From: Tsukamurella sp. 8F
GTDB lineage: Bacteria; Actinomycetota; Actinomycetes; Mycobacteriales; Mycobacteriaceae
Direction: 5' to 3'
NCBI RefSeq assembly: GCF_029167375.1
Contig: NZ_JARFTP010000025.1
Span: 1-61,056 of the forward strand
DNA length: 61,056 bases
A model generated the notes under the pieces. The model worked only from the letters and a program-made list of their open reading frames with translations, did no database searches and was not told the DNA's origin. Each line of letters opens with the position of its first letter. The first letter of the stretch is position 1. This document shows, one piece after another, positions 1 to 61,056 of this stretch. The position numbers and the translations under genes were made by a program.

Positions 1-30
1 GGCCGCGCTCTAAGGGGCCTTCACCGGTGT

Positions 31-423
31 TCAGTCCGGCACTGCGACCAGCGGGTAGACGCCGTTCTCGTCGTGTACCTCGGTGCCGACGACGGGCGGG
101 TTGAACACGCAGAGCATCCGCAGCTGGGTGCGCGCGGTGACGGTGTGCCGCTCGTGCCCGTTCAGCAGATACATCGTGCCCGGCGCGAGCGGGTACTCCT
201 TACCCGTCTCCCGGTCGAGCAGGGTTCCCTCGCCCTCGACGAGCCAGACCGCCTCGACGTGGTTGGCGTAGTGGAACTCGTTGACACTGCCGGCGTCGAT
301 GGTGGTCTCGTGGAACGAGAAGCCGACCTTGTCGCCGCCCAGCACGATGCGCTTGCTCCGCCAGTGCCCGGCCGCCACGTCGCGGTCGGTCCCGGTGATC
401 TCTTCGGTCGTGCGGACGATCAT
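31..423 (-). CDS. ectC: L-ectoine synthase EctC
   Basis: This 130-aa cupin enzyme closes N-gamma-acetyl-diaminobutyrate to ectoine, the last step of compatible-solute synthesis in the cytoplasm. The protein begins [16 protein letters not shown] and carries the EctC core around [16 protein letters not shown], where the cupin metal-site residues lie, followed by [15 protein letters not shown]. Its length equals the usual 125-135 aa. The ATG at 421-423 overlaps the ectB stop codon, so the two are translationally coupled. A longer in-frame extension to 579 is out of frame with ectB and is not credible. It is the last ect gene visible; any ectD would lie beyond the left edge. Confidence 0.96.
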
Positions 424-1700
424 CGCTTGCTCAGTACCTCTCGGGTTCCGGCCTCGAGAATGTCGAGGCCCTGGTCGATCTCTTCCTCGGTGATGGTCAG
501 CGGCGGCAGCAGCTTGACGACCTCGTCGTCCGGCCCCGACGTCTCGGCGAGCAGGCCCTTGTCGTAGGCGTAGCGGCACACCTTGCCGGCGAGCTCCGCC
601 TCGGTGAACGCAAGCGCCTGCACGAGGCCGCGGCCTCGCGTCGCCAGGTCGTCCGGGAACTCGGCCGCCAGCGTGCGGAAGCGCGACGCGATGCGCTCAC
701 CCTTCTCCAGCGTGGACTTCTCGAGCGTGTCATCGGCCCAGTAGTGGTCGAGCGCCACCTTCGCGGTGACGAACGCGGGGTTGTTGCCGCGGAACGTGCC
801 GTTGTGCTCGCCCGGGCCCCACACGTCGAGGTCGCGCTTGAACAGCGTGAGCGCGAGCGGCATCCCGTAGCCGCCGACGGACTTCGACAGCGTGACGATG
901 TCCGGCTCGATGCCCGCGATCTCGAACGAGAAGAACGGGCCGGTGCGGCCGCAGCCCATCTGCACGTCGTCGACGATCAGCAGGATGTCGCGGCGCTTGC
1001 ACAGGTCGGCGAGGGCACGCAGCCACTCGGGGCGGGCGACGTTGACGCCGCCCTCACCCTGCACGGTCTCGACGATGACTGCCGCGGGGCGGTTCAGGCC
1101 CGAGCCCGAGTCGTCGAGCACGCGCTCGAACCACTGGAAGTCCTCCACGACGCCGCCGAAGTAGTTGTCGAACGGCATCGGCGTCGCGTGCACCAACGGG
1201 ATGCCGGCGCCGGCACGCTTCATCGAGTTGCCGGTCACCGAAAGCGATCCCAGCGTCATACCGTGGAAAGCGTTGGTGAAGTTGATGATCGACTCGCGGC
1301 CGGTCACCTTTCGCGCCAGCTTCAGCGCGGCCTCGACGGTGTTGGTGCCGGTCGGGCCGGGGAACTGGACCTTGTAGTCGAGCCCGCGCGGCTCGAGGAT
1401 GCGCTCAGAGAACGTGTCCAGCAGCTCGCCCTTCGCGACCGTCGACATGTCCAGTGAGTGCGTGATCCGCCCGCTGCTGATGTAGTCGACGAGGGCCTCG
1501 CGCAGCAGAGGGTTGTTGTGCCCGTAGTTGAGAGCTCCTGCGCCGGCGAAGAAGTCGAGGTAGCGGTTGCCATCTCGGTCGATGATCCACGAGCCCTCCG
1601 CCTTGTCGAAGACAGCGGGCCATCCGCGCGAGTAGCTGCGAACCTGCGACTCGCGGTCGTCGAAGATCGTTTCAGGAAAAGTAGTTGTAGGAGTGGTCAT
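420..1700 (-). CDS. ectB: Diaminobutyrate-2-oxoglutarate transaminase EctB
   Basis: A 426-aa class III PLP aminotransferase that makes L-2,4-diaminobutyrate from aspartate semialdehyde and glutamate, the first ectoine step. The PLP lysine is K273 in [10 protein letters not shown]. The cofactor region [12 protein letters not shown] and the N-terminal [15 protein letters not shown] are typical of EctB. The start at 1700 is chosen because an AGGAGG box lies about five bases upstream. An in-frame ATG at 1733 would add 11 unconserved residues. It sits between ectA (42-base gap) and ectC (4-base overlap) in one operon. Confidence 0.96.
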
Positions 1701-1742
1701 CTCGTCCTCCTGGTTGGAACCGTAGGCTGACATCGGTCCCGG

Positions 1743-2291
1743 TTAGACGGGGGTGATCGTGTAGAGCCGCTCGGCCTCGTGGCCGTGCGGATCGGATTCG
1801 GGAGAGATATCCGCCGACTCGAAGTAGTCGGCGACGGTCAAAGTTCCGTAGCGCGCCCGGGCTACGGACCGGAAGAGCTGATCGGACGCCTGATTCGACG
1901 GCGTGATCGTGGTCTCCAGGCGCGAGATCCCCTGTGGGGTAACGCGGTCCAGTAGTCCGTTCAGCATGGTTCCCGCGATTCCCAGGCCACGGTGGGCGCC
2001 ATCGACGGCCACCTGCCAGATGAAGATCGTGTCCGGCCGGGAGGGCGGGATGTAACCGGTGATGAAGCCGACGACCTCGTCATTACGTACTGCGACGCAT
2101 GAGGTCTCGGCGAAATCGGCACACCAGAGGGTGTAGGCGTAGGTGGAGTTGAGGTCGAGTACCGCGGTATCCCTCGCGATCTCCCACAGCCTTGTGCCGT
2201 CGGATGTCGTGGGTCGCCGGATCGACACTGCATCGTTGCCTGCAGGGCCTTCGGTGATTCCTGGGGTGGAGCTCACTTCAGTAGGGTGCAT
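1743..2291 (-). CDS. ectA: L-2,4-diaminobutyrate N-acetyltransferase EctA
   Basis: A 182-aa GNAT acetyltransferase that acetylates diaminobutyrate with acetyl-CoA, the second ectoine step. The acetyl-CoA loop reads QVAVDGAHRGLGIAG at about residues 93-107. The family-typical sequences DLNSTYAYTLWCADF and TTITPSNQASDQLF are also present. It is the first gene of ectABC. No strong Shine-Dalgarno sequence precedes the ATG, so a GTG five codons further in is a possible alternative. A CRP-type palindrome lies about 95 bases upstream. Confidence 0.95.
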   Translation of the reverse strand: MHPTEVSSTPGITEGPAGNDAVSIRRPTTSDGTRLWEIARDTAVLDLNSTYAYTLWCADFAETSCVAVRNDEVVGFITGYIPPSRPDTIFIWQVAVDGAHRGLGIAGTMLNGLLDRVTPQGISRLETTITPSNQASDQLFRSVARARYGTLTVADYFESADISPESDPHGHEAERLYTITPV

Positions 2292-2675
2292 CGCAGTTCG
2301 ACGTTAACGACCTCGCGGCCGGAATTCACCCCCGGAGCGGAATCGGCACCGAACACGCCCGACAATCCCCTGCAAGACCGGTGTATGTGAGATGGGTCAC
2401 ATTCAGGAGCGGGTCGGCGGTAGGCGCTGCCCTCATCGCACGTCCGGCGCCTCGGGCCCCGTCGTCGGTGAGGCTGTCGCAGCACATCACGCACGTCGTG
2501 GACGCGAAGAGCGCGGAGGGTACTCGGCTGCGCAACCCCCCTGCGGTGTGTCGGCCCTGCACACGGGCCCAGCGCACGGCCGGAGGATCTGTTGCGGACG
2601 GTGTCTCGGGTGGTCCTGGAACCACCGCGAGCGCAACGCTGGCTGGGGTGCGTGGCCGGCCATAGCGTGCGCGAC
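2292..2675. other. Divergent intergenic region, ectA / flavin monooxygenase
   Basis: About 384 bases with no convincing gene. Short open frames exist on both strands, but none has a family resemblance or a ribosome binding site. The region holds one clear regulatory palindrome (2386-2401) and a GTTAAC hexamer near 2304, and must contain the promoters of the two divergent genes. Confidence 0.6.
2386..2401. promoter_or_regulatory. CRP/GlxR-type binding site
   Basis: TGTGAGATGGGTCACA is a perfect TGTGA-N6-TCACA palindrome, the recognition pattern of CRP-family regulators (Crp in mycobacteria, GlxR in corynebacteria). It lies 95 bases upstream of ectA and 275 bases upstream of the monooxygenase. 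Which gene it controls is an inference; ectA is closer. Confidence 0.6.
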
Positions 2676-4052
2676 ATGACCCGTCAGATCCGCTTCAATG
2701 CGTTCGACATGAACTGCGTCGCCCACCAGTCGCCCGGCCTCTGGCGGCACCCTGAGGACCAGTCGCACCGGTACAAGGAGCTCGGCTACTGGACCGATCT
2801 CGCGCAGCTGCTCGAGCGCGGAACGTTCGACGGCATCTTCATCGCCGATGTGCTCGGTGTGTACGACGCGTTCCATGGCAGCGACGAGGCCGCGATCCGG
2901 CACGCGGCGCAGGTTCCCGTGTCCGATCCGCTGCTGCTGGTGTCGGCGATGGCGACCGTGACCGAGCACCTCGGCTTCGGTATCACGGCGGGCACCGGCT
3001 TCGAGCACCCGTTCCCTTTCGCTCGTCGCCTGACGACGCTCGACCACCTGACGAACGGACGCATCGGGTGGAACGTCGTGACGGGATACCTGCCTTCCGC
3101 CGCGAAGAACATGGGGCAGCTGGACCAGCTGCAACACGACGAGCGCTACGACCACGCCGACGAGTACCTCGAGGTGCTCTACAAGCTGTGGGAGGCGTCG
3201 TGGGAGGACGACGCGGTCGTCCGCGATCGCGAGAAGGGGATCTTCACGCATCCCGAGAAGGTGCATCCGATAGCTCACCGCGGGAAGTACTTCGACGTAC
3301 CCGGTATCCACGTGGGGGAGCCGTCGCCGCAGCGCACGCCCGTCATCTATCAGGCGGGCGCGTCCCCGCGCGGCCTGGAGTTCGCGACGGCGAACGCAGA
3401 GGCGATCTTCGTCGCCGCGCCCACCAAGGCGATACTGAAGAACCTGGTGACGACCGTGCGGGAGGGACTCGTCGCGCAGGGACGCGACCCGCATTCGGCC
3501 CGGGTCTACACGTTGCTGACGATCGTGACCGACGAGACGGAGGCGGGTGCCCAGGCGAAGCTCGCCGACTATCGGGGCTATGCCAGCGACGAGGGCGCGC
3601 TGGTGTTCATGTCCGGGTGGATGGGCGTGGACCTGGGCGCCTACTCGCCCAGCGACCCCGTCGGAGACGTGCAGTCCAACGCCATCCAGTCGGCCGTCGC
3701 GGCGTTCCAGCAGGCCGACCCGTCCGGCCGGCCCTGGACGGTCGCCGACATCGCGAAATGGGGCGGCATCGGTGGGATGGGTCCCGTTCTGACCGGATCG
3801 GCTTCACGCATCGCCGACGAGTTGCAGGAGTGGGCGGAGGAGACCGACGTCGACGGCTTCAATCTCGCCTACGCCATCACGCCGGGCACGTTCGAGGACG
3901 TCGTCGAGCTCGTAGTGCCTGAACTGCGCAGGCGCGGCGCCTATCCCGACGAGTACACGCCGGGAACGCTGCGCCACAAGCTGTTCGGGAAGGGCGACCG
4001 GCTGCCCGACGACCATCCTGTGCACCGCCACCGCCTCGGAGCGGCGGTCTAG
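2676..4052 (+). CDS. NtaA/SnaA/DmoA-family flavin-dependent monooxygenase
   Basis: A 458-aa FMNH2-dependent monooxygenase of the luciferase-like superfamily, in the branch with nitrilotriacetate monooxygenase A, pristinamycin synthase A and dimethylsulfide monooxygenase. The branch signature RIGWNVVTGYLPSAAKNMG is present at about residues 130-148, as are FNAFDMNC at the N terminus and TPVIYQAGASPRG near residue 220. The length matches the branch (440-480 aa). The true substrate cannot be read from sequence. It needs a separate flavin reductase, and none is adjacent. The ATG at 2676 is chosen because the homologous protein begins MTRQIRFNAFDMN; the upstream extension to 2592 is not conserved in type. 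Confidence 0.85.
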   Translation: MTRQIRFNAFDMNCVAHQSPGLWRHPEDQSHRYKELGYWTDLAQLLERGTFDGIFIADVLGVYDAFHGSDEAAIRHAAQVPVSDPLLLVSAMATVTEHLGFGITAGTGFEHPFPFARRLTTLDHLTNGRIGWNVVTGYLPSAAKNMGQLDQLQHDERYDHADEYLEVLYKLWEASWEDDAVVRDREKGIFTHPEKVHPIAHRGKYFDVPGIHVGEPSPQRTPVIYQAGASPRGLEFATANAEAIFVAAPTKAILKNLVTTVREGLVAQGRDPHSARVYTLLTIVTDETEAGAQAKLADYRGYASDEGALVFMSGWMGVDLGAYSPSDPVGDVQSNAIQSAVAAFQQADPSGRPWTVADIAKWGGIGGMGPVLTGSASRIADELQEWAEETDVDGFNLAYAITPGTFEDVVELVVPELRRRGAYPDEYTPGTLRHKLFGKGDRLPDDHPVHRHRLGAAV

Positions 4053-4055
4053 GGG

Positions 4056-5666
4056 TCACGCCGCGGGAAGCTCCTTGGACCACAGAGACTTTCCCGTCGC
4101 ATCGCACAGGCTGACCGTCAGCGCCCTGGTCTGGGCGTTGATGGTCACATCGCCGAAGTGCTGGAAGCCTTCTGCGGGCGATGTGTTCGCCTTCTCCGGT
4201 GCGTGCACGAACTCGTACCGCGCTCCAAACGTCCCATCGAGGGGGCTCTGCGGGAACGCGCCCGCGTTGAGCGGGCCGGACACGAACTCCCAGAACGGCG
4301 TGAAGTCGGTGAAGGCCGCGCGCTCGGGGGCGTACGAGATCGCGGCGGTGTAGTGCACATCCGCGGTGAGGAACGCGATGTTTCGCACCTCCTTGACCGC
4401 GCTGAGAATGCGGGAGAGCGCGATCTCGCGACCCAGCGGAGCGCCGCCCTCGCCCTGCGCGACCGCCTCCATCGACTTCGGTCCCTGCTTGGGATCGGAC
4501 AGGGAGTCGGGGACGACGATGCCCAGCGGCAGGTCGTTCGCGACTACCTTCCACGTCGCCTTCGAATTCTTCAGTCCGTCGATGAGCCACCGCTCCTGTT
4601 CGCGGCCGAGGATGCCCTCGTCGTCCGTCGTGGCCCACGCGTCCGGGTTCCGGTCCTTGTAGCTGCGCATATCCAGGACGAACACGTCGAGCAGTGGTCC
4701 GTACGAGATGGTCCGGTACACGCGACCGGCCTTCGCCTCGCGCGGGTCGACAGGCTGCCATTCGCTCCACGCCTGGTACGCCCGTCCCGCCAGGACGTCG
4801 ACGTCGGTCTCGGTGTAGCCCTTGCGGTCCTGACCCGTGAGGTTCTCGCCGGGGAACCAGTTGTTGAGCACCTCGTGGTCGTCCCATTGGATGATCTGCG
4901 GGACCGTCGAGTTGAAGCGTAGGTAGTGCGCGTCGGACAGGTTGTACTGGTAATTGCCCCGGAACTGGTCGAGGGTCTGGGCGACCTGATCCTTGCCAGG
5001 AGCCGTGACGCTGCGGTACGTGCGACCGTCATTCTGTTTCTGCTCGGCGGTCACCGGATTATCGGCGTAGATCGCGTCGCCGGAGTGCAGGAAGAAGTCC
5101 GGCCGTTTGTCCGCCATCGCACCCCACACCGCCATGCCGCCGTCGCGGTTGATGCCCCAGCCCTGGCCGACGACGTCCCCCGACCACAGGAAGTGCACGT
5201 CGCGGGGTGCGGTGGGGACGGTGGTGAACACGCCGGTCACGGGCTCCGACCTCGCTCCGTTCTCGCCCTCGAGGGTGACGCGGTAGTGCACCGTCTGGCC
5301 CGCCTCCAGCCCGGTGATGCGGACGCGGCCGGTGCCGTCGGTCGCCGGCGTGAGCTGCGGGCCACGGACCGTGCGCGCGCCCGAGAAGCTCTCGGTCGCC
5401 GCGGTCTCGACGATCATCGTTGCCGGCGTGTCGGAACGGGCCCAGACCAGTGTCCCGTTCGCGCGCGGGTCGCCCGTGGCGACACCGTGAGTGAGCCGCG
5501 GACGCTTCACCGCCAGCCCGGATCCGGACGATCCGGACGATCCCGATGGTGTGCCCGACGAGCACGCGGCGAGCGCGGTGCCGGCGGGAATCAGGATCGC
5601 ACCGCCGAGGCCGGCGCGGAGCAGAGTACGGCGGGACATGGCTGAACTGGGCTGATTCAGTGTCAT
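4056..5666 (-). CDS. phoD: PhoD-type alkaline phosphatase, Tat-exported lipoprotein
   Basis: A 536-aa calcium/iron-dependent phosphodiesterase/phosphomonoesterase of the PhoD family that releases phosphate from organic esters outside the cell. A twin-arginine signal (SRRTLLRAGLGG, residues 11-22) is followed by a lipobox LAAC with the lipidated Cys at about residue 35 and a Ser/Gly-rich linker. Metal-site blocks are visible: SGDVVGQGWG, HSGDAIYADN, WDDHEVLNNW and TADVHYTAA. The start at 5666 is the first Met before the Tat motif. It is convergent with the upstream monooxygenase with a three-base gap. Pho-box control is expected for the family, but no clear box is seen. Confidence 0.9.
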   Translation of the reverse strand: MTLNQPSSAMSRRTLLRAGLGGAILIPAGTALAACSSGTPSGSSGSSGSGLAVKRPRLTHGVATGDPRANGTLVWARSDTPATMIVETAATESFSGARTVRGPQLTPATDGTGRVRITGLEAGQTVHYRVTLEGENGARSEPVTGVFTTVPTAPRDVHFLWSGDVVGQGWGINRDGGMAVWGAMADKRPDFFLHSGDAIYADNPVTAEQKQNDGRTYRSVTAPGKDQVAQTLDQFRGNYQYNLSDAHYLRFNSTVPQIIQWDDHEVLNNWFPGENLTGQDRKGYTETDVDVLAGRAYQAWSEWQPVDPREAKAGRVYRTISYGPLLDVFVLDMRSYKDRNPDAWATTDDEGILGREQERWLIDGLKNSKATWKVVANDLPLGIVVPDSLSDPKQGPKSMEAVAQGEGGAPLGREIALSRILSAVKEVRNIAFLTADVHYTAAISYAPERAAFTDFTPFWEFVSGPLNAGAFPQSPLDGTFGARYEFVHAPEKANTSPAEGFQHFGDVTINAQTRALTVSLCDATGKSLWSKELPAA

Positions 5667-5824
5667 TCGCCCAGCGTGGCCGAGAATTCTTCGCTCCGGC
5701 AAAGGCAGGGGAAATCGGCGGTGAACGAACAGAGACGATGAGCGCCAGTGGTTTCTGCTAGGTTCGACACACGGACGATACGACGGCTCGGCGGGCACTC
5801 GAAACGCTCACCGATTCGCCGAAA

Positions 5825-5840
5825 GCGGATCACGATCCGC
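5825..5840. promoter_or_regulatory. Inverted repeat in phoD/transporter divergent region
   Basis: GCGGATC-AC-GATCCGC is a perfect 7-bp-arm palindrome between the divergent phoD and transporter genes, 62 bases before the transporter start. It could be an operator or a small hairpin. No regulator is encoded next to it, so its role is unknown. Confidence 0.35.
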
Positions 5841-5901
5841 CGCAACGGCACGTCTAGACAGAGGCGGCTACGGCGGCGGGTTAATAACGCTGGGGGCCGA
5901 T

Positions 5902-7308
5902 ATGCCTGATCAGTCACACGAGCCCGGTAGTAGCGCGAGTCTTGCTGCGGCGCTGGAGAAGCCACCCAAGGAGGTGGACCAGGGAGTACTCCATCGCGCC
6001 ATCGCAGCGTCGGCGCTCGGAAACATGACCGAGTGGTTCGACTACGGCGTGTACGCGGCCACACTCACATACTTGACGCACACGTTCTTTCCAGGCCATC
6101 TCGGATCGATAGGAACCTACCTGGGCTTCGCGATCTCCTTCGTGCTGCGCCCGCTGGGCGGGATGGTGTGGGGCCCGCTGGGTGATCGATTGGGACGCAA
6201 GGTGGTCATGGCGACCACCATCCTGATGATGGCGGGTTCGACCGCCTTGATCGGCGTTCTTCCGAGCCACGCCCAGGTCGGTGTGTTGGCGCCGATCCTG
6301 CTCATGTTGCTCCGCGTGATCCAGGGCTTCTCCACCGGCGGCGAATACGGTGGTGCGGCTACGTTCATGGCCGAGTACTCGCCGGATCGCAAGCGCGGAA
6401 GATACGGCAGTTTCCTCGAATTCGGCACGATGTGTGGGTTCGCGCTGGGCAGCTGCGTGGTGTTGCTGATGCAGGCACTGACCACCGACGAGCAGATGCA
6501 GTCGTGGGGCTGGCGGATTCCCTTCTTCATCGCGCTTCCGCTCGGCGCGGTCGGCTGGTACCTCCGGTCGCACATGGACGACACCCCGGTGTTCGAGGAG
6601 ATGGAGGCGACTCCCGAGGGGGACATCTCGGCCTGGGGGCGGTTCAAGAAGCTGCTGGTCGAGTACTGGCGTCCGATCCTCACGATGTTCGGAATGGTCA
6701 TCGCTCTGAACGTCGTCAACTACTCGCTTCTCACCTACATGCCGACGTACCTCGAGAAGGAGATCAATCTGTCGACCGGGTCGACCACGGCGTTGATCGT
6801 CATCGGTGAGGTCGTGATGGCCGCGTTCATCCCGCTGTTCGGGCGGCTATCCGACTACACGGGTAGGAAACCCATGTGGTGGGGCTCGCTGATCGGCCTG
6901 CTCATATTCGCGTGGCCGCTGTTCATCCTGATGGCGCAGGGCTTCGTGTGGGCGATCATCGCATTCGTGATCCTGGGGCTGCTATACATTCCGCAGTTGG
7001 CGACGATCTCCGCGACATTCCCTGCGATGTTCCCGACGCCCGTTCGTTATGCAGGCTTCGCGATCTCCTACAACGTCGCCACCGCGGCGTTCGGCGGTAC
7101 AGCGGGACTCATCAACGATGCGGTCGTGGACAACACCGGATGGAAGCTGTTTCCCGCCTGGTACATGATGGCGGCGTGCGTGATCGGCCTCTTGGCGATG
7201 CCGTTCCTCAAGGAGACCAAGGGATGTTCGATTCGCGGTGCCGAGATCCCCGGTCCCGATACGAATGCCACTCGGTTGGCACGGATCCACGAGAAGGCTA
7301 GCGCCTGA
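5902..7308 (+). CDS. MFS transporter, metabolite:H+ symporter (ProP-like) family
   Basis: A 468-aa, 12-helix inner-membrane symporter of the MHS branch (ProP osmolyte, citrate, alpha-ketoglutarate and shikimate transporters). Diagnostic blocks are ALGNMTEWFDYGVYA in helix 1, RPLGGMVWGPLGDRLGRK (the MFS loop 2-3 motif) and RVIQGFSTGGEYGGAATFMAE. It lacks the long C-terminal coiled coil of E. coli ProP, so osmosensing of that type is not expected. Proximity to ectABC suggests compatible-solute uptake, but organic acids are equally possible. A GGGGGC stretch precedes the ATG. Its 3' end overlaps the convergent dehydrogenase by 11 bases. Confidence 0.88.
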   Translation: MPDQSHEPGSSASLAAALEKPPKEVDQGVLHRAIAASALGNMTEWFDYGVYAATLTYLTHTFFPGHLGSIGTYLGFAISFVLRPLGGMVWGPLGDRLGRKVVMATTILMMAGSTALIGVLPSHAQVGVLAPILLMLLRVIQGFSTGGEYGGAATFMAEYSPDRKRGRYGSFLEFGTMCGFALGSCVVLLMQALTTDEQMQSWGWRIPFFIALPLGAVGWYLRSHMDDTPVFEEMEATPEGDISAWGRFKKLLVEYWRPILTMFGMVIALNVVNYSLLTYMPTYLEKEINLSTGSTTALIVIGEVVMAAFIPLFGRLSDYTGRKPMWWGSLIGLLIFAWPLFILMAQGFVWAIIAFVILGLLYIPQLATISATFPAMFPTPVRYAGFAISYNVATAAFGGTAGLINDAVVDNTGWKLFPAWYMMAACVIGLLAMPFLKETKGCSIRGAEIPGPDTNATRLARIHEKASA

Positions 7309-10198
7309 GCGGACGGTCGGCCAGCAACTCGGCCAGGTGCATCGGCGTTGCCGCCGGCACCTGGCCGATCGTTGTCAGATGGTCGACGGCCATGTGGCAG
7401 CTGAATCCGTCCGTGAGCACCACGGATTCGTGCGGACGGGCGCGAAGGGCCGGTGCCAGGGCGTGTTCGGCGATGGCCATGCTGGTCTCGTAGTGGCCGG
7501 CCTCGAAACCGAAATCGCCCGCGACGCCGCAGCACCCCTCCGCGACCTCGATTCCGTCGACGCCGAGCCGGCCGAGCACGGAGCGCTGTAGGCCGGCGCC
7601 GAACACCGAATACTCGTGGCAGTGCTGTTGCAGCAGTACGTGTCCCGGCATGGCGCGGCGCGGCCGCCAGCCATCGTCGAGCAGTATCGAGACCTCGGAC
7701 GCGAAGCTGCGCACGCGCTCCGAGACGCGGCGCGCGGCAGGGGAGTCGACGAGGCGCGGCAGATCCCCCTTGATCGTTGCCGCGCACGATGGTTCGGGCA
7801 CCACGATCGGGGCCGCGTCTGCGTAGCCGCCATCGAGCGCCTCGGCCAAGCGGCGCAGCCGCTTTCTCGCCCTACCCAGCTGCCCGGTCGAGATGAGCGG
7901 CAGCCCGCAGCAGCCGGCGGACGTATGGGTCACGGCGCGGCCGGCGTCCGTGAGTACCGCGGCGGTGGCCGTAGCGACCTGCGGACGGAACGCCCGGGTG
8001 AAGGAGTCGACGAAGAGCAGCGTGTCCGCGTCGGCGCGGACGGGTAAGGCCGACAGTGCGTCTCCTACCGCCCTGCGACTCGCGAGCGTAGGGAGCGTGC
8101 GGCGCGGGTCGATGCCCGCGAGTCTGGCGACGGGCCCGCAACGCCTCGCAAGTCGGTTGGCGATGGGGGCCAAGAATCGGGCGGTGGGTAGCAGTGCGGG
8201 CATCGCGCCGAACGCGTAGTGCGCAGGCGGGCGCACGCGGCGTCGATAGTGCTGGTGCAGGAACTCGGCCTTGTAGGTCGCCATGTCCACCCCCACCGGG
8301 CAGTCCGAGGAGCATGCCTTACACGCCAGACACAGGTCCAACGCCTCGCGCACATCGGCGGAGCCCCAGCCCTCATCTGGTGTGGCGGCCCCGCGCACCA
8401 TCTCCTGCAGCACTCGGGCGCGCCCGCGGGTCGAATGCGTCTCGTCCTGTGTCGCGCGATAACTCGGGCACATCACACCGCCGGAGTGGCTGCGGCATCG
8501 GCCCACGCCGATGCACGCCTGGACCGCATGCACGAACGGCGCAGGCTTTCCCGGGAGCGGTGCGCCGAGGTCGGTCACCGTGGGCCAGGGACGGTCGGGG
8601 ACGCCCGCCAGCGCCAGATCTGCGTCCACGGGCGCAGCGTCGACGATGCTGCCGGGATTGAGGATCCCCGTCGGGTCCCACAGGCGCTTGAACCGACCGA
8701 ACGCGTCGATCATCGTGGGGGAGTACATGAGCGGCAGGTACTCACTGCGCGCACGTCCGTCGCCGTGCTCGCCGGAGAGTGAGCCCCCGTGGCGCACCAC
8801 GAGTCGCGCCGCCTCGTTCGTGAAGGCGCGGAACACTCGCACGCCCTCGTCGGACCGCAGGTCGAACGTGATCCGTACGTGCATGCAACCAGCCCCGAAG
8901 TGCCCGTACATGACGCCCTGCAGATCGTGCCGCTGCAGCAGCGCCGTGAACTCGGCCAGGTAGCCCGCCAGGCGGTCAGGCGGAACCGCGGCGTCCTCCC
9001 AGCCGGGCCAGGACTCGTACGCGGCCGGCCCGGGCGCCGCCGGGTCGGCGAGTCGCGAGGACAATCCCGCGCCGTCCTCGCGCACACGCCACAGCTGTGC
9101 ACGTTCGACAGGATCGGGGACGACGCGGCCCCCGGTCACGCGGCCCGCAGCACGGGCGGCGGCGAGCACGTCCCGCGCCTTGGCGTCGACCTCCGCCGGC
9201 GAGTCCCCGTCCACGTCTACGAACAGCCACGCGTGCCCGTCCGGAAGTGCGGCAACGGAATCGGTGCCGCGCCGCGCCCGCATCGTCGTCACGATGGCCT
9301 CGTCGACGCCCTCGACCGCGGTCGGGTCGAACGTGCGCAACAGGGGCACGTCCGCCGCGGCGTCCACGACGTCGCGGTACCCGAGGCACACCAGCAGTGC
9401 GTTCGCCGCCCGCGGGACCAGGGACAGGGTCGCGCCCACCACGATCGCGCACGTCCCCTCCGAGCCGACCAGCGCGCGGGCGACATCGAACCCGTTCTCC
9501 GGCAACAGTCGTGCGAGGTGATAGCCGGAGACCTGGCGACCGAACCGCTCGAGCTCCGTGCGCAGCGGTGCCAGGTTGGCGGTCGCGAGATCCCGCATAC
9601 CGGACGAGATGTCGCGTGCGCGTGCCGCCGCGGCGGCGTCTCCCGACACCGTCGGGCGCACGCCGTGGCGGTCCGCGGTCAGCAGCAGACCGTCGGCGGT
9701 GACAAGCTCGAGTTCCTCGACATGATCCGTGGTTCGCCCGTACCTGACCGAGTGGTTACCGCACGCGTCATTGCCCACCGCGCCGCCGACCGTGGCCCTG
9801 TTCTGCGACGACGGGTCGGGGGCGAAAGTCCACCGATCACCGGTCTGTTCGTGCACGTGCGCCCGCAGCCTGGTGAGTACCACCCCCGGCTCGGCGTGGA
9901 CGGTGCGACGCTCGCCGTCCACCGGACCCACCGCTGTCATGTGTCGTGAGAGGTCGAGGACGACACCTGCGCCGATCGCGTTGCCGCCCATGCCGGTGCC
10001 ACCGCCCCGGGCGGTCAGCGTGATCGAGCGCTCGTGGCAGTAGCGTGCGACGGCTGCGACGTCCACCGCGGTGCGCGGGAAGACCACGGCGGCAGGGCGG
10101 ATGCGGTAGTTGGACGCGTCGTAGGCGTACTCGGCGAGTCGCAGCGACGAGTCGTCCGCCTCGACCCCGAGCGCGCGTAGGTTCTCCGCGAGCGTCAT
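7298..10198 (-). CDS. FAD-binding and Fe-S dehydrogenase fusion (GlcD-GlpC type)
   Basis: A roughly 966-aa oxidoreductase fusing an N-terminal PCMH FAD domain (GGGTGMGGNAIGAG near residue 70, FAD-linked oxidase C domain to about 520) to a [4Fe-4S] ferredoxin pair (CIGVGRC near 560, CLACKACSSDCPVG near 620) and two CCG domains (CCGLP near 760, CCGVAGDFGFE near 887). This layout is that of YdiJ/D-2-hydroxyglutarate or D-lactate dehydrogenases, which pass electrons from a D-2-hydroxyacid to the respiratory chain. The exact substrate is not evident. The start is uncertain: ATG 10198 or ATG 10219; neither has a good ribosome binding site, and the latter would overlap a hairpin. Confidence 0.88.
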   Translation of the reverse strand: MTLAENLRALGVEADDSSLRLAEYAYDASNYRIRPAAVVFPRTAVDVAAVARYCHERSITLTARGGGTGMGGNAIGAGVVLDLSRHMTAVGPVDGERRTVHAEPGVVLTRLRAHVHEQTGDRWTFAPDPSSQNRATVGGAVGNDACGNHSVRYGRTTDHVEELELVTADGLLLTADRHGVRPTVSGDAAAAARARDISSGMRDLATANLAPLRTELERFGRQVSGYHLARLLPENGFDVARALVGSEGTCAIVVGATLSLVPRAANALLVCLGYRDVVDAAADVPLLRTFDPTAVEGVDEAIVTTMRARRGTDSVAALPDGHAWLFVDVDGDSPAEVDAKARDVLAAARAAGRVTGGRVVPDPVERAQLWRVREDGAGLSSRLADPAAPGPAAYESWPGWEDAAVPPDRLAGYLAEFTALLQRHDLQGVMYGHFGAGCMHVRITFDLRSDEGVRVFRAFTNEAARLVVRHGGSLSGEHGDGRARSEYLPLMYSPTMIDAFGRFKRLWDPTGILNPGSIVDAAPVDADLALAGVPDRPWPTVTDLGAPLPGKPAPFVHAVQACIGVGRCRSHSGGVMCPSYRATQDETHSTRGRARVLQEMVRGAATPDEGWGSADVREALDLCLACKACSSDCPVGVDMATYKAEFLHQHYRRRVRPPAHYAFGAMPALLPTARFLAPIANRLARRCGPVARLAGIDPRRTLPTLASRRAVGDALSALPVRADADTLLFVDSFTRAFRPQVATATAAVLTDAGRAVTHTSAGCCGLPLISTGQLGRARKRLRRLAEALDGGYADAAPIVVPEPSCAATIKGDLPRLVDSPAARRVSERVRSFASEVSILLDDGWRPRRAMPGHVLLQQHCHEYSVFGAGLQRSVLGRLGVDGIEVAEGCCGVAGDFGFEAGHYETSMAIAEHALAPALRARPHESVVLTDGFSCHMAVDHLTTIGQVPAATPMHLAELLADRPLRR

Positions 10199-10220
10199 GC
10201 GACTACTGTGCCGAACCATG

Positions 10221-10244
10221 GGCGCCCGCCACAATGCGGGCGCC
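10221..10244. other. Hairpin upstream of rsmD
   Basis: GGCGCCCGC and GCGGGCGCC pair perfectly over nine bases around a six-base loop. It lies between the divergent dehydrogenase and rsmD starts, 20 bases before the rsmD ATG. It may be an operator or a 5'-UTR structure for rsmD; function unknown. Confidence 0.4.
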
Positions 10245-10263
10245 ACGATCGACGGGAGGGCCG

Positions 10264-10830
10264 ATGACGAGGATCATCGCCGGGTCCGCGCGCGGCAGGC
10301 GGCTGCAGGTGCCACCGAAGGGGACACGGCCCACGTCGGACCGGGTGCGCGAGGCCGTGTTCAGCGCCCTTGCCGCTCGCGTCGACCTCGACGGTGTCGC
10401 TGTGCTGGATCTCTACGCCGGCTCCGGAGCGCTCGGACTCGAGGCGCTTTCGCGGGGCGCGGCATCGGCGGTCCTCGTCGACGCCGATCATCGTGCCGCG
10501 ACGGTGCTGGCCGCGAACGTGCAGGCGGTGGCGGCCGCGGGACGGGATGCGCGGGTGCGGAAGTCCACCGTCGAGAACTTCCTGGCGGGCACGCCGCAAC
10601 GACAGGACCTCGTCTTCCTCGACCCGCCGTACGACCTGCCGGGTGCAACCGTCGAGCGGGACCTCGAGGGACTGACCCGCGGTTGGCTGGCTCCAGGCGC
10701 GCACGTGCTGGTCGAGAGGTCGGCGCGGACACCGTCCATCGCATGGCCCGAGGGGTTCGACGAAGATCTGATTCGCGACTACGGCGAGACCCGGATCCAG
10801 CTGGCGCTCTGGCAGGATGGGGAGCCATGA
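10264..10830 (+). CDS. rsmD: 16S rRNA (guanine966-N2)-methyltransferase RsmD
   Basis: A 188-aa SAM-dependent methyltransferase that modifies G966 of 16S rRNA in the 30S subunit. The N terminus RIIAGSARGRRL, the SAM loop LDLYAGSGALGLEALSRGA and the catalytic VFLDPPYDLPG (DPPY motif) are all present, and the length matches the family (180-200 aa). GGGAGGG lies four bases before the ATG. Its stop overlaps the coaD start, so the two are coupled, as in other Mycobacteriales. Confidence 0.96.
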   Translation: MTRIIAGSARGRRLQVPPKGTRPTSDRVREAVFSALAARVDLDGVAVLDLYAGSGALGLEALSRGAASAVLVDADHRAATVLAANVQAVAAAGRDARVRKSTVENFLAGTPQRQDLVFLDPPYDLPGATVERDLEGLTRGWLAPGAHVLVERSARTPSIAWPEGFDEDLIRDYGETRIQLALWQDGEP

Positions 10831-11300
10831 GCAAGGCCGTCTGCCCCGGATCGTTCGACCCCGTGACGCTCGGTCATCTCGACGTCTTCCGCAGAGCCGC
10901 GCGACTGTTCGACGAGTTCGTGGTCACCGTGGTGGTGAACCCCAACAAGTCGGGCATGTTCGGAATCGACGAGCGGATCGCGCTCATCGAGGAGAACGTC
11001 GCGGATCTGGGCAACGTCACCGTCGATCAGTGGACGGGCCTGCTGGTCGACTACGCCCGCGAGTGCGGTGCCGACGCCATCGTCAAGGGCCTGCGCAATT
11101 CGACGGACTTCGACTACGAACAGCCGATGGCCTCCATGAACGCCCACCTCACCGGCGTCGAGACGGTGTTCCTGTGCACCGATCCGAAGTACGCGTTCGT
11201 ATCCAGCTCGCTGGTCAAGGAGGTCCGCAAGCTGGGCGGTGACATCGACGAGCTGGTGCCTGGCAACGTCGGGCGTGCTCTCGCCGCCAAGCTGGCATAG
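10827..11300 (+). CDS. coaD: Phosphopantetheine adenylyltransferase CoaD
   Basis: A 157-aa nucleotidyltransferase that adenylates 4'-phosphopantetheine to dephospho-CoA, the penultimate CoA step. The N-terminal PGSFDPVTLGHLDV contains the (T/H)xGH nucleotidyl-transfer motif. The ribityl/adenylate-binding C-terminal block is SSSLVKEV. The ATG overlaps the rsmD stop by four bases. Confidence 0.97.
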   Translation: MSKAVCPGSFDPVTLGHLDVFRRAARLFDEFVVTVVVNPNKSGMFGIDERIALIEENVADLGNVTVDQWTGLLVDYARECGADAIVKGLRNSTDFDYEQPMASMNAHLTGVETVFLCTDPKYAFVSSSLVKEVRKLGGDIDELVPGNVGRALAAKLA

Positions 11301-11403
11301 GGGCGCGGCCGCCGTGCCGACACGCGTACGTCCGCGGGTTCGGTGCATTCTGCGCAGATCGCGGGACAATGGGCTTCAGACACCGTCTGTGAGAGGTTGT
11401 GCC

Positions 11404-12189
11404 GTGTACCGAGTTTTCGAAGCGCTCGACGAGCTGGGGGCGATCCTGGAGGAGGCCCGCAGCGTCCCGATGACCGCCGGCTGCGTGGTACCTCGGGGTG
11501 ATGTGCTGGAGCTTCTGGACGATATCCGTGACTCCTTCCCCGGCGACCTGGACGACGCGCAGGATGTGCTCGACCAGAAGGACAGGCTCGTCAGCGAGGC
11601 CCGTCACCACGCCGATACCACTGTCGCCCAGGCTGATTCGGAGGCCGACGCGACCCTGAGCCGCTCGCGTGCGGAGGCGGATCGGCTCCTTGCCGACGCC
11701 AAGGCGCAGGCGGACCGCATGGTCGCCGAGGCGCACCAGCACGCGTCCGCGATGGTCGCCGACGCCCGCGCCGAGGACGAGCGGATCCGCCGCGGTGCCC
11801 AGCGCGAGTACGAGGCCGTCACAGGCCGTGCCCGCTCCGAGGCCGAGCGTCTGGCGGCCGAGGGCAACGCTGCGTACCAGCGGTCCGTCGACGAGGGCAT
11901 CGCCGAGCAGGAGCGCCTGGTCGCCGAGACCGAGGTCGTCGCTGCTGCGAAGGCCGAGTCCGACCGGATCATCGACGCCGCTCACGCGGAGTCGGACCGG
12001 CTCCGCGGGGAGTGCGACGTCTACGTCGACACCAAGCTGGCGCAGTTCGAGGAGATCCTCGGCACCACCATGCGTTCGGTGAACCGCGGTCGGCAGCAGC
12101 TGCGCACCGCCGCGGGCGTGCACGACTACACGGACCACGGTGCCACCGACGACTACTTCGACGAGTTCGCGGAGCCGCAGGCGGGCTGA
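11404..12189 (+). CDS. sepIVA: DivIVA-like septation factor SepIVA
   Basis: A 261-aa coiled-coil protein orthologous to mycobacterial SepIVA (Rv2927c/MSMEG_2416), which acts in polar growth and septation at the cytoplasmic membrane. The N terminus MYRVFEALDELGAILEEAR and the VPMTAGCVVPRGDVLELLDD block are hallmark sequences. Residues about 70-235 are almost purely alpha-helical heptads rich in Ala, Glu, Asp and Arg. A GTG at 11404 gives the conserved N terminus; upstream extension would overlap coaD. A weak -10 (GACAAT) is at 11365-11370. Confidence 0.93.
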   Translation: MYRVFEALDELGAILEEARSVPMTAGCVVPRGDVLELLDDIRDSFPGDLDDAQDVLDQKDRLVSEARHHADTTVAQADSEADATLSRSRAEADRLLADAKAQADRMVAEAHQHASAMVADARAEDERIRRGAQREYEAVTGRARSEAERLAAEGNAAYQRSVDEGIAEQERLVAETEVVAAAKAESDRIIDAAHAESDRLRGECDVYVDTKLAQFEEILGTTMRSVNRGRQQLRTAAGVHDYTDHGATDDYFDEFAEPQAG

Positions 12190-12199
12190 GCCGCGCGGT

Positions 12200-12228
12200 T
12201 TGCCCGGGCACGGAACCTGACCTATGCT
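12200..12228 (+). promoter_or_regulatory. Sigma70-type promoter for DUF177-rnc-mutM
   Basis: TTGCCC (12200-12205) and TATGCT (12223-12228) are separated by 17 bases, a good primary-sigma promoter. The predicted transcript starts near 12235 and reads into the DUF177, rnc and mutM genes. Confidence 0.65.
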
Positions 12229-12237
12229 TGGGTGTTT

Positions 12238-12250
12238 GGCTCAGTGAGCC
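12238..12250 (+). promoter_or_regulatory. Small inverted repeat in DUF177 leader
   Basis: GGCTCA-G-TGAGCC is a perfect inverted repeat right at the predicted start of the transcript, 33 bases before the coding start. It could be an operator or a 5'-terminal hairpin that stabilises the mRNA. Confidence 0.35.
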
Positions 12251-12282
12251 CAGGAGTAACCGTCTAGCCCGTGAGGTGGGTT

Positions 12283-12891
12283 GTGTCCGAGAACAAAGCC
12301 GCGACTGTCCGGCAGCCCGCGGGGAAGCCGTACGTCCTGGATGTTTGCGCGTTCGGGAAGCGACCCGGGACGTCGGCGCAGGTGCATCGCACCGTGGCCG
12401 CCCCGGAGCGCATCGGTGTCGACATGATCGGGATCGAGGCCGGCGAGGAGATCGACCTGGACCTGCAGGTCCAGGCCGTTTCCGAGGGGATCCTGGTGAC
12501 GGGCTGCGTCAGCGCGGACACCACGGGGCAGTGCGCGCGCTGTCTCGCGCCCGTCGACGGTGCCGTCAACCTGTTCCTGACCGAGCTGTACGCCTACCCG
12601 GGTAGCGAGACCGAGCAGACGACGGACGCCGACGAGGTGCAGCGCATCGACGACGACCTGATCGATCTGGAGCAGTCGATCATCGACGCGGTGGGAATCG
12701 AGCTGCCGCTCGCACCCACCTGTACCCCGGACTGCCCAGGACTGTGCCCCGAATGCGGCGAGCGTCTCGCCGACCTCGAACCGGGACACGAGCACGACAA
12801 GATCGATCCCCGTTGGGCGGGGCTCGCGCGGTTCGCGCAGGACGGACCCGCGGACGGCGGCGCCGCTGGAGCGGGGGCCGACGCCCGGTGA
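12283..12891 (+). CDS. DUF177/YceD family protein
   Basis: A 202-aa member of the YceD/DUF177 family (ortholog of Rv2926c). In plants and E. coli this family is tied to 23S rRNA accumulation and usually to rpmF; here it is followed by rnc. Two zinc-type cysteine clusters are visible: CARC near residue 85 and [13 protein letters not shown] near residues 147-159. GTG 12283 is preferred because GAGGTGGG lies a few bases before it; GTG 12271 is the alternative. The stop overlaps the rnc GTG, giving a coupled three-gene unit with rnc and mutM. Confidence 0.9.
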
Positions 12892-13709
12892 CCAAGCGCC
12901 TCCCGGTCCCGCCGATGACGGACCACTCGCAGTTGCTGGCTGCGCTCGGCGTGGGCCTCCCTGATGAGTTGCTGACGCTGGCCCTGACCCACCGCTCGTA
13001 TGCCTACGAGGCCGGCGGGCTGCCGACCAACGAGCGGCTCGAGTTCCTGGGCGACAGCGTCCTCGGCCTGTCGGTGACCGAGTGGCTGTACCGCACGCAC
13101 CCGGACAAGCCCGAGGGCGACCTCGCGAAGATCCGCGCCAGCGTGGTCAACATGCACGCACTCGCGTCGGTGGCGCGCGGTCTCGGCGAGGGCGGGCTCG
13201 GCGCGCACCTGCTGCTCGGTAAGGGCGAGGAGCTCACCGGCGGCCGCGACAAGGACAGCATCCTCGCCGACGGCATGGAGTCTCTGCTCGGCGCCGTGCA
13301 CCTCGAGCACGGCATCGACGCCGCCCGCGCCGTCGTCCTGCGGCTGTTCGAGGAACTGTTGTCGACGTCGTCCGCGATGGGCGCCGGCCTGGACTGGAAG
13401 ACCTCCCTGCAGGAGATCACCGCCGAGAAGGATCTCGGCGTTCCCGGCTACCGCATCACTTCCACCGGTCCCGACCACGACAAGGAGTTCACGGCGGTCG
13501 CCGTCGTGGATGGTCGCGATCTGGGCAGCGGCGTCGGCCGCACCAAGAAGGAGGCCGAGCAGAAGGCCGCCGCCGCCGCATGGCAGGAGATCGACGAGAA
13601 CATTCCGGGCACACAGCCAGGTGCGGCTGTGGCTCCGGAGGCTCGGCCCGCGGTTGCGGCCGGCCAGGCCGCCGGCGAGGAGCCTGTGGCGCCCGCGGCC
13701 GAGGCCTGA
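12888..13709 (+). CDS. rnc: Ribonuclease III
   Basis: A 273-aa double-strand-specific endoribonuclease that processes rRNA and structured mRNA. The RNase III signature [13 protein letters not shown] is at about residues 45-57, and the second catalytic acidic block is DGMESLLGA. The dsRNA-binding domain runs from WKTSLQEIT to [13 protein letters not shown]. An Ala/Pro-rich tail of about 40 residues is longer than in E. coli. The GTG at 12888 overlaps the DUF177 stop; ATG 12915 is an alternative start. The stop overlaps mutM. Confidence 0.95.
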
Positions 13710-14569
13710 TGCCCGAGCTCCCCGAGGTCGAGGTCGTCCGCCGCGGCCTCGCGGACCATCTCGTCGGTCGCACCGTCGTCGGCGTCGACGTTCTGCACCC
13801 GCGTGCCGCGCGACGGCATGTGGCGGGAGACCTCGACCTGATCGGCCGGATCTGCGGCGCGACGATCGCGTCCGCGGAGCGGCGCGGCAAGTTCCTGTGG
13901 CTGCCTTTGAGTTCCGGCGGCGCCGCCCCGGACAGCGCGATCGTCGTCCACCTGGGCATGAGTGGCCAGATGCTGTTCGGTGAAGGCGATGACCGGCACC
14001 TGCGTATCCGTGCCGCCCTGGGCGACGGCACTGTGCTGCGGTTCCTGGACCAGCGGACGTTCGGTGGGTGGCATGTCGACCCGCTCGTCATGGTCGACGG
14101 GACCGACGTGCCGACTTCCGTCGCGCACATCGCGCGCGATCCGCTGGACCCGCTGTTCGACCATGCCGCCGCCGTTGCCGCGATGAAGCGCAAGGACACC
14201 GAGGTCAAACGTGTGTTGCTGGACCAGACCGTCGTATCCGGAATCGGCAACATCTACGCCGACGAGGCGTTGTGGCGCAGCCGCGTTCACGGCCGGCGCC
14301 GGGCGGCAGCCATGACGAGGCCCGCGCTGGCGCGGCTGCTCGACGATGCCACCCAGGTCATGCGCGAGGCGCTCGGCCAGGGCGGCACCAGCTTCGACGC
14401 GTTGTACGTGAACGTCAACGGTCAGTCGGGCTACTTCGAGCGGTCGCTGAATGCGTACGGGCGCGACGGCGAGCCCTGCCGCCGCTGCGGCACGATCATG
14501 CGCCGCGAGCAGTTCATGAACCGCGGGTCGCACTTCTGCCCCAGGTGTCAGAGGGCGCCGCGGCGCTGA
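13709..14569 (+). CDS. mutM: Formamidopyrimidine-DNA glycosylase MutM (Fpg)
   Basis: A 286-aa bifunctional base-excision repair glycosylase/lyase that removes 8-oxoguanine and formamidopyrimidines. The N terminus PELPEVE gives the catalytic Pro and Glu (after Met removal). [12 protein letters not shown] is the helix-two-turn-helix region, and the C-terminal zinc finger has CRRC and CPRC pairs. The ATG overlaps the rnc stop. It is the last core gene before an accessory island. Confidence 0.96.
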
Positions 14570-14584
14570 TCGCGCGAGCCCGTG

Positions 14585-15436
14585 TCAGGCGATCGACTGC
14601 TCCACGAACGACAGCTGGCTCAACGCGTACTCGCGGGCGCGGCGGTGCAGCTCGATCGAATGCCCCACGCCCGCCATCCGGGTGGCGGCGAACGGACCTG
14701 TGAAGTGGCACGCGGCCGCCGCCATCGCCTCGTCGTCCGAGCGCCAGATCTTGTCCTGCTCCGCGAAGGTCAGACGCACGGGTGCGGTGACCGCGGCGCC
14801 GACGGTGGGCAGCCGGTCCGCCCAGTCGATGACGTCGTCGAGCTCGGGCATCGGCATGGGACGCATCAGCTCGCCGTCGCGCGCAGCGGCCGCGCCGTCG
14901 ACCGTGTCGTCCGCGCCGAGCATGACGCCCGCGTGGGCCTCGGGCGGGAGCTCGATCGCGGGCGCGTCGCTGCGCAGGCCACCCCACATCTCCCGGACGC
15001 CGGGTTGCCAGAGCTCGCCCAGGCCGCTGATCTCGACGCCGCGGGGCGTGGCCGATGACGCCGCGACCAGCAGCGCGAGCATCCCGCCGATCGAGTGGCC
15101 CACCAGCACCAGCGGTAGACCGGAACTCGCGGCCAGCGATTCCATCGCAGCGGTGAGGATCTTCGTCTGCGCGTCGAACCCCAGCCGGTCCGCGGGCACG
15201 GCGGTGCTGCCGCCGTAGCCGGGCCGATCGACGGCCACGACCGTGTAGCCGAGACCGGGACCGAGTGCCAGCAGGGAATCGTCGCCGGCCTGGTAGTACT
15301 CGGAATCGTAGGTGCCGCCGTGGAGGACGAGGATCAGGGCGCGCGACGCCCCGGCGGGCCGGGCGATCCGAGCGGCGAGCGGGACGCCGTCGGCGTCGAG
15401 AGTGGTCGATTCCACCGGGGCGGAAGTGGTCGTCAT
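14585..15436 (-). CDS. Alpha/beta hydrolase, divergent from aryl-CoA ligase
   Basis: A 283-aa serine hydrolase. The oxyanion region is LVLHGGTYDS, the nucleophile elbow is GHSIGG near residue 120, and a likely acid and base are in AEQDKIW and GVGHSIEL. AAGGAG sits eight bases before the ATG at 15436; the longer frame to 15496 is not needed. It is transcribed divergently from the ligase-monooxygenase genes across a 146-base region with operator-like palindromes. It probably belongs to the same catabolic unit, perhaps as thioesterase or C-C hydrolase; this is inferred from context only. Confidence 0.82.
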   Translation of the reverse strand: MTTTSAPVESTTLDADGVPLAARIARPAGASRALILVLHGGTYDSEYYQAGDDSLLALGPGLGYTVVAVDRPGYGGSTAVPADRLGFDAQTKILTAAMESLAASSGLPLVLVGHSIGGMLALLVAASSATPRGVEISGLGELWQPGVREMWGGLRSDAPAIELPPEAHAGVMLGADDTVDGAAAARDGELMRPMPMPELDDVIDWADRLPTVGAAVTAPVRLTFAEQDKIWRSDDEAMAAAACHFTGPFAATRMAGVGHSIELHRRAREYALSQLSFVEQSIA

Positions 15437-15464
15437 GGTGGGGTCTCCTTGTGCGGGTGCAGCG

Positions 15465-15473
15465 ATGTTACAT
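15465..15473. promoter_or_regulatory. ATGTTACAT palindrome before divergent hydrolase
   Basis: ATGT-T-ACAT is a perfect short palindrome 29 bases upstream of the minus-strand hydrolase start. It carries the same ACAT/ATGT half-sites as the operators at 15524 and 19595. It may be a third TetR contact site. Confidence 0.35.
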
Positions 15474-15523
15474 AAATGGCGAGAATCCGACAGCAATGTA
15501 AATACAACGCGAAGACCCCTTGC

Positions 15524-15545
15524 TTGTCAACAGTTATGTTGATAA
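15524..15545 (+). promoter_or_regulatory. Operator-like inverted repeat before ligase gene
   Basis: TTGTCAACA and TGTTGATAA flank a four-base centre (GTTA) and match in eight of nine paired positions. The right arm contains a -10-like GATAAT (15541-15546). The right half plus flank (ATGTTGAYAATT) recurs at 19603, before the second transcription unit of the island. The TetR gene at 18811 is the likely regulator. Confidence 0.6.
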
Positions 15546-15582
15546 TTTGACTTTTATGTCAGAGACGATCGCGGAGATGCAG

Positions 15583-17250
15583 ATGGCCGTCCCCTTCCAT
15601 GAGCCCGGTCTCGTCCCGTACCCGGACGGGTTCGTGCGCCGGTACCGAGACGAGGGCCTGTGGCGCGGCGTCTCCCTACCGGACGAACTCCGCGCCGCCG
15701 CAGGTGTTTTCGCCGAACGGACCGCCCTCGTCACGCCCGAGGTCCGCTGGACGTACGCCGAGCTGTTCGACCGTGCGGACCGGTTCGCGCGCGGGCTTCT
15801 GGTCGCCACGGACCTGAAGCCGGGCGAGCCGATCATGTTCCAGATGGGAAACGTCGCGGAGACAGTTGTGGCCTACCTCGGTGTCCTCGCCGCCGGCCTT
15901 CGCCCCGTGTGCACACTGCCCCAGCACGGGGCGCGCGAGATCGGCCTGCTGGCCGAGCACGTCGGGGCCCGGGCCACCGTCGTCCAGGGCGACAACGGCA
16001 AGGGGGAGACGGTGGCCGTTGCCTCGGCCCTGCATGCCGACGGCGCCCTCCCTGTCGTCATCGTCGCCCGCGGGGCCGCCATCGGCGGGACCCCGACCCT
16101 CGACGCCCTGCTCGAGGCGGGCCGCATGGCACCGTCGGCCCCCGCGGTCGATCCCGAGCAGATCGCCCTGTTCCAGCTGTCGGGAGGCACCACGGGCCTA
16201 CCCAAGGTGGCGCCCCGGCTGCACGAGGAGTACGTGCACAACTCCCGCGCCTGGGCGCGAGCGCTGGGCTGGGGCACCGAGACTCGGGTGCTCTACCCGC
16301 TGCCGCTGATGCACAACGCCGGGATCGCGCTGGCGCTCCAGCCGGCGCTGCTCAGCGGCGCGAGCGTGGTGCTGTCGCCGACCGCGCAGATCCCGCAGCT
16401 GCTGGACCTGATCGAGGCCGAGCGGCCGACCGTCCTGCCCCTCATGCCGCCCGCCCTGGTGGTTCGCATGCTGGAGGAGCCGCGCAGCGCGACGGCGGAC
16501 CTGTCCAGCATCGTCGACCTCATCGTCGGCGGGCAGGCGCTGCCGGAGAACGTCTCGATCCGGCTGCGCGACGAGCTCGGCATCGCGGTGCGGCAGATGT
16601 TCGGCATGGCCGAGGGCATGTTCCTCGTGACACCCGATGGGGCCGGAGAGGAGGTGCGCCACCACAGCGTGGGCTCGCCGGTCTCGCCCGCCGACGAGGT
16701 GCGGATCGTCGAGATCGCGGGCGACGACGAGGTGGCGCCCGGCGAGATCGGCGAGTTCTGCGCCCGGGGGCCCTACACGATCCGCGGGTACTACCGCGCC
16801 GAGCAGCACAACCGGGACGCATTCAGCGCCGACGGGTTCTACCGCACCGGCGACCTGGCACGCGCCCACGTGATCGACGGCGTCACGGTGTACTCGATCG
16901 AGGGTCGGATCAAGGACGTGATCAACCGTGGCGTCGAGAAGATCCACGCCGAGGAGGTCGAGGAGGTGCTGCTGCGCCACCGGGACATCGTCGATGCCGC
17001 GCTCGTGGCGATGCCCGATCCGGTGCTGGGCGAGAGGGCCTGCGCATACCTGATCGTCGAGCCGGGCGCCTCGACGCCGACGGTCGCGTCGATCGGCGGG
17101 TTCCTCACCGAGCAGGGACTCGCGAAGTACAAGCTGCCCGAGCGTATCGAGGTCGTGGACCGGTTCCCCCTCTCCAACGTGGGCAAGGTCTCCAAGAAGG
17201 ACCTGCGCGAGCGGGTCGCCGAAGCACTGCGCGCCGAGTCGGCGCACTGA
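15583..17250 (+). CDS. Aryl-AMP / aryl-CoA ligase (EntE/SdgA-like)
   Basis: A 555-aa member of the ANL adenylating superfamily. The P-loop is QLSGGTTGLPK, the A5-type motif is MFGMAEGMF, the A7 region is YRTGDLAR, and A10 is PLSNVGKVSKKDL with the catalytic Lys. The N-terminal VPYPDGFVRRYRDEG and the LPQHGAREIGLLAEH block resemble 2,3-dihydroxybenzoate- and salicylate-activating enzymes. It likely activates a hydroxylated aromatic acid. ATG 15583 has GCGGAG six bases upstream; ATGs at 15556 and 15577 are alternatives, the first possibly leaderless from GATAAT. It is followed 27 bases later by the flavin hydroxylase. Confidence 0.85.
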   Translation: MAVPFHEPGLVPYPDGFVRRYRDEGLWRGVSLPDELRAAAGVFAERTALVTPEVRWTYAELFDRADRFARGLLVATDLKPGEPIMFQMGNVAETVVAYLGVLAAGLRPVCTLPQHGAREIGLLAEHVGARATVVQGDNGKGETVAVASALHADGALPVVIVARGAAIGGTPTLDALLEAGRMAPSAPAVDPEQIALFQLSGGTTGLPKVAPRLHEEYVHNSRAWARALGWGTETRVLYPLPLMHNAGIALALQPALLSGASVVLSPTAQIPQLLDLIEAERPTVLPLMPPALVVRMLEEPRSATADLSSIVDLIVGGQALPENVSIRLRDELGIAVRQMFGMAEGMFLVTPDGAGEEVRHHSVGSPVSPADEVRIVEIAGDDEVAPGEIGEFCARGPYTIRGYYRAEQHNRDAFSADGFYRTGDLARAHVIDGVTVYSIEGRIKDVINRGVEKIHAEEVEEVLLRHRDIVDAALVAMPDPVLGERACAYLIVEPGASTPTVASIGGFLTEQGLAKYKLPERIEVVDRFPLSNVGKVSKKDLRERVAEALRAESAH

Positions 17251-17277
17251 CTTCTCGTCAGAGGAAGGACGAAGAAC

Positions 17278-18774
<1,497 letters not shown>

Positions 18775-18810
18775 ATGGTCGCCACGACCGCCCGACGTAC
18801 ACTGCGACGC

Positions 18811-19503
18811 ATGTCGACAGGCGTGGGTAAGAGCAGCGGGCAGCGTCGGCGCGAACTGGTTATCGGCGACGTCCTGGACTCCGCGACGGACCTGTTCGCG
18901 GTGAAGGGCTACGACGCGACCAGCCTGCAGGACATCGCCGACGCCGTGGGCGTGTCCCGGCCCGCGCTGTACCACTACATCAGCAGCAAGGAGGACCTGC
19001 TGGTGATGCTGGTGGAGCGGGTCTCGCAGGCGCTCGCCGACGTCATCGCCGAGCTCAGCGCCCGCGCCGACCTCCAGCCCAGCGAGAAACTCACCATCCT
19101 CACCGAGCAACTCGTGCGGCAGCGCGCCGAGCACCCCAGCCAGTTCCGCATCCTCGACCGCTCCGAGATGATGCTGCCGAAGGAGGCCGGGGAGGACCAC
19201 GCCGCCGCCCGCCGCCGCGTGCTACGCGAAGTGGTGTCGATCATCGAGGAGGGGATCAAGGCGGGGCAGTTCAGCCCCGTGGACCCGCGCACCGCGGCGC
19301 TCAGCCTGCTCGGCATGTGCAACTGGGTCGCGTGGTGGGCGAAGCCGGCCGACGGCGTCGAGGTGCAGGCGATCGTCGACACGATCAGCGGGCTGGCGCA
19401 GCGGATGCTCCGTGTTCCCGAGACCGACGGCGCCGTAGCCGGTCCGGCCGGCCTGCTCGCTGAGATCCGCACCCGCCTGGACCGTCTCGAACCTCTGCTC
19501 TGA
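18811..19503 (+). CDS. TetR-family regulator of the catabolic island
   Basis: A 230-aa repressor. The N-terminal helix-turn-helix is SLQDIADAVGVSRPALYHYISSKEDLL at about residues 35-60 (described here by its two halves, SLQDIADAVGVSR and PALYHYISSKEDLL). The ligand-binding C domain has TRP-rich MCNWVAWWAKP near residue 170. A TACACT -10-like element lies shortly before the ATG, so it may also have its own promoter. It follows the hydroxylase by 36 bases and is closed by a strong hairpin. The shared operator elements at 15524 and 19595 are its probable targets, with an aryl-CoA as a plausible ligand (inference). Confidence 0.88.
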   Translation: MSTGVGKSSGQRRRELVIGDVLDSATDLFAVKGYDATSLQDIADAVGVSRPALYHYISSKEDLLVMLVERVSQALADVIAELSARADLQPSEKLTILTEQLVRQRAEHPSQFRILDRSEMMLPKEAGEDHAAARRRVLREVVSIIEEGIKAGQFSPVDPRTAALSLLGMCNWVAWWAKPADGVEVQAIVDTISGLAQRMLRVPETDGAVAGPAGLLAEIRTRLDRLEPLL

Positions 19504-19525
19504 CCCGAGATCGCCTGCGCGCCAG

Positions 19526-19562
19526 GATCGCCCGTTCCGCCACTCCGGCGGGGCGGGCGATC
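19526..19562 (+). terminator. Strong hairpin terminator after TetR
   Basis: A 16-bp stem (two G-U pairs, otherwise perfect) with a five-base loop starts GATCGCCCG and ends CGGGCGATC. It lies 23 bases after the TetR stop. No T-tract follows, as is common in actinobacteria. It separates the two transcription units of the catabolic island. Confidence 0.75.
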
Positions 19563-19594
19563 GTCGTCTGCGGGTTACGCGACCGGCAGATCCC

Positions 19595-19612
19595 TGACAT
19601 TAATGTTGACAA
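19595..19612 (+). promoter_or_regulatory. Operator-like element before maleate isomerase
   Basis: TGACATTAATGTTGACAA contains the perfect palindrome ACATTAATGT and shares the stretch ATGTTGAYAATT with the operator at 15536. It overlaps the -35 hexamer TTGACA, the classic position for a repressor site. Confidence 0.6.
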
Positions 19613-19634
19613 TTGAACGTCTGTGTCGAATACT
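19606..19634 (+). promoter_or_regulatory. Promoter of the maleate isomerase operon
   Basis: A perfect -35 TTGACA (19606-19611) and a -10 AATACT (19629-19634) are spaced 17 bases apart. The transcript would have a roughly 27-base leader with a GGAGGAGA ribosome binding site. Confidence 0.65.
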
Positions 19635-19667
19635 GAGAAGGAAGGCGGAACCCATCGGAGGAGACCC

Positions 19668-20429
19668 ATGAGCGCCAACCCCATTCGGATCGGACTGGTC
19701 GTGCCCAGCTCGAACGTCACCGTCGAGACCGAGATGCCCCGCATCCTGGCGCGGCATCCGGAGCGGGAGTTCACCTTCCACGCGAGCCGGATGCGCATGC
19801 AGAAGGTCTCACCCGAGCAGCTGCGCGCCATGAACGCCCAGCGCGAACGGTGCGTGATCGAGCTCGGCGACGCGGGCGTCGACGCAATGCTGTACGCCTG
19901 CCTGGTCGCGATCATGTCCACCGGACCGGGGGAGCATCACCACGTCGAGGCGAAGATCGCCGAGCAGCTGTCGGAGGGCGGCAGCGACGCCCGCGTCCTG
20001 TCCAGCGCCGGCGCGTTGGTGGACGCCCTCGCCGATATGGGGGCGACGCGGATCGCCGTGGTCACCCCGTATCAGCGGCCGCTCGCCGAGCAGGTGATGG
20101 CCTACCTCGAGCACGAGGGGCTCACCGTGACCGAGTGGCGTGCACTGGAAGTCGCCGACAACGCCGAGGTGGGGCGCATCCCCGGCGAGCGGGTGATGGA
20201 GGCCGCGCGCAGCATGGACCTCGCCGACGTGGACGCTCTCGTGCTGTCGGCATGCGTGCAGATGCCCTCGTTGGATCTGGTGCAGGCCGCCGAGGACGAG
20301 TTCGGCGTCCCCGTGATCACCGCCGCGACCGCCGGTGCGTACCGCATCCTGCGCGCCGTGGGCGTCACGGTCGACATCCCCGGTGCCGGGTCCTTGTTGC
20401 GCGCCGACGCCGTCATCGAAACGCACTGA
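19668..20429 (+). CDS. Maleate cis-trans isomerase
   Basis: A 253-aa Asp/Glu racemase-fold enzyme that converts maleate to fumarate using a cysteine-based succinyl intermediate. The N terminus RIGLVVPSSNVTVETEMP is the maleate isomerase signature. The two catalytic cysteines are in LYACLVAIMS (about residue 80) and LSACVQMPS (about residue 197), the spacing known for the family. GGAGGAGA lies before ATG 19668. Such enzymes end the nicotinate and gentisate-hydrolytic routes, which tells that this island yields maleate. Confidence 0.88.
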   Translation: MSANPIRIGLVVPSSNVTVETEMPRILARHPEREFTFHASRMRMQKVSPEQLRAMNAQRERCVIELGDAGVDAMLYACLVAIMSTGPGEHHHVEAKIAEQLSEGGSDARVLSSAGALVDALADMGATRIAVVTPYQRPLAEQVMAYLEHEGLTVTEWRALEVADNAEVGRIPGERVMEAARSMDLADVDALVLSACVQMPSLDLVQAAEDEFGVPVITAATAGAYRILRAVGVTVDIPGAGSLLRADAVIETH

Positions 20430-20458
20430 CAGACACCGATTTCGAGAAGGATCGAGCC

Positions 20459-21091
20459 ATGACCGAGCAGAACCCCGAACACCGCGTCGCGGGCGTGGAC
20501 CACGCCGCGTTCCCGACGTTCGACCCCGTGAGCACTGTGAAGTTCTACAACGGTGTCCTCAAGTTCCCCATCGTCCACTCGATCTGCGCTGCCGGGTGGG
20601 GTCCGGAGAATCACCCCGACTTCATCCACTTCTTCTTCGACATCGGCAACGGCGACCGGATGGCGTTCTTCTACTACTTCGGGCTCGAGCCCTTCGGCGA
20701 CCAGACCGCCCCCGGCGACTCCTGGGCCCGCCTGCCGCACGACACGCCCGTGTTCTTCAAGAATTCGCGGCACCTGGCCATCCACGTCGAGAGCGAGGAG
20801 GACCTACTCGAGTACCGACGCCGCCTCGACGAGTCGGAGTGGCCGTGCGAGATGCAGGTGATGCACGAGACGATCGAGTCGATCTACACGCACGACCCCA
20901 ACGGCTACATGCTGGAGATCACCCGGGCCCTGCGCCCAGTGACCCCCCAGGAGGACCTCGACGCCGAACTCACCATCGAGGCGCTGTGCGACGTGGTGTC
21001 TGGCGGCTCGCCGTCGATGGACGCGCTGCTGCTGCGCAAGGCCGAACTGATCGTCGAGCGCGCGGAGGCGTGGGAGGGGGCCGTCCGATGA
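20459..21091 (+). CDS. VOC-family (glyoxalase/extradiol dioxygenase fold) protein
   Basis: A 210-aa protein with the vicinal-oxygen-chelate fold. Likely metal ligands are His in VDHAAFPTFD (near residue 14), His in RHLAIHVES (near 105) and Glu in GYMLEITRAL (near 150), a two-His-one-Glu set suitable for a ferrous dioxygenase. The C-terminal 50 residues are helical and extra to the simple VOC fold. It starts 30 bases after the isomerase with AAGGAT upstream. In context it is the best candidate for ring cleavage, since no cupin gentisate dioxygenase or NicX is present; this is an inference. Confidence 0.78.
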   Translation: MTEQNPEHRVAGVDHAAFPTFDPVSTVKFYNGVLKFPIVHSICAAGWGPENHPDFIHFFFDIGNGDRMAFFYYFGLEPFGDQTAPGDSWARLPHDTPVFFKNSRHLAIHVESEEDLLEYRRRLDESEWPCEMQVMHETIESIYTHDPNGYMLEITRALRPVTPQEDLDAELTIEALCDVVSGGSPSMDALLLRKAELIVERAEAWEGAVR

Positions 21092-21333
21092 GCCGCATGT
21101 ACGTACTGGACGTACCCGAGAACGACGGCGTCGTGAAGGTCGCGGGCGCCGACCCCGACGTCGTGATCGAGAAGGTGGGGCCTTACTTTCGGATCACCCG
21201 ACCCGAGGAGATCGTGATAGACCGCCGCGCCACCGGCTGCCGGCACGCCGTCTGGTACAGCTCCCTCGCGGGCCTGGAGGAGTCGAAGGTCGCTCAGCAC
21301 GACAAGGACGCGCTGCGGGTGGTCGACCGGTGA
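21088..21333 (+). CDS. Unrecognised 81-aa protein in catabolic operon
   Basis: A small acidic protein beginning MSRMYVLDVPENDGVV. I do not recognise the family. It has no signal peptide or membrane segment, and contains one Cys (ATGCRHAVWYS) in a Trp/Tyr/His-rich patch. It is coupled at both ends: its ATG overlaps the VOC stop by four bases and its stop overlaps the GTG of the following hydrolase. Such tight coupling and codon use like its neighbours argue that it is a real gene, perhaps a small subunit or accessory of the VOC protein or hydrolase. Confidence 0.75.
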   Translation: MSRMYVLDVPENDGVVKVAGADPDVVIEKVGPYFRITRPEEIVIDRRATGCRHAVWYSSLAGLEESKVAQHDKDALRVVDR

Positions 21334-22577
21334 CCGCCACGGAACGGCTCGGAGCCGGCCGGCACCTCGACGCCGACGCCGTGCCCGAGGGCACGGTCGC
21401 GACGCCCGTCGAGCTCTCCACCGTCGACGGTGCCAAGGTCGCCGGGATCCTGCGCACGGTCCCCGGTGCCACCGCCGTCGCGTTCCTCATGCACCCGCGG
21501 CAGGACTTCTCCCACCACGTGCTGGTGCCGGAGTTCCTCCGCCGCGGCGTCGCCGTCTGGACGCAGGGCTCGCGCACGCAGGGCAACGACCTGACGCTCC
21601 TGCACGAGCAGACTCTGCTCGATATGGCCGCGGGGCATGTGTTCCTGCGCGAGAACGGCTTCGAGACGGTGATCGCCGTGGGCCATTCCGGCGGCGGCGC
21701 GCTGGCCGCGTTCTACATCGAGCAGGCCGGCCTGCCCGCCGAGGAGCGGTTCGCCGGCACCCCCGGCGGCAAGCCCGTGCCGCTGCGCAGGGCTGCCATG
21801 CCGCTGCCCGACCACGCTGTCTTCATGGCGCCGCACCCCGGCCAGGGGGAATTGCTGATGCGCATGATCGATCCGTCGGTGGCGGACGAGTCCGATCCAC
21901 TCTCGGTACTGCCCGAGCTCGATCCGTTCCACGCGGACAACGGATTCCGCCCGGCGCCCGAGCCGTCGTCGTACGCGCCCGAGTTCGTCGAGCGGTACCG
22001 GGCGGCGCAGCGCGCACGGGTGGAGCGGATCGACGCCGTGGCCCGCGAACGCGTCGCGCGCTCCCGGGCGGCACAGAAGCGGTTCAAGGACGGCGGCGAC
22101 CCGGCCGACCGGCGCGCGGCGCTCGCGACCGAGTTCGTCACGGTGCAGCGCACCGATGCCGACCTGCGCTGCATGGACCCGTCGATCGACGCCAACGACC
22201 GCCCGTACGGCTCGCTGTTCGGGTCTCGCCCCGACCTCACCGACTACGGCGTGGTCGGCTTCGGTCGCCTGACGACGCCGGAGGCGTGGCTGTCCACGTG
22301 GTCCGGCCTGAGCAGCCGGGCGAGATTCCTGCGCTGCGCTCCGGCGGTGACGATGCCGGTTCTGCTCATCGAGATCACCGGCGATCAGGCCTGTTTCCCC
22401 GCCGACGCCCTGGCCATGGTCGCGGCGTTCGGCAGCGACGACGTCGAGCATGTGCGCGTGCGCGGCAAGCACTTCGGTGCCGCCCTCACCGACGGCGAGC
22501 CGACCGCCGCCACGTTGGCCGGCCTCGAGATCGAGCGGTGGCTGGCCGCACGGGTCGCGACGGCCGCTACCCGATAG
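21330..22577 (+). CDS. Large alpha/beta hydrolase of the catabolic operon
   Basis: A 415-aa serine hydrolase. LMHPRQDFSHH is the oxyanion-region strand and loop, the nucleophile elbow is GHSGGG (about residue 113), and the late EITGDQACFP and RGKHFGA supply a candidate acid and histidine. It has a long charged helical insertion around residues 210-270 (cap domain). The GTG start overlaps the preceding stop. It could hydrolyse the ring-cleavage product or a CoA thioester to release maleate; the substrate is not known. It converges on arr with a six-base gap. Confidence 0.8.
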   Translation: MTATERLGAGRHLDADAVPEGTVATPVELSTVDGAKVAGILRTVPGATAVAFLMHPRQDFSHHVLVPEFLRRGVAVWTQGSRTQGNDLTLLHEQTLLDMAAGHVFLRENGFETVIAVGHSGGGALAAFYIEQAGLPAEERFAGTPGGKPVPLRRAAMPLPDHAVFMAPHPGQGELLMRMIDPSVADESDPLSVLPELDPFHADNGFRPAPEPSSYAPEFVERYRAAQRARVERIDAVARERVARSRAAQKRFKDGGDPADRRAALATEFVTVQRTDADLRCMDPSIDANDRPYGSLFGSRPDLTDYGVVGFGRLTTPEAWLSTWSGLSSRARFLRCAPAVTMPVLLIEITGDQACFPADALAMVAAFGSDDVEHVRVRGKHFGAALTDGEPTAATLAGLEIERWLAARVATAATR

Positions 22578-22583
22578 TCGAGC

Positions 22584-23006
22584 TCAGTTGAGGATCTCGC
22601 CAACGCCGCCGCTGCGGATCGCGGCGAGCCGCTCCCGCCACATCTGCAGCGCCTCGGGGGTGAGGCGCGTCCAGTCGTGGATCTCCTCGACGACACGCAG
22701 CGGCTCACTGCTGCGGTAGGAGCGGGTGGGGTTGCCGGGGAACTTCTTGTCGGTGACGTTGGGGTCGTTCTCGTACTCGCCGGTGGGCTCGACCCGGTAC
22801 ACGTGCGGGGTGCCCTGGTCACCGTCGAGCGCGACGGCCAGCTCCGCGGCGAGACCGGCGCCGTCGCGCAGCGCGGTGAAATAGATGTGGTTCATGACGA
22901 CCTCGGGCCGGTAGTTGGAACGGAATCCGGGGGTGAGAAGATCTCCGGCCGCGAGACCGGCCTTCGTGCCGTGGAAGAACGGGCCTGCGTCCAGTGCGTC
23001 GCTCAC
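22584..23006 (-). CDS. arr: Rifamycin NAD+ ADP-ribosyltransferase Arr
   Basis: A 140-aa enzyme that ADP-ribosylates the C23 hydroxyl of rifamycins and thereby inactivates them in the cytoplasm. The whole family pattern is present: FFHGTKAGLAAGDLLTPG (catalytic His), NHIYFTALRDG (Tyr) and DDPN-type ENDPNVTDKKFPGNPTRSY (Asp). The length matches mycobacterial Arr (about 143 aa). The GTG start lies seven bases after a TATACT -10, so the mRNA is probably leaderless. Chromosomal arr is common in environmental Mycobacteriales and predicts intrinsic rifampicin tolerance. Confidence 0.95.
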   Translation of the reverse strand: MSDALDAGPFFHGTKAGLAAGDLLTPGFRSNYRPEVVMNHIYFTALRDGAGLAAELAVALDGDQGTPHVYRVEPTGEYENDPNVTDKKFPGNPTRSYRSSEPLRVVEEIHDWTRLTPEALQMWRERLAAIRSGGVGEILN

Positions 23007-23012
23007 CCGGGC

Positions 23013-23018
23013 AGTATA
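23013..23018 (-). promoter_or_regulatory. Leaderless -10 element of arr
   Basis: TATACT on the minus strand is followed by six bases and then the GTG start of arr. This fits the leaderless promoter pattern common in actinobacteria. No good -35 is seen. Confidence 0.55.
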
Positions 23019-23058
23019 CGTGCCGGAACGCGTGCGAGGCCGCTGCGAGAGGCGCCGG

Positions 23059-23064
23059 TAGATT
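23059..23064 (+). promoter_or_regulatory. Leaderless -10 element of the OsmC gene
   Basis: TAGATT is followed by seven bases and then the ATG of the OsmC-family gene, the leaderless promoter pattern. Confidence 0.5.
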
Positions 23065-23071
23065 GGGCCGC

Positions 23072-23503
23072 ATGGCAGACGATGGTGCGAAGCCGCACAC
23101 GGAACTCTGGGTCGAGCGCACGGGAGTACGCCGGTACACCGGCCACAGTTCCCGCGGGGCCGAGGTGCTCGTGGGATCGGAGGATGTCGACGGCGTGTTC
23201 ACGCCCGGCGAGCTGCTGAAGATCGCGCTTGCCGCGTGCACCGGTATGAGTTCGGACCGGCCGCTCGCTCGGCGCCTCGGCGACGACTACGAGGCCACGG
23301 TCCGGGTCTCGGGTGCCGCGGACCGAGAGAACGAGCGGTACCCCGAGCTGAACGAGGTCCTCGAGATCGATCTGTCCGAGTTGGACGAGGCAGCGCAGGA
23401 GCGGCTGCTCGTCGTGGTGGAACGCGCTATCGACGCCGTGTGCACCGTCGGGCGCACGCTGAAGGCCGGGACGACCGTGAATCTCGATATCAAGACCGAC
23501 TGA
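23072..23503 (+). CDS. OsmC-family peroxiredoxin
   Basis: A 143-aa OsmC/Ohr-fold thiol peroxidase (ortholog of Rv2923c). The two redox cysteines are in ALAACTGMSS (about residue 56) and DAVCTVGRTLK (about residue 124). It would reduce organic hydroperoxides in the cytoplasm. ATG 23072 directly follows a leaderless -10; the longer frame from 22994 has no support. It is followed two bases later by acyP, the conserved mycobacterial arrangement. Confidence 0.9.
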   Translation: MADDGAKPHTELWVERTGVRRYTGHSSRGAEVLVGSEDVDGVFTPGELLKIALAACTGMSSDRPLARRLGDDYEATVRVSGAADRENERYPELNEVLEIDLSELDEAAQERLLVVVERAIDAVCTVGRTLKAGTTVNLDIKTD

Positions 23504-23505
23504 GC

Positions 23506-23778
23506 ATGACGGAGCGCATGACGGCCTGGGTCCACGGCCGTGTGCAGGGGGTCGGGTTCCGGTGGTGGACGCGGTCCCGGGCGCTCGAGCTCGGCCTCGT
23601 CGGGTACGCGGCGAACCAGGCGGACGGGCGCGTGCGGGTCGTCGCAGAGGGGCCTCGTGATCGCCTCGACCTGCTCTTACGGCTGCTCGGCTCTGGGGAC
23701 ACCCCCGGTGAGGTCGATGTGGTGGTCGAGCTCTTCGGACCCGCGCAGGGCGATCTCGACGGGTTCGTCGAGCGGTAG
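23506..23778 (+). CDS. acyP: Acylphosphatase
   Basis: A 90-aa small hydrolase of acyl phosphates. The signature GRVQGVGFRWWT (with the phosphate-loop Arg) and the second block GLVGYAANQADGRVRVVAEG (with the catalytic Asn) are both present. ATG 23506 or 23518 may be used. In M. tuberculosis it sits next to smc; here a three-gene cassette is inserted between them. Confidence 0.93.
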   Translation: MTERMTAWVHGRVQGVGFRWWTRSRALELGLVGYAANQADGRVRVVAEGPRDRLDLLLRLLGSGDTPGEVDVVVELFGPAQGDLDGFVER

Positions 23779-23868
23779 TGCGACCGGCGTGAGCGGGTGT
23801 GATTCGGGCATGTCGGCCCCGCGTCGGTAGGATCGCATGCGATATCCGACCGCGTCGGGAGAGAGACG

Positions 23869-24594
23869 ATGAGCGACATTCCGGGGCCCGAGACCCCGTA
23901 CACGCCGCCCGGTACCCAGCCGAATGCGACGCCGGCAGACGAGGACGGCCCGCGCCGCACGGGCCGGATGCGTGAGCAGGACCCCGACTCGACGGTCGCC
24001 CGGCCGGAGACCGTCGCCGAGGCCCGGGCGCGGCAGCGAGCGCAGCGCGACCGCGAACAGGCGGAACAGCAGGCGCTCGAGGACGCGCGGATCGCCGCGG
24101 AGAAGCGCCAGAAGCGGCGCAAGGCGATGATCGGCGGTGGCGTGGCGGTCGGCGTCGTCGGCGCGGTCGCCCTGATCTATGCCGCGATCCCGGACGGGAA
24201 CTCGACACCGGTTCAGACGGCCTACTGCACGGACCAGAACGGCGCGGTCGTCTCGGACAACTACTGCTCGACGGGATCTTTCAGCCCCGTCACCGGATTC
24301 ATCCTGCTCAACGGGATGAGCTACCGGTACGGCTACGGCGGGCACGTAGCGGGCAACCGGCTCGTCGGCGGCACCTACGACCGCCCCGCGGGTACGGCGT
24401 TCCGCACGCAGTCGGGCAATACGATCGACCCCAAGAAGGCGACCTCGTTCAATGCGGGCGGCGCCAACAACGCGGGCTCCAAGCCCTCCGTGCCGACCGC
24501 GAAGTCCAAGGGCACCAAGAACATCGACCGCGGCGGGCTGGGCGCCGCGAACCACGGGGGCTCCAAGCCCAAGGCCGGATCGAGCGGCTCGTAA
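23869..24594 (+). CDS. Single-pass membrane protein, DUF1190/YgiB-YjfM-like
   Basis: A 241-aa protein with a charged cytoplasmic N terminus (helical, residues 45-85), one membrane helix (MIGGGVAVGVVGAVALIYAA, about 87-106) and an outer domain rich in Gly, Ser and Asn. The tail NIDRGGLGAANHGGSKPK resembles the conserved RGGFG motif of E. coli YgiB/YjfM (DUF1190). Two cysteines (AYCTDQN, NYCSTG) may form a disulfide. Its stop overlaps the following synthase gene. The assignment rests on this motif and on the neighbours; the function is unknown. Confidence 0.68.
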   Translation: MSDIPGPETPYTPPGTQPNATPADEDGPRRTGRMREQDPDSTVARPETVAEARARQRAQRDREQAEQQALEDARIAAEKRQKRRKAMIGGGVAVGVVGAVALIYAAIPDGNSTPVQTAYCTDQNGAVVSDNYCSTGSFSPVTGFILLNGMSYRYGYGGHVAGNRLVGGTYDRPAGTAFRTQSGNTIDPKKATSFNAGGANNAGSKPSVPTAKSKGTKNIDRGGLGAANHGGSKPKAGSSGS

Positions 24595-25784
24595 TGCGCC
24601 GCCGCAGCGTGACACCCCGGCAGGGGTGGCGCGACATCGTGACATCGCAGGGCATGGTCTACGGCACCCCGGCCCGCGACGGAGCCGGGGCACCGCGCGA
24701 ATACTGGGACGAGTCCGTCTGCTACGAGTTCGATATGGACGAGATCCTCTCGCTGGAGGCGCAGGTCGATGTGCTGCACTCGATGTGTCTGCAGGCCGTC
24801 GAGAACGTCGTCCTCACCGAGAGATTCGCCGACTTCGGGCTGCCCGAGTGGTCGTGGGGCGCGATCGCTGATTCGTGGCGCCGCTCGGACCCGCACGTGT
24901 ACGGCCGGTTCGACCTGCGCTACGACGGTGAGCGTCCCGCAAAGCTGTTGGAGTACAACGCCGACACCCCGACGACGTTGCTCGAAGCGTCCATCTTGCA
25001 GTGGTACTGGTTCCAGGACACGATCAAGGGCCTGCCCGACGCGGGCGACTACGATCAGTGGAACTCGCTGCACGAGGCGCTCGTCGCGCGGTGGGGCGCC
25101 ATCCGCGACCTGATTCCGGCATCCGAGCTGCACTTCGCGTGGTCCGAGGCAGATCAGTCCGGCGAGGATCACGTCACCACCGCGTACATGCAGGAGACGG
25201 CGGCGGAGGCGGGCTTCGACACCGTCGGGCTGCCGGTCGAGCAGATCGGCTGGGACCGCGACCTCGAGACGTTCGTAGATCTCGAGGACGCACCGATGCA
25301 CGCCGTCTTCAAGCTGTATCCCTGGGAGTGGGCGCTCGAGGACGACTTCGGCAGGCGGATCGTCGAGTCGATCCCCCAGACCACATGGATCGAGCCGCTG
25401 TGGAAGACCTTGCTGTCCAACAAGGCCATTCTGGCGGTGCTGTGGGAGATGTTCCCCGACCACCCCAACCTGCTCCCGGCGTACATCGACCAGCCGGGCT
25501 TCCTTACCGAGTACGTCAAGAAGCCGAAGCTCGGACGCGAGGGTGCCAACATGAGCATCGTCGGTGCCGGACACGAGACCGCAACCGGCGGCGTGTACGG
25601 CGCCGAGGGGTACGTCTACCAGCTGCTCGACCCGCTTCCCGAGTTCGACGGTTACCGCCCCGTGCTGGGGGCGTGGATCGTCGGCGACGAGGCCGCGGGG
25701 CTCGGAATCCGCGAGAGCGCAGGCCTGATCACCGACGACGGTGCCGCGTTCGTGCCGCACCGCATCACACCGAAGGGGAAGTGA
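24594..25784 (+). CDS. Glutathionylspermidine synthase-like ATP-grasp protein (YgiC/YjfC type)
   Basis: A 396-aa member of the GSP_synth family. Conserved blocks are YWDESVCYEFDMDEI, LLEYNADTPTTLLEASILQW, FKLYPWEWALEDDFG and KPKLGREGANMS (ATP-grasp lysine and acidic residues). E. coli YgiC and YjfC lack glutathionylspermidine activity, and Mycobacteriales make mycothiol, not glutathione, so the natural substrate is unlikely to be glutathione. The ATG overlaps the preceding gene's stop. The protein is directly followed by a DUF350 membrane protein, as in the E. coli yjf cluster. Confidence 0.85.
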   Translation: MRRRSVTPRQGWRDIVTSQGMVYGTPARDGAGAPREYWDESVCYEFDMDEILSLEAQVDVLHSMCLQAVENVVLTERFADFGLPEWSWGAIADSWRRSDPHVYGRFDLRYDGERPAKLLEYNADTPTTLLEASILQWYWFQDTIKGLPDAGDYDQWNSLHEALVARWGAIRDLIPASELHFAWSEADQSGEDHVTTAYMQETAAEAGFDTVGLPVEQIGWDRDLETFVDLEDAPMHAVFKLYPWEWALEDDFGRRIVESIPQTTWIEPLWKTLLSNKAILAVLWEMFPDHPNLLPAYIDQPGFLTEYVKKPKLGREGANMSIVGAGHETATGGVYGAEGYVYQLLDPLPEFDGYRPVLGAWIVGDEAAGLGIRESAGLITDDGAAFVPHRITPKGK

Positions 25785-25785
25785 C

Positions 25786-26238
25786 GTGACCGTTTTCGAG
25801 GCCGCCGACGGGCTGAGCGGATCGACGCTGGGCAAGGGCATCGGGGCGATCCTGCTGTACGCGATCGTGGGGCTGGTGCTCATGATCGTGGGCTTCTACG
25901 CCGTGGACCTGACGACGCCCGGGAAGCTCCGCGACCTCGTGCGCGCGGGCAAGCCGAACGCCACGTACATCACGGGCGCGGGAATGCTCTCGATGGCGTT
26001 CATCATCGTCGTCGCGATCTATGCGGCGGGCGGGGAGCTGCTGGCCGGGCTGACGTATGCGGTGGTGTTCGGACTCGTAGGCATCGTGGCGCAGATCGTG
26101 TCCGTGCGACTGTTGGACCTCGTCACGGGCGTGGACCTGGACGAGTTGATGCATGCCGACGTGTTCCTGCCGCAGGCCCGTGTCATCGCCGGCGCGCACA
26201 TCGCGCTCGGTCTGATCGTGGCGGTTGCCGTCTTCTGA
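25786..26238 (+). CDS. DUF350 (YjfL-type) membrane protein
   Basis: A 150-aa integral membrane protein with four predicted helices in two related halves (for example GAILLYAIVGLVLMIVGFYA and YITGAGMLSMAFIIVVAIYA). Charged DLTTPGKLRDLV after helix 1 is typical of DUF350. GTG 25786 directly follows the synthase stop. It forms the third gene of the cassette with the DUF1190-like and synthase genes. Confidence 0.8.
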   Translation: MTVFEAADGLSGSTLGKGIGAILLYAIVGLVLMIVGFYAVDLTTPGKLRDLVRAGKPNATYITGAGMLSMAFIIVVAIYAAGGELLAGLTYAVVFGLVGIVAQIVSVRLLDLVTGVDLDELMHADVFLPQARVIAGAHIALGLIVAVAVF

Positions 26239-26281
26239 GCATCTAAGCCATGTCGGAGACGGGCTTCTAGACCACAACGAA

Positions 26282-26287
26282 TAAACT
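26282..26287 (+). promoter_or_regulatory. Leaderless -10 element of smc
   Basis: TAAACT is followed by eight bases and then the smc ATG, so the smc mRNA probably begins at or near the start codon. Confidence 0.5.
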
Positions 26288-26295
26288 GGCGGTTT

Positions 26296-29200
26296 ATGTA
26301 CCTCAAGAGTCTGACCCTGAAGGGCTTCAAGTCCTTCGCGTCGGCGACGACTCTGCGCTTCGAACCCGGCATCACCTGCGTCGTCGGCCCCAATGGGTCC
26401 GGAAAGTCCAACATCCTCGACGCCCTGCGCTGGGTGATGGGGGAGCAGGGGGCGAAAGGCCTCCGCGGCGGCAAGATGGAAGACGTTATCTTCGCCGGTA
26501 CCGCGGGCCGTGCGCCGTTGGGCCGCGCCGAGGTCACGCTGACGATCGACAACGCCGACGGTGCTCTGCCGATCGACTACTCGGAGGTCTCCATCACCCG
26601 TCGCATGTTCCGCGACGGCGCTGGCGAATACGAGATCAACGGATCGAAATGCCGGCTCATGGATGTGCAGGAGCTGCTCTCGGACTCGGGTATCGGCCGT
26701 GAGATGCACGTCATCGTCGGGCAGGGCCAGCTGTCCGCGATCCTCGAGTCCCGCCCCGAGGAGCGGCGCGCCTTCATCGAGGAGGCCGCGGGCGTCCTCA
26801 AGCACCGCAAGCGCAAGGAGAAGGCGGTCCGCAAGCTCGACTCGATGCAGGCCAACCTCGCGCGGCTCACCGACCTGACGGGGGAGCTGCGGCGCCAGCT
26901 CAAGCCGCTCGGGCGGCAGGCCGAGGTGGCGCGCCGCGCGCAGACCATCCAGGCCGATCTCCGCGACGCGCGGCTGCGGATCGCCGCGGACGACCTCGTC
27001 ACCCGTCGCTCGGAGCTGGCCGAACAGTCGGGCAGCGAGGAGTCGCTCAAGGCCGAGCAGACCGAGGTCGCGTCCGCCCTCGACGAGGTATCCGCCCTCG
27101 TCGCCGCGCACGAGGAGAAGGTGGCCGCACTGACGCCGGCCGCGAAGGCGGCCAGCGAGGGCTGGTTCTCGCTGTCGGCGCTGGCCGAACGCGTGTCGTC
27201 GACGTACCGCATCGCCACCGAGCGGGCGCGATTGCTGTCCGAGCCGGTTCCCACGGCGCCGGGACGCGACCCGGAGGAATTGCTCGCCGAGGCGGCCCGC
27301 GTCGCCGAGGAGGAGGCCGAGCTGATGGCCGCGCTCGAGGAGGCGGCGATGGTGCTCGAGGGTGCGACCGAAGAACTGAGCATGCGGGAAGACGCCGCCC
27401 GGGCCGCCGAGTCGGCACATATGGCGGCGGTCGCGGCCATCGCCGACCGTCGTGAGGGCCTGGCCAGGCTCGCCGGGCAGGTCGAGACGCTGCGCAGCCG
27501 CGTCGAATCCGCCGATGCCGAGTCCTCTCGGCTCTCGGAGGCCATCGAGGACGCGGCGACGCGGGCAGCGGCCGCAGAGGACGAGTTCGAGACCGTGCAG
27601 GCGAAGATCGCCGAACTCGACGCCAGCGAGGCGGGACTAGACGACCACCACGAGCGCAGCGTCGCCGCCCACGCCGCGGCGCAGGCCCGGGTCGAGGAGC
27701 TGCAGGCGTCCGAGCGTCGTGCGGAGCAGCGCGTCGCGTCCCTGACCGCGCGGATCGAAGCCCTGGAGATGAACCTCGACCGCGGCGACGGCGCGGCCTG
27801 GCTCGTCGATCACATCGACGGTGTGACGGCCGCGGTCGCCGCGCGCCTGTCGGTGGAGTCGGGGTACGAGGCCGCCATCGCCGCTGCGCTCGGACCGGTG
27901 GCCGAGGCGGTCGCCGCACCGTCGCTGGTCTCCGCCGTCGATGCGCTCGCCGCGCTGCGCGGGGCGCAGGCCGGGCGGGCCGCCGTCGTCGTCGAGGGAG
28001 TGGCGGCGGTGGCCGCCCGGTCCGCCGGGCGCCTACCCGACGGTGCCCGGTGGGCTGTCGACGTCGTGACCTGTCCCGACGGGCTACGTGGCGCGGTGGT
28101 GTCGGCACTCGACGGGACCGTCGTTGTGGACGATGTCGCTGCCGCCAGCGCATTGGTGACCGACCGGCCGGAGCTGCGTGCGGTGACCCGCGAGGGCGAC
28201 CAGGTGCGGTACGCGGTGTTGTCCGGTGGGTCTGCCGGCCGGCAGTCCGCGCTCGAGGTGCAGTCCGCGATCGACGCGGCCGCAGCCGATCTCGCGCGCA
28301 CACGCCGCGAGGTGGAGGAACTGTCGGCAGCGTTGTCAGGGGCTCAGTCGGACCTCGAGGCCCGGCGTGAGGTCACCGAATCGGCACTTGCCGCGCTGCA
28401 CGAGTCCGATGCTCAGATGGGCGCCGTGTACGAGCAGCTCGCTCGGCTCGGTCAGGTGGCCAGACTGGCCCGCGATGAGACCACGAGGTTGACGGGGCAG
28501 CGCGCGCGAGCCGAGGAGCAGCGCGACGCGACGCGAGAATCGTTGGCGGAGATGGAGGAGCGGCTGCGCGCTGCCGAGTCGACGTCCGACGACGCCGACG
28601 CATCGTCGGTATCGACTGAGGAGCGGGACGCGGCCTCCGCGGCGGTGACCGAGGCTCGCGCCGTGGAGATGGAGGCGCGGCTTGCGCGCCGGACCTCGGA
28701 GGAGCGCGCCGCCTCTGTGCGTGGTAAGGCCGACGGTCTGCGGCGCGCGGCCGCTGCGGAGAAGGCGAATCGGGAGCGGGCCGAGCGTGCTGCGGCGGCG
28801 CGGCGCAGCGCGGGCGAGGTGGCGTCGGCCGTCGCTTCGTCGGCCGTCGCGGTCTCGGAGCGCTTGGAGCGAGCTGTTTCTCGGGCCACCCGGCACCGGG
28901 ACGCATTGGAGGCTGAGCGTGCTGAGCGGGGCGCTGCGCTCGACGTGGCGCGACAGGAGGCGTCATCGCTGTCGGCGCGGCTTGCGCAGCTGACGGACGC
29001 CGTGCACCGCGACGAGGTCGCGAAAGCCCAGGCGCAGTTGCGGATCGAGCAACTCGAGGAGCAGATCCTCGAGGCACACGGTATGGCCCCCGACGATCTG
29101 GTCGCCGAGTACGGCCCGGATGTGCTGCTGCCGCCGTCGGAGCTCGAGATGGCGGAGTACGAGGCGGCGAAGGAGCGGGGCGAGACGGTGGTAGCACCCA

Positions 29201-29883
29201 CCGGCATGCCGTTCGACCGATCCGCGCAGCTGCGGCGGCTCAAAGCCGCCGAGAAGGATCTCGCGACGCTGGGCAAGGTGAATCCCCTTGCGCTGGAAGA
29301 GTTCGCTGCGCTAGAGGAGCGCTACAACTTCCTGTCGACGCAGCTGGAGGACGTGAAGTCGGCGCGCAAGGACCTGCTGGACGTGGTCGAGGAGGTCGAC
29401 GCAAAGATCTTGGAGGTCTTCTCCGAGGCGTACGCCGATGTGGAGCGGGAGTTCGTGGAGGTCTTCGCGACGCTGTTCCCCGGGGGCGAGGGGAGACTGA
29501 TCCTGACCGAGCCCGGTGACATGCTGGCGACCGGGATCGATGTCGAGGCGCGCCCGCCGGGGAAGAAGGTGAAGCGGCTGTCGCTGCTGTCGGGCGGCGA
29601 GAAGTCGCTGACCGCGATCGCGATGCTGGTGGCCATCTTCCGGGCCCGGCCCTCGCCGTTCTACATCATGGACGAGGTCGAGGCCGCCCTCGACGACACG
29701 AACCTGCGCCGGCTGATCTCGCTGTTCGAGCAGTTGCGGGACCGCTCTCAGCTGATCGTCATCACGCACCAGAAGCCCACGATGGAGGTCGCGGACGCTC
29801 TGTACGGCGTCTCCATGCGGGGTGACGGGATCACGCAGGTCATCTCCCAGCGGATGCGGGGGACGGAGCTGGTCGGCGGGTAG
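26296..29883 (+). CDS. smc: Chromosome segregation protein SMC
   Basis: A 1195-aa condensin ATPase that organises and segregates the chromosome with ScpA/ScpB. Walker A is GPNGSGKSN near residue 32; the Q-loop region follows at [11 protein letters not shown]. Two long coiled coils flank the hinge (about residues 495-650, with [16 protein letters not shown] near its start). The ABC signature [10 protein letters not shown] and Walker [14 protein letters not shown] are near residues 1100-1135. The length is usual. It has its own leaderless promoter. Confidence 0.97.
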
Positions 29884-29893
29884 CTTGGACGGC

Positions 29894-30472
29894 GTGGCCA
29901 TCGACGTGCGTCCGGCGAGCGTGTTCGACGACGTCGCTGCCGTGGTGGGGCCGAAGAAGCCGACGTCGAATGTGTGCTTCTGCTTGAGCTATCGGATCGG
30001 TTCTAAGGAGAACCAGTCCTTGCGCGGGCCGGCCCGGGCGGAGCGGGTGCGAGGGCTGTGCGCCGAGGACCCGCCACCGGGCGTGCTGGCCTACGACGGT
30101 GACGTCCCCGTCGGCTGGGCGGCGGTGCACCCGCGTGCTGACACGTCGTTCGCGTCGAACCGGCGGATCCCGCATGTGGATTCGCTGGACGTGTGGTCCC
30201 TGTGGTGTGTCCGCGTGCGGCCCGGCCACCGCAGGCAGGGGATCACGGGCGCGCTGATCGACGGTGCGGTCGAGTTCGCCGCCGGCTGCGGCGCCCTCGC
30301 TGTCGAGGCGTATCCCGTGGACAACCGCGGTGAGCGGGTGGATCTGACGATGGCGTATGTGGGCACGCGGACGATGTTCGAGCGAGCGGGATTCGAATGG
30401 GCGGCCGACACCACCTCCGTTCTGAACGGCTTCCCGCGTGTGGTGATGCGGCGGGATCTGCGGGTGCCGTAG
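29894..30472 (+). CDS. GNAT-family N-acetyltransferase
   Basis: A 192-aa acetyltransferase. The acetyl-CoA loop reads VRVRPGHRRQGITGALIDGA near residues 105-124, and the C-terminal VGTRTMFERAGFEWA is a usual GNAT beta6-alpha4 region. FCLSYRIGSKENQ near residue 35 is seen in a subfamily of actinobacterial GNATs of unknown substrate. The GTG start lies ten bases after the smc stop, so it is probably cotranscribed with smc. A hairpin terminator follows. Confidence 0.85.
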   Translation: MAIDVRPASVFDDVAAVVGPKKPTSNVCFCLSYRIGSKENQSLRGPARAERVRGLCAEDPPPGVLAYDGDVPVGWAAVHPRADTSFASNRRIPHVDSLDVWSLWCVRVRPGHRRQGITGALIDGAVEFAAGCGALAVEAYPVDNRGERVDLTMAYVGTRTMFERAGFEWAADTTSVLNGFPRVVMRRDLRVP

Positions 30473-30511
30473 TCGTCGCGTGCGGCGAATCCGAAGTGTT
30501 CGATGGAAAGA

Positions 30512-30543
30512 CGCGCGACCGCATCGTCTGATGCGGTCGCGCG
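30512..30543. terminator. Bidirectional hairpin terminator
   Basis: A perfect 13-bp stem (CGCGCGACCGCAT and its complement) with a six-base loop lies between the convergent acetyltransferase and esterase genes. It probably ends transcription in both directions. Confidence 0.75.
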
Positions 30544-30562
30544 CCGGCGTGACTGTCGTCGC

Positions 30563-31531
30563 TCAGGCCAGTGCGTCCCGGAGGAAGTCGATGGCCAGCT
30601 TCCGGGCGACGTTGGCAGCCTTGGTATCGCGGAGGCTGTCGAGGAGCAGGAAGTCGTGCACCATGCCCGCGACGCGCACGGAGGTCACGTCGTTGCCGGC
30701 CTCGCGAAGCTTGTTGGCGTACTGCTCGCCCTCGTCGCGCAGGACGTCGGCCTCGTCGGTGATCACGAGGGTCGGCGGAAGGCCCTTCAGCTCATCGAGG
30801 CTCGCCTGCAGTGGCGACGCATACTTCTCGACGCGCCGGGCGGGGTCGGTGGTGTACGCGTCCCAGAACCACTGCATGCCGTCGCGAGTCAGGTAGTAGC
30901 CCTCGGCGAACTGCAGATAGGACGGGGTGTCGAAATCCGCGTTGGTGACAGGGTAGAGCAGCGCCTGCGCCTTGAGGTCGATGCCGCCGCGGTCCTTGTT
31001 CATGAGGGCGAACACGGCGGACATGCAGCCGCCGACGGACTCTCCGGTGACGGCGATCCGGCTGGTGTCCATGCCGTGGTCGGTACCGTTGGCCAGAATC
31101 CATTGCCCCACAGCGTAGTTCTGTTCCACCTGAGTGGGGTACTCGTGTTCGGGCGCGCGGTCGTACACGGGGAACACGCCCACCGCGCCGGCGCCGACTG
31201 TCAGCTCGCGGAACAGCCGGTCGTGCGTCTTGTCATCGCCGAAAACCCAACCGGCGCCGTGGATGTACACCAGCACGGGAAGGGGGCCGGTGGCGCCGCG
31301 CGGCCGGATGATCCTGGTGCGCACGGTTCCCCACTCGCCGGCGTCCACGTCGACCCATTCCTCGTCGACGTCCGGACGCGGGACGGTGGTATCGCTCTGC
31401 AGGTCCGCAAGTATCTTTCGCCCCTCCTCGGGCGGCACCTCGTAGATGCGGGGATGCGGGTCGGTGGCTTCCGCGAGCTCCTTGGCCGCGGGCTCGAGGT
31501 AGGGCGTGATGGGCGGGGGGAGCTCGGACAT
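30563..31531 (-). CDS. HSL-family alpha/beta hydrolase (esterase)
   Basis: A 322-aa esterase of the hormone-sensitive-lipase group. The oxyanion motif YIHGAGWVFG (HGGGW type) is near residue 90, the nucleophile elbow GESVGG near 165, the acid in DEADVLRDEGE and the histidine in MVHDFLLL. GGAGAA precedes ATG 31531. A 17-bp operator lies 56 bases upstream and is shared with three other sites in this block, so it is likely controlled by the TetR at 32679. Confidence 0.9.
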   Translation of the reverse strand: MSELPPPITPYLEPAAKELAEATDPHPRIYEVPPEEGRKILADLQSDTTVPRPDVDEEWVDVDAGEWGTVRTRIIRPRGATGPLPVLVYIHGAGWVFGDDKTHDRLFRELTVGAGAVGVFPVYDRAPEHEYPTQVEQNYAVGQWILANGTDHGMDTSRIAVTGESVGGCMSAVFALMNKDRGGIDLKAQALLYPVTNADFDTPSYLQFAEGYYLTRDGMQWFWDAYTTDPARRVEKYASPLQASLDELKGLPPTLVITDEADVLRDEGEQYANKLREAGNDVTSVRVAGMVHDFLLLDSLRDTKAANVARKLAIDFLRDALA

Positions 31532-31586
31532 GAGAATTCTCCGTTCGTGGCAGCGAGTGATCCGTATCGATCCTGAGTCCACACAA

Positions 31587-31603
31587 TGTCTGCAGTGCTT
31601 ACA
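31587..31603. promoter_or_regulatory. TetR operator copy 1 (esterase)
   Basis: TGTCTGCAGTGCTTACA; its complement is TGTAAGCACTGCAGACA. One of four copies of an imperfect 17-bp inverted repeat with a conserved TGTAAGCA half. It lies 56 bases upstream of the esterase start. Confidence 0.7.
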
Positions 31604-31673
31604 TGCACTGGGTCGACCGTAACACGTTCGGCGACCGAGGTGAAGGCGTTCGGGCGCCCTTGTGCTCCCGGGG

Positions 31674-32588
31674 TCAGCGGACCGAGAACGGGACCGGCAT
31701 GTGTAGCGCGGCCTGTGCAGAGGTGTTGGCATCGAATTGGATTGTGCGGATGGGCTTCAGGGCGCGCAGATCGTCGGACATCCGCCCCCGACCGAGGGTC
31801 AGATCGAAGCCGCGGGGGAATCGGGACGTCCCGCCGGCGAGGATGTTCGTCTGGTTGAGTGTCGAGTGCCAGGCACCGTCGCGCTTGGTGTAGGACGTGA
31901 GGGTCGAGACCTTCTCGCCGCTGGCGAAGCTCTTCTGTGTGGGAGTCGGAGCCGAGAAGGCGATGTCGACACCACCGTCGTCGCCCGAGATCCGGGCCGA
32001 CGTGCGGCCCGCATCGATGTCGACGTCGAGATCCGTTACCCACTTGGGGAATCCGTACCCGTCGTGCCCGCGCACCTGGGCGATCTCGGTGTTGACGGGC
32101 AGGGAGAGTACGTACGAGTGGAGATGGTCGTCGCCGAGCGCGGCCACGACATCGGCGACTGCCGTTGTGATGCCTCCGTGGCGGGCGGGGCGCACCGCGA
32201 CCCCGACGGCGGCCTCGGTGTAGAAGTCGATGTCGCAGACGTCGTATCGGAACAACATCAGCGACACCACTCCCAGGCCCGGCGCGATCTCCAGGGGAGC
32301 GAGTTCGCGGGGGATGCGTCTGCGGATCGCGCTGCTGGGAGCGATCATGGTCAGCCGTGCCGAGGACATGGCGTAGTAGAAGTTCGGAGTCCGCGTGGTG
32401 CCGATGGGGGAGTCGACCTTGGTCTTGGGCAGCGTGCGGAAGAAGTCGACGCCGGGCACCAGTGGGTCGGCGGCCACCTCGTCGAGCGGTGTGTCCATCC
32501 GATAGCGGTCGAACAGTCCACCCCTGGGGACCGAAACGGTCCGCCCGCCCAGATCGACCTCGACTGTGGCGGCTGTGCTGTTGGTCAT
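31674..32588 (-). CDS. Acetoacetate decarboxylase-like protein
   Basis: A 304-aa protein of the ADC-like superfamily. The core is GVVSLMLFRYDVCDIDFYTEAAVGV and HDGYGFPKWVTDLDVD; the Lys in GFPK corresponds to the Schiff-base lysine region of true acetoacetate decarboxylase, but its usual Lys neighbour is Trp here. It may be a decarboxylase or a related aldolase/dehydratase. GGAGGAACG precedes ATG 32588. The 90-base gap to the TetR gene holds two operator copies. Confidence 0.75.
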   Translation of the reverse strand: MTNSTAATVEVDLGGRTVSVPRGGLFDRYRMDTPLDEVAADPLVPGVDFFRTLPKTKVDSPIGTTRTPNFYYAMSSARLTMIAPSSAIRRRIPRELAPLEIAPGLGVVSLMLFRYDVCDIDFYTEAAVGVAVRPARHGGITTAVADVVAALGDDHLHSYVLSLPVNTEIAQVRGHDGYGFPKWVTDLDVDIDAGRTSARISGDDGGVDIAFSAPTPTQKSFASGEKVSTLTSYTKRDGAWHSTLNQTNILAGGTSRFPRGFDLTLGRGRMSDDLRALKPIRTIQFDANTSAQAALHMPVPFSVR

Positions 32589-32608
32589 GGGCGTTCCTCC
32601 CGAACTCA

Positions 32609-32625
32609 TGTATGCGTTGCTTACA
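32609..32625. promoter_or_regulatory. TetR operator copy 2 (ADC-like gene)
   Basis: TGTATGCGTTGCTTACA; complement TGTAAGCAACGCATACA. Six of eight positions of the second half match the mirror of TGTAAGCA. It lies 21 bases upstream of the ADC-like start. Confidence 0.7.
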
Positions 32626-32641
32626 TCAGGGTAGAACGGCG

Positions 32642-32658
32642 TGTAAGCACTGTCAACA
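32642..32658. promoter_or_regulatory. TetR operator copy 3 (ADC-like gene)
   Basis: TGTAAGCACTGTCAACA. Same conserved half-site, 33 bases from copy 2 (three helical turns), between the TetR stop and the ADC-like start. Confidence 0.65.
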
Positions 32659-32678
32659 CGCGGTGCCGTGGGGCTTCG

Positions 32679-33257
32679 TCAGTGATTGAGCCCCAGGGTG
32701 GCGACCACGGTGGCTCGAACAGTCGAGGCGACCTGGTCGGGCGACGACGGGTCGAGCTTCCCGTCGATGAACAGGAAGGCGAGACCGTGAACCAGGGCCC
32801 ATGCCCCCGTCGCAAGCGCCTCCGGGGTGTCTGTAGCGACGCTCGTCTCGACGATGTTCAGGAGATACGCGTTTATCGCCGCGACGGCTGCGACGCGGTC
32901 CGCGTTCTCGGTGTCGCATACCCCGCCGAACATGACGCGGAACAAGCCGGGGCGCGTGAGCGCGAACTGCACGTATGAGATGGCGATGTCGGCTATGTCG
33001 TCCGCGGACTCCGGGTCGGGGTTCGCCTGTTGAAGTGTCACCGCGAGTTCGCGATAGCCGACTGCGGCTACCGCCGACAGGAGTGCGTTCCGGTCCGAGA
33101 AATGGCGGTATGGCGCGCCGGTCGAGACGCCGGCCCTGCGCGCGACGGCACGTAGGGACAGGTCGGCGTCGGCGCCGTCCGCATCGAGCATCTCGATGGC
33201 AGCACGGATCAATGCGGCCGGAAGGTCGCCGTGATGATAGGCCGCGCGCGATTGCAT
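32679..33257 (-). CDS. TetR/AcrR regulator with WHG-type C-terminal domain
   Basis: A 192-aa repressor. The helix-turn-helix is LRAVARRAGVSTGAPYRHFS at about residues 35-54, and the AWALVHGLAFLFI near residue 160 marks the WHG C-terminal domain. The ATG at 33257 is chosen because TAGAAT ends seven bases before it (leaderless pattern); a GTG at 33275 is possible. Four 17-bp operators surround it, one of them about 100 bases upstream, so autoregulation is likely. Confidence 0.88.
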   Translation of the reverse strand: MQSRAAYHHGDLPAALIRAAIEMLDADGADADLSLRAVARRAGVSTGAPYRHFSDRNALLSAVAAVGYRELAVTLQQANPDPESADDIADIAISYVQFALTRPGLFRVMFGGVCDTENADRVAAVAAINAYLLNIVETSVATDTPEALATGAWALVHGLAFLFIDGKLDPSSPDQVASTVRATVVATLGLNH

Positions 33258-33354
33258 GTCGCGAATTCTAGCCACCGCGAACCACTCGCCGAGTACCCCA
33301 CCGGGCTCACCGGTGGTCCGGCCGGGGTTGACGGGTATGCAGTGAAACCCTTAA

Positions 33355-33371
33355 TGTAAGCAGTGCGCACA
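33355..33371. promoter_or_regulatory. TetR operator copy 4 (DJ-1 gene / TetR)
   Basis: TGTAAGCAGTGCGCACA. It lies 58 bases upstream of the DJ-1-like gene, just downstream of a TTGACG -35 (33328-33333), overlapping the expected -10 region, a repressing position. It also lies in the TetR upstream region. Confidence 0.7.
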
Positions 33372-33428
33372 TCGTGTTCCGTGGACATACCCGAACGAGG
33401 CCGCAGACAGTCAGCAGGAGGCACCCCC

Positions 33429-34112
33429 ATGACGCGACGCATTCTCAACGTCGTCACCAATGTCGGGCACTACGACGACCCCGACCACCCGACCGGCCTC
33501 TGGCTGTCCGAGCTCACGCACGCGTGGCACGTATTCGAGGGGCGGGGCTTCGAGCAGGTGATCGTGAGTCCAGCCGGCGGCAAGTCGCCGTTGGAGCCTC
33601 GGTCGCTGAAGTTCCCCAACTACGATAAGAGCGCGAAGGACTGGCACGCGGATCCGGAACGAATGGCGTTGCTGGAGAACACCGTGAGTCCGGATCAGGT
33701 GGACTCCGCCGACTTCGATGCGATCTTCTTCACGGGCGGCCACGCGGTGATGTACGACTTCCCGGGCAGTGAAGGGCTGCAGCGGATCTCACGCGAGATA
33801 TTCGAACGAGGCGGCATCGTGTCGTCGGTCTGTCACGGTTACTGTGGCCTGCTCGACACCAAGCTGTCCGACGGCTCGTACCTCGTCGCCGGCCGTAAGG
33901 TCACCGGGTTCGCCTGGCAGGAAGAGGTGCTCGCGCGCGTGAACAAGCTCGTTCCGTACAACGCCGAGGAGGAGATGAAGAAGCGCGGCGCGCTGTACGA
34001 GAAGGCGAAGCTCCCGTTCGTGTCGTATGCGGTCGTCGACGGCAACCTCGTCACCGGGCAGAATCCGGGTTCCGCAAAGGAGACGGCAGAGAAGGTCGCG
34101 GCGCTGCTCTGA
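33429..34112 (+). CDS. DJ-1/PfpI (Hsp31-like) family protein
   Basis: A 227-aa class I glutamine-amidotransferase-like protein. The nucleophile elbow is SSVCHGYCGL near residue 135, and FFTGGHAVMYDFPG near residue 100 supplies the family Glu/Asp region; this layout fits Hsp31-type glyoxalase III/deglycase proteins. CAGGAGGC precedes ATG 33429. It is repressed, probably, by the divergent TetR. It may detoxify reactive aldehydes formed by the esterase/decarboxylase regulon (inference). Confidence 0.85.
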   Translation: MTRRILNVVTNVGHYDDPDHPTGLWLSELTHAWHVFEGRGFEQVIVSPAGGKSPLEPRSLKFPNYDKSAKDWHADPERMALLENTVSPDQVDSADFDAIFFTGGHAVMYDFPGSEGLQRISREIFERGGIVSSVCHGYCGLLDTKLSDGSYLVAGRKVTGFAWQEEVLARVNKLVPYNAEEEMKKRGALYEKAKLPFVSYAVVDGNLVTGQNPGSAKETAEKVAALL

Positions 34113-34118
34113 CCGTCG

Positions 34119-35156
34119 CTAGCGCCAGCCCAGCGCCGGTGCCACCTTCGTGAGCAGATTCTCCAGCAGCTTGGCGTTGTAGTCGACGCCGAGTTGGTTG
34201 GGCACGGTGACGAGGAGAGTGTCGGCTTCGGCAACAGCCTCGTCGTCGGCGAGCTCCTCGATCAATACGTCGGGCTCCGCGGCATAGGTGCGGCCGAAGA
34301 CCGCCCGTGTGGTCGGGCTGATCATGCCGACCTGGTCGGTGGAATCGCTCTCATGCCCGAAGTAGGCGCGATCCACATCGTCGACGATCGGGATGATGCT
34401 GCGGCTCACCGAAACCCGCGGTTCGCGTTGGTGTCCTGCCTGTGTCCATGCCTCGCGGAAGGCGCGAATCTGCCCGGCCTGCTGGATGTGGAAGGGCTCG
34501 CCGGTCTCGTCGTCCTTGAGCGTCGAGCTCATCAGGTTCATGCCGAGCTGCGCGGCCCAGCGGGCGGTGGCATCGGACCCTGCGCCCCACCAGATCCGGT
34601 CTCGAAGAGTCGGGGAGTGCGGTTCGATGCGCAGCAAGCCGGGAGGGTTGGGGAACATGGGTCGTGGGTTGGGCTCCGCAAAGCCCTCGCCGGACAGCAC
34701 CTGCAACAGCAACTCCGTGTGGGTGCGACCCATGTCCGCGGACGTCTTGCCGTCGGCGGCCTGGTACCCGAAGTATGCGAAGCCGTCGATTACCTGCTCC
34801 GGCGATCCGCGGCTCACGCCGAGCTGTAGTCGTTCGCTCGCGATCAGGTCTGCGGCCCCGGCGTCCTCGGCCATGTAGAAGGGGTTCTCGTACCGCATAT
34901 CGATGACGCCCGTGCCGATCTCGATCCGCGATGTCCGTGCGCCGACGGCGGCCAGCAGCGGGAAGGGCGACGACAGTTGCCGCGCGAAGTGGTGCACGCG
35001 GAAGTATGCGCCGTCGGCGCCCAACTCCTCTGCCGCGACGGCGAGGTCGATCGACTGGTGCAGCACGTCCGCAGCGGAGCGGGTCTGCGACTGCGGCGAC
35101 GGGGTCCAGTGGCCGAACGACAGGAATCCGATCTTCTTCACGAATGCTTGAACCAT
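34119..35156 (-). CDS. Luciferase-like (LLM class) flavin-dependent oxidoreductase
   Basis: A 345-aa bacterial-luciferase-fold enzyme using reduced flavin (FMN or F420). IGFLSFGHWTP is the first strand, followed by ELGADGAYFRVHHFARQ, RIEIGTGVIDMRYENP and RLQLGVSRGSPEQVI. The length is typical. The ATG at 35156 gives the expected N-terminal strand; the longer frame to 35336 is not conserved in type. It is convergent with the DJ-1 gene with a six-base gap. The substrate is unknown. Confidence 0.85.
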   Translation of the reverse strand: MVQAFVKKIGFLSFGHWTPSPQSQTRSAADVLHQSIDLAVAAEELGADGAYFRVHHFARQLSSPFPLLAAVGARTSRIEIGTGVIDMRYENPFYMAEDAGAADLIASERLQLGVSRGSPEQVIDGFAYFGYQAADGKTSADMGRTHTELLLQVLSGEGFAEPNPRPMFPNPPGLLRIEPHSPTLRDRIWWGAGSDATARWAAQLGMNLMSSTLKDDETGEPFHIQQAGQIRAFREAWTQAGHQREPRVSVSRSIIPIVDDVDRAYFGHESDSTDQVGMISPTTRAVFGRTYAAEPDVLIEELADDEAVAEADTLLVTVPNQLGVDYNAKLLENLLTKVAPALGWR

Positions 35157-35266
35157 CAATAATCTGGTTCTGTTCCCGCCCGGGTGGCGGCCTCGCCTCG
35201 ACGGTGATGCCTCGTGGCTGCGCCGACCATCGTCTAGACGGTCGGGCGCAGGCGCATCATGGGCGT

Positions 35267-35680
35267 ATGACGTCGTGGGCGAGCTCGGCCGGGGTACGCC
35301 GGTCGATGCAGGGAAACCGTGGCCGGGACACCGCACCCGAACTCGCCCTGCGCCGCGCCGTGCACGCCCGCGGTCTCCGCTACTTCGTCGACCGCGCGCC
35401 GCTGAAGGGCGTGCGCCGCCGCGCCGACCTCGTTTTTCCGCGCGCCCGGGTGGCGGTCTTCCTCGACGGCTGTTTCTGGCACGGTTGCCCCGAACATCAC
35501 ACGGTCAGCAAGACCAATGCCGGATTCTGGGCCGAGAAGGTGCGCGCGAACCACGCCCGCGACCGTGACACCGACGCCAGACTCGCGGCTGCGGGTTGGT
35601 TCGTCGTCCGGGTCTGGGAGCATGAGGACCCCGAGGACGCGGCGAGGATGGTGGAGGATGCGGTCCGCGGCCGCCGTTGA
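35267..35680 (+). CDS. vsr: Very-short-patch repair endonuclease Vsr
   Basis: A 137-aa T:G-mismatch endonuclease. The core RADLVFPRARVAVFLDGCFWHGCPEH holds the catalytic Asp, Phe/Trp wedge residues and a zinc-site Cys/His set (shown here in two pieces: RADLVFPRARV and FLDGCFWHGCPEH). MQGNRGRDTAPELALRRAVH is the usual N-terminal region. No cytosine-5 methyltransferase lies in the window, so it is an orphan here. The ATG at 35267 starts close to the family N terminus. Confidence 0.92.
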   Translation: MTSWASSAGVRRSMQGNRGRDTAPELALRRAVHARGLRYFVDRAPLKGVRRRADLVFPRARVAVFLDGCFWHGCPEHHTVSKTNAGFWAEKVRANHARDRDTDARLAAAGWFVVRVWEHEDPEDAARMVEDAVRGRR

Positions 35681-35688
35681 CTTTGGGG

Positions 35689-36456
35689 CTATAGCCCCTG
35701 TTGCGCAAGGAATTCCGTGATATCTCCGGCCAGGCGGCCGGACTCGGGGACGCTGAAGAGGTGGCCGGCGCCGTCGTACTCGAGGTACTGCGATCGCGGG
35801 ATCCCGTCGGCGAGTGCTCGGGTCGACGACGGCAGTACCGTGCGATCGTGCGACGCGCCTATTACGAGGGCCGGTACGACGATGCGGGGGAGCAGCGGCC
35901 GGATGTCGATGTCGCGCACCAGTTCCACGTGCGGGATCATCGCGGCTGCGCGTCCGCGGTGATAGTCCGCGAGGAGTTCCACGGTGGTCGGGGGTGTCTT
36001 CTCGAGTTTCGCGGGGCTGCCGGTCGCGACGAGCAGGAACCGGGCCAGGTCATCGGCGCGGTCCTCCCGCGCGAGCGAGGCATAGAGCTCGCCGAAGGCG
36101 ACCGCCTGCACGTCGGGCACTGCGAACCCGACCACGAGGACGAGGCCCGATACGTGTTCGGGGTGCCGGATCGCGGCGGTGACGGCCACCGCCGAACCCA
36201 GCGAGAGACCCAGCACCGGGAAGCGGTCGAAGCCCGCGTCGACCGCCGCGCCCACGAGTTCGTCAGCCAGGTCTTCGAGCCGCAGCGGCGTCGGCTGTGC
36301 AGGGCGGCCACCAGATCCCGGGTAGTCGACGCCGATCAGTGTGCGGCCCTTGAGTTGAGCCGACAGCGTCATGAAGTTGTCGGCTACGCCGCCGCCCGCG
36401 CCATGTGCGAGCGCGAGGGCGGGGCCGGAACCGAACCGCACGGGGGAGACAGGCAT
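35689..36456 (-). CDS. Alpha/beta hydrolase
   Basis: A 255-aa hydrolase. ALAHGAGGGVADNF is the oxyanion-loop strand, GLSLGSAVAV the nucleophile elbow (near residue 103), IGASHDRTVL the acid loop and YDGAGHLFSV the histidine. It resembles MhpC-like esterases. It converges with vsr with an eight-base gap. The substrate is unknown. Confidence 0.85.
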   Translation of the reverse strand: MPVSPVRFGSGPALALAHGAGGGVADNFMTLSAQLKGRTLIGVDYPGSGGRPAQPTPLRLEDLADELVGAAVDAGFDRFPVLGLSLGSAVAVTAAIRHPEHVSGLVLVVGFAVPDVQAVAFGELYASLAREDRADDLARFLLVATGSPAKLEKTPPTTVELLADYHRGRAAAMIPHVELVRDIDIRPLLPRIVVPALVIGASHDRTVLPSSTRALADGIPRSQYLEYDGAGHLFSVPESGRLAGDITEFLAQQGL

Positions 36457-36514
36457 AACGGCGATCGTAGGGCCGCCTCAACCGCTGTAGCGCCGCAGGG
36501 CCTCCTTCGGGGTG

Positions 36515-36543
36515 TTGCGCGAGACGATCACGAGACGTAAATT
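36515..36543 (+). promoter_or_regulatory. Leaderless promoter of flavoprotein gene
   Basis: TTGCGC (36515-36520) and TAAATT (36538-36543) are spaced 17 bases, and the ATG follows six bases after the -10. A leaderless transcript is predicted. Confidence 0.6.
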
Positions 36544-36549
36544 CAACGC

Positions 36550-37791
36550 ATGATGAAAAGCGAGAGCACGACCTGCCTCGTCGTTGGAGGCGGACCCGCG
36601 GGAATGGTGCTGGGGCTGCTGCTCGCCCGCGCCGGAGTCCAGGTCACGGTCCTGGAGAAACATGTGGACTTCCTGCGGGACTTCCGCGGCGACACGGTCC
36701 ACGCCTCGACCCTGACACTGCTCGACGAGCTGGGGCTGGGCGCGCGTTTCGCGGCACTTCCGCATCGGGACGTCGAGAGCCTGGGCGCCGTGTTCGACGC
36801 CGGCGAGGCCACGGTCGCCGACTTCACGCGCCTCCCCGGCTCCGTGAAGCACATCGCCTTCGTGCCGCAGTGGGATCTGCTCGACCTCCTTGCCGAGGCC
36901 GCGGAGGAGGAGCCCACCTTCACGCTGGTCAGGAACGCGGAGGTGACGGATGTGCTGCGGGGTCACGGCATCGAGGGCGTCCGGTACACCGATCGGGCGA
37001 CCGGTATCGAGCACGAGATGCGGGCGGTTCTGACCGTCGCATGCGACGGTCGCGACTCTGTCGTGCGCGCCTCCGCGGGGCTGGAACCGCGCCGCTTCGG
37101 CGTGCCGATGGATGTGTGGTGGTTCCGGCTCCCGCGCCGCGCCGACGATCCCGAGGGTGGGTTGGGTCGGCTCAGCGCAGGGCGCTTCTGCATCCTCATC
37201 GACCGCGGCGCAGAGTGGCAGTGCGCGTACATCATTCGCAAGGGCGGCGACGCCGAGCTACGTGCTGCGGGCATCGACGCGTTCCGCCGCGGTCTCGCCG
37301 AGCTCGTGCCGTGGCTCGCGGACCGGGTGTGCGCCGTCGAGTCCTTCGACGACGTCAAGCTGCTCAGCGTCGAGCTGAACCGGGTGCATCGCTGGTATGC
37401 CGATGGGCTACTGCTCATCGGTGACGCCGCCCATGCGATGTCCCCGGTCGGCGGAGTGGGCATCAATCTAGCGGTCGCGGACGCCGTCGCCGCTGCGCGC
37501 ATACTCGGCCCTCACCTCGCCGCCGACGGTGCTGCGGCCACCGCTGTGCCGACAACCGTCCTCCGCCGCGTCCAGCGCCGACGGTGGCTGCCCGCCTTCC
37601 TCATCCAGTCGGGGCAGCGCGCGATCCACCGGCAGGTGCTGTCCAGGACGCTTTCGCGGGCGTCGTCGTCGGCCGGGCTGCCGCGCGCCATCGCCGCCCT
37701 GCAGAGGTTCCCGGCGCTGCAGGGTATTCCGGCCCGGATCGTCGCGCTCGGTCCGCTGCCGGAGCACGCGCCGGAGTGGGCCCGGCGGTAG
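36550..37791 (+). CDS. FAD-dependent aromatic hydroxylase-like oxidoreductase
   Basis: A 413-aa PHBH-fold flavoprotein. VVGGGPAGMVLGLLLARAG (about residues 11-29) is the FAD fold, ACDGRDSVVRASAG the DG motif, and LLIGDAAHAMSPVGGVGINL the GD motif. Similar proteins are annotated as FAD-dependent monooxygenases of unknown substrate. It is expressed from a leaderless promoter. It is convergent with the DoxX-like gene. Confidence 0.88.
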   Translation: MMKSESTTCLVVGGGPAGMVLGLLLARAGVQVTVLEKHVDFLRDFRGDTVHASTLTLLDELGLGARFAALPHRDVESLGAVFDAGEATVADFTRLPGSVKHIAFVPQWDLLDLLAEAAEEEPTFTLVRNAEVTDVLRGHGIEGVRYTDRATGIEHEMRAVLTVACDGRDSVVRASAGLEPRRFGVPMDVWWFRLPRRADDPEGGLGRLSAGRFCILIDRGAEWQCAYIIRKGGDAELRAAGIDAFRRGLAELVPWLADRVCAVESFDDVKLLSVELNRVHRWYADGLLLIGDAAHAMSPVGGVGINLAVADAVAAARILGPHLAADGAAATAVPTTVLRRVQRRRWLPAFLIQSGQRAIHRQVLSRTLSRASSSAGLPRAIAALQRFPALQGIPARIVALGPLPEHAPEWARR

Positions 37792-37854
37792 CGGCTGCCT
37801 GGTAGTCGTGATCGGTGGCGTCGAAGCACCCACCGCACATGGCATCGGTCGCGC

Positions 37855-39279
37855 TCACCGATTGTCGGGCTGCTGCTGGACCCAGTGGAAGCCGCTCGAG
37901 GTGAGCGGGAACGTCGCGGGGTCCTGGTGTGTGAACCAGGCGTGGATGCGGTGACCGGCGTAATCCGCGCCGTCGATGACGATCCGCGCGTTCGACCCCT
38001 TGGCGGCGTCGGGAAACCAGTAGGTGAGGTGTATGCGGGTGGGAGTCGACTTGTACGAGCCGCGCTCGATGCGGTTGTCGATGTCGATGAAGTGCCGCGC
38101 GGCGTCGATCCGGGCGCCGAACACCTCGAACGAGTCGTCCATGTGCTGCACCGTGACCATCACGGGATCGCTCATGAGGAACGGACGGTCGATGATGATG
38201 CGGCGCCAGCGCAGCTCATCCGTGAGCAGTGGATCCCGCGCCCGGCCCTCGGCCGTGAATCCGTCGACCTGCCAGATCCCGTAGAGCGGCGGCGCGGGGC
38301 GGCTGTACTGCGCCCAACCTTTGCCGGCGAACGCCGCGGCGAGGATGAGACCCAGGCACAGTTGGGCGACGACGGCGACGCGCGCGGCTCGGCCGGTGAA
38401 CAGCGGTGCCGCCCGGACGCTGGGGACGGCGCGGTCGGTGAACACCGTGAGGAACAGGCGACGCGCGTGTGGCGCGATCAGGAACAGACTCAACAGGAGC
38501 AGCTGGGAGGACACCGACTTGAGCCGGATGTCGTAGGTCATGTTCAGCAGGAACACCTGCGTGAGATCGACGACGCACACCAGGGCCCCGGCGACGGCCG
38601 TGCGGCGCCACAGCAGCAGCGCCGCGGCGAGGACCTCCGCGGCACCGAGCGCGATCTGATACGGCTGCGACACACCGACCTGCGCCCACAACACGCCCGT
38701 GCGGCTGAAGCTCCCGAACGGCTCGACCAGGCGGTTGAGCACGAACGGCATCTGAGTCGGGATCAGCTTCGCCATCCCGAAATACAGCATCGCCGCCGCG
38801 AGCATCAGACGTAGGAAGGTCCATACGAGCGTTTGGAAGCGGTGATAGCTGCGGCGGCGGTCGCGCGCGGTCCAGGCCGCCGTCGCCATCGCCGCGCTCA
38901 CGGCGAGGCAGAACATCGCGGTCCACTGGAAGGCGCTGTCACTCCCGACCTGGATGTCGTCCACATGCGCGCCGATGAGGCGTCCTACTGCGGCGACCGC
39001 GGGCCGCGTCGCGTCGAGCCCGGCACGCAGCACCGACCACGGGCCCTCGAGACCCACCCCGGCGAGTACCGCGGGAACCAGGCCGATCACGAGCGCGGCG
39101 CCCAGCAGGCAGAAGTAGCAGGTTCCGAACCGGAACACGAGAAGCACGGGCAGGGGCCACGCGCGGCCCGCCGCCGATGGTGCCGCACCCGCACCCGCGC
39201 CCGCGCCCGGATCGGTGTCGGTGTCGGTGTCGAGGGCAGCATCGGCGGCGGGGTGCGGATCGATCGTCGGGGTTGCCAC
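37855..39279 (-). CDS. DoxX/HTTM-like multi-pass membrane protein
   Basis: A 474-aa membrane protein. After an Ala/Pro/Asp-rich N terminus with a short Asp-Thr repeat (DTDTDTD) come about seven to eight helices, and a soluble C-terminal domain (from about residue 330) with TYWFPDAAKGSNARIVIDG. The layout recalls DoxX- or HTTM-type proteins, some of which act in redox or lipid modification; the family assignment is tentative. GTG 39279 is chosen because CTGGAG lies six bases upstream; a longer frame to 39579 would translate the upstream repeat array. Confidence 0.7.
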   Translation of the reverse strand: MATPTIDPHPAADAALDTDTDTDPGAGAGAGAAPSAAGRAWPLPVLLVFRFGTCYFCLLGAALVIGLVPAVLAGVGLEGPWSVLRAGLDATRPAVAAVGRLIGAHVDDIQVGSDSAFQWTAMFCLAVSAAMATAAWTARDRRRSYHRFQTLVWTFLRLMLAAAMLYFGMAKLIPTQMPFVLNRLVEPFGSFSRTGVLWAQVGVSQPYQIALGAAEVLAAALLLWRRTAVAGALVCVVDLTQVFLLNMTYDIRLKSVSSQLLLLSLFLIAPHARRLFLTVFTDRAVPSVRAAPLFTGRAARVAVVAQLCLGLILAAAFAGKGWAQYSRPAPPLYGIWQVDGFTAEGRARDPLLTDELRWRRIIIDRPFLMSDPVMVTVQHMDDSFEVFGARIDAARHFIDIDNRIERGSYKSTPTRIHLTYWFPDAAKGSNARIVIDGADYAGHRIHAWFTHQDPATFPLTSSGFHWVQQQPDNR

Positions 39280-39340
39280 GGCTCCAGCGTCCAGGTGGTT
39301 CTGGTGCGATGGTTGGCGTCGGCTTGGGATCAGGTCGTCC

Positions 39341-39453
39341 GGTGCACATCTCCAGTGGCCGGGTGCACATCTCCACTGCCTGGGTGCACACCTCCACACC
39401 GACACTCGGGGAACGCCGTGGAGATGTGCACCTGACGTGTGGAGACCTGCGCC
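39341..39453. repeat. 21-bp phased repeat array upstream of ftsY
   Basis: Five copies of a 14-15-base element, consensus GGTGCACATCTCCAC. Three are direct and start at 39341, 39362 and 39383, exactly 21 bases apart. Two are inverted (39419-39432 and 39440-39453), again 21 bases apart; the last is degenerate (11 of 14). The array lies between the divergent DoxX-like and ftsY starts, ending 55 bases before ftsY. The two-helical-turn phasing suggests cooperative protein binding on one DNA face. It is not a CRISPR, since the spacers are only six to seven bases. Confidence 0.85.
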
Positions 39454-39508
39454 CGGCGTGGGCCCCGTCGTCGGATGGGTCGCTGGGCCGCTGGCTACAG
39501 TGGCCCGT

Positions 39509-41004
<1,496 letters not shown>

Positions 41005-41008
<4 letters not shown>

Positions 41009-42360
41009 GGCCTCCGGCGGAGCGCGACTGTGACGGCGATGCCGATGGCGACGCCGATGCCGTGGACGTCGCCGAGCGCCAGCATGACAGCCGTCGTTAT
41101 CAGGGCGACCGCGAGGCAGCCGAACCGCAGCAGCTGCGGATCGACCAGGCGTCGGGCCGCCAGGAACGCGGGAATCGTGAGCATTCCGGCGGCTGCGCCT
41201 GCCGCGGGGCCACCAAGAGCGAGTGCGCACAGGTAGACCAGGAAGAACACCGAGTACATCAGGGGGAGCCGGGGCGGGAGCGGCGCTCGCGCCGCGAGCC
41301 CGACGACGATCGCCCCGACCAGTCCTGCGACTGCGGCCGAGCATCCCGAATCGGTGGTGTGCGGGTACAGCAGGGACGTCGCGACGACTGAGCCGACGCC
41401 CGCGACCAGATAGACCGCCGCCCACCGCAGCGTGCCGAGGCGCGACTCCACCGCATATCCGACGAGCACCACGCCCAGAAGGTTGAACACGAACTGTCCG
41501 ATCCCGTAGCCCTGGATCAGGATCGGAGTCACGAGCCGCCACCACTCGCCACGACCGAAAGCGGGCGGGTTCTGCTGCAGTGCATCGACCACCGCGGGCG
41601 AGAACAGCGCCGGGATGCTGACCAGTGCGGTGCCGATAACGGTCAGCGTCGTCGCAGGGCTCCTGCGTATCGACGCCGGAAAGCGATCGACGAGCAGGCT
41701 CGCCCCGACGATGCCGAGCCACGTCACCGTCGGGTATGCGGCGAGACGCTCGGTCGCGCCGACACCGATCCCCGCGCCCTGCGCCGCGAATCCGGCCAGG
41801 ACCAATCCGGTCACGCTCGTCGTCCCGCACACGAGACCGACGACCGCCATACCCCGTCGGGGGCGCCACATCGCTCGCGACAGCACGAACACGCCCGCTG
41901 TCGCGAGCGGCATGCTCAGGAATCCACCCGCCAGGTGCGCCAGCGGTGCGACGTCCTCCGGGCTGAGGCCGGCTACCACCTTCCCGATACCGCCCGCCGC
42001 CAGCAACGCACTGCCCCAGATCCGCGCTCGGCCCGCCGGCCATGACGGATAGAGCAACGCGGCTCCCACGATGATGGCGAGGCCGGTAGCGATGAAGCCC
42101 AGGTTCATCGCGAGGTGGAGAGGTGAGCAGATGTCGTTGTGGTACCGCCCGAGATCGACAGGGCCGCAGTGCACCGCACCGAGGTCGCTCACGTAATGAT
42201 CGACGACGCTGTACCGCGTCGTCGTGGCCGCCTGCGCGACCGCCTGCGCCGGAAAGAACACAAGGGTCGCGAGCCATGCGCCCGCGCCCACGCGTTCTCG
42301 TGTCGCCGCGGCCCGCCTGGGCACCGTCGTCGCTTGTTCGATGTCGGTGTCGATGTCCAT
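41005..42360 (-). CDS. DUF998-rhomboid fusion membrane protein, probably inactive protease
   Basis: A 451-aa multi-pass protein. Residues about 30-235 form a DUF998-type domain (DHYVSDLGAVHCGPVDLG, then helices to LLVDRF). Residues about 245-450 form a rhomboid-type domain: GEWWRLVTPIL in loop 1, FNLLGVVLVGYAVESRLG in helix 2 and the serine motif GCSAAVAGLVGA with Ser341. The helix-6 block that normally carries the catalytic His (HLGG) reads GGPAAGAAAGM, with no His. It is therefore probably a pseudo-rhomboid. Similar proteins of each half exist singly; the fusion seems unusual. ATG 42360 begins a plausible cytoplasmic N terminus. Confidence 0.8.
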
Positions 42361-42496
42361 GCGGACGACCCTCGACGTTTGCGGCGTGCCGGCGCATCCC
42401 CCGTGAGGGGGATCCCCGCGACCTGGGCGATAGCACTCGCGGGGGAGACATGTGAACGGGGTGTTACGTGTCTACCCCCGGTCGAACCCGGTGGCG

Positions 42497-42534
42497 TTCA
42501 CAGGAAGGAAACACCGGCTCCCTCTTCGCGAAAC
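42497..42534 (+). promoter_or_regulatory. Candidate GlnR box upstream of amtB
   Basis: TTCAC (42497-42501), six bases, GAAAC (42508-42512), then a second GAAAC at 42530-42534, exactly 22 bases after the first. This fits the actinobacterial GlnR pattern GTnAC-N6-GAAAC repeated every 22 bases, although the second GTnAC is poor (TCCCT). GlnR would switch on amtB-glnK-glnD under nitrogen limitation. The box lies 65-102 bases before amtB. Confidence 0.5.
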
Positions 42535-42598
42535 ACGTTGCGAGCAGTCTTGATCCCGCAAGACGCCGCGGGTGCGGCGCACTAGGAGGTTCAACAAC

Positions 42599-43942
42599 GT
42601 GATGATGATGGCGTCATCGGTGCCAGCGGAACTTTTCGGCAAGGTCGACATCGGGACGACGGCGTGGATGCTGGTCTCGGCATCCCTGGTTCTCCTCATG
42701 ACCCCCGCCCTGGCGTTCTTCTACGGCGGGCTGTCCCGGCAGAAGTCGGTGCTCAACATGATGATGATGTCGATGGGCGCGCTCGCCGTCGTCGTCATCA
42801 TCTACTGCCTATGGGGCTTCTCCATGTCGTTCTCCGCGGACGGCAACTTCTTGCAGCTCTTCGACAACCCGTTCAAGTATTTCGGGCTCGGGCAGCTGAT
42901 GGACACGGGCACGGCGGGATCGGACACGACATATGTGTTGTCCGCCAAGGACAGTGGCCTGCCCATGATCGTGTTCGCGGGTTTCCAGATGACGTTCGCG
43001 GTCATCACCGTGGCACTCATCTCGGGCGCCGTCGCGGAGCGCGTGAAATTCCTTACGTGGCTGGTTTTCTCGGGCGTGTGGGTGACCCTCGTGTACTTCC
43101 CGCTCGCGCATATGGTGTGGGGTGGCGGCCTGCTCTCTAAGGATCCGAATGCATTGGCGGCCAAGATCTTCGGGCTGAACGAGGCAGGCGACGGCGCGGC
43201 GGTGGCGCCCATCGACTTCGCGGGCGGCACTGTCGTCCATATCAACGCGGGCATGGCAGGCTTGGTGCTCGCCATCGTGGTGGGCAAGCGACTCGGCTTC
43301 GGTCGCGTCGCATTCCGGCCGCACAACATCCCGTTCGTGATGCTGGGCGCCGCGCTCCTATGGTTCGGCTGGTTCGGCTTCAACTCGGGCTCCGAGCTGA
43401 ACGCCGACGCGACCGCCGGTCTGGTTTGGATCAACACCACCGTCGCCACCGCCGCCGCGATGATCGGCTGGCTCGTGGTGGAGCGCTTCCGCGACGGACA
43501 CGCCACCACGGTGGGCGCCGCGTCGGGCGTCGTCGCGGGCCTCGTCGCCATCACCCCGGCGTGTGGCGCCTTGACTCCCGTCGGCTCGATCATCCTGGGT
43601 GTCGTGGCCGGCGGCGCGGCGGCGTTCGCCGTGAGCCTCAAGACGCGCCTCGGTTTCGACGATTCGCTGGATGTGGTGGGTGTGCACCTCGTCGCGGGCC
43701 TCATCGGAACGATCGGCATCGGCTTCCTCGCGAAGGGCACCGGCCTGTTCTGGGGTGGCGACTACAAGCAGCTGGTCGTGCAGTGCGTCATCGCCTTCGT
43801 GGCACTCGCGTACACGGCGGTGCTGACGGCGATCATCGCCTACGCCCTGAAGTTCACCCTCGGGTGGCGCATCGACAGGGAGGCCGAGGACATCGGTATC
43901 GATGAGTCCGAGCACGCGGAGACCGCGTACGAGACGGCCTAA
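42599..43942 (+). CDS. amtB: Ammonium transporter AmtB
   Basis: A 447-aa, 11-helix ammonium channel in the inner membrane. The twin-histidine pore residues are in PLAHMVWGGG and VGVHLVAGLIG; the conserved Asp is in IDFAGGTVVHINAG. TPALAFFYGGL after helix 1 is the Amt signature. GTG 42599 lies nine bases after an AGGAGG box; ATGs at 42602, 42605 and 42608 are alternatives. It leads the amtB-glnK-glnD operon, as in mycobacteria. Confidence 0.96.
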   Translation: MMMMASSVPAELFGKVDIGTTAWMLVSASLVLLMTPALAFFYGGLSRQKSVLNMMMMSMGALAVVVIIYCLWGFSMSFSADGNFLQLFDNPFKYFGLGQLMDTGTAGSDTTYVLSAKDSGLPMIVFAGFQMTFAVITVALISGAVAERVKFLTWLVFSGVWVTLVYFPLAHMVWGGGLLSKDPNALAAKIFGLNEAGDGAAVAPIDFAGGTVVHINAGMAGLVLAIVVGKRLGFGRVAFRPHNIPFVMLGAALLWFGWFGFNSGSELNADATAGLVWINTTVATAAAMIGWLVVERFRDGHATTVGAASGVVAGLVAITPACGALTPVGSIILGVVAGGAAAFAVSLKTRLGFDDSLDVVGVHLVAGLIGTIGIGFLAKGTGLFWGGDYKQLVVQCVIAFVALAYTAVLTAIIAYALKFTLGWRIDREAEDIGIDESEHAETAYETA

Positions 43943-44383
<441 letters not shown>

Positions 44384-44420
44384 TCCCCGCAGACGTCGAG
44401 ACAAGCCCTTGACCGACGAC

Positions 44421-46838
44421 ATGCCGGGCGCGGCGACCGACCTTGTGGCGGCCCGCGCCCGGCTTCTGCGGCGTACCCCTTCCGACTCCCGGCTCGACGC
44501 GCACGCGCTGCGCGACGCGCTGGCCGATCTCGCGGAGCTCTGGCTCACCACCCACGGACACGCCGCGGGCATCCTTCCCGACAGTGGACTCGCGCTGGTC
44601 GCGGTAGGCGGCCTCGGGCGCCGTGAACTGCTGCCGTACTCCGACTTCGATCTGATCCTGCTGCACGATGACGGCGTTCCCATCGAGTCCGTCGCCGAGG
44701 CGGCGGACTCGCTCTGGTACCCGCTATGGGACGCGCACATCAAGCTCGACCACAGTGTCCGCACCGTCCCACAGGCGCTGCAGGTGGCCTCGTCCGACCT
44801 CAGCGCCGCGCACGGCATGCTCGAGGCCAGGCACATCGTGGGCGACGAGGCCTTGTCGACCCTGCTGGTCACGGGCGTGCGCCGACAGTGGCGTTCCGAC
44901 ATCCGTGGGCGCTTCCCCGAGCTGGTCGAGCAGGCCGAGGAGCGGTGGCGGCGCAGCGGCGAGATCGCGCACCGCGCCGAGCCCGACCTCAAGAACGGGC
45001 GCGGGGGTATGCGGGACGTGCAACTGCTGCGGTCGCTGTCGATCGCCCAGCTCACAGACGGCATCCCGGTGCTCGACGGTGCCGCGGGGCCCGGCGGCGT
45101 CGCGCATGCGCACGCCCGACTCCTGGACGCGCGTACAGAGCTGCATCGCACGGCGGGCCGCGCCCGCGACCAGCTACGTGCGCAGGACGCCGACGAGATC
45201 GGCGCGGCGCTGCGCGTCGGCGACCGCTTCGACCTCGCGCGCACCGTCAGCGACAGCGCACGCACCGTGGCGTTCGCGGTGGACGTGGGGATCCGGACGG
45301 CGGCGAACGCGCTGCCGCGTAAGGGGATCGCCCGGATCCGCAAGACCCCGGCACGGCGTCCGCTCGCGGAAGGCGTGGTCGCCCAGGCGGGGGAGGTCGT
45401 GCTGGCGCGGGACGCGAACCCGGCCCGAGATCCGGGCCTGACGGTGCGGGTGGCGGCGGCGGCCGCGGCACACGACCTGCCCATCTCCGTGGGGACGCTG
45501 GCCCGGCTCGCCGACGCGGCGCCGGAGCCGCGCGAGCCATGGCCGGAGGAGGCCGTCGACGACTTCCTGCGGCTACTGGGCGCGGGCCGCCGTAGCGTCC
45601 GCGTCATCGAGTCCCTCGACCGGACGGGCCTGTGGGGGCGGTTGCTGCCCGAATGGGGCGCTGTCCGCGACCTTCCCCCGCGCGACGCGATCCATACGTG
45701 GACCGTGGACCGGCACCTCGTCGAGACGGCCTCGTGGGCTGCGAGCTTCGCGAGTCGCGTGACCCGTCCGGATCTGCTGGTCCTCGGGGCGCTGCTGCAC
45801 GACCTGGGCAAGGGGCGCGGGGGCGACCACAGCATCGTCGGCGCGGAGATCGCGGCGCAGGTGTGCCGGCGGCTGGGACTGCCGGACGCCGACGCCGCCG
45901 TGGTCGAGTCGATGGTGCGGTATCACCTGCTGCTGCCTGAGGTGGCCACGCGTCGCGATCTCGACGATCCCGCCACCGTCGAGAAGGTGGTGACGGCGCT
46001 GGGTGGGAACCCGGTGCTGCTCGAACTACTGCACGTGCTCGCGGAGGCAGACTCCCTGGCGACGGGACCCGGCGTGTGGGGCGACTGGAAGTCGTCGCTC
46101 ATCGGGGATCTCGTGCGGCGCGCCCGCCTCGCGATGGCGGGGGAGCCGCTACCCGAGCCCACCCCGCCGGACGATGAGACGGTCGCTATCGCGGCCGACG
46201 GCGGTACGCACATCCGCATCGCCCCGGCACCCGAGCGCGGCCCGCACACGTACGCGGTCACCGTCGTGAGCCCGGACCGGCGTGGTCTGCTGGCCCGGAT
46301 GGCAGGCGTGCTGGCGCTCGCCGGCCTGCGGGTCCAGGATGCATCGGTCACGGCGGTCGGCGATGCGGCCGTCAACCGCTTCGTCGTCGTGCCCAACTTC
46401 GGTACCCCCGCCGACGAGGCCATCGTGCGGCAGCAACTGCTCGCCGCGCTGTCCGGCGCCACGGATGTGAAGGCCGAGCTCGACGCCCGCGAGTCCGCCG
46501 CGGAGCCGCCACTGGCGGGTGGGGCCGCCGGACCGCCGCTGCGGTCGGCGTCGCCGGCCCGGGTGCGATGGTTCGAACAGGCCGACCGGACCGTCGTGCT
46601 TGAGGTTCGGGCGGGCGACCGGCTCGGCCTGCTGGCGCGCGTCGCATCGATCCTGGAGACCGCAGGCGCCGACGTGCTGTGGGCACGCGCGATCACGCAC
46701 GGCGCGTCGGTGGTCGACGTGTTCTGCGTCGCCCCGCCCTCCGATCCGGGTTTCCGCGACACCGTCGAGGCGGCAGTGCTCGAAGTCGTGCCCGCCGCGG
46801 AGCCGCCACCTACCCCGGACGAACTGGCCAGCCGATAG
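44421..46838 (+). CDS. glnD: [Protein-PII] nucleotidyltransferase GlnD
   Basis: An 805-aa bifunctional enzyme that modifies GlnK on its T-loop Tyr (adenylylation in actinobacteria) and removes the group in response to nitrogen status. The nucleotidyltransferase motif VGGLGRRELLPYSDFDLILL is near residue 60-80. The HD phosphohydrolase has LGALLHDLGKGRGGDHS near residue 455. Two ACT domains follow (YAVTVVSPDRRGLLARM and VVLEVRAGDRLGLLARV). ATG 44421 is chosen; TTG 44409 is possible. It is the last gene of the nitrogen operon. Confidence 0.95.
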   Translation: MPGAATDLVAARARLLRRTPSDSRLDAHALRDALADLAELWLTTHGHAAGILPDSGLALVAVGGLGRRELLPYSDFDLILLHDDGVPIESVAEAADSLWYPLWDAHIKLDHSVRTVPQALQVASSDLSAAHGMLEARHIVGDEALSTLLVTGVRRQWRSDIRGRFPELVEQAEERWRRSGEIAHRAEPDLKNGRGGMRDVQLLRSLSIAQLTDGIPVLDGAAGPGGVAHAHARLLDARTELHRTAGRARDQLRAQDADEIGAALRVGDRFDLARTVSDSARTVAFAVDVGIRTAANALPRKGIARIRKTPARRPLAEGVVAQAGEVVLARDANPARDPGLTVRVAAAAAAHDLPISVGTLARLADAAPEPREPWPEEAVDDFLRLLGAGRRSVRVIESLDRTGLWGRLLPEWGAVRDLPPRDAIHTWTVDRHLVETASWAASFASRVTRPDLLVLGALLHDLGKGRGGDHSIVGAEIAAQVCRRLGLPDADAAVVESMVRYHLLLPEVATRRDLDDPATVEKVVTALGGNPVLLELLHVLAEADSLATGPGVWGDWKSSLIGDLVRRARLAMAGEPLPEPTPPDDETVAIAADGGTHIRIAPAPERGPHTYAVTVVSPDRRGLLARMAGVLALAGLRVQDASVTAVGDAAVNRFVVVPNFGTPADEAIVRQQLLAALSGATDVKAELDARESAAEPPLAGGAAGPPLRSASPARVRWFEQADRTVVLEVRAGDRLGLLARVASILETAGADVLWARAITHGASVVDVFCVAPPSDPGFRDTVEAAVLEVVPAAEPPPTPDELASR

Positions 46839-46847
46839 GGTGTTGGG

Positions 46848-48422
46848 GTGTTCGACTCCCTCTCCGATCGCCTGACAGGCGCACTCAAGGACCTCCGCGG
46901 CAAAGGCCGGCTGACCGACGCGGACATCGACTCGACGTGCCGGGAGATCCGTCTGGCGTTGCTCGAGGCGGACGTCGCGCTGCCTGTGGTCCGGGCGTTC
47001 GTCGCGCGGATCAAGGAGCGCGCCAAGGGCTCCGAGGTCTCGGCGGCGCTCAACCCCGCGCAGCAGATCGTCAAGATCGTCAACGAGGAGCTCATCGAGA
47101 TCCTCGGCGGCGAGACCAGGCGGCTGAACCTCGCGAAGACGCCGCCGACGGTGATCATGCTCGCCGGCCTGCAGGGTGCGGGTAAGACGACCCTCGCCGG
47201 CAAGTTGGCGGCGTGGCTGCGGGGGCAGGGGCACACGCCCATGCTCGTGGCCTGCGACCTGCAGCGGCCAGGCGCCGTCGATCAGTTGCGCATCGTCGGC
47301 GAACGTGCGGGTGTGCCGGTGCACGCACCGCACCCCGGTACATCCGTCGGGGGTGCGGGCGAGCTCGGCGTGAGCGCGGCCGATCCGGTGAACGTCGCTC
47401 GGTCCGGTATCGATGAGGCGCGCGCCAAGCAGCACGACGTGGTCATCGTCGACACCGCGGGCCGGCTCGGCATCGACCAGGAGCTGATGTCCCAGGCTGC
47501 GAACATCCGCGACGCCGTGAGTCCCGACGAAGTGCTGTTCGTCCTCGACGCCATGATCGGCCAGGACGCGGTCTCGACCGCGCAGGCGTTCCAGGACGGC
47601 GTCGGGTTCACCGGCGTGGTGCTGACCAAGCTCGACGGCGACGCCCGCGGTGGTGCGGCCCTGTCGGTCCGCGAGATCACCGGCAAGCCGATTCTGTTCG
47701 CGTCCACGGGTGAGAAGCTCGAGGACTTCGACGTCTTCCACCCGGACCGGATGAGTTCGCGCATCCTCGGAATGGGTGACGTGCTGTCGCTCATCGAGCA
47801 GGCCGAGCAGGTCATGGATCAGCAGAAGGCCGAGGAGGCCGCGGCGAAGATCACCTCGGGTGAGCTGACGCTGGAGGACTTCCTCGATCAGATGCTGATG
47901 ATCCGGCGCATGGGCCCCATCGGGAACCTGCTGGGCATGCTGCCGGGAGCGGGCCAGATGAAGGACGCACTCGCCGCGGTCGACGACTCGCAGCTGGACC
48001 GCATCCAGGCCATCATCCGCGGCATGACGCCAGCCGAGCGCGCGGATCCGAAGATCATCAACGCCTCGCGGCGCCTGCGTATCGCGAAGGGCTCCGGCGT
48101 CACCGTGACCGACGTCAACCAGCTCGTGGATCGCTTCTTCGAGGCACGCAAGATGATGTCGCAGATGGCGGGATTCGGTGCGCCCAAGCGTATTCCGAAG
48201 CGGAAGCAGAAGCAGCAGAAGGGCAAGAAGGGCAAGAAGGGATCGGGGCGCGGGCCCACGCCGCCGCGTAACGCGCGGGGCGGCGCGTCCGCCGGGACTC
48301 CGGGCATGCCCGGGTTGCCGCCCGGCATGGCGGGAATGCCGCAGGGCCTCGACCAGTTGCCGCCCGGGCTGGAGGGCATCGACATGGCCGAGATCGAACG
48401 GCAGCTGAAGAAGAAGCGCTGA
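46848..48422 (+). CDS. ffh: Signal recognition particle GTPase Ffh
   Basis: A 524-aa SRP54 protein that binds signal sequences and 4.5S RNA and docks on FtsY. The NG domain has GLQGAGKTTLAGKLA, CDLQRPGAVDQL, DTAGRLGIDQELM and TKLDGDARGGAAL. The Met-rich M domain follows, with DQMLMIRRMGPIGNLLGMLP, and a Lys- and Gly/Met/Pro-rich tail. GTG 46848 lies nine bases after glnD. FtsY is encoded 6 kb upstream. Confidence 0.96.
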   Translation: MFDSLSDRLTGALKDLRGKGRLTDADIDSTCREIRLALLEADVALPVVRAFVARIKERAKGSEVSAALNPAQQIVKIVNEELIEILGGETRRLNLAKTPPTVIMLAGLQGAGKTTLAGKLAAWLRGQGHTPMLVACDLQRPGAVDQLRIVGERAGVPVHAPHPGTSVGGAGELGVSAADPVNVARSGIDEARAKQHDVVIVDTAGRLGIDQELMSQAANIRDAVSPDEVLFVLDAMIGQDAVSTAQAFQDGVGFTGVVLTKLDGDARGGAALSVREITGKPILFASTGEKLEDFDVFHPDRMSSRILGMGDVLSLIEQAEQVMDQQKAEEAAAKITSGELTLEDFLDQMLMIRRMGPIGNLLGMLPGAGQMKDALAAVDDSQLDRIQAIIRGMTPAERADPKIINASRRLRIAKGSGVTVTDVNQLVDRFFEARKMMSQMAGFGAPKRIPKRKQKQQKGKKGKKGSGRGPTPPRNARGGASAGTPGMPGLPPGMAGMPQGLDQLPPGLEGIDMAEIERQLKKKR

Positions 48423-48423
48423 C

Positions 48424-49494
48424 GTGCTGCACTTCCGGGGGGCGGTGCTGCCGGACGGCCCGGATGAGTTCTGGGTCGACGACGGTGCCGTGCGTTTCGC
48501 ACCCCCCGGCGGGCGCGCCGATACCGAGCTGACGGGCTGGGCCGTCCCGGGCCTCGTCGACGCGCACTGCCACGTCGGGATCGTGCCCGACGGCGAACCC
48601 ACCCTAGAGCGGGCGCGCGAACTCGCTCGGGACGACGTGGCGGTGGGAGTCACTGCCGTGCGCGAGCCGGGGTCGAACCTCGATACGACTCCGCTGGACT
48701 CCGAGTCCGACATGCCACGCTTCGTTCGGATGGGGCGCCACATCGCACTGACTCGCCGATACATCCCCGGGCTCGGCGTGCAGCTCGACGACCCCTCAGG
48801 CCTCGTCGACGAGGTGCGGCGACAGGCGGCACGCGGCCACGGCTGGGTCAAGATAGTGGGGGATTGGATCGACCGGTCCGTCGGCGACCTCGCGCCCGTG
48901 TGGCCGGACGACCTGCTCGCGGAGGCGATCTCGGTGGCGCATGCCGCCGGTGCGCGGGTGGCATCGCACGTGTTCGGCGAGGACGCGCTGCCCGGGCTGC
49001 TCGCGGCGGGCGTCGACTGCATCGAGCACGGTTCGGGGCTGACGGACGAGACGATCCGAGTGATGGCCGCCCAGGGCACGGCGCTCGTCCCGACGCTGGT
49101 GCAGATCGCCAACTTCCCGTCGATCGCGGAGCCGGCGCTGGGCAAGTACCCGACGTACGCAGCTCACATGCAGGATCTGTTCGACCGGCGATACGAGACC
49201 TATCGAGCCGCCTACGAGGCGGGCGTGCAGATGTACGCGGGTACGGACGCGGGCGGCTTCAACGCGCATGGGCGGCTGCCGGTCGAGATCGCCGAGTTGG
49301 CCCGGGTGATGCCGGCCGAGGAGGCACTCGCGGCGGCGTCGTGGCGCGCGCGGGAATGGCTGGGCTTCGCGGGTATCGACGACGGTGCACCTGCCGACTT
49401 CGTCGTCTACGCCGACGACCCCGTAGCTGTCGTGGCCGCCGGGAGGACGCTCGCGCCTGCGACTGTGGTGCTGCGCGGGCACGTTGCGCTCTAG
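48424..49494 (+). CDS. Amidohydrolase-superfamily protein (Rv2915c type)
   Basis: A 356-aa metallohydrolase with all metal-site blocks: VDAHCHVG (HxH), WVKIVGDW (bridging Lys), ASHVFGEDA, CIEHGSG and YAGTDAGG (Asp). The family resembles imidazolonepropionase-related peptidases; the substrate is unknown. It follows ffh directly (GTG start one base after the stop), as Rv2915c follows ffh in M. tuberculosis. Confidence 0.88.
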   Translation: MLHFRGAVLPDGPDEFWVDDGAVRFAPPGGRADTELTGWAVPGLVDAHCHVGIVPDGEPTLERARELARDDVAVGVTAVREPGSNLDTTPLDSESDMPRFVRMGRHIALTRRYIPGLGVQLDDPSGLVDEVRRQAARGHGWVKIVGDWIDRSVGDLAPVWPDDLLAEAISVAHAAGARVASHVFGEDALPGLLAAGVDCIEHGSGLTDETIRVMAAQGTALVPTLVQIANFPSIAEPALGKYPTYAAHMQDLFDRRYETYRAAYEAGVQMYAGTDAGGFNAHGRLPVEIAELARVMPAEEALAAASWRAREWLGFAGIDDGAPADFVVYADDPVAVVAAGRTLAPATVVLRGHVAL

Positions 49495-50181
49495 CTACTT
49501 CGTCCCACTTCCCGGCTTGGCATAGACTCCCGTCTGTTCCTGACCCGTGCGAGCGGCGATGGCGTTCATGAGGCGATCGGTTGCGCGGCGGATGGAGACC
49601 TCGTCTTCGGGCGTCACGTCGCTCATGTCCAGGGGCGGCAGGATGTCGACCGAGACGTGACTCTTCCAGAAGTTGCTGCGGGTGCGGCCGTCCGTGCCGG
49701 TGAGCGCGATGGGAACGACGGGTGTGCCGGTTGCGGCCGCCACCCGGATCACGCCGGTATGGCCCTTGTACATGCGGCCGTCGGGTGATCGGGTGCCCTC
49801 GGGATGTATGCCCCAGGCGCCGCCGTCCTCGACTATCGATGTCGCCGCTGCGATCGCGGGGGACGCCTTCGCGCCGCCGCTGCGGTCCACCGGTATCTGG
49901 CCCATGCCGGAGAAGAAGATCTTCTTGAACCTCCCGCGCAGGCCCGGTTGGGTGAAGTAGTCGGACTTGGCCAGGAACATCACCGGTCGGCGAGCGCTCT
50001 GTACCACGTAGAAGGAGTCGGAGATCGCGAGGTGATTGGCCGCGAGGATCACGGGACCCGTGGGTGGGACGTGTTGTCGCCCTGTGACCTTCGGCCGACC
50101 CCACACCCACAGTGCGGGCCCGATCAGGATGTGACGGGCGACCCGGTAGCGGAACGCGGCGCGTAGTTCATCGAGGGACAT
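49495..50181 (-). CDS. PlsC-type 1-acyl-glycerol-3-phosphate acyltransferase
   Basis: A 228-aa membrane-associated acyltransferase. The catalytic NHxxxxD box is NHLAISD near residue 50, and the phosphate-binding block is HPEGTRS near residue 127. It would acylate a lysophospholipid or a related glycolipid. It overlaps the preceding acyltransferase-3 gene by 14 bases, so the two are coupled. Confidence 0.9.
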   Translation of the reverse strand: MSLDELRAAFRYRVARHILIGPALWVWGRPKVTGRQHVPPTGPVILAANHLAISDSFYVVQSARRPVMFLAKSDYFTQPGLRGRFKKIFFSGMGQIPVDRSGGAKASPAIAAATSIVEDGGAWGIHPEGTRSPDGRMYKGHTGVIRVAAATGTPVVPIALTGTDGRTRSNFWKSHVSVDILPPLDMSDVTPEDEVSIRRATDRLMNAIAARTGQEQTGVYAKPGSGTK

Positions 50182-51445
50182 TCCCTGTATCTACCCGGCC
50201 CGACGGACCTTCGGGCGAGAACTGCCGTGATCCCTTGCCGTCGTTCCGCAGTTTCCGCCCGAAGATCCGCGCACCGTCGCGCTTGCGCCCGACCCACCAG
50301 TGGGCTTTGGGGGCGCGGCTGAGCAGCTCGACGATGCCGACGGTGACGAGGACCGTCACCACGTACGCGAGCAGCGTCGCCCACGGTGACGACACATGCC
50401 GCAGGAACCAGGAGGTGTTCTCGGCGGGGAGCAACAGCACCGACAGCACCATCACGTGGGCGAGGAACACGCCGAAAGAGCGCTTGGCACCGTACGAGGC
50501 GACGCGCGCCAGCCGCGGGATCCGATCCATGTTGCGGGCCGCGATGAGGCCCACGGTGTAGACGGCGGCCGTGAGCGCGACGTAGAGGGCCAGACTGGTC
50601 GGCTGGAATGCAGAGGAGGCGACCATCGGCGGCGCGCCGCCGCGGAGGCGGAGCTGGTAGATCAGCTGCTCGCCGACCGCGATGATCGCGGCGGCGGCGA
50701 ACACGAGTGGAGCGTGGCGCAGCAGGACGGCCTCGACCCGCTCGCGGTGCGCAGCGGTGACCGCACCCAGGAAGACGAAGAACTGGTAGGGGACGAAGGT
50801 CGCGTAGGCGTGCCACCAGTAGTTGCCGATCGTGCCGGCGGGCTGCCAATGGATCAGCGTCGCGTACACCGCGAGCTGGACGATGGCGGACACGAACAGT
50901 AGCCGCAGGTGGTGCCCACGCGTGCGGCGCACGATCCAGAGGACGGCCGGGAAGAGCAGGTAGATCTGCAGCGTGACGAAGATGAAGTACAGCTGGTAGC
51001 CGTTCATACCGCCCCACACCACGTTGTAGGCGAGGTTGGCGAGACTGCCAGGGATGTTGCGCGTGTTGTGCGTGGTGACCATCGCGAACACCCAGTAGGC
51101 GATCGCCCACACGAGGAACGGTATGGCGACCAGCGGGAGGCGCTTGCGCCAGAATGCCCGCGCCGAGAAGTCGGTCTGGTCGAGCGTGCCGTAGGCCAGC
51201 ACCAACCCCGTCAGGGCGAAGAACGCGTTCCGGGTGAAATGCAGGTTCAGGGCCAAGGCGTTGGTGACCGTCCCGGTCACCTCGTTATTGGTGTTGGTGA
51301 GCGTGTGTACCAGGATGACCAGCAGGAAGGTGATCACACGCATGAAGTCGAGCTGGTGGAGATACCCGCTGCGGCGAGGGGTGGCAGCCCCGGTGCGGCT
51401 CGTCGAGACGGCCGGGCGGTTCTGGTCTGCCACTGTCGTCGCCAT
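50168..51445 (-). CDS. Acyltransferase-3 family membrane protein
   Basis: A 425-aa, roughly ten-helix acyltransferase of the OafA type. The N-terminal LDFMRVITFLLVILVHTL carries the catalytic-type Arg-His region, and helix-spanning FLAHVMVLSVLLL is near the C terminus. Such proteins O-acylate cell-envelope sugars and lipids. ATG 51445 is chosen from the family N terminus. It precedes the PlsC-like gene and may supply acylated envelope lipids together with it (inference). Confidence 0.85.
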   Translation of the reverse strand: MATTVADQNRPAVSTSRTGAATPRRSGYLHQLDFMRVITFLLVILVHTLTNTNNEVTGTVTNALALNLHFTRNAFFALTGLVLAYGTLDQTDFSARAFWRKRLPLVAIPFLVWAIAYWVFAMVTTHNTRNIPGSLANLAYNVVWGGMNGYQLYFIFVTLQIYLLFPAVLWIVRRTRGHHLRLLFVSAIVQLAVYATLIHWQPAGTIGNYWWHAYATFVPYQFFVFLGAVTAAHRERVEAVLLRHAPLVFAAAAIIAVGEQLIYQLRLRGGAPPMVASSAFQPTSLALYVALTAAVYTVGLIAARNMDRIPRLARVASYGAKRSFGVFLAHVMVLSVLLLPAENTSWFLRHVSSPWATLLAYVVTVLVTVGIVELLSRAPKAHWWVGRKRDGARIFGRKLRNDGKGSRQFSPEGPSGRVDTGNVPR

Positions 51446-51553
51446 GCTCTGGATCCTGCACTCCTTGTCTGGGAGATTCCTGGAAGCCGACGCACAGGCT
51501 GCTGGTCGAGAATGGTCCCGGGCGCCGAATCGGGGACTCACCTTACCCGACTG

Positions 51554-52927
51554 TCAGTGCCGGAACCGAGTCTCGGCGGGCGCGTGTGGCGCAGTCGTCG
51601 ACAGCCGCCGCAAGGTCTCGGCGAGGTCGTCGCGCAGGCGCGCAGCCAGGTCGCGGGAGAGTCCCTCACGCACCACGATGCGCAGAACGGCGACGTCCTG
51701 GGCGTCGGCGGGCATCGTGTAGGCGGGAACCTGCCAGCCGTAGGTGCGCAGCTCATGGGACACGTCGAAAACCGTCATCGGTGCATCGGGGTCGAGGTCG
51801 AAGGCCAGCACGGGCAGCGCCGTTCCGCCGGTGATGATCCGGATGTGGTCCAGCTCCGCGAGCTCGCCGGCGAGCCATGTCGCCGTGTCCCGCAGGCTCT
51901 GCATGACCCGCCTGTAGCCCGCCCGGCCGAGGCGGAGGAAGTTGTAGTACTGCCCGACGATCTGGGCGCCGGGCCGGGAGAAGTTGAGCGTGAAGGTCGG
52001 CATGTCGCCGCCCAGATAGTTCACGTGGAAGACGAGGTCGTCGTCGAGTTGGTCGCCGTCCCGGAATACGACGAACCCGATGCCGGGGTAGGTGAGGCCG
52101 TACTTGTGGCCCGACACGTTGATCGATACGACGCGGGGGAGCTGGAAGTCCCAGACGAGGTCGGGATCCAGGAACGGCGCGACGAAGCCGCCGCTCGCGG
52201 CGTCGACGTGGACGGGCACGTCCGGGCCGCCGGCGGCGGCCACGTCGTCGAGGGCGGCGCATACCCCGGCGACGTCCTCGTACTCGCCCGTGAAGGTGGT
52301 GCCCAGTATCACGACGGCGCCGATGGTGTCCTCGTCGACGGCGTCCCGGACCTGCTGGGGAGTGACGACGTACCGGCCCGGTTCGATGGGCAGATAGACG
52401 GGCTCGACTTCGAAGTATCGGCAGAACTTCTCCCATACGACCTGCACATTGCTGCCCAGTACGAGCTTGGGTCGGGAGGTGTCGGCTCCGGCGGCGCGGC
52501 GGCGCGCCCGCCACGCCCACTTGAGTGCGAGGCCCGCCAGCATGACCGCCTCGGAGCTGCCGATCGTCGACGCGCCCGTCGCCGACGACGGGTCGGCTGG
52601 ATCCAGGCCGGGTGCGTGGAACAGCTCGGCGACCATCGCGATCGAGCGGGACTCGATGCGCGAGGTAGACGGGTACTCGTCGTGATCGACGGCGTTCTTG
52701 TCGAATGCCTCGGTCATGAGCCGGGTGGCGGGCTCCTCCATCCAGGTCGTCACGAACGTCGCGAGATTCTGCCGGGCCTGCCCGTCGAGCATCATCTCGT
52801 CGTGGATGAAGCGATAGGTCTCGACCGGCGTCAGCTCGTGGTCGTCGAGCCGAGCGAGCGGGATCGGCCGGGAATCCAGCCGCCCGGAGTAGGCGGGGGT
52901 CAGCACGGTGTCGTCGTCGATGTCCAC
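51554..52927 (-). CDS. gadB: Glutamate decarboxylase GadB
   Basis: A 457-aa PLP enzyme that turns glutamate into GABA and uses a proton, giving acid resistance. The PLP lysine is in SINVSGHKYGLTYPG; HVDAASGGF carries the PLP-binding Asp. ETYRFIHDEMMLDGQARQNLATF and STIGSSEAVMLAGLALKW are near the M. tuberculosis form. The GTG at 52927 gives the usual short N terminus; the frame extends upstream to 53353, but that would run into rpsP. No GABA antiporter is in the window. Confidence 0.92.
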   Translation of the reverse strand: MDIDDDTVLTPAYSGRLDSRPIPLARLDDHELTPVETYRFIHDEMMLDGQARQNLATFVTTWMEEPATRLMTEAFDKNAVDHDEYPSTSRIESRSIAMVAELFHAPGLDPADPSSATGASTIGSSEAVMLAGLALKWAWRARRRAAGADTSRPKLVLGSNVQVVWEKFCRYFEVEPVYLPIEPGRYVVTPQQVRDAVDEDTIGAVVILGTTFTGEYEDVAGVCAALDDVAAAGGPDVPVHVDAASGGFVAPFLDPDLVWDFQLPRVVSINVSGHKYGLTYPGIGFVVFRDGDQLDDDLVFHVNYLGGDMPTFTLNFSRPGAQIVGQYYNFLRLGRAGYRRVMQSLRDTATWLAGELAELDHIRIITGGTALPVLAFDLDPDAPMTVFDVSHELRTYGWQVPAYTMPADAQDVAVLRIVVREGLSRDLAARLRDDLAETLRRLSTTAPHAPAETRFRH

Positions 52928-52948
52928 GCCCGCCGACGGTACGACGAT

Positions 52949-52977
52949 TTCGTGGTGTGCGCAGACCGTGGCAGAAT
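52949..52977 (+). promoter_or_regulatory. rpsP promoter
   Basis: TTCGTG (52949-52954) and CAGAAT (52972-52977) are 17 bases apart, with an extended TGG before the -10. The same TGG-CANAAT form occurs before rplS. The transcript would have a leader of about 120 bases. Confidence 0.5.
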
Positions 52978-53104
52978 GGCCGATTGCTGCCCGGACCCGG
53001 TTACGTACCGGCCCGGGGCGGTCACCACTGAGACGGCAAAACCGGATGTGTCCATCCTGGCGCATCGCTGAATTGCACCGTGACATGTAAAGGAACAAGG
53101 CTTC

Positions 53105-53548
53105 ATGGCTGTCAAGATCAAGCTCACGCGGCTCGGCAAGATCCGCAACCCCCAGTACCGCGTCGTCGTCGCCGACGCCCGCACCCGCCGTGACGGCCGT
53201 GCCATCGAGACCATCGGGAAGTACCACCCGAAGGAGGAGCCGTCGCTCATCGACATCGATTCCGAGCGCGCTCAGTACTGGCTCGGCGTCGGTGCGCAGC
53301 CGACCGAGCCCGTCCTCGCCCTGCTGAAGATCACGGGCGACTGGCAGAAGCACAAGGGCCTTCCCGGTGCCGAGGGCACCCTCAAGGTCGCCGAGCCGAA
53401 GCCTTCCAAGCAGGATCTCTTCAATGCGGCCCTGGCCGAGGCCGACAAGGAGCCCGCCACCGAGGCGACCACCCCCAAGAAGAAGGCCGCCCCCAAGAAG
53501 GACGAGGCCGAGGCCGCTGAGGCCGAGGCGCCCGCCGAGGGGCAGTGA
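53105..53548 (+). CDS. rpsP: 30S ribosomal protein S16
   Basis: A 147-aa ribosomal protein. [21 protein letters not shown] is the S16 N terminus (residues 4-24), and [15 protein letters not shown] and [15 protein letters not shown] follow. The core ends at about residue 105; a Lys/Ala/Glu-rich tail ([20 protein letters not shown]) is longer than usual. AAGGAAC precedes the ATG. Its stop overlaps khpA, and the order rpsP-khpA-rimM-trmD is conserved. Confidence 0.97.
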
Positions 53549-53793
53549 GCGCCGTCGTCGCCGATGCCGTGGAGCACCTGGTCCGTGGCATCGTGTCCCA
53601 CCCCGACGACGTTCGCGTCGACCTCATCACCGGCCGACGCGGCCGCGTGATCGAGGTGCATGTCAACCCCGACGATCTGGGTAAGGTCATCGGGCGCGGG
53701 GGCCGCACCGCCACCGCTCTGCGGACCCTGGTCGCCGGCATCGGCGGTAAGGGCATCCGGATCGACGTCGTCGACACCGACCGGCTCGACTAG
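53545..53793 (+). CDS. khpA: KH-domain RNA-binding protein KhpA
   Basis: An 82-aa single KH domain protein (ortholog of Rv2908c). The RNA-binding GxxG loop is in [17 protein letters not shown] near residues 46-62. KhpA pairs with KhpB in Gram-positives to bind small RNAs and influence cell elongation. The GTG start overlaps the rpsP stop. Confidence 0.93.
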
Positions 53794-53797
53794 CGCG

Positions 53798-54328
53798 ATG
53801 GAGCTCGTGATCGGGCGGGTCGTGAAATCGCACGGCATCCGCGGCGAAGTCGTCGTGGAGGTGCGGACCGACTCGCCCGACCTACGTTTCTTCGATGGCG
53901 CCGTCCTCACCGGGCGGCGCCCGCGCGAGGACTCCGTCGCGCAGTACACGGTGACCGCGTCGCGTGAGCACTCGGGGAGGCTGCTCCTCACCCTGGCCGA
54001 GGTCTCCGACCGCACGGCGGCCGACGCGATCCGCGGGACCCTCTTCGTCATCGACTCGTCCGAGGTCGAGCCTTCAGACGACCCCGACGAGTTCTACGAC
54101 CACGAGCTCGAGGGACTCGAGGTGAGGCTGGCCGACGGCACCGTCGTCGGGACCGTCGGTGAGGTGCTGCACCCGCCGGGCGGTGAGCTCCTGTCGGTGC
54201 GTGCTGCCGATCGCCGGGAGATCCTGGTGCCGTTCGTGAAGGCCATCGTGCCGGTGGTCGATGTAGCCGCGGGCATCATCGAGATCGATCCGCCCGAGGG
54301 GCTGCTGGACCCGGATCCCGGGGCGTGA
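53798..54328 (+). CDS. rimM: 16S rRNA processing protein RimM
   Basis: A 176-aa 30S assembly factor that binds S19. The N-terminal [19 protein letters not shown] and the PRC-barrel block [19 protein letters not shown] with [15 protein letters not shown] are all present. The ATG lies four bases after khpA. It is encoded between rpsP and trmD as in most bacteria. Confidence 0.95.
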
Positions 54329-54338
54329 GGAATCGGCT

Positions 54339-55037
54339 GTGCGCATCGACGTGATCAGCATCTTCCCCGAGTACTTCGCTCCCATGCGGCAGGCGCTGCT
54401 CGGCAAGGCCATCGATAAGGGCCTCCTCGAGGTCGAAGTCCACGACCTGCGCGACTGGACCCATGACGTGCACAAGGCCGTCGACGACTCGCCGTACGGC
54501 GGCGGGCCCGGCATGGTCATGAAGCCCACGGTCTGGGGCCCCGCACTCGACGACGTGTGCCCCGCCGACGCCCTGCTGGTCGTGCCGACGCCCGCAGGCG
54601 TGCCGTTCACACAGGCCATGGCACAGGCCTGGTCGGAGGAGAGGCACATCGTGTTCGCGTGCGGACGCTACGAGGGCATCGACCAGCGGGTGTTCGACGA
54701 CGCAGCGCGCCGTGTCCGCGTCGTCGAGGTCTCGCTGGGGGACTACGTCCTCATCGGCGGCGAGGCGGCCGTGCTCGTGATGGTCGAGGCGTTCGCGCGG
54801 CTCGTCCCGGGCGTGCTCGGCAACGCCGCCTCCCACCAGGACGACTCATTCTCGGACGGGCTCCTGGAGGGACCGTCGTATACGCGCCCGGAGACGTGGC
54901 GTGGCCTCACCGTGCCGCCCGTCCTGTTGTCCGGCGACCATGCGAAGGTCGCCGCGTGGCGCCGCGAACAGTCGCTGGCGCGCACCGCCGAGCGGCGTCC
55001 GGATCTGTTGCCGCCCGGAGCCGGCGAATCCGAGTAG
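54339..55037 (+). CDS. trmD: tRNA (guanine37-N1)-methyltransferase TrmD
   Basis: A 232-aa SPOUT methyltransferase that makes m1G37 in tRNA and so prevents frameshifting. The SAM knot shows [25 protein letters not shown] and [20 protein letters not shown]. The C-terminal helical part is usual. GTG 54339 begins with the conserved [13 protein letters not shown]. Confidence 0.96.
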
Positions 55038-55104
55038 GACCGCCGGTGCCTGGGGCACAATGGTGGGCGGACCGGATCGGGGGATCCGGACATCGGGGGA
55101 AGCG

Positions 55105-55398
55105 ATGGAATCGACGCGGCTGTTGGCCGAGGTGGAATCGCGGGCGGCTGAGCTCGCCAGGCTGGACGAGGAGTACCGCACCGCGCGGGTGACCGCGCGC
55201 AGTCGGGACCGGCTGGTGGCGGTCACCGTCGATGTCCGGGGGCGGGTGGTCGACGTGGACCTGCACGCCGGAGTTCAGCGCACGCACGCCCCGGCCGCGC
55301 TGGCGCAGCTGATCGTCGAGCTCGCGGGGCAGGCGGCGGATTCACTCGGTACGCACTACGCGCGCCGCGCCGCGCTCGCGGTGGGCGGGGTGCGTTGA
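55105..55398 (+). CDS. YbaB/EbfC-like small protein
   Basis: A 97-aa protein with helix-strand-helix layout (MESTRLLAEVESRAAELARL helix, VAVTVDVRGRVVDVDLHAG strands, AALAQLIVELAGQAADSL helix). This is the YbaB/EbfC DNA-binding fold, often found beside type VII secretion genes in Mycobacteriales. GGGGAAG precedes ATG 55105. It leads a four-gene unit. Confidence 0.78.
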   Translation: MESTRLLAEVESRAAELARLDEEYRTARVTARSRDRLVAVTVDVRGRVVDVDLHAGVQRTHAPAALAQLIVELAGQAADSLGTHYARRAALAVGGVR

Positions 55399-55670
55399 TG
55401 GAGATGGACCCGGCGGCATGGGAGCGCACCGCGCGGCAGCTCGACGCGCTGGCGGACAGCGTGATCGGTCCGCGATCCGTGCCGCGTGCCGGGGACAGGT
55501 ACGAGCGCGCCATCCAGGGGCAGCTGGCGGCCTCCGACCGCGCTGCCGCGGAAGCCGCTGCGGCGGTCGAGGCGGTTCTGCGGGAGCTGGCAGACAGCGT
55601 CGCCGAGTGCGCCGCGCGCGCCGTGGCCGCCGATGCGGCGGGTGCCGTGTCGATAACAGGGGCGCAGTAG
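55398..55670 (+). CDS. WXG100/EspC-like helical protein
   Basis: A 90-aa all-helical protein with an Ala-rich second half (AAAEAAAAVEAVLRELADS). MEMDPAAWERTARQLDAL contains a W-x-x-T N-terminal helix. Size and context suit a type VII secretion target of EspC/WXG100 type. The ATG overlaps the preceding stop by one base. Confidence 0.65.
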   Translation: MEMDPAAWERTARQLDALADSVIGPRSVPRAGDRYERAIQGQLAASDRAAAEAAAAVEAVLRELADSVAECAARAVAADAAGAVSITGAQ

Positions 55671-56644
55671 TGGTTCCGGGAGCCCTGGGCGACTTCCGCT
55701 GGTGGCCGCGGGTGGAACCGGCCGAGTACGAAACGTACGCCGAGGCATGCAGGGAGCGGGCCGCATTGTTCCGCGACCTACACCTCGCTGCCGACGAATG
55801 CATGCGCGCACTCGGCGACGGCATGAGCGCTCCGGCAACCGTGTTCGTGTGTGCCGCGGGCGTGGAAACGACTCGCGCCGGGCTCGCGGAGTCGCTGGCC
55901 GCTTTGTCGTCCGGCACGGCGGCGCGCCTCGAAGACCTCGCGGCCCGCGCGGCCGCGGACGTTCACGACCTGCGGGCGCAGGCTTCGCCCGGCGACGAGG
56001 GCCTCGGGTTCGCGATCGGCCTGATCGACCAGCGCGCCGAGGCGCATGCCGAGGCGGTCGCGGAGGAGGCCGAGCGGCGTGCGCGGCTGCTCGGAGCGAA
56101 TCACGTCGTGGCTCTGGCTGAGGCCCAGGGGGTCACCGTGACGGAGCCGGCCGGCTCCGGGTTGACTGGTGCCGGGATGCTAGCCGGGGCGATGGGGCGC
56201 GACGGGGTACACCGAGCCAGGAGTTACCGCGCCGACGCGTCCAGCGCGCTCGCGGGTGTCGCGGAGCGGTTGCGGGAGCTGGGCGAGGGTGTCACGGGAC
56301 CCGCGCGCGGTTGGGTCCGGCTCGCTGTCGCGTCGGTCACCGACGAGGCGGGGCGCGCGCGGATCGTGATCGGCACGAACGAGCTGGACGGCTACCTCCG
56401 CGCCGGCATCCTGCTGCGCGACGGCGAGTCCGTCGCAGGGAACGAGGAGTGGCCCGAGTTGTCGATCGCCGCGCACTGCGCGGCGCACGGCCTGATCGGC
56501 GGCCCGGTCGTGGGCGCGCAACCGCTGCCCGACGACGTCGCCGGGTACTTGCGTACACAGGGCTTCGAGCCCTCGTCGGCTTCGGTCTCGTGGGCGCCAC
56601 CGGAGGAGGTGGGTGATGCCGCACAGGATCAGCAGCATGCCTGA
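55670..56644 (+). CDS. ESX-associated helical protein with unknown C-terminal domain
   Basis: A 324-aa protein beginning with GTG on the stop of its upstream neighbour. Residues about 1-200 are long amphipathic helices (WXG/PE/PPE-like), followed by a Gly-rich hinge (GSGLTGAGMLAGAMG). A compact C-terminal part near residues 220-310 has IVIGTNELDGYLRAGILLRDG and SIAAHCAAHGLIGG. The latter carries a HC-x2-H arrangement and might be an effector domain, but I recognise no family. It overlaps the next gene by 29 bases. Confidence 0.7.
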   Translation: MVPGALGDFRWWPRVEPAEYETYAEACRERAALFRDLHLAADECMRALGDGMSAPATVFVCAAGVETTRAGLAESLAALSSGTAARLEDLAARAAADVHDLRAQASPGDEGLGFAIGLIDQRAEAHAEAVAEEAERRARLLGANHVVALAEAQGVTVTEPAGSGLTGAGMLAGAMGRDGVHRARSYRADASSALAGVAERLRELGEGVTGPARGWVRLAVASVTDEAGRARIVIGTNELDGYLRAGILLRDGESVAGNEEWPELSIAAHCAAHGLIGGPVVGAQPLPDDVAGYLRTQGFEPSSASVSWAPPEEVGDAAQDQQHA

Positions 56645-57053
56645 TGTCGAAGCCGTGGTTCTGACGATCCCCGGGGCCGACCGCCACGCTGCCGCCCTCG
56701 CTCTCGTGGCGGACACGTTCGATCTGCTCGTAGACCCGACGGGCACGCTCGCCGGCCTCGGATCGGTGCTCGCGGGGGAGCGCCGCGAACCCGGCTCTCG
56801 CCGTCGCGAGGTCGAGCGCCTGAGTGCCGTTGCGGACGAGCTCGATGCGGCCGCCGCCGCGGCGCGCCGCGGCGGCGACCTTCCGGCGTACCTGTCCGGA
56901 TTCCAATGCTCGCGCGCGATTTCGGCCCTCGCGGCGCTGGTATCGGCGGGCGAGTGGCCGTCTTCGGTGCAGCTCGCGGATGTTGCCTACGAGGCGGTGA
57001 TGGCCACGGGGAGGCGGCAGGTCGTGCTGGCCAGGTTGGCAGGCGGGTCGTGA
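56616..57053 (+). CDS. Unrecognised 145-aa protein, last gene of ESX-like unit
   Basis: An alpha-helical protein with Cys in LSGFQCSRAISALAAL. GGAGGAGGT lies five bases before ATG 56616. Its position after a putative effector protein and its overlap suggest an immunity or chaperone role, but that is inference; no family was recognised. Confidence 0.65.
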   Translation: MPHRISSMPDVEAVVLTIPGADRHAAALALVADTFDLLVDPTGTLAGLGSVLAGERREPGSRRREVERLSAVADELDAAAAAARRGGDLPAYLSGFQCSRAISALAALVSAGEWPSSVQLADVAYEAVMATGRRQVVLARLAGGS

Positions 57054-57138
57054 CGGCCCGTAGGTCTATCCGCGGCGGCTAGCGCGGCCGTGGACTCCGG
57101 CCCGGTGCCCGGATCGGGTCGCCCCTCCCCGCCATGTT

Positions 57139-57144
57139 TAGGCT
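57139..57144 (+). promoter_or_regulatory. Leaderless -10 element of tex
   Basis: TAGGCT is followed by six bases and then the GTG of tex, the leaderless pattern. Confidence 0.55.
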
Positions 57145-57150
57145 TACCGG

Positions 57151-59598
57151 GTGAGTTCGCCGAATGACAAGTCTGTAATTCCCACCGTTCCCGGCGTCGC
57201 GACGGTGCAGTCGCGTATCGCGCAGGAGTTGTCCATCGGCGAGGGCCAGGTGGCCGCGACGGTGCGGCTGCTGGACGGCGGGGCGACGGTTCCGTTCATC
57301 GCTCGCTACCGCAAGGAGGCGACGGGGAGCCTCGACGATGCCCAGCTACGCGCGTTGGACGAGCGGCTGAAGTATCTGCGAGAGCTGGACGAGCGCCGGG
57401 CGGCGGTGCTCGAGTCGATCGCCGAACAGGGCAAGCTCACGGATGCGCTGCGCGCGCAACTCGTCTCGGCCGACTCGAAGTCCCGCGTCGAGGATCTCTA
57501 TCTGCCGTACAAGCCCAAGCGTCGCACCAAGGCGCAGATCGCGCGCGAGGCGGGCCTGGAGCCGCTTGCGGACCGGCTGCTCGAGGACCCGACGCTCGAC
57601 CCGGACAGCGTCGCGACCGAGTACGTGGGCGAGAACGTCGTCGATACGGCCGCCGCACTCGAAGGGGCCCGGCACATCGTCATCGAGCGTGTGGCCGAGG
57701 ATGCCGAGCTCGTCGGCGCCGTGCGCGAGAAGTTCTGGACCGGCGGCACGCTGCGTACCGTCGCCCGCGCGGATGCGCCCACCGGCGGCAGGGACGGCGG
57801 CGCTGCGAAGTTCCGCGACTACTTCGATTTCTCTGAGCCGCTCGAGCAGATGCCCAGCCATCGCGCTCTGGCCGTACTGCGCGGGGAGAAGGAGGGTGCG
57901 CTGTCGCTCGCGTTCGACGGCGGCGAGGACGCCGAGTACGAGGGCATGATCGCGGCGACCCTGCACGTGGAGAACTCCGGTCGCGCCGCGGACCCCTGGC
58001 TCGCGCAGACCGTGCGCTGGGCGTGGCGCACCAAGCTCATGCTCTCGTCCACCGTCGACGCTCGGTCGCGGCTGCGGCAGCGCGCCGAGGACGACGCGGT
58101 AGGCGTGTTCGCCACGAACCTCGAGGACCTGCTGCTCGCGGCGCCCGCCGGCGCCCGGGCGACGCTCGGCCTCGACCCCGGTTTCCGAACCGGAGTGAAG
58201 GTCGCGGTCGTCGACGGCACCGGGAAGGTCGTCGACACCTGCGCGATCTATCCACATCAGCCGCAGAAGCGGTGGGACGAGTCCAAGGCGACGCTCGCGG
58301 CACTGGTCGCACGGCACGGCGTCGAGCTGATCGCGATCGGCAACGGCACCGCTTCCCGCGAGACGGACGCTCTCGCGTCCGAGTTGGTCGCGGAGATCGG
58401 GAAGGCCGGAGCCGAGGCACCGGCCAAGGTGGTCGTCAGCGAGGCCGGGGCATCGGTGTACTCAGCGTCGGAGTATGCGAGCGGAGAGCTGCCTGACCTG
58501 GACGTGTCTCTGCGCGGCGCGGTATCCATAGCCCGGCGCCTGCAGGATCCGCTCGCCGAGCTCGTGAAGATCGATCCGAAGTCCATCGGTGTCGGCCAGT
58601 ACCAGCACGACATCAACCCGACACACCTCGCCCGCAGCCTCGACGCAGTCATCGAGGACGCGGTGAACGCCGTGGGCGTGGACCTCAATACGGCGTCGGC
58701 GCCGCTCCTCGCGCGCGTGTCCGGCGTCTCAGATTCGCTGGCCGCTGCCATCATCGCGCACCGTGACGGTGCTGGCGCGTTCCGCAGCCGCTCCGGCCTC
58801 CTCGACGTACCGCGCCTGGGCCCCAAGGCGTTCGAGCAGTGCGCGGGCTTCCTCCGCATCCGCGGTGGCGACGATCCGCTGGACGAGTCCGGTGTCCACC
58901 CGGAGGCCTACCCGGTGGTGCGGCGCATCCTGGACCGGTCCGGGCTTCAGCTCGCGGAACTGATCGGCAACAGCTCCGCCCTGCGGAAGCTGGATCCCGC
59001 CGAGTTCGCCGACGAGCAGTTCGGCCTGCCGACCGTCACCGACATTCTGCATGAGCTGGAGAAGCCCGGCCGCGCCCCGCGGCCGGCGTTCGTCACCGCG
59101 ACGTTCGCGGCGGGCGTGGAGAAGGTCGGGGACCTGACACCCGGCATGGTCCTCGAGGGCGTCGTCACCAACGTCGCCGCGTTCGGGGCGTTCGTCGACG
59201 TGGGCGTGCACCAGGACGGGTTGGTGCACGTATCCGCGATGTCGGATCGCTTCGTCTCGGACCCGCATGAGGTGGTGAAGTCTGGTCAGGTCGTGAAGGT
59301 GAAGGTGCTCGAGGTCGACGTCGAGCGCAACCGTATCGGCCTGACCCTGCGGCTGAACGACGAGCCCGGCCGGCCCGCGAAGGGCGCGGGCAACGGGAGC
59401 CGGGGTCGCGGCCAGGCGTCGGGCGGCACCGGACGCGGGCAGGGCCGCGGACGCACGCCCGAGCCGGGTGGCCGCGGTGTCCGACAGGCGAACTCCGGCG
59501 GGCAGAGGCGGACCGGTGGTGAAGGGAAGAAGAACACCGGGCGGCAACCGACAGGCTCGATGGCCGAGGCTCTCCGTCGTGCGGGATTCGGACAGTAA
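57151..59598 (+). CDS. tex: RNA-binding transcriptional accessory protein Tex
   Basis: An 815-aa Tex protein. The N-terminal helical domain has [17 protein letters not shown], a YqgF-like fold follows at [19 protein letters not shown] (near residue 335), then the helix-hairpin-helix region with [18 protein letters not shown] (about 505-520). The S1 RNA-binding domain runs from about 660 with [21 protein letters not shown] Gly/Arg-rich tail ends the protein. GTG 57151 follows a leaderless -10. Confidence 0.95.
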
Positions 59599-59607
59599 TC
59601 TGGTGGC

Positions 59608-60666
59608 ATGAGCCGATGGTTCAGTGAGGAGATCGTGGCCGGCGGGAGGCTTCCGCTGTTCTGCTTCCTCGTGGGACTGATCGTCGGCTTCCTGTGCATC
59701 CGCGGCAGCGTCCGGCTCATCCGGGCGAACGTTCGATGGTGGTTCGGCAACATCCGAGCGGGCGACGTGCACGTGCATCACATGGTCTTCGGCGTGGTGC
59801 TGTGCATGGTCTCCGCTGTGGGCCTGATAGCGACGTTCGATACCGCGACGCGGACCACGGGTGCACTGCTCTCGGGCCTGTTCGGACTCGGTGCCGCGCT
59901 GGTGCTGGACGAGTTCGCGTTGATCCTCTATCTGCGAGATGTCTACTGGCAGGAGGAGGGCCGGGCGTCCGTCGACGCGGTGTTCGGCGCCGTCGCCGTG
60001 TCCGGGCTGCTGCTCCTCGGCTTCCGGCCGCTGGAATTCCTCGATGTGAACGCGGTCCGCGATCTGGGATCACCGCTACCGTGGTCGTTCTACGCCCTCG
60101 CGATGGTCGACTTCGGTGCCGCATTGGTCGTGCTCCTCAAAGGCAAGGTGTGGACCGGCCTCGTCGGACTGTTCGTGTGGCCGCTGTTGATCTTCGGCGC
60201 GCTGCGGCTCGCGCGGCCTGGTTCGCCGTGGGCACGCTGGCGCTACGGCGACCGCAAGATGGCGCGTGCGCTGCGGCGGGAGCGCCGATTGCGGCGGCCG
60301 CTGATCCGCGCCAAGATCTACGTCCAGGACCTGACCGCGGGCCGACCGGACGTGCCACACGCCAAGCTGGAGGCTGAGCGCGTCCTCGACCGCGTCGTCC
60401 ACGCAGCGCCGCGACCGGTGCCTCGTGCGCCGATTTCCCGTCGGCGGCGTCGGTCTGGCACAATCAACAGGTTGCCCCGGGCGCGTCACGTCCGGAGCAG
60501 GGCTGCGCAGCGGCCCACCAGCAACAACGGAGCCGCGCGACGGCTCCCACAACAGGAGTACGAACCGGTCGAACCCCGGGGCACCGCGCACGAGGGCGGG
60601 AGCGCCGACGGTCGCCAGGGTCCTCTGCTCGCGACGACGGCAAGAACGGTGTTTAAACAGCGATGA
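59608..60666 (+). CDS. Membrane protein upstream of rplS
   Basis: A 352-aa protein. Residues about 1-210 hold six predicted helices ([51 protein letters not shown] and others), with a His-rich [11 protein letters not shown] after the first loop. After residue 215 it is Arg-rich and probably soluble. The last 70 residues are coded by bases that also hold the rplS promoter, the leader and a hairpin. The stop overlaps the rplS ATG. The true C terminus is as given by the frame; a shorter protein is possible only through a frameshift. No function is known. Confidence 0.75.
60459..60662 (+). promoter_or_regulatory. rplS promoter and leader
   Basis: TGG-CACAAT (-10 at 60459-60464, weak -35 TTCCCG near 60435) begins a transcript whose leader runs about 190 bases to the rplS ATG, within the 3' end of the membrane-protein gene. 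The leader holds a 7-bp hairpin (60529-60547). No good ribosome binding site precedes rplS, so the leader may control translation. Confidence 0.5.
60529..60547 (+). other. Hairpin in rplS leader
   Basis: GGAGCCG-CGCGA-CGGCTCC, a perfect 7-bp stem with a five-base loop, 116 bases before rplS. It may be part of an L19-type autoregulatory leader; this is an inference. Confidence 0.5.
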
Positions 60667-61004
60667 ACACGCTCGATTTCATTGACCAGCAGTCCCTGCG
60701 CACTGATGTGCCCGACTTCCGGCCCGGCGACACGCTCGACGTGCACGTGAAGGTCATCGAGGGCTCCAAGGAGCGCATCCAGGTCTTCAAGGGCGTCGTC
60801 ATCCGACGCCAGGGCGGCGGGATCCGCGAGACCTTCACGGTTCGCAAGGTGTCCTTCGGCGTCGGTGTCGAGCGCACCTTCCCGGTGCACAGCCCCAACA
60901 TCGACCACATCGATGTGCTGACCCGGGGTGATGTGCGCCGCGCGAAGCTCTACTACCTGCGCGATCTTCGTGGCAAGGCCGCCAAGATCAAGGAGAAGCG
61001 CTGA
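60663..61004 (+). CDS. rplS: 50S ribosomal protein L19
   Basis: A 113-aa ribosomal protein at the 30S-50S interface. [37 protein letters not shown] and [21 protein letters not shown] are L19 blocks. The ATG overlaps the preceding stop. The C terminus is complete. Confidence 0.97.
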
Positions 61005-61056
61005 AGCTTCCGGCCCGCTGAGGGGCTACGCGCGGAGGGGGGCGGCCCCCGGGGGG
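61005..61056. other. Right-edge GC-rich tail
   Basis: 52 bases after rplS; GGGGG-CGG-CCCCC at 61038-61050 could form a short stem. The run of G at the very end could be terminator or assembly edge. Confidence 0.3.

What the first reader, a model, noticed from the sequence alone, without database searches (positions are those of the whole stretch)
14585..22577. Catabolic island predicted to turn an aromatic acid into maleate by a CoA-linked route
It holds an aryl-AMP/CoA ligase, a salicylyl-CoA 5-hydroxylase-like flavoprotein, a VOC protein with a 2-His-1-Glu set, two hydrolases and a maleate isomerase, inserted between mutM and osmC, which are neighbours in M. tuberculosis. No cupin gentisate dioxygenase, maleylpyruvate isomerase or NicX is present. 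The set suggests a new path: acid to aryl-CoA, para-hydroxylation, VOC ring cleavage, hydrolysis to maleate, then fumarate. Salicylate or a hydroxypyridine carboxylate are candidate substrates.
Basis: partly seen in the sequence, partly recalled or inferred. Interest (0 to 1): 0.75.

Follow-up and report, generated by a model that had tools for sequence, protein, structure and literature searches.

The report
Aromatic ring-opening gene cluster with effector
A conserved set of bacterial genes looks like an unrecorded way to break down a salicylate-like aromatic acid to fumarate, and its ring-opening enzyme seems to be paired with a small helper protein of a kind known so far from an unrelated class of oxygenases.

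Summary
Window 14585-22577 (a Tsukamurella) encodes an EntE/salicylate-AMP-ligase-like ligase, a flavoprotein like salicylyl-CoA 5-hydroxylase, a TetR regulator, a maleate isomerase, a VOC protein and two alpha/beta hydrolases. In the best 80 of 176 loci found with the VOC protein, the 81-aa gene and second hydrolase occur in 80, ligase 79, isomerase 76, hydroxylase 73. Seven proteobacterial replicons carry the set too.

The new point is the 81-aa gene. Its model (pLDDT 97) has MmoB/DmpM/T4moD effectors of diiron monooxygenases as its 31 best fold matches; Pfam MmoB_DmpM weakly matches 20 of 34 relatives (not the window's own); it is fused to the VOC gene in five replicons; 21 of 29 cluster-bearing genomes show no such monooxygenase. 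The VOC protein's nearest solved relative is a homogentisate 1,2-dioxygenase.

Best reading: aryl acid (probably salicylate) to aryl-CoA, 5-hydroxylation, gentisate-type cleavage by a VOC-plus-effector dioxygenase, hydrolysis to maleate and pyruvate, then fumarate. Every reaction is inferred. A hydroxypyridine substrate is less likely.

The parts
14585..15436 (-). abH1: alpha/beta hydrolase (283 aa), peripheral; possibly an esterase feeding the pathway (inference)
   Evidence: PF12697 69 bits; a relative by my bit-score limit lies in 6 of 80 loci
15527..15542 (.). putative TetR operator TCAACA-N4-TGTTGA upstream of the ligase
   Evidence: 9 exact sites in 80 loci plus window, 8 upstream of the ligase gene and 1 between ALDH and SDR genes; 0 for each of 59 permuted half-sites. 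All 9 come from Tsukamurella or Dietzia. Within the window alone, with 2 mismatches allowed, 39 of 100 shuffles also gave a match
15556..17250 (+). aryl-acid AMP/CoA ligase (564 aa), EntE/DhbE/CahJ superfamily
   Evidence: TIGR02275 419.7 bits, under its cut-off 723.55; best solved relative salicylate-AMP ligase 5wm2, E 6.7e-115; His-Asn motif kept. Searches used the form starting at 15577
17278..18774 (+). FAD aryl-CoA hydroxylase (498 aa); C-terminal ~130 aa looks like a remnant of a fused OYE domain (inference)
   Evidence: PRK08255 positions 3-365 of 768, 295 bits, under its cut-off 1078; VioD 3c4a E 8.9e-33; alignment
18811..19503 (+). TetR-family regulator
   Evidence: PF00440, PF17932; a TetR relative in 79 of 80 loci
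19594..19609 (.). possible second, degenerate operator upstream of the isomerase (9 of 12 positions)
   Evidence: weak, another 9-of-12 match lies at 19614-19629
19668..20429 (+). maleate cis-trans isomerase
   Evidence: 2xec E 5.5e-106, both Cys aligned; 76 of 80 loci
20459..21091 (+). VOC ring-cleaving dioxygenase, catalytic subunit (210 aa)
   Evidence: PF00903; nearest solved relative 9u42; H15, H105, E153 in 97 of 97
21088..21333 (+). MmoB/DmpM-like effector subunit (81 aa), overlaps the VOC gene by 4 nt
   Evidence: model pLDDT 97.1; Foldseek top 31 all MmoB/DmpM/T4moD; PF02406 in relatives, not in this copy; hhalign; fusions in relatives
21330..22577 (+). abH2: large-cap alpha/beta hydrolase (415 aa), proposed C-C hydrolase; nucleophile S120, likely D352 and H381
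   Evidence: weak Pfam only; GHSGG, D352, H381 invariant in 21 aligned sequences; no solved relative by profile at E 0.01

Best explanation
The cluster is a TetR-controlled catabolic unit. The ligase makes the CoA thioester of a 2-substituted benzoate, most likely salicylate. The flavoprotein hydroxylates it para to the 2-substituent, giving gentisyl-CoA. A two-subunit dioxygenase, a VOC protein plus an MmoB/DmpM-like effector, opens the ring between C1 and C2 at the thioester or, in proteobacteria, probably after a hotdog thioesterase has released gentisate. AbH2 splits the maleylpyruvate-type product into maleate and pyruvate, and the isomerase turns maleate into fumarate. Shown: gene content, conservation, the invariant His-His-Glu set, the effector fold in a predicted model, VOC-effector fusions in relatives. 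Inferred: every reaction, the substrate, the regulation, the point at which CoA leaves, and that effector and VOC bind each other.
For: Families: ligase, hydroxylase, maleate isomerase, VOC nearest to a homogentisate 1,2-dioxygenase, an enzyme for a para-hydroquinone acid. Conservation in 80 actinobacterial loci and 7 proteobacterial replicons. The VOC protein is the only ring-cleavage candidate in the conserved set, and 19 of 29 VOC-bearing genomes have no cupin gentisate dioxygenase match at E 1e-20. Effector: fold; PF02406 is the only Pfam family matched by more than one member at E up to 1 (20 of 34 and 7 of 21 members, best E 0.0018; the sets overlap); whole-genome PF02406 hits on this gene in 7 of 29 VOC-bearing genomes; hhalign E about 5e-5 for a single comparison; five natural fusions and four-base overlaps in 73 of 93 pairs; one-branch origin in a VOC tree of 27 chosen rows; no diiron hydroxylase in 21 of 29 genomes. 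Peripheral genes fit salicylate: ALDH plus SDR (salicyl alcohol or aldehyde) or an esterase-like hydrolase, with an operator-like site also at an ALDH/SDR pair. The known upper route salicylate - salicylyl-CoA - gentisyl-CoA is described in PMC4600096 (one passage read).
Against: No activity, growth or expression data. The ligase and hydroxylase score well below the curated cut-offs of their models. The window's own 81-aa protein has no Pfam match even at E 1, and PF02406 matches in relatives are weak. Only 1 of the fold matches reached E 0.001. VOC Foldseek TM-scores are low (0.29 for 9u42), and two of its five AlphaFold models were poor (pLDDT 49.5, 46.4). A thioesterase like the proteobacterial one is in 0 of 80 actinobacterial loci, so CoA release is unexplained. 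Of 80 loci, 7 show no hydroxylase and 4 no isomerase, some on short contigs. HyuA genes in 43 of 80 loci have an unknown role and fit a lactam or ketone substrate better than salicylate. The genome itself has a separate gentisate-dioxygenase-like cupin.
Confidence: 0.58

Rival explanations
1. The same enzymes act on a nitrogen-bearing acid: anthranilate (via 5-hydroxyanthraniloyl-CoA) or 3-hydroxypicolinate. Cleavage then gives an amide, and in type B clusters HyuAB hydrolyses a lactam or amide.
For: The hydroxylase family includes 2-aminobenzoyl-CoA monooxygenases (recalled). HyuA/HyuB, nearest to caprolactamase and acetophenone carboxylase models but far under their cut-offs, occur in 43/44 of 80 loci. 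In loci with HyuA the ligase and hydroxylase are 38-46% identical to the window's (one exception, L087, ligase 65%) while VOC stays at 72-78% and abH2 at 60-66%.
Against: The window and other clusters without HyuAB have no amidase or deaminase that I could see, yet keep the maleate isomerase. The ligase is nearest to salicylate and 2,3-dihydroxybenzoate ligases.
Confidence: 0.25
2. This is only the known CoA route from salicylate to gentisate; a cupin dioxygenase elsewhere cleaves the ring, and the VOC protein does something else, such as isomerisation of maleylpyruvate.
For: The window's genome has a gentisate-dioxygenase-like cupin on contig C1, as have 10 of 29 VOC-bearing genomes in all. 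A Streptomyces plasmid has cupin, FAH and maleylpyruvate isomerase genes near the cluster, with transposase genes between.
Against: 19 of 29 VOC-bearing genomes have no such match. The VOC protein's nearest solved relative is titled a ring-cleavage dioxygenase. The 81-aa gene and abH2 go with the VOC bait in 80 of 80 loci.
Confidence: 0.12
3. The 81-aa protein is not an effector of the VOC enzyme: it shares the fold by convergence, or serves the flavoprotein hydroxylase, or is a structural or metal-delivery subunit.
For: Sequence similarity to true effectors is weak. In an M. avium plasmid it lies between the VOC gene and a flavoprotein gene. A profile of it finds nothing in seven loci with distant VOC relatives.
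Against: Fold, Pfam and profile comparison agree on one family. The five fusions seen are all to the VOC protein.
Confidence: 0.2

Closest known systems
CoA-linked salicylate pathway of Rhodococcus sp. B4 and Streptomyces sp. WA46 (PMC4600096, one passage read)
   Same: Salicylyl-AMP/CoA ligase and salicylyl-CoA 5-hydroxylase, giving gentisyl-CoA
   Different: There gentisate is cleaved by gentisate 1,2-dioxygenase; here a VOC plus effector-like protein, an uncharacterised hydrolase and a maleate isomerase, and no such dioxygenase in the cluster
Gentisate route through maleylpyruvate hydrolase (HbzF, named in PMC5658364, passages read)
   Same: Maleylpyruvate hydrolysed directly to maleate (proposed here)
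   Different: The proposed hydrolase is an alpha/beta hydrolase by its weak Pfam hits and GHSGG motif (HbzF's own family not tested); maleate is isomerised to fumarate
VOC-type homogentisate 1,2-dioxygenase, PDB 9u42
   Same: VOC family, His, His and Glu aligned (its metal ligands not seen), para-hydroquinone acid substrate by the entry's title
   Different: 24% identity, TM-score 0.29, other substrate, no effector known to me
MmoB/DmpM/T4moD effector proteins of bacterial multicomponent diiron monooxygenases (PF02406)
   Same: Fold (Foldseek prob 1.00), size, weak sequence signal
   Different: No diiron hydroxylase partner in 21 of 29 genomes; linked, and in some replicons fused, to a VOC protein

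Membership tests
Maleate isomerase (Asp/Glu racemase superfamily) | Overall similarity and two catalytic cysteines | tested here: met
   2xec E 5.5e-106, both Cys aligned
Salicylyl-CoA 5-hydroxylase (PRK08255) | Score over curated cut-off, fused OYE domain | tested here: not met
   295 of 1078 bits, N-terminal half only; works like it, not filed as a member
Aryl-AMP ligase EntE/DhbE (TIGR02275) | Score over curated cut-off | tested here: not met
   419.7 of 723.55 bits; same superfamily, own subfamily
VOC ring-cleaving dioxygenase | VOC domain with 2-His-1-Glu | tested here: met
   PF00903; H15, H105, E153 in 97 of 97
VOC ring-cleaving dioxygenase | Fe(II)-dependent O2 consumption and ring opening | not testable with these tools
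   needs purified protein
MmoB/DmpM effector (PF02406) | Fold | tested here: met
   Foldseek ranks 1-31, prob 1.00, TMq 0.68-0.78, E 9e-4 to 7e-2, on a predicted model
MmoB/DmpM effector (PF02406) | Pfam gathering score | tested here: not met
   window protein no match; relatives best E 0.0018; whole-genome hits 18.8-21.3 bits, under cut-off 25
MmoB/DmpM effector (PF02406) | Partner diiron hydroxylase | tested here: not met
   PF02332 in 8 of 29 cluster-bearing genomes, none in the window's genome
Cupin gentisate 1,2-dioxygenase pathway | Cupin dioxygenase in the cluster | tested here: not met
   absent from the window cluster; a match under the curated cut-off elsewhere in 10 of 29 cluster-bearing genomes

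The most novel reading that the evidence does not exclude
A new class of ring-cleaving dioxygenase: a VOC catalytic subunit gated by an MmoB/DmpM-type effector subunit (fused in some proteobacteria), working on a gentisate-type ring, possibly as its CoA thioester, in a hybrid pathway, patchy but spread over two phyla, that ends in maleate and fumarate. Effector control of O2 activation would then have been recruited by an unrelated, non-diiron oxygenase.
Probability: 0.55. Interest if true: 0.87.

Novelty: new variant of a known kind. Interest (0 to 1): 0.72.

Why it matters
Effector proteins are known to me only from diiron monooxygenases, where they time O2 activation. A VOC dioxygenase with one, fused in nature, would let that control be studied in a small mononuclear enzyme. 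The cluster also gives testable functions to proteins that public plasmid records call 'VOC family protein', 'hypothetical protein' and 'alpha/beta hydrolase', and adds a salicylate-type route with neither gentisate 1,2-dioxygenase nor maleylpyruvate isomerase in the window's cluster.

Tried and rejected
Considered and set aside: NicX/2,5-dihydroxypyridine route (no fitting ligase or hydroxylase family; NicX itself not searched); cupin gentisate dioxygenase as the necessary partner (19 of 29 genomes have no match; it is not depleted either: 25 of the other 122 family genomes match against 10 of 29; none of these matches passes the model's cut-off); the 81-aa protein as partner of a diiron monooxygenase. 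Maleylpyruvate isomerase was not searched genome-wide. Led nowhere: phmmer/profile searches of abH2 and of the 81-aa family in PDB; viral contigs; a phylum-wide scan that found the VOC family only in the window's own genome (1 of 396 at E 1e-20; 7 candidates per listed genome were scored, so a lower bound, and it speaks for a patchy distribution). Literature: ten searches listed no paper that by title or abstract start treats this gene set or a VOC enzyme with an MmoB-like effector; several lists were capped (5 of 9,567, 20 of 43, 12 of 663, 12 of 16), and only open-access papers are held. Of papers I read only passages of PMC4600096, PMC5658364 and PMC13215587. I recalled the dicamba gentisate dioxygenase DsmD as a possible relative and could not check it. 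Bit-score limits are my own, and presence means anywhere in the fetched locus (69 of 80 loci have 20 kb or more).
Full report
WHAT IS THERE. The window belongs to a Tsukamurella: its nearest VOC relatives in named genomes are Tsukamurella, and the contig of a genome labelled 'same genus' (100,079 bases) has the length of the Tsukamurella sp. M9C record. Gene calls: mutM 13709-14569; abH1 15436-14585 (-); ligase 15556-17250; flavoprotein 17278-18774; TetR 18811-19503; maleate isomerase 19668-20429; VOC 20459-21091; an 81-aa gene 21088-21333; abH2 21330-22577; then arr 22584-23006 (-) and osmC 23072-23503. VOC, 81-aa gene and abH2 overlap in turn by four bases.

SITE. mutM and osmC are 0.58 and 0.74 kb apart in two Tsukamurella genomes, with no arr or cluster gene between them; two other genomes without a VOC match and one that has it elsewhere have, of the genes tested, arr alone in the gap. 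In a T. tyrosinosolvens record the cluster lies next to ftsY instead. So it is a variable insert, with ordinary G+C.

FAMILIES. The ligase is nearest to salicylate-AMP ligase 5wm2 (E 6.7e-115) and 2,3-dihydroxybenzoate ligases and keeps their His-Asn pair, but misses the TIGR02275 cut-off. The flavoprotein matches the first half of the salicylyl-CoA 5-hydroxylase model at 295 of 1078 bits and VioD; the seven proteobacterial versions are 378-386 aa long without the C-terminal tail. The isomerase matches maleate isomerase 2xec at E 5.5e-106 with both cysteines.

CONSERVATION. In 151 family genomes, 30 VOC places in 29 genomes, the window's included, lie at 70% identity or more and 13 further places at 38-45%. 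In the 29 short loci of the close group, 81-aa gene and abH2 are in 29, isomerase in 27. A scan of named genomes gave 176 relatives, of which the best 80 were kept; by my bit-score limits the 81-aa gene and abH2 are in 80 of 80, ligase 79, TetR 79, isomerase 76, hydroxylase 73, HyuA 43, HyuB 44, SDR 8, ALDH 6, abH1 6. The VOC gene was the bait. Seven proteobacterial replicons, fetched out of nine records that the VOC search found at 39-46% identity, all have ligase, hydroxylase, isomerase, effector part and abH2; 6 of 7 have a hotdog thioesterase, against 0 of 80 actinobacterial loci; 4 of 7 a TetR match. Three plasmid relatives at 32-35% identity that I opened (L153-L155) show no 81-aa gene. 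In the phylum at large the family is rare (1 of 396).

PERIPHERAL MODULES. The core is often joined to one of three further sets: HyuAB (type B, mostly with a ligase and hydroxylase only 38-46% identical to the window's), ALDH plus SDR, or abH1. HyuAB is nearest to caprolactamase and acetophenone carboxylase models, far under their cut-offs. An inverted repeat TCAACA-N4-TGTTGA occurs exactly 9 times in 80 loci plus window, 8 times before the ligase gene and once between ALDH and SDR genes, and never for 59 permuted half-sites. I derived the motif from the window, which is counted; all nine sites come from Tsukamurella and Dietzia, so they are not independent. A one-mismatch site lies at the ALDH/SDR pair of another Tsukamurella.

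THE 81-AA PROTEIN. AlphaFold2 gives pLDDT 97.1. Foldseek against the PDB ranks 31 chains of MmoB, DmpM-type and T4moD effectors first (prob 1.00, TMq 0.68-0.78, E 9e-4 to 7e-2, only one at E 0.001 or better), then, in the 50 rows shown, chains at E 0.17 and above with prob 0.41 or less, one of them a phenol hydroxylase P2 NMR model. The structural aligner for a second look was never available. Scanning members one by one at E up to 1, PF02406 MmoB_DmpM is the only Pfam family that more than one member matches: 20 of 34 and 7 of 21 (the sets overlap), best E 0.0018; the window's own protein is not among them. A whole-genome search with PF02406 in 151 genomes at E 0.01 put all seven of its sub-cut-off places on this gene, in 7 of the 29 VOC-bearing genomes. 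Profile comparison with 24 of the 27 above-cut-off places gave E about 5e-5, probability 67-68%. In 93 pairs it overlaps the VOC gene by four bases in 73 and is fused to it in five (Variovorax, C. metallidurans CH34, two Caballeronia, Paraburkholderia hospita). In a VOC tree of 27 rows that I chose, the 21 effector-bearing rows are one side of a single branch (96/91), with the program's warning about long branches. A diiron hydroxylase (PF02332) is found in 8 of 29 cluster-bearing genomes and not in the window's genome.

THE VOC PROTEIN. Nearest solved relative: 9u42, titled homogentisate 1,2-dioxygenase from Acinetobacter (phmmer 3.5e-7, profile 7.4e-11, Foldseek 6.7e-8 but TM only 0.29). H15, H105 and E153 align with His, His and Glu of 9u42 (its metal ligands I have not seen) and are invariant in 97 of 97 sequences; H57 and H136 are too. 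The model has mean pLDDT 88.5, but two of five models were poor.

MECHANISM. Salicylate (or a close analogue) to CoA ester; 5-hydroxylation; ring opening between C1 and C2; hydrolysis of the beta-diketone by abH2 (GHSGG, D352, H381 invariant in 21 sequences) to maleate and pyruvate; maleate to fumarate. The upper part matches the published CoA route (PMC4600096), which goes on by gentisate 1,2-dioxygenase; maleylpyruvate hydrolase and maleate isomerase are known separately (PMC5658364). The cluster as a whole was not found in ten literature searches (listed, with their limits, in Tried and rejected). 19 of 29 cluster-bearing genomes have no cupin gentisate dioxygenase match at E 1e-20; the window's own genome has one, under the model's cut-off. 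Open points: where CoA leaves in actinobacteria, what HyuAB does, and whether the ring carries OH or NH2.

VERDICT. All reactions remain inferred.

Noticed in passing
A relative lies in the mutM-osmC gap of three of five other Tsukamurella genomes looked at.
   Followed up: partly
L141 (NZ_LR134461.1, 'plasmid 19'): The Tsukamurella tyrosinosolvens record called a plasmid carries ftsY, ffh, a [protein-PII] uridylyltransferase and an ammonium transporter gene and looks chromosomal.
   Followed up: no
L050, L055, L056, L057: Distant VOC relatives in unnamed family genomes lie beside an abH2-like hydrolase without a detectable effector gene: perhaps a simpler VOC-hydrolase pair for another hydroquinone.
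   Followed up: partly
L155 (Neorhizobium petrolearium plasmid): Distant VOC, alpha/beta hydrolase and flavoprotein genes beside two p-hydroxycinnamoyl-CoA hydratase/lyase genes, suggesting a lignin-type substrate.
   Followed up: no
L036:4482-8918 and relatives: HyuAB pair in type B clusters; HyuB has a C-terminal cysteine-rich stretch. Substrate unknown.
   Followed up: partly
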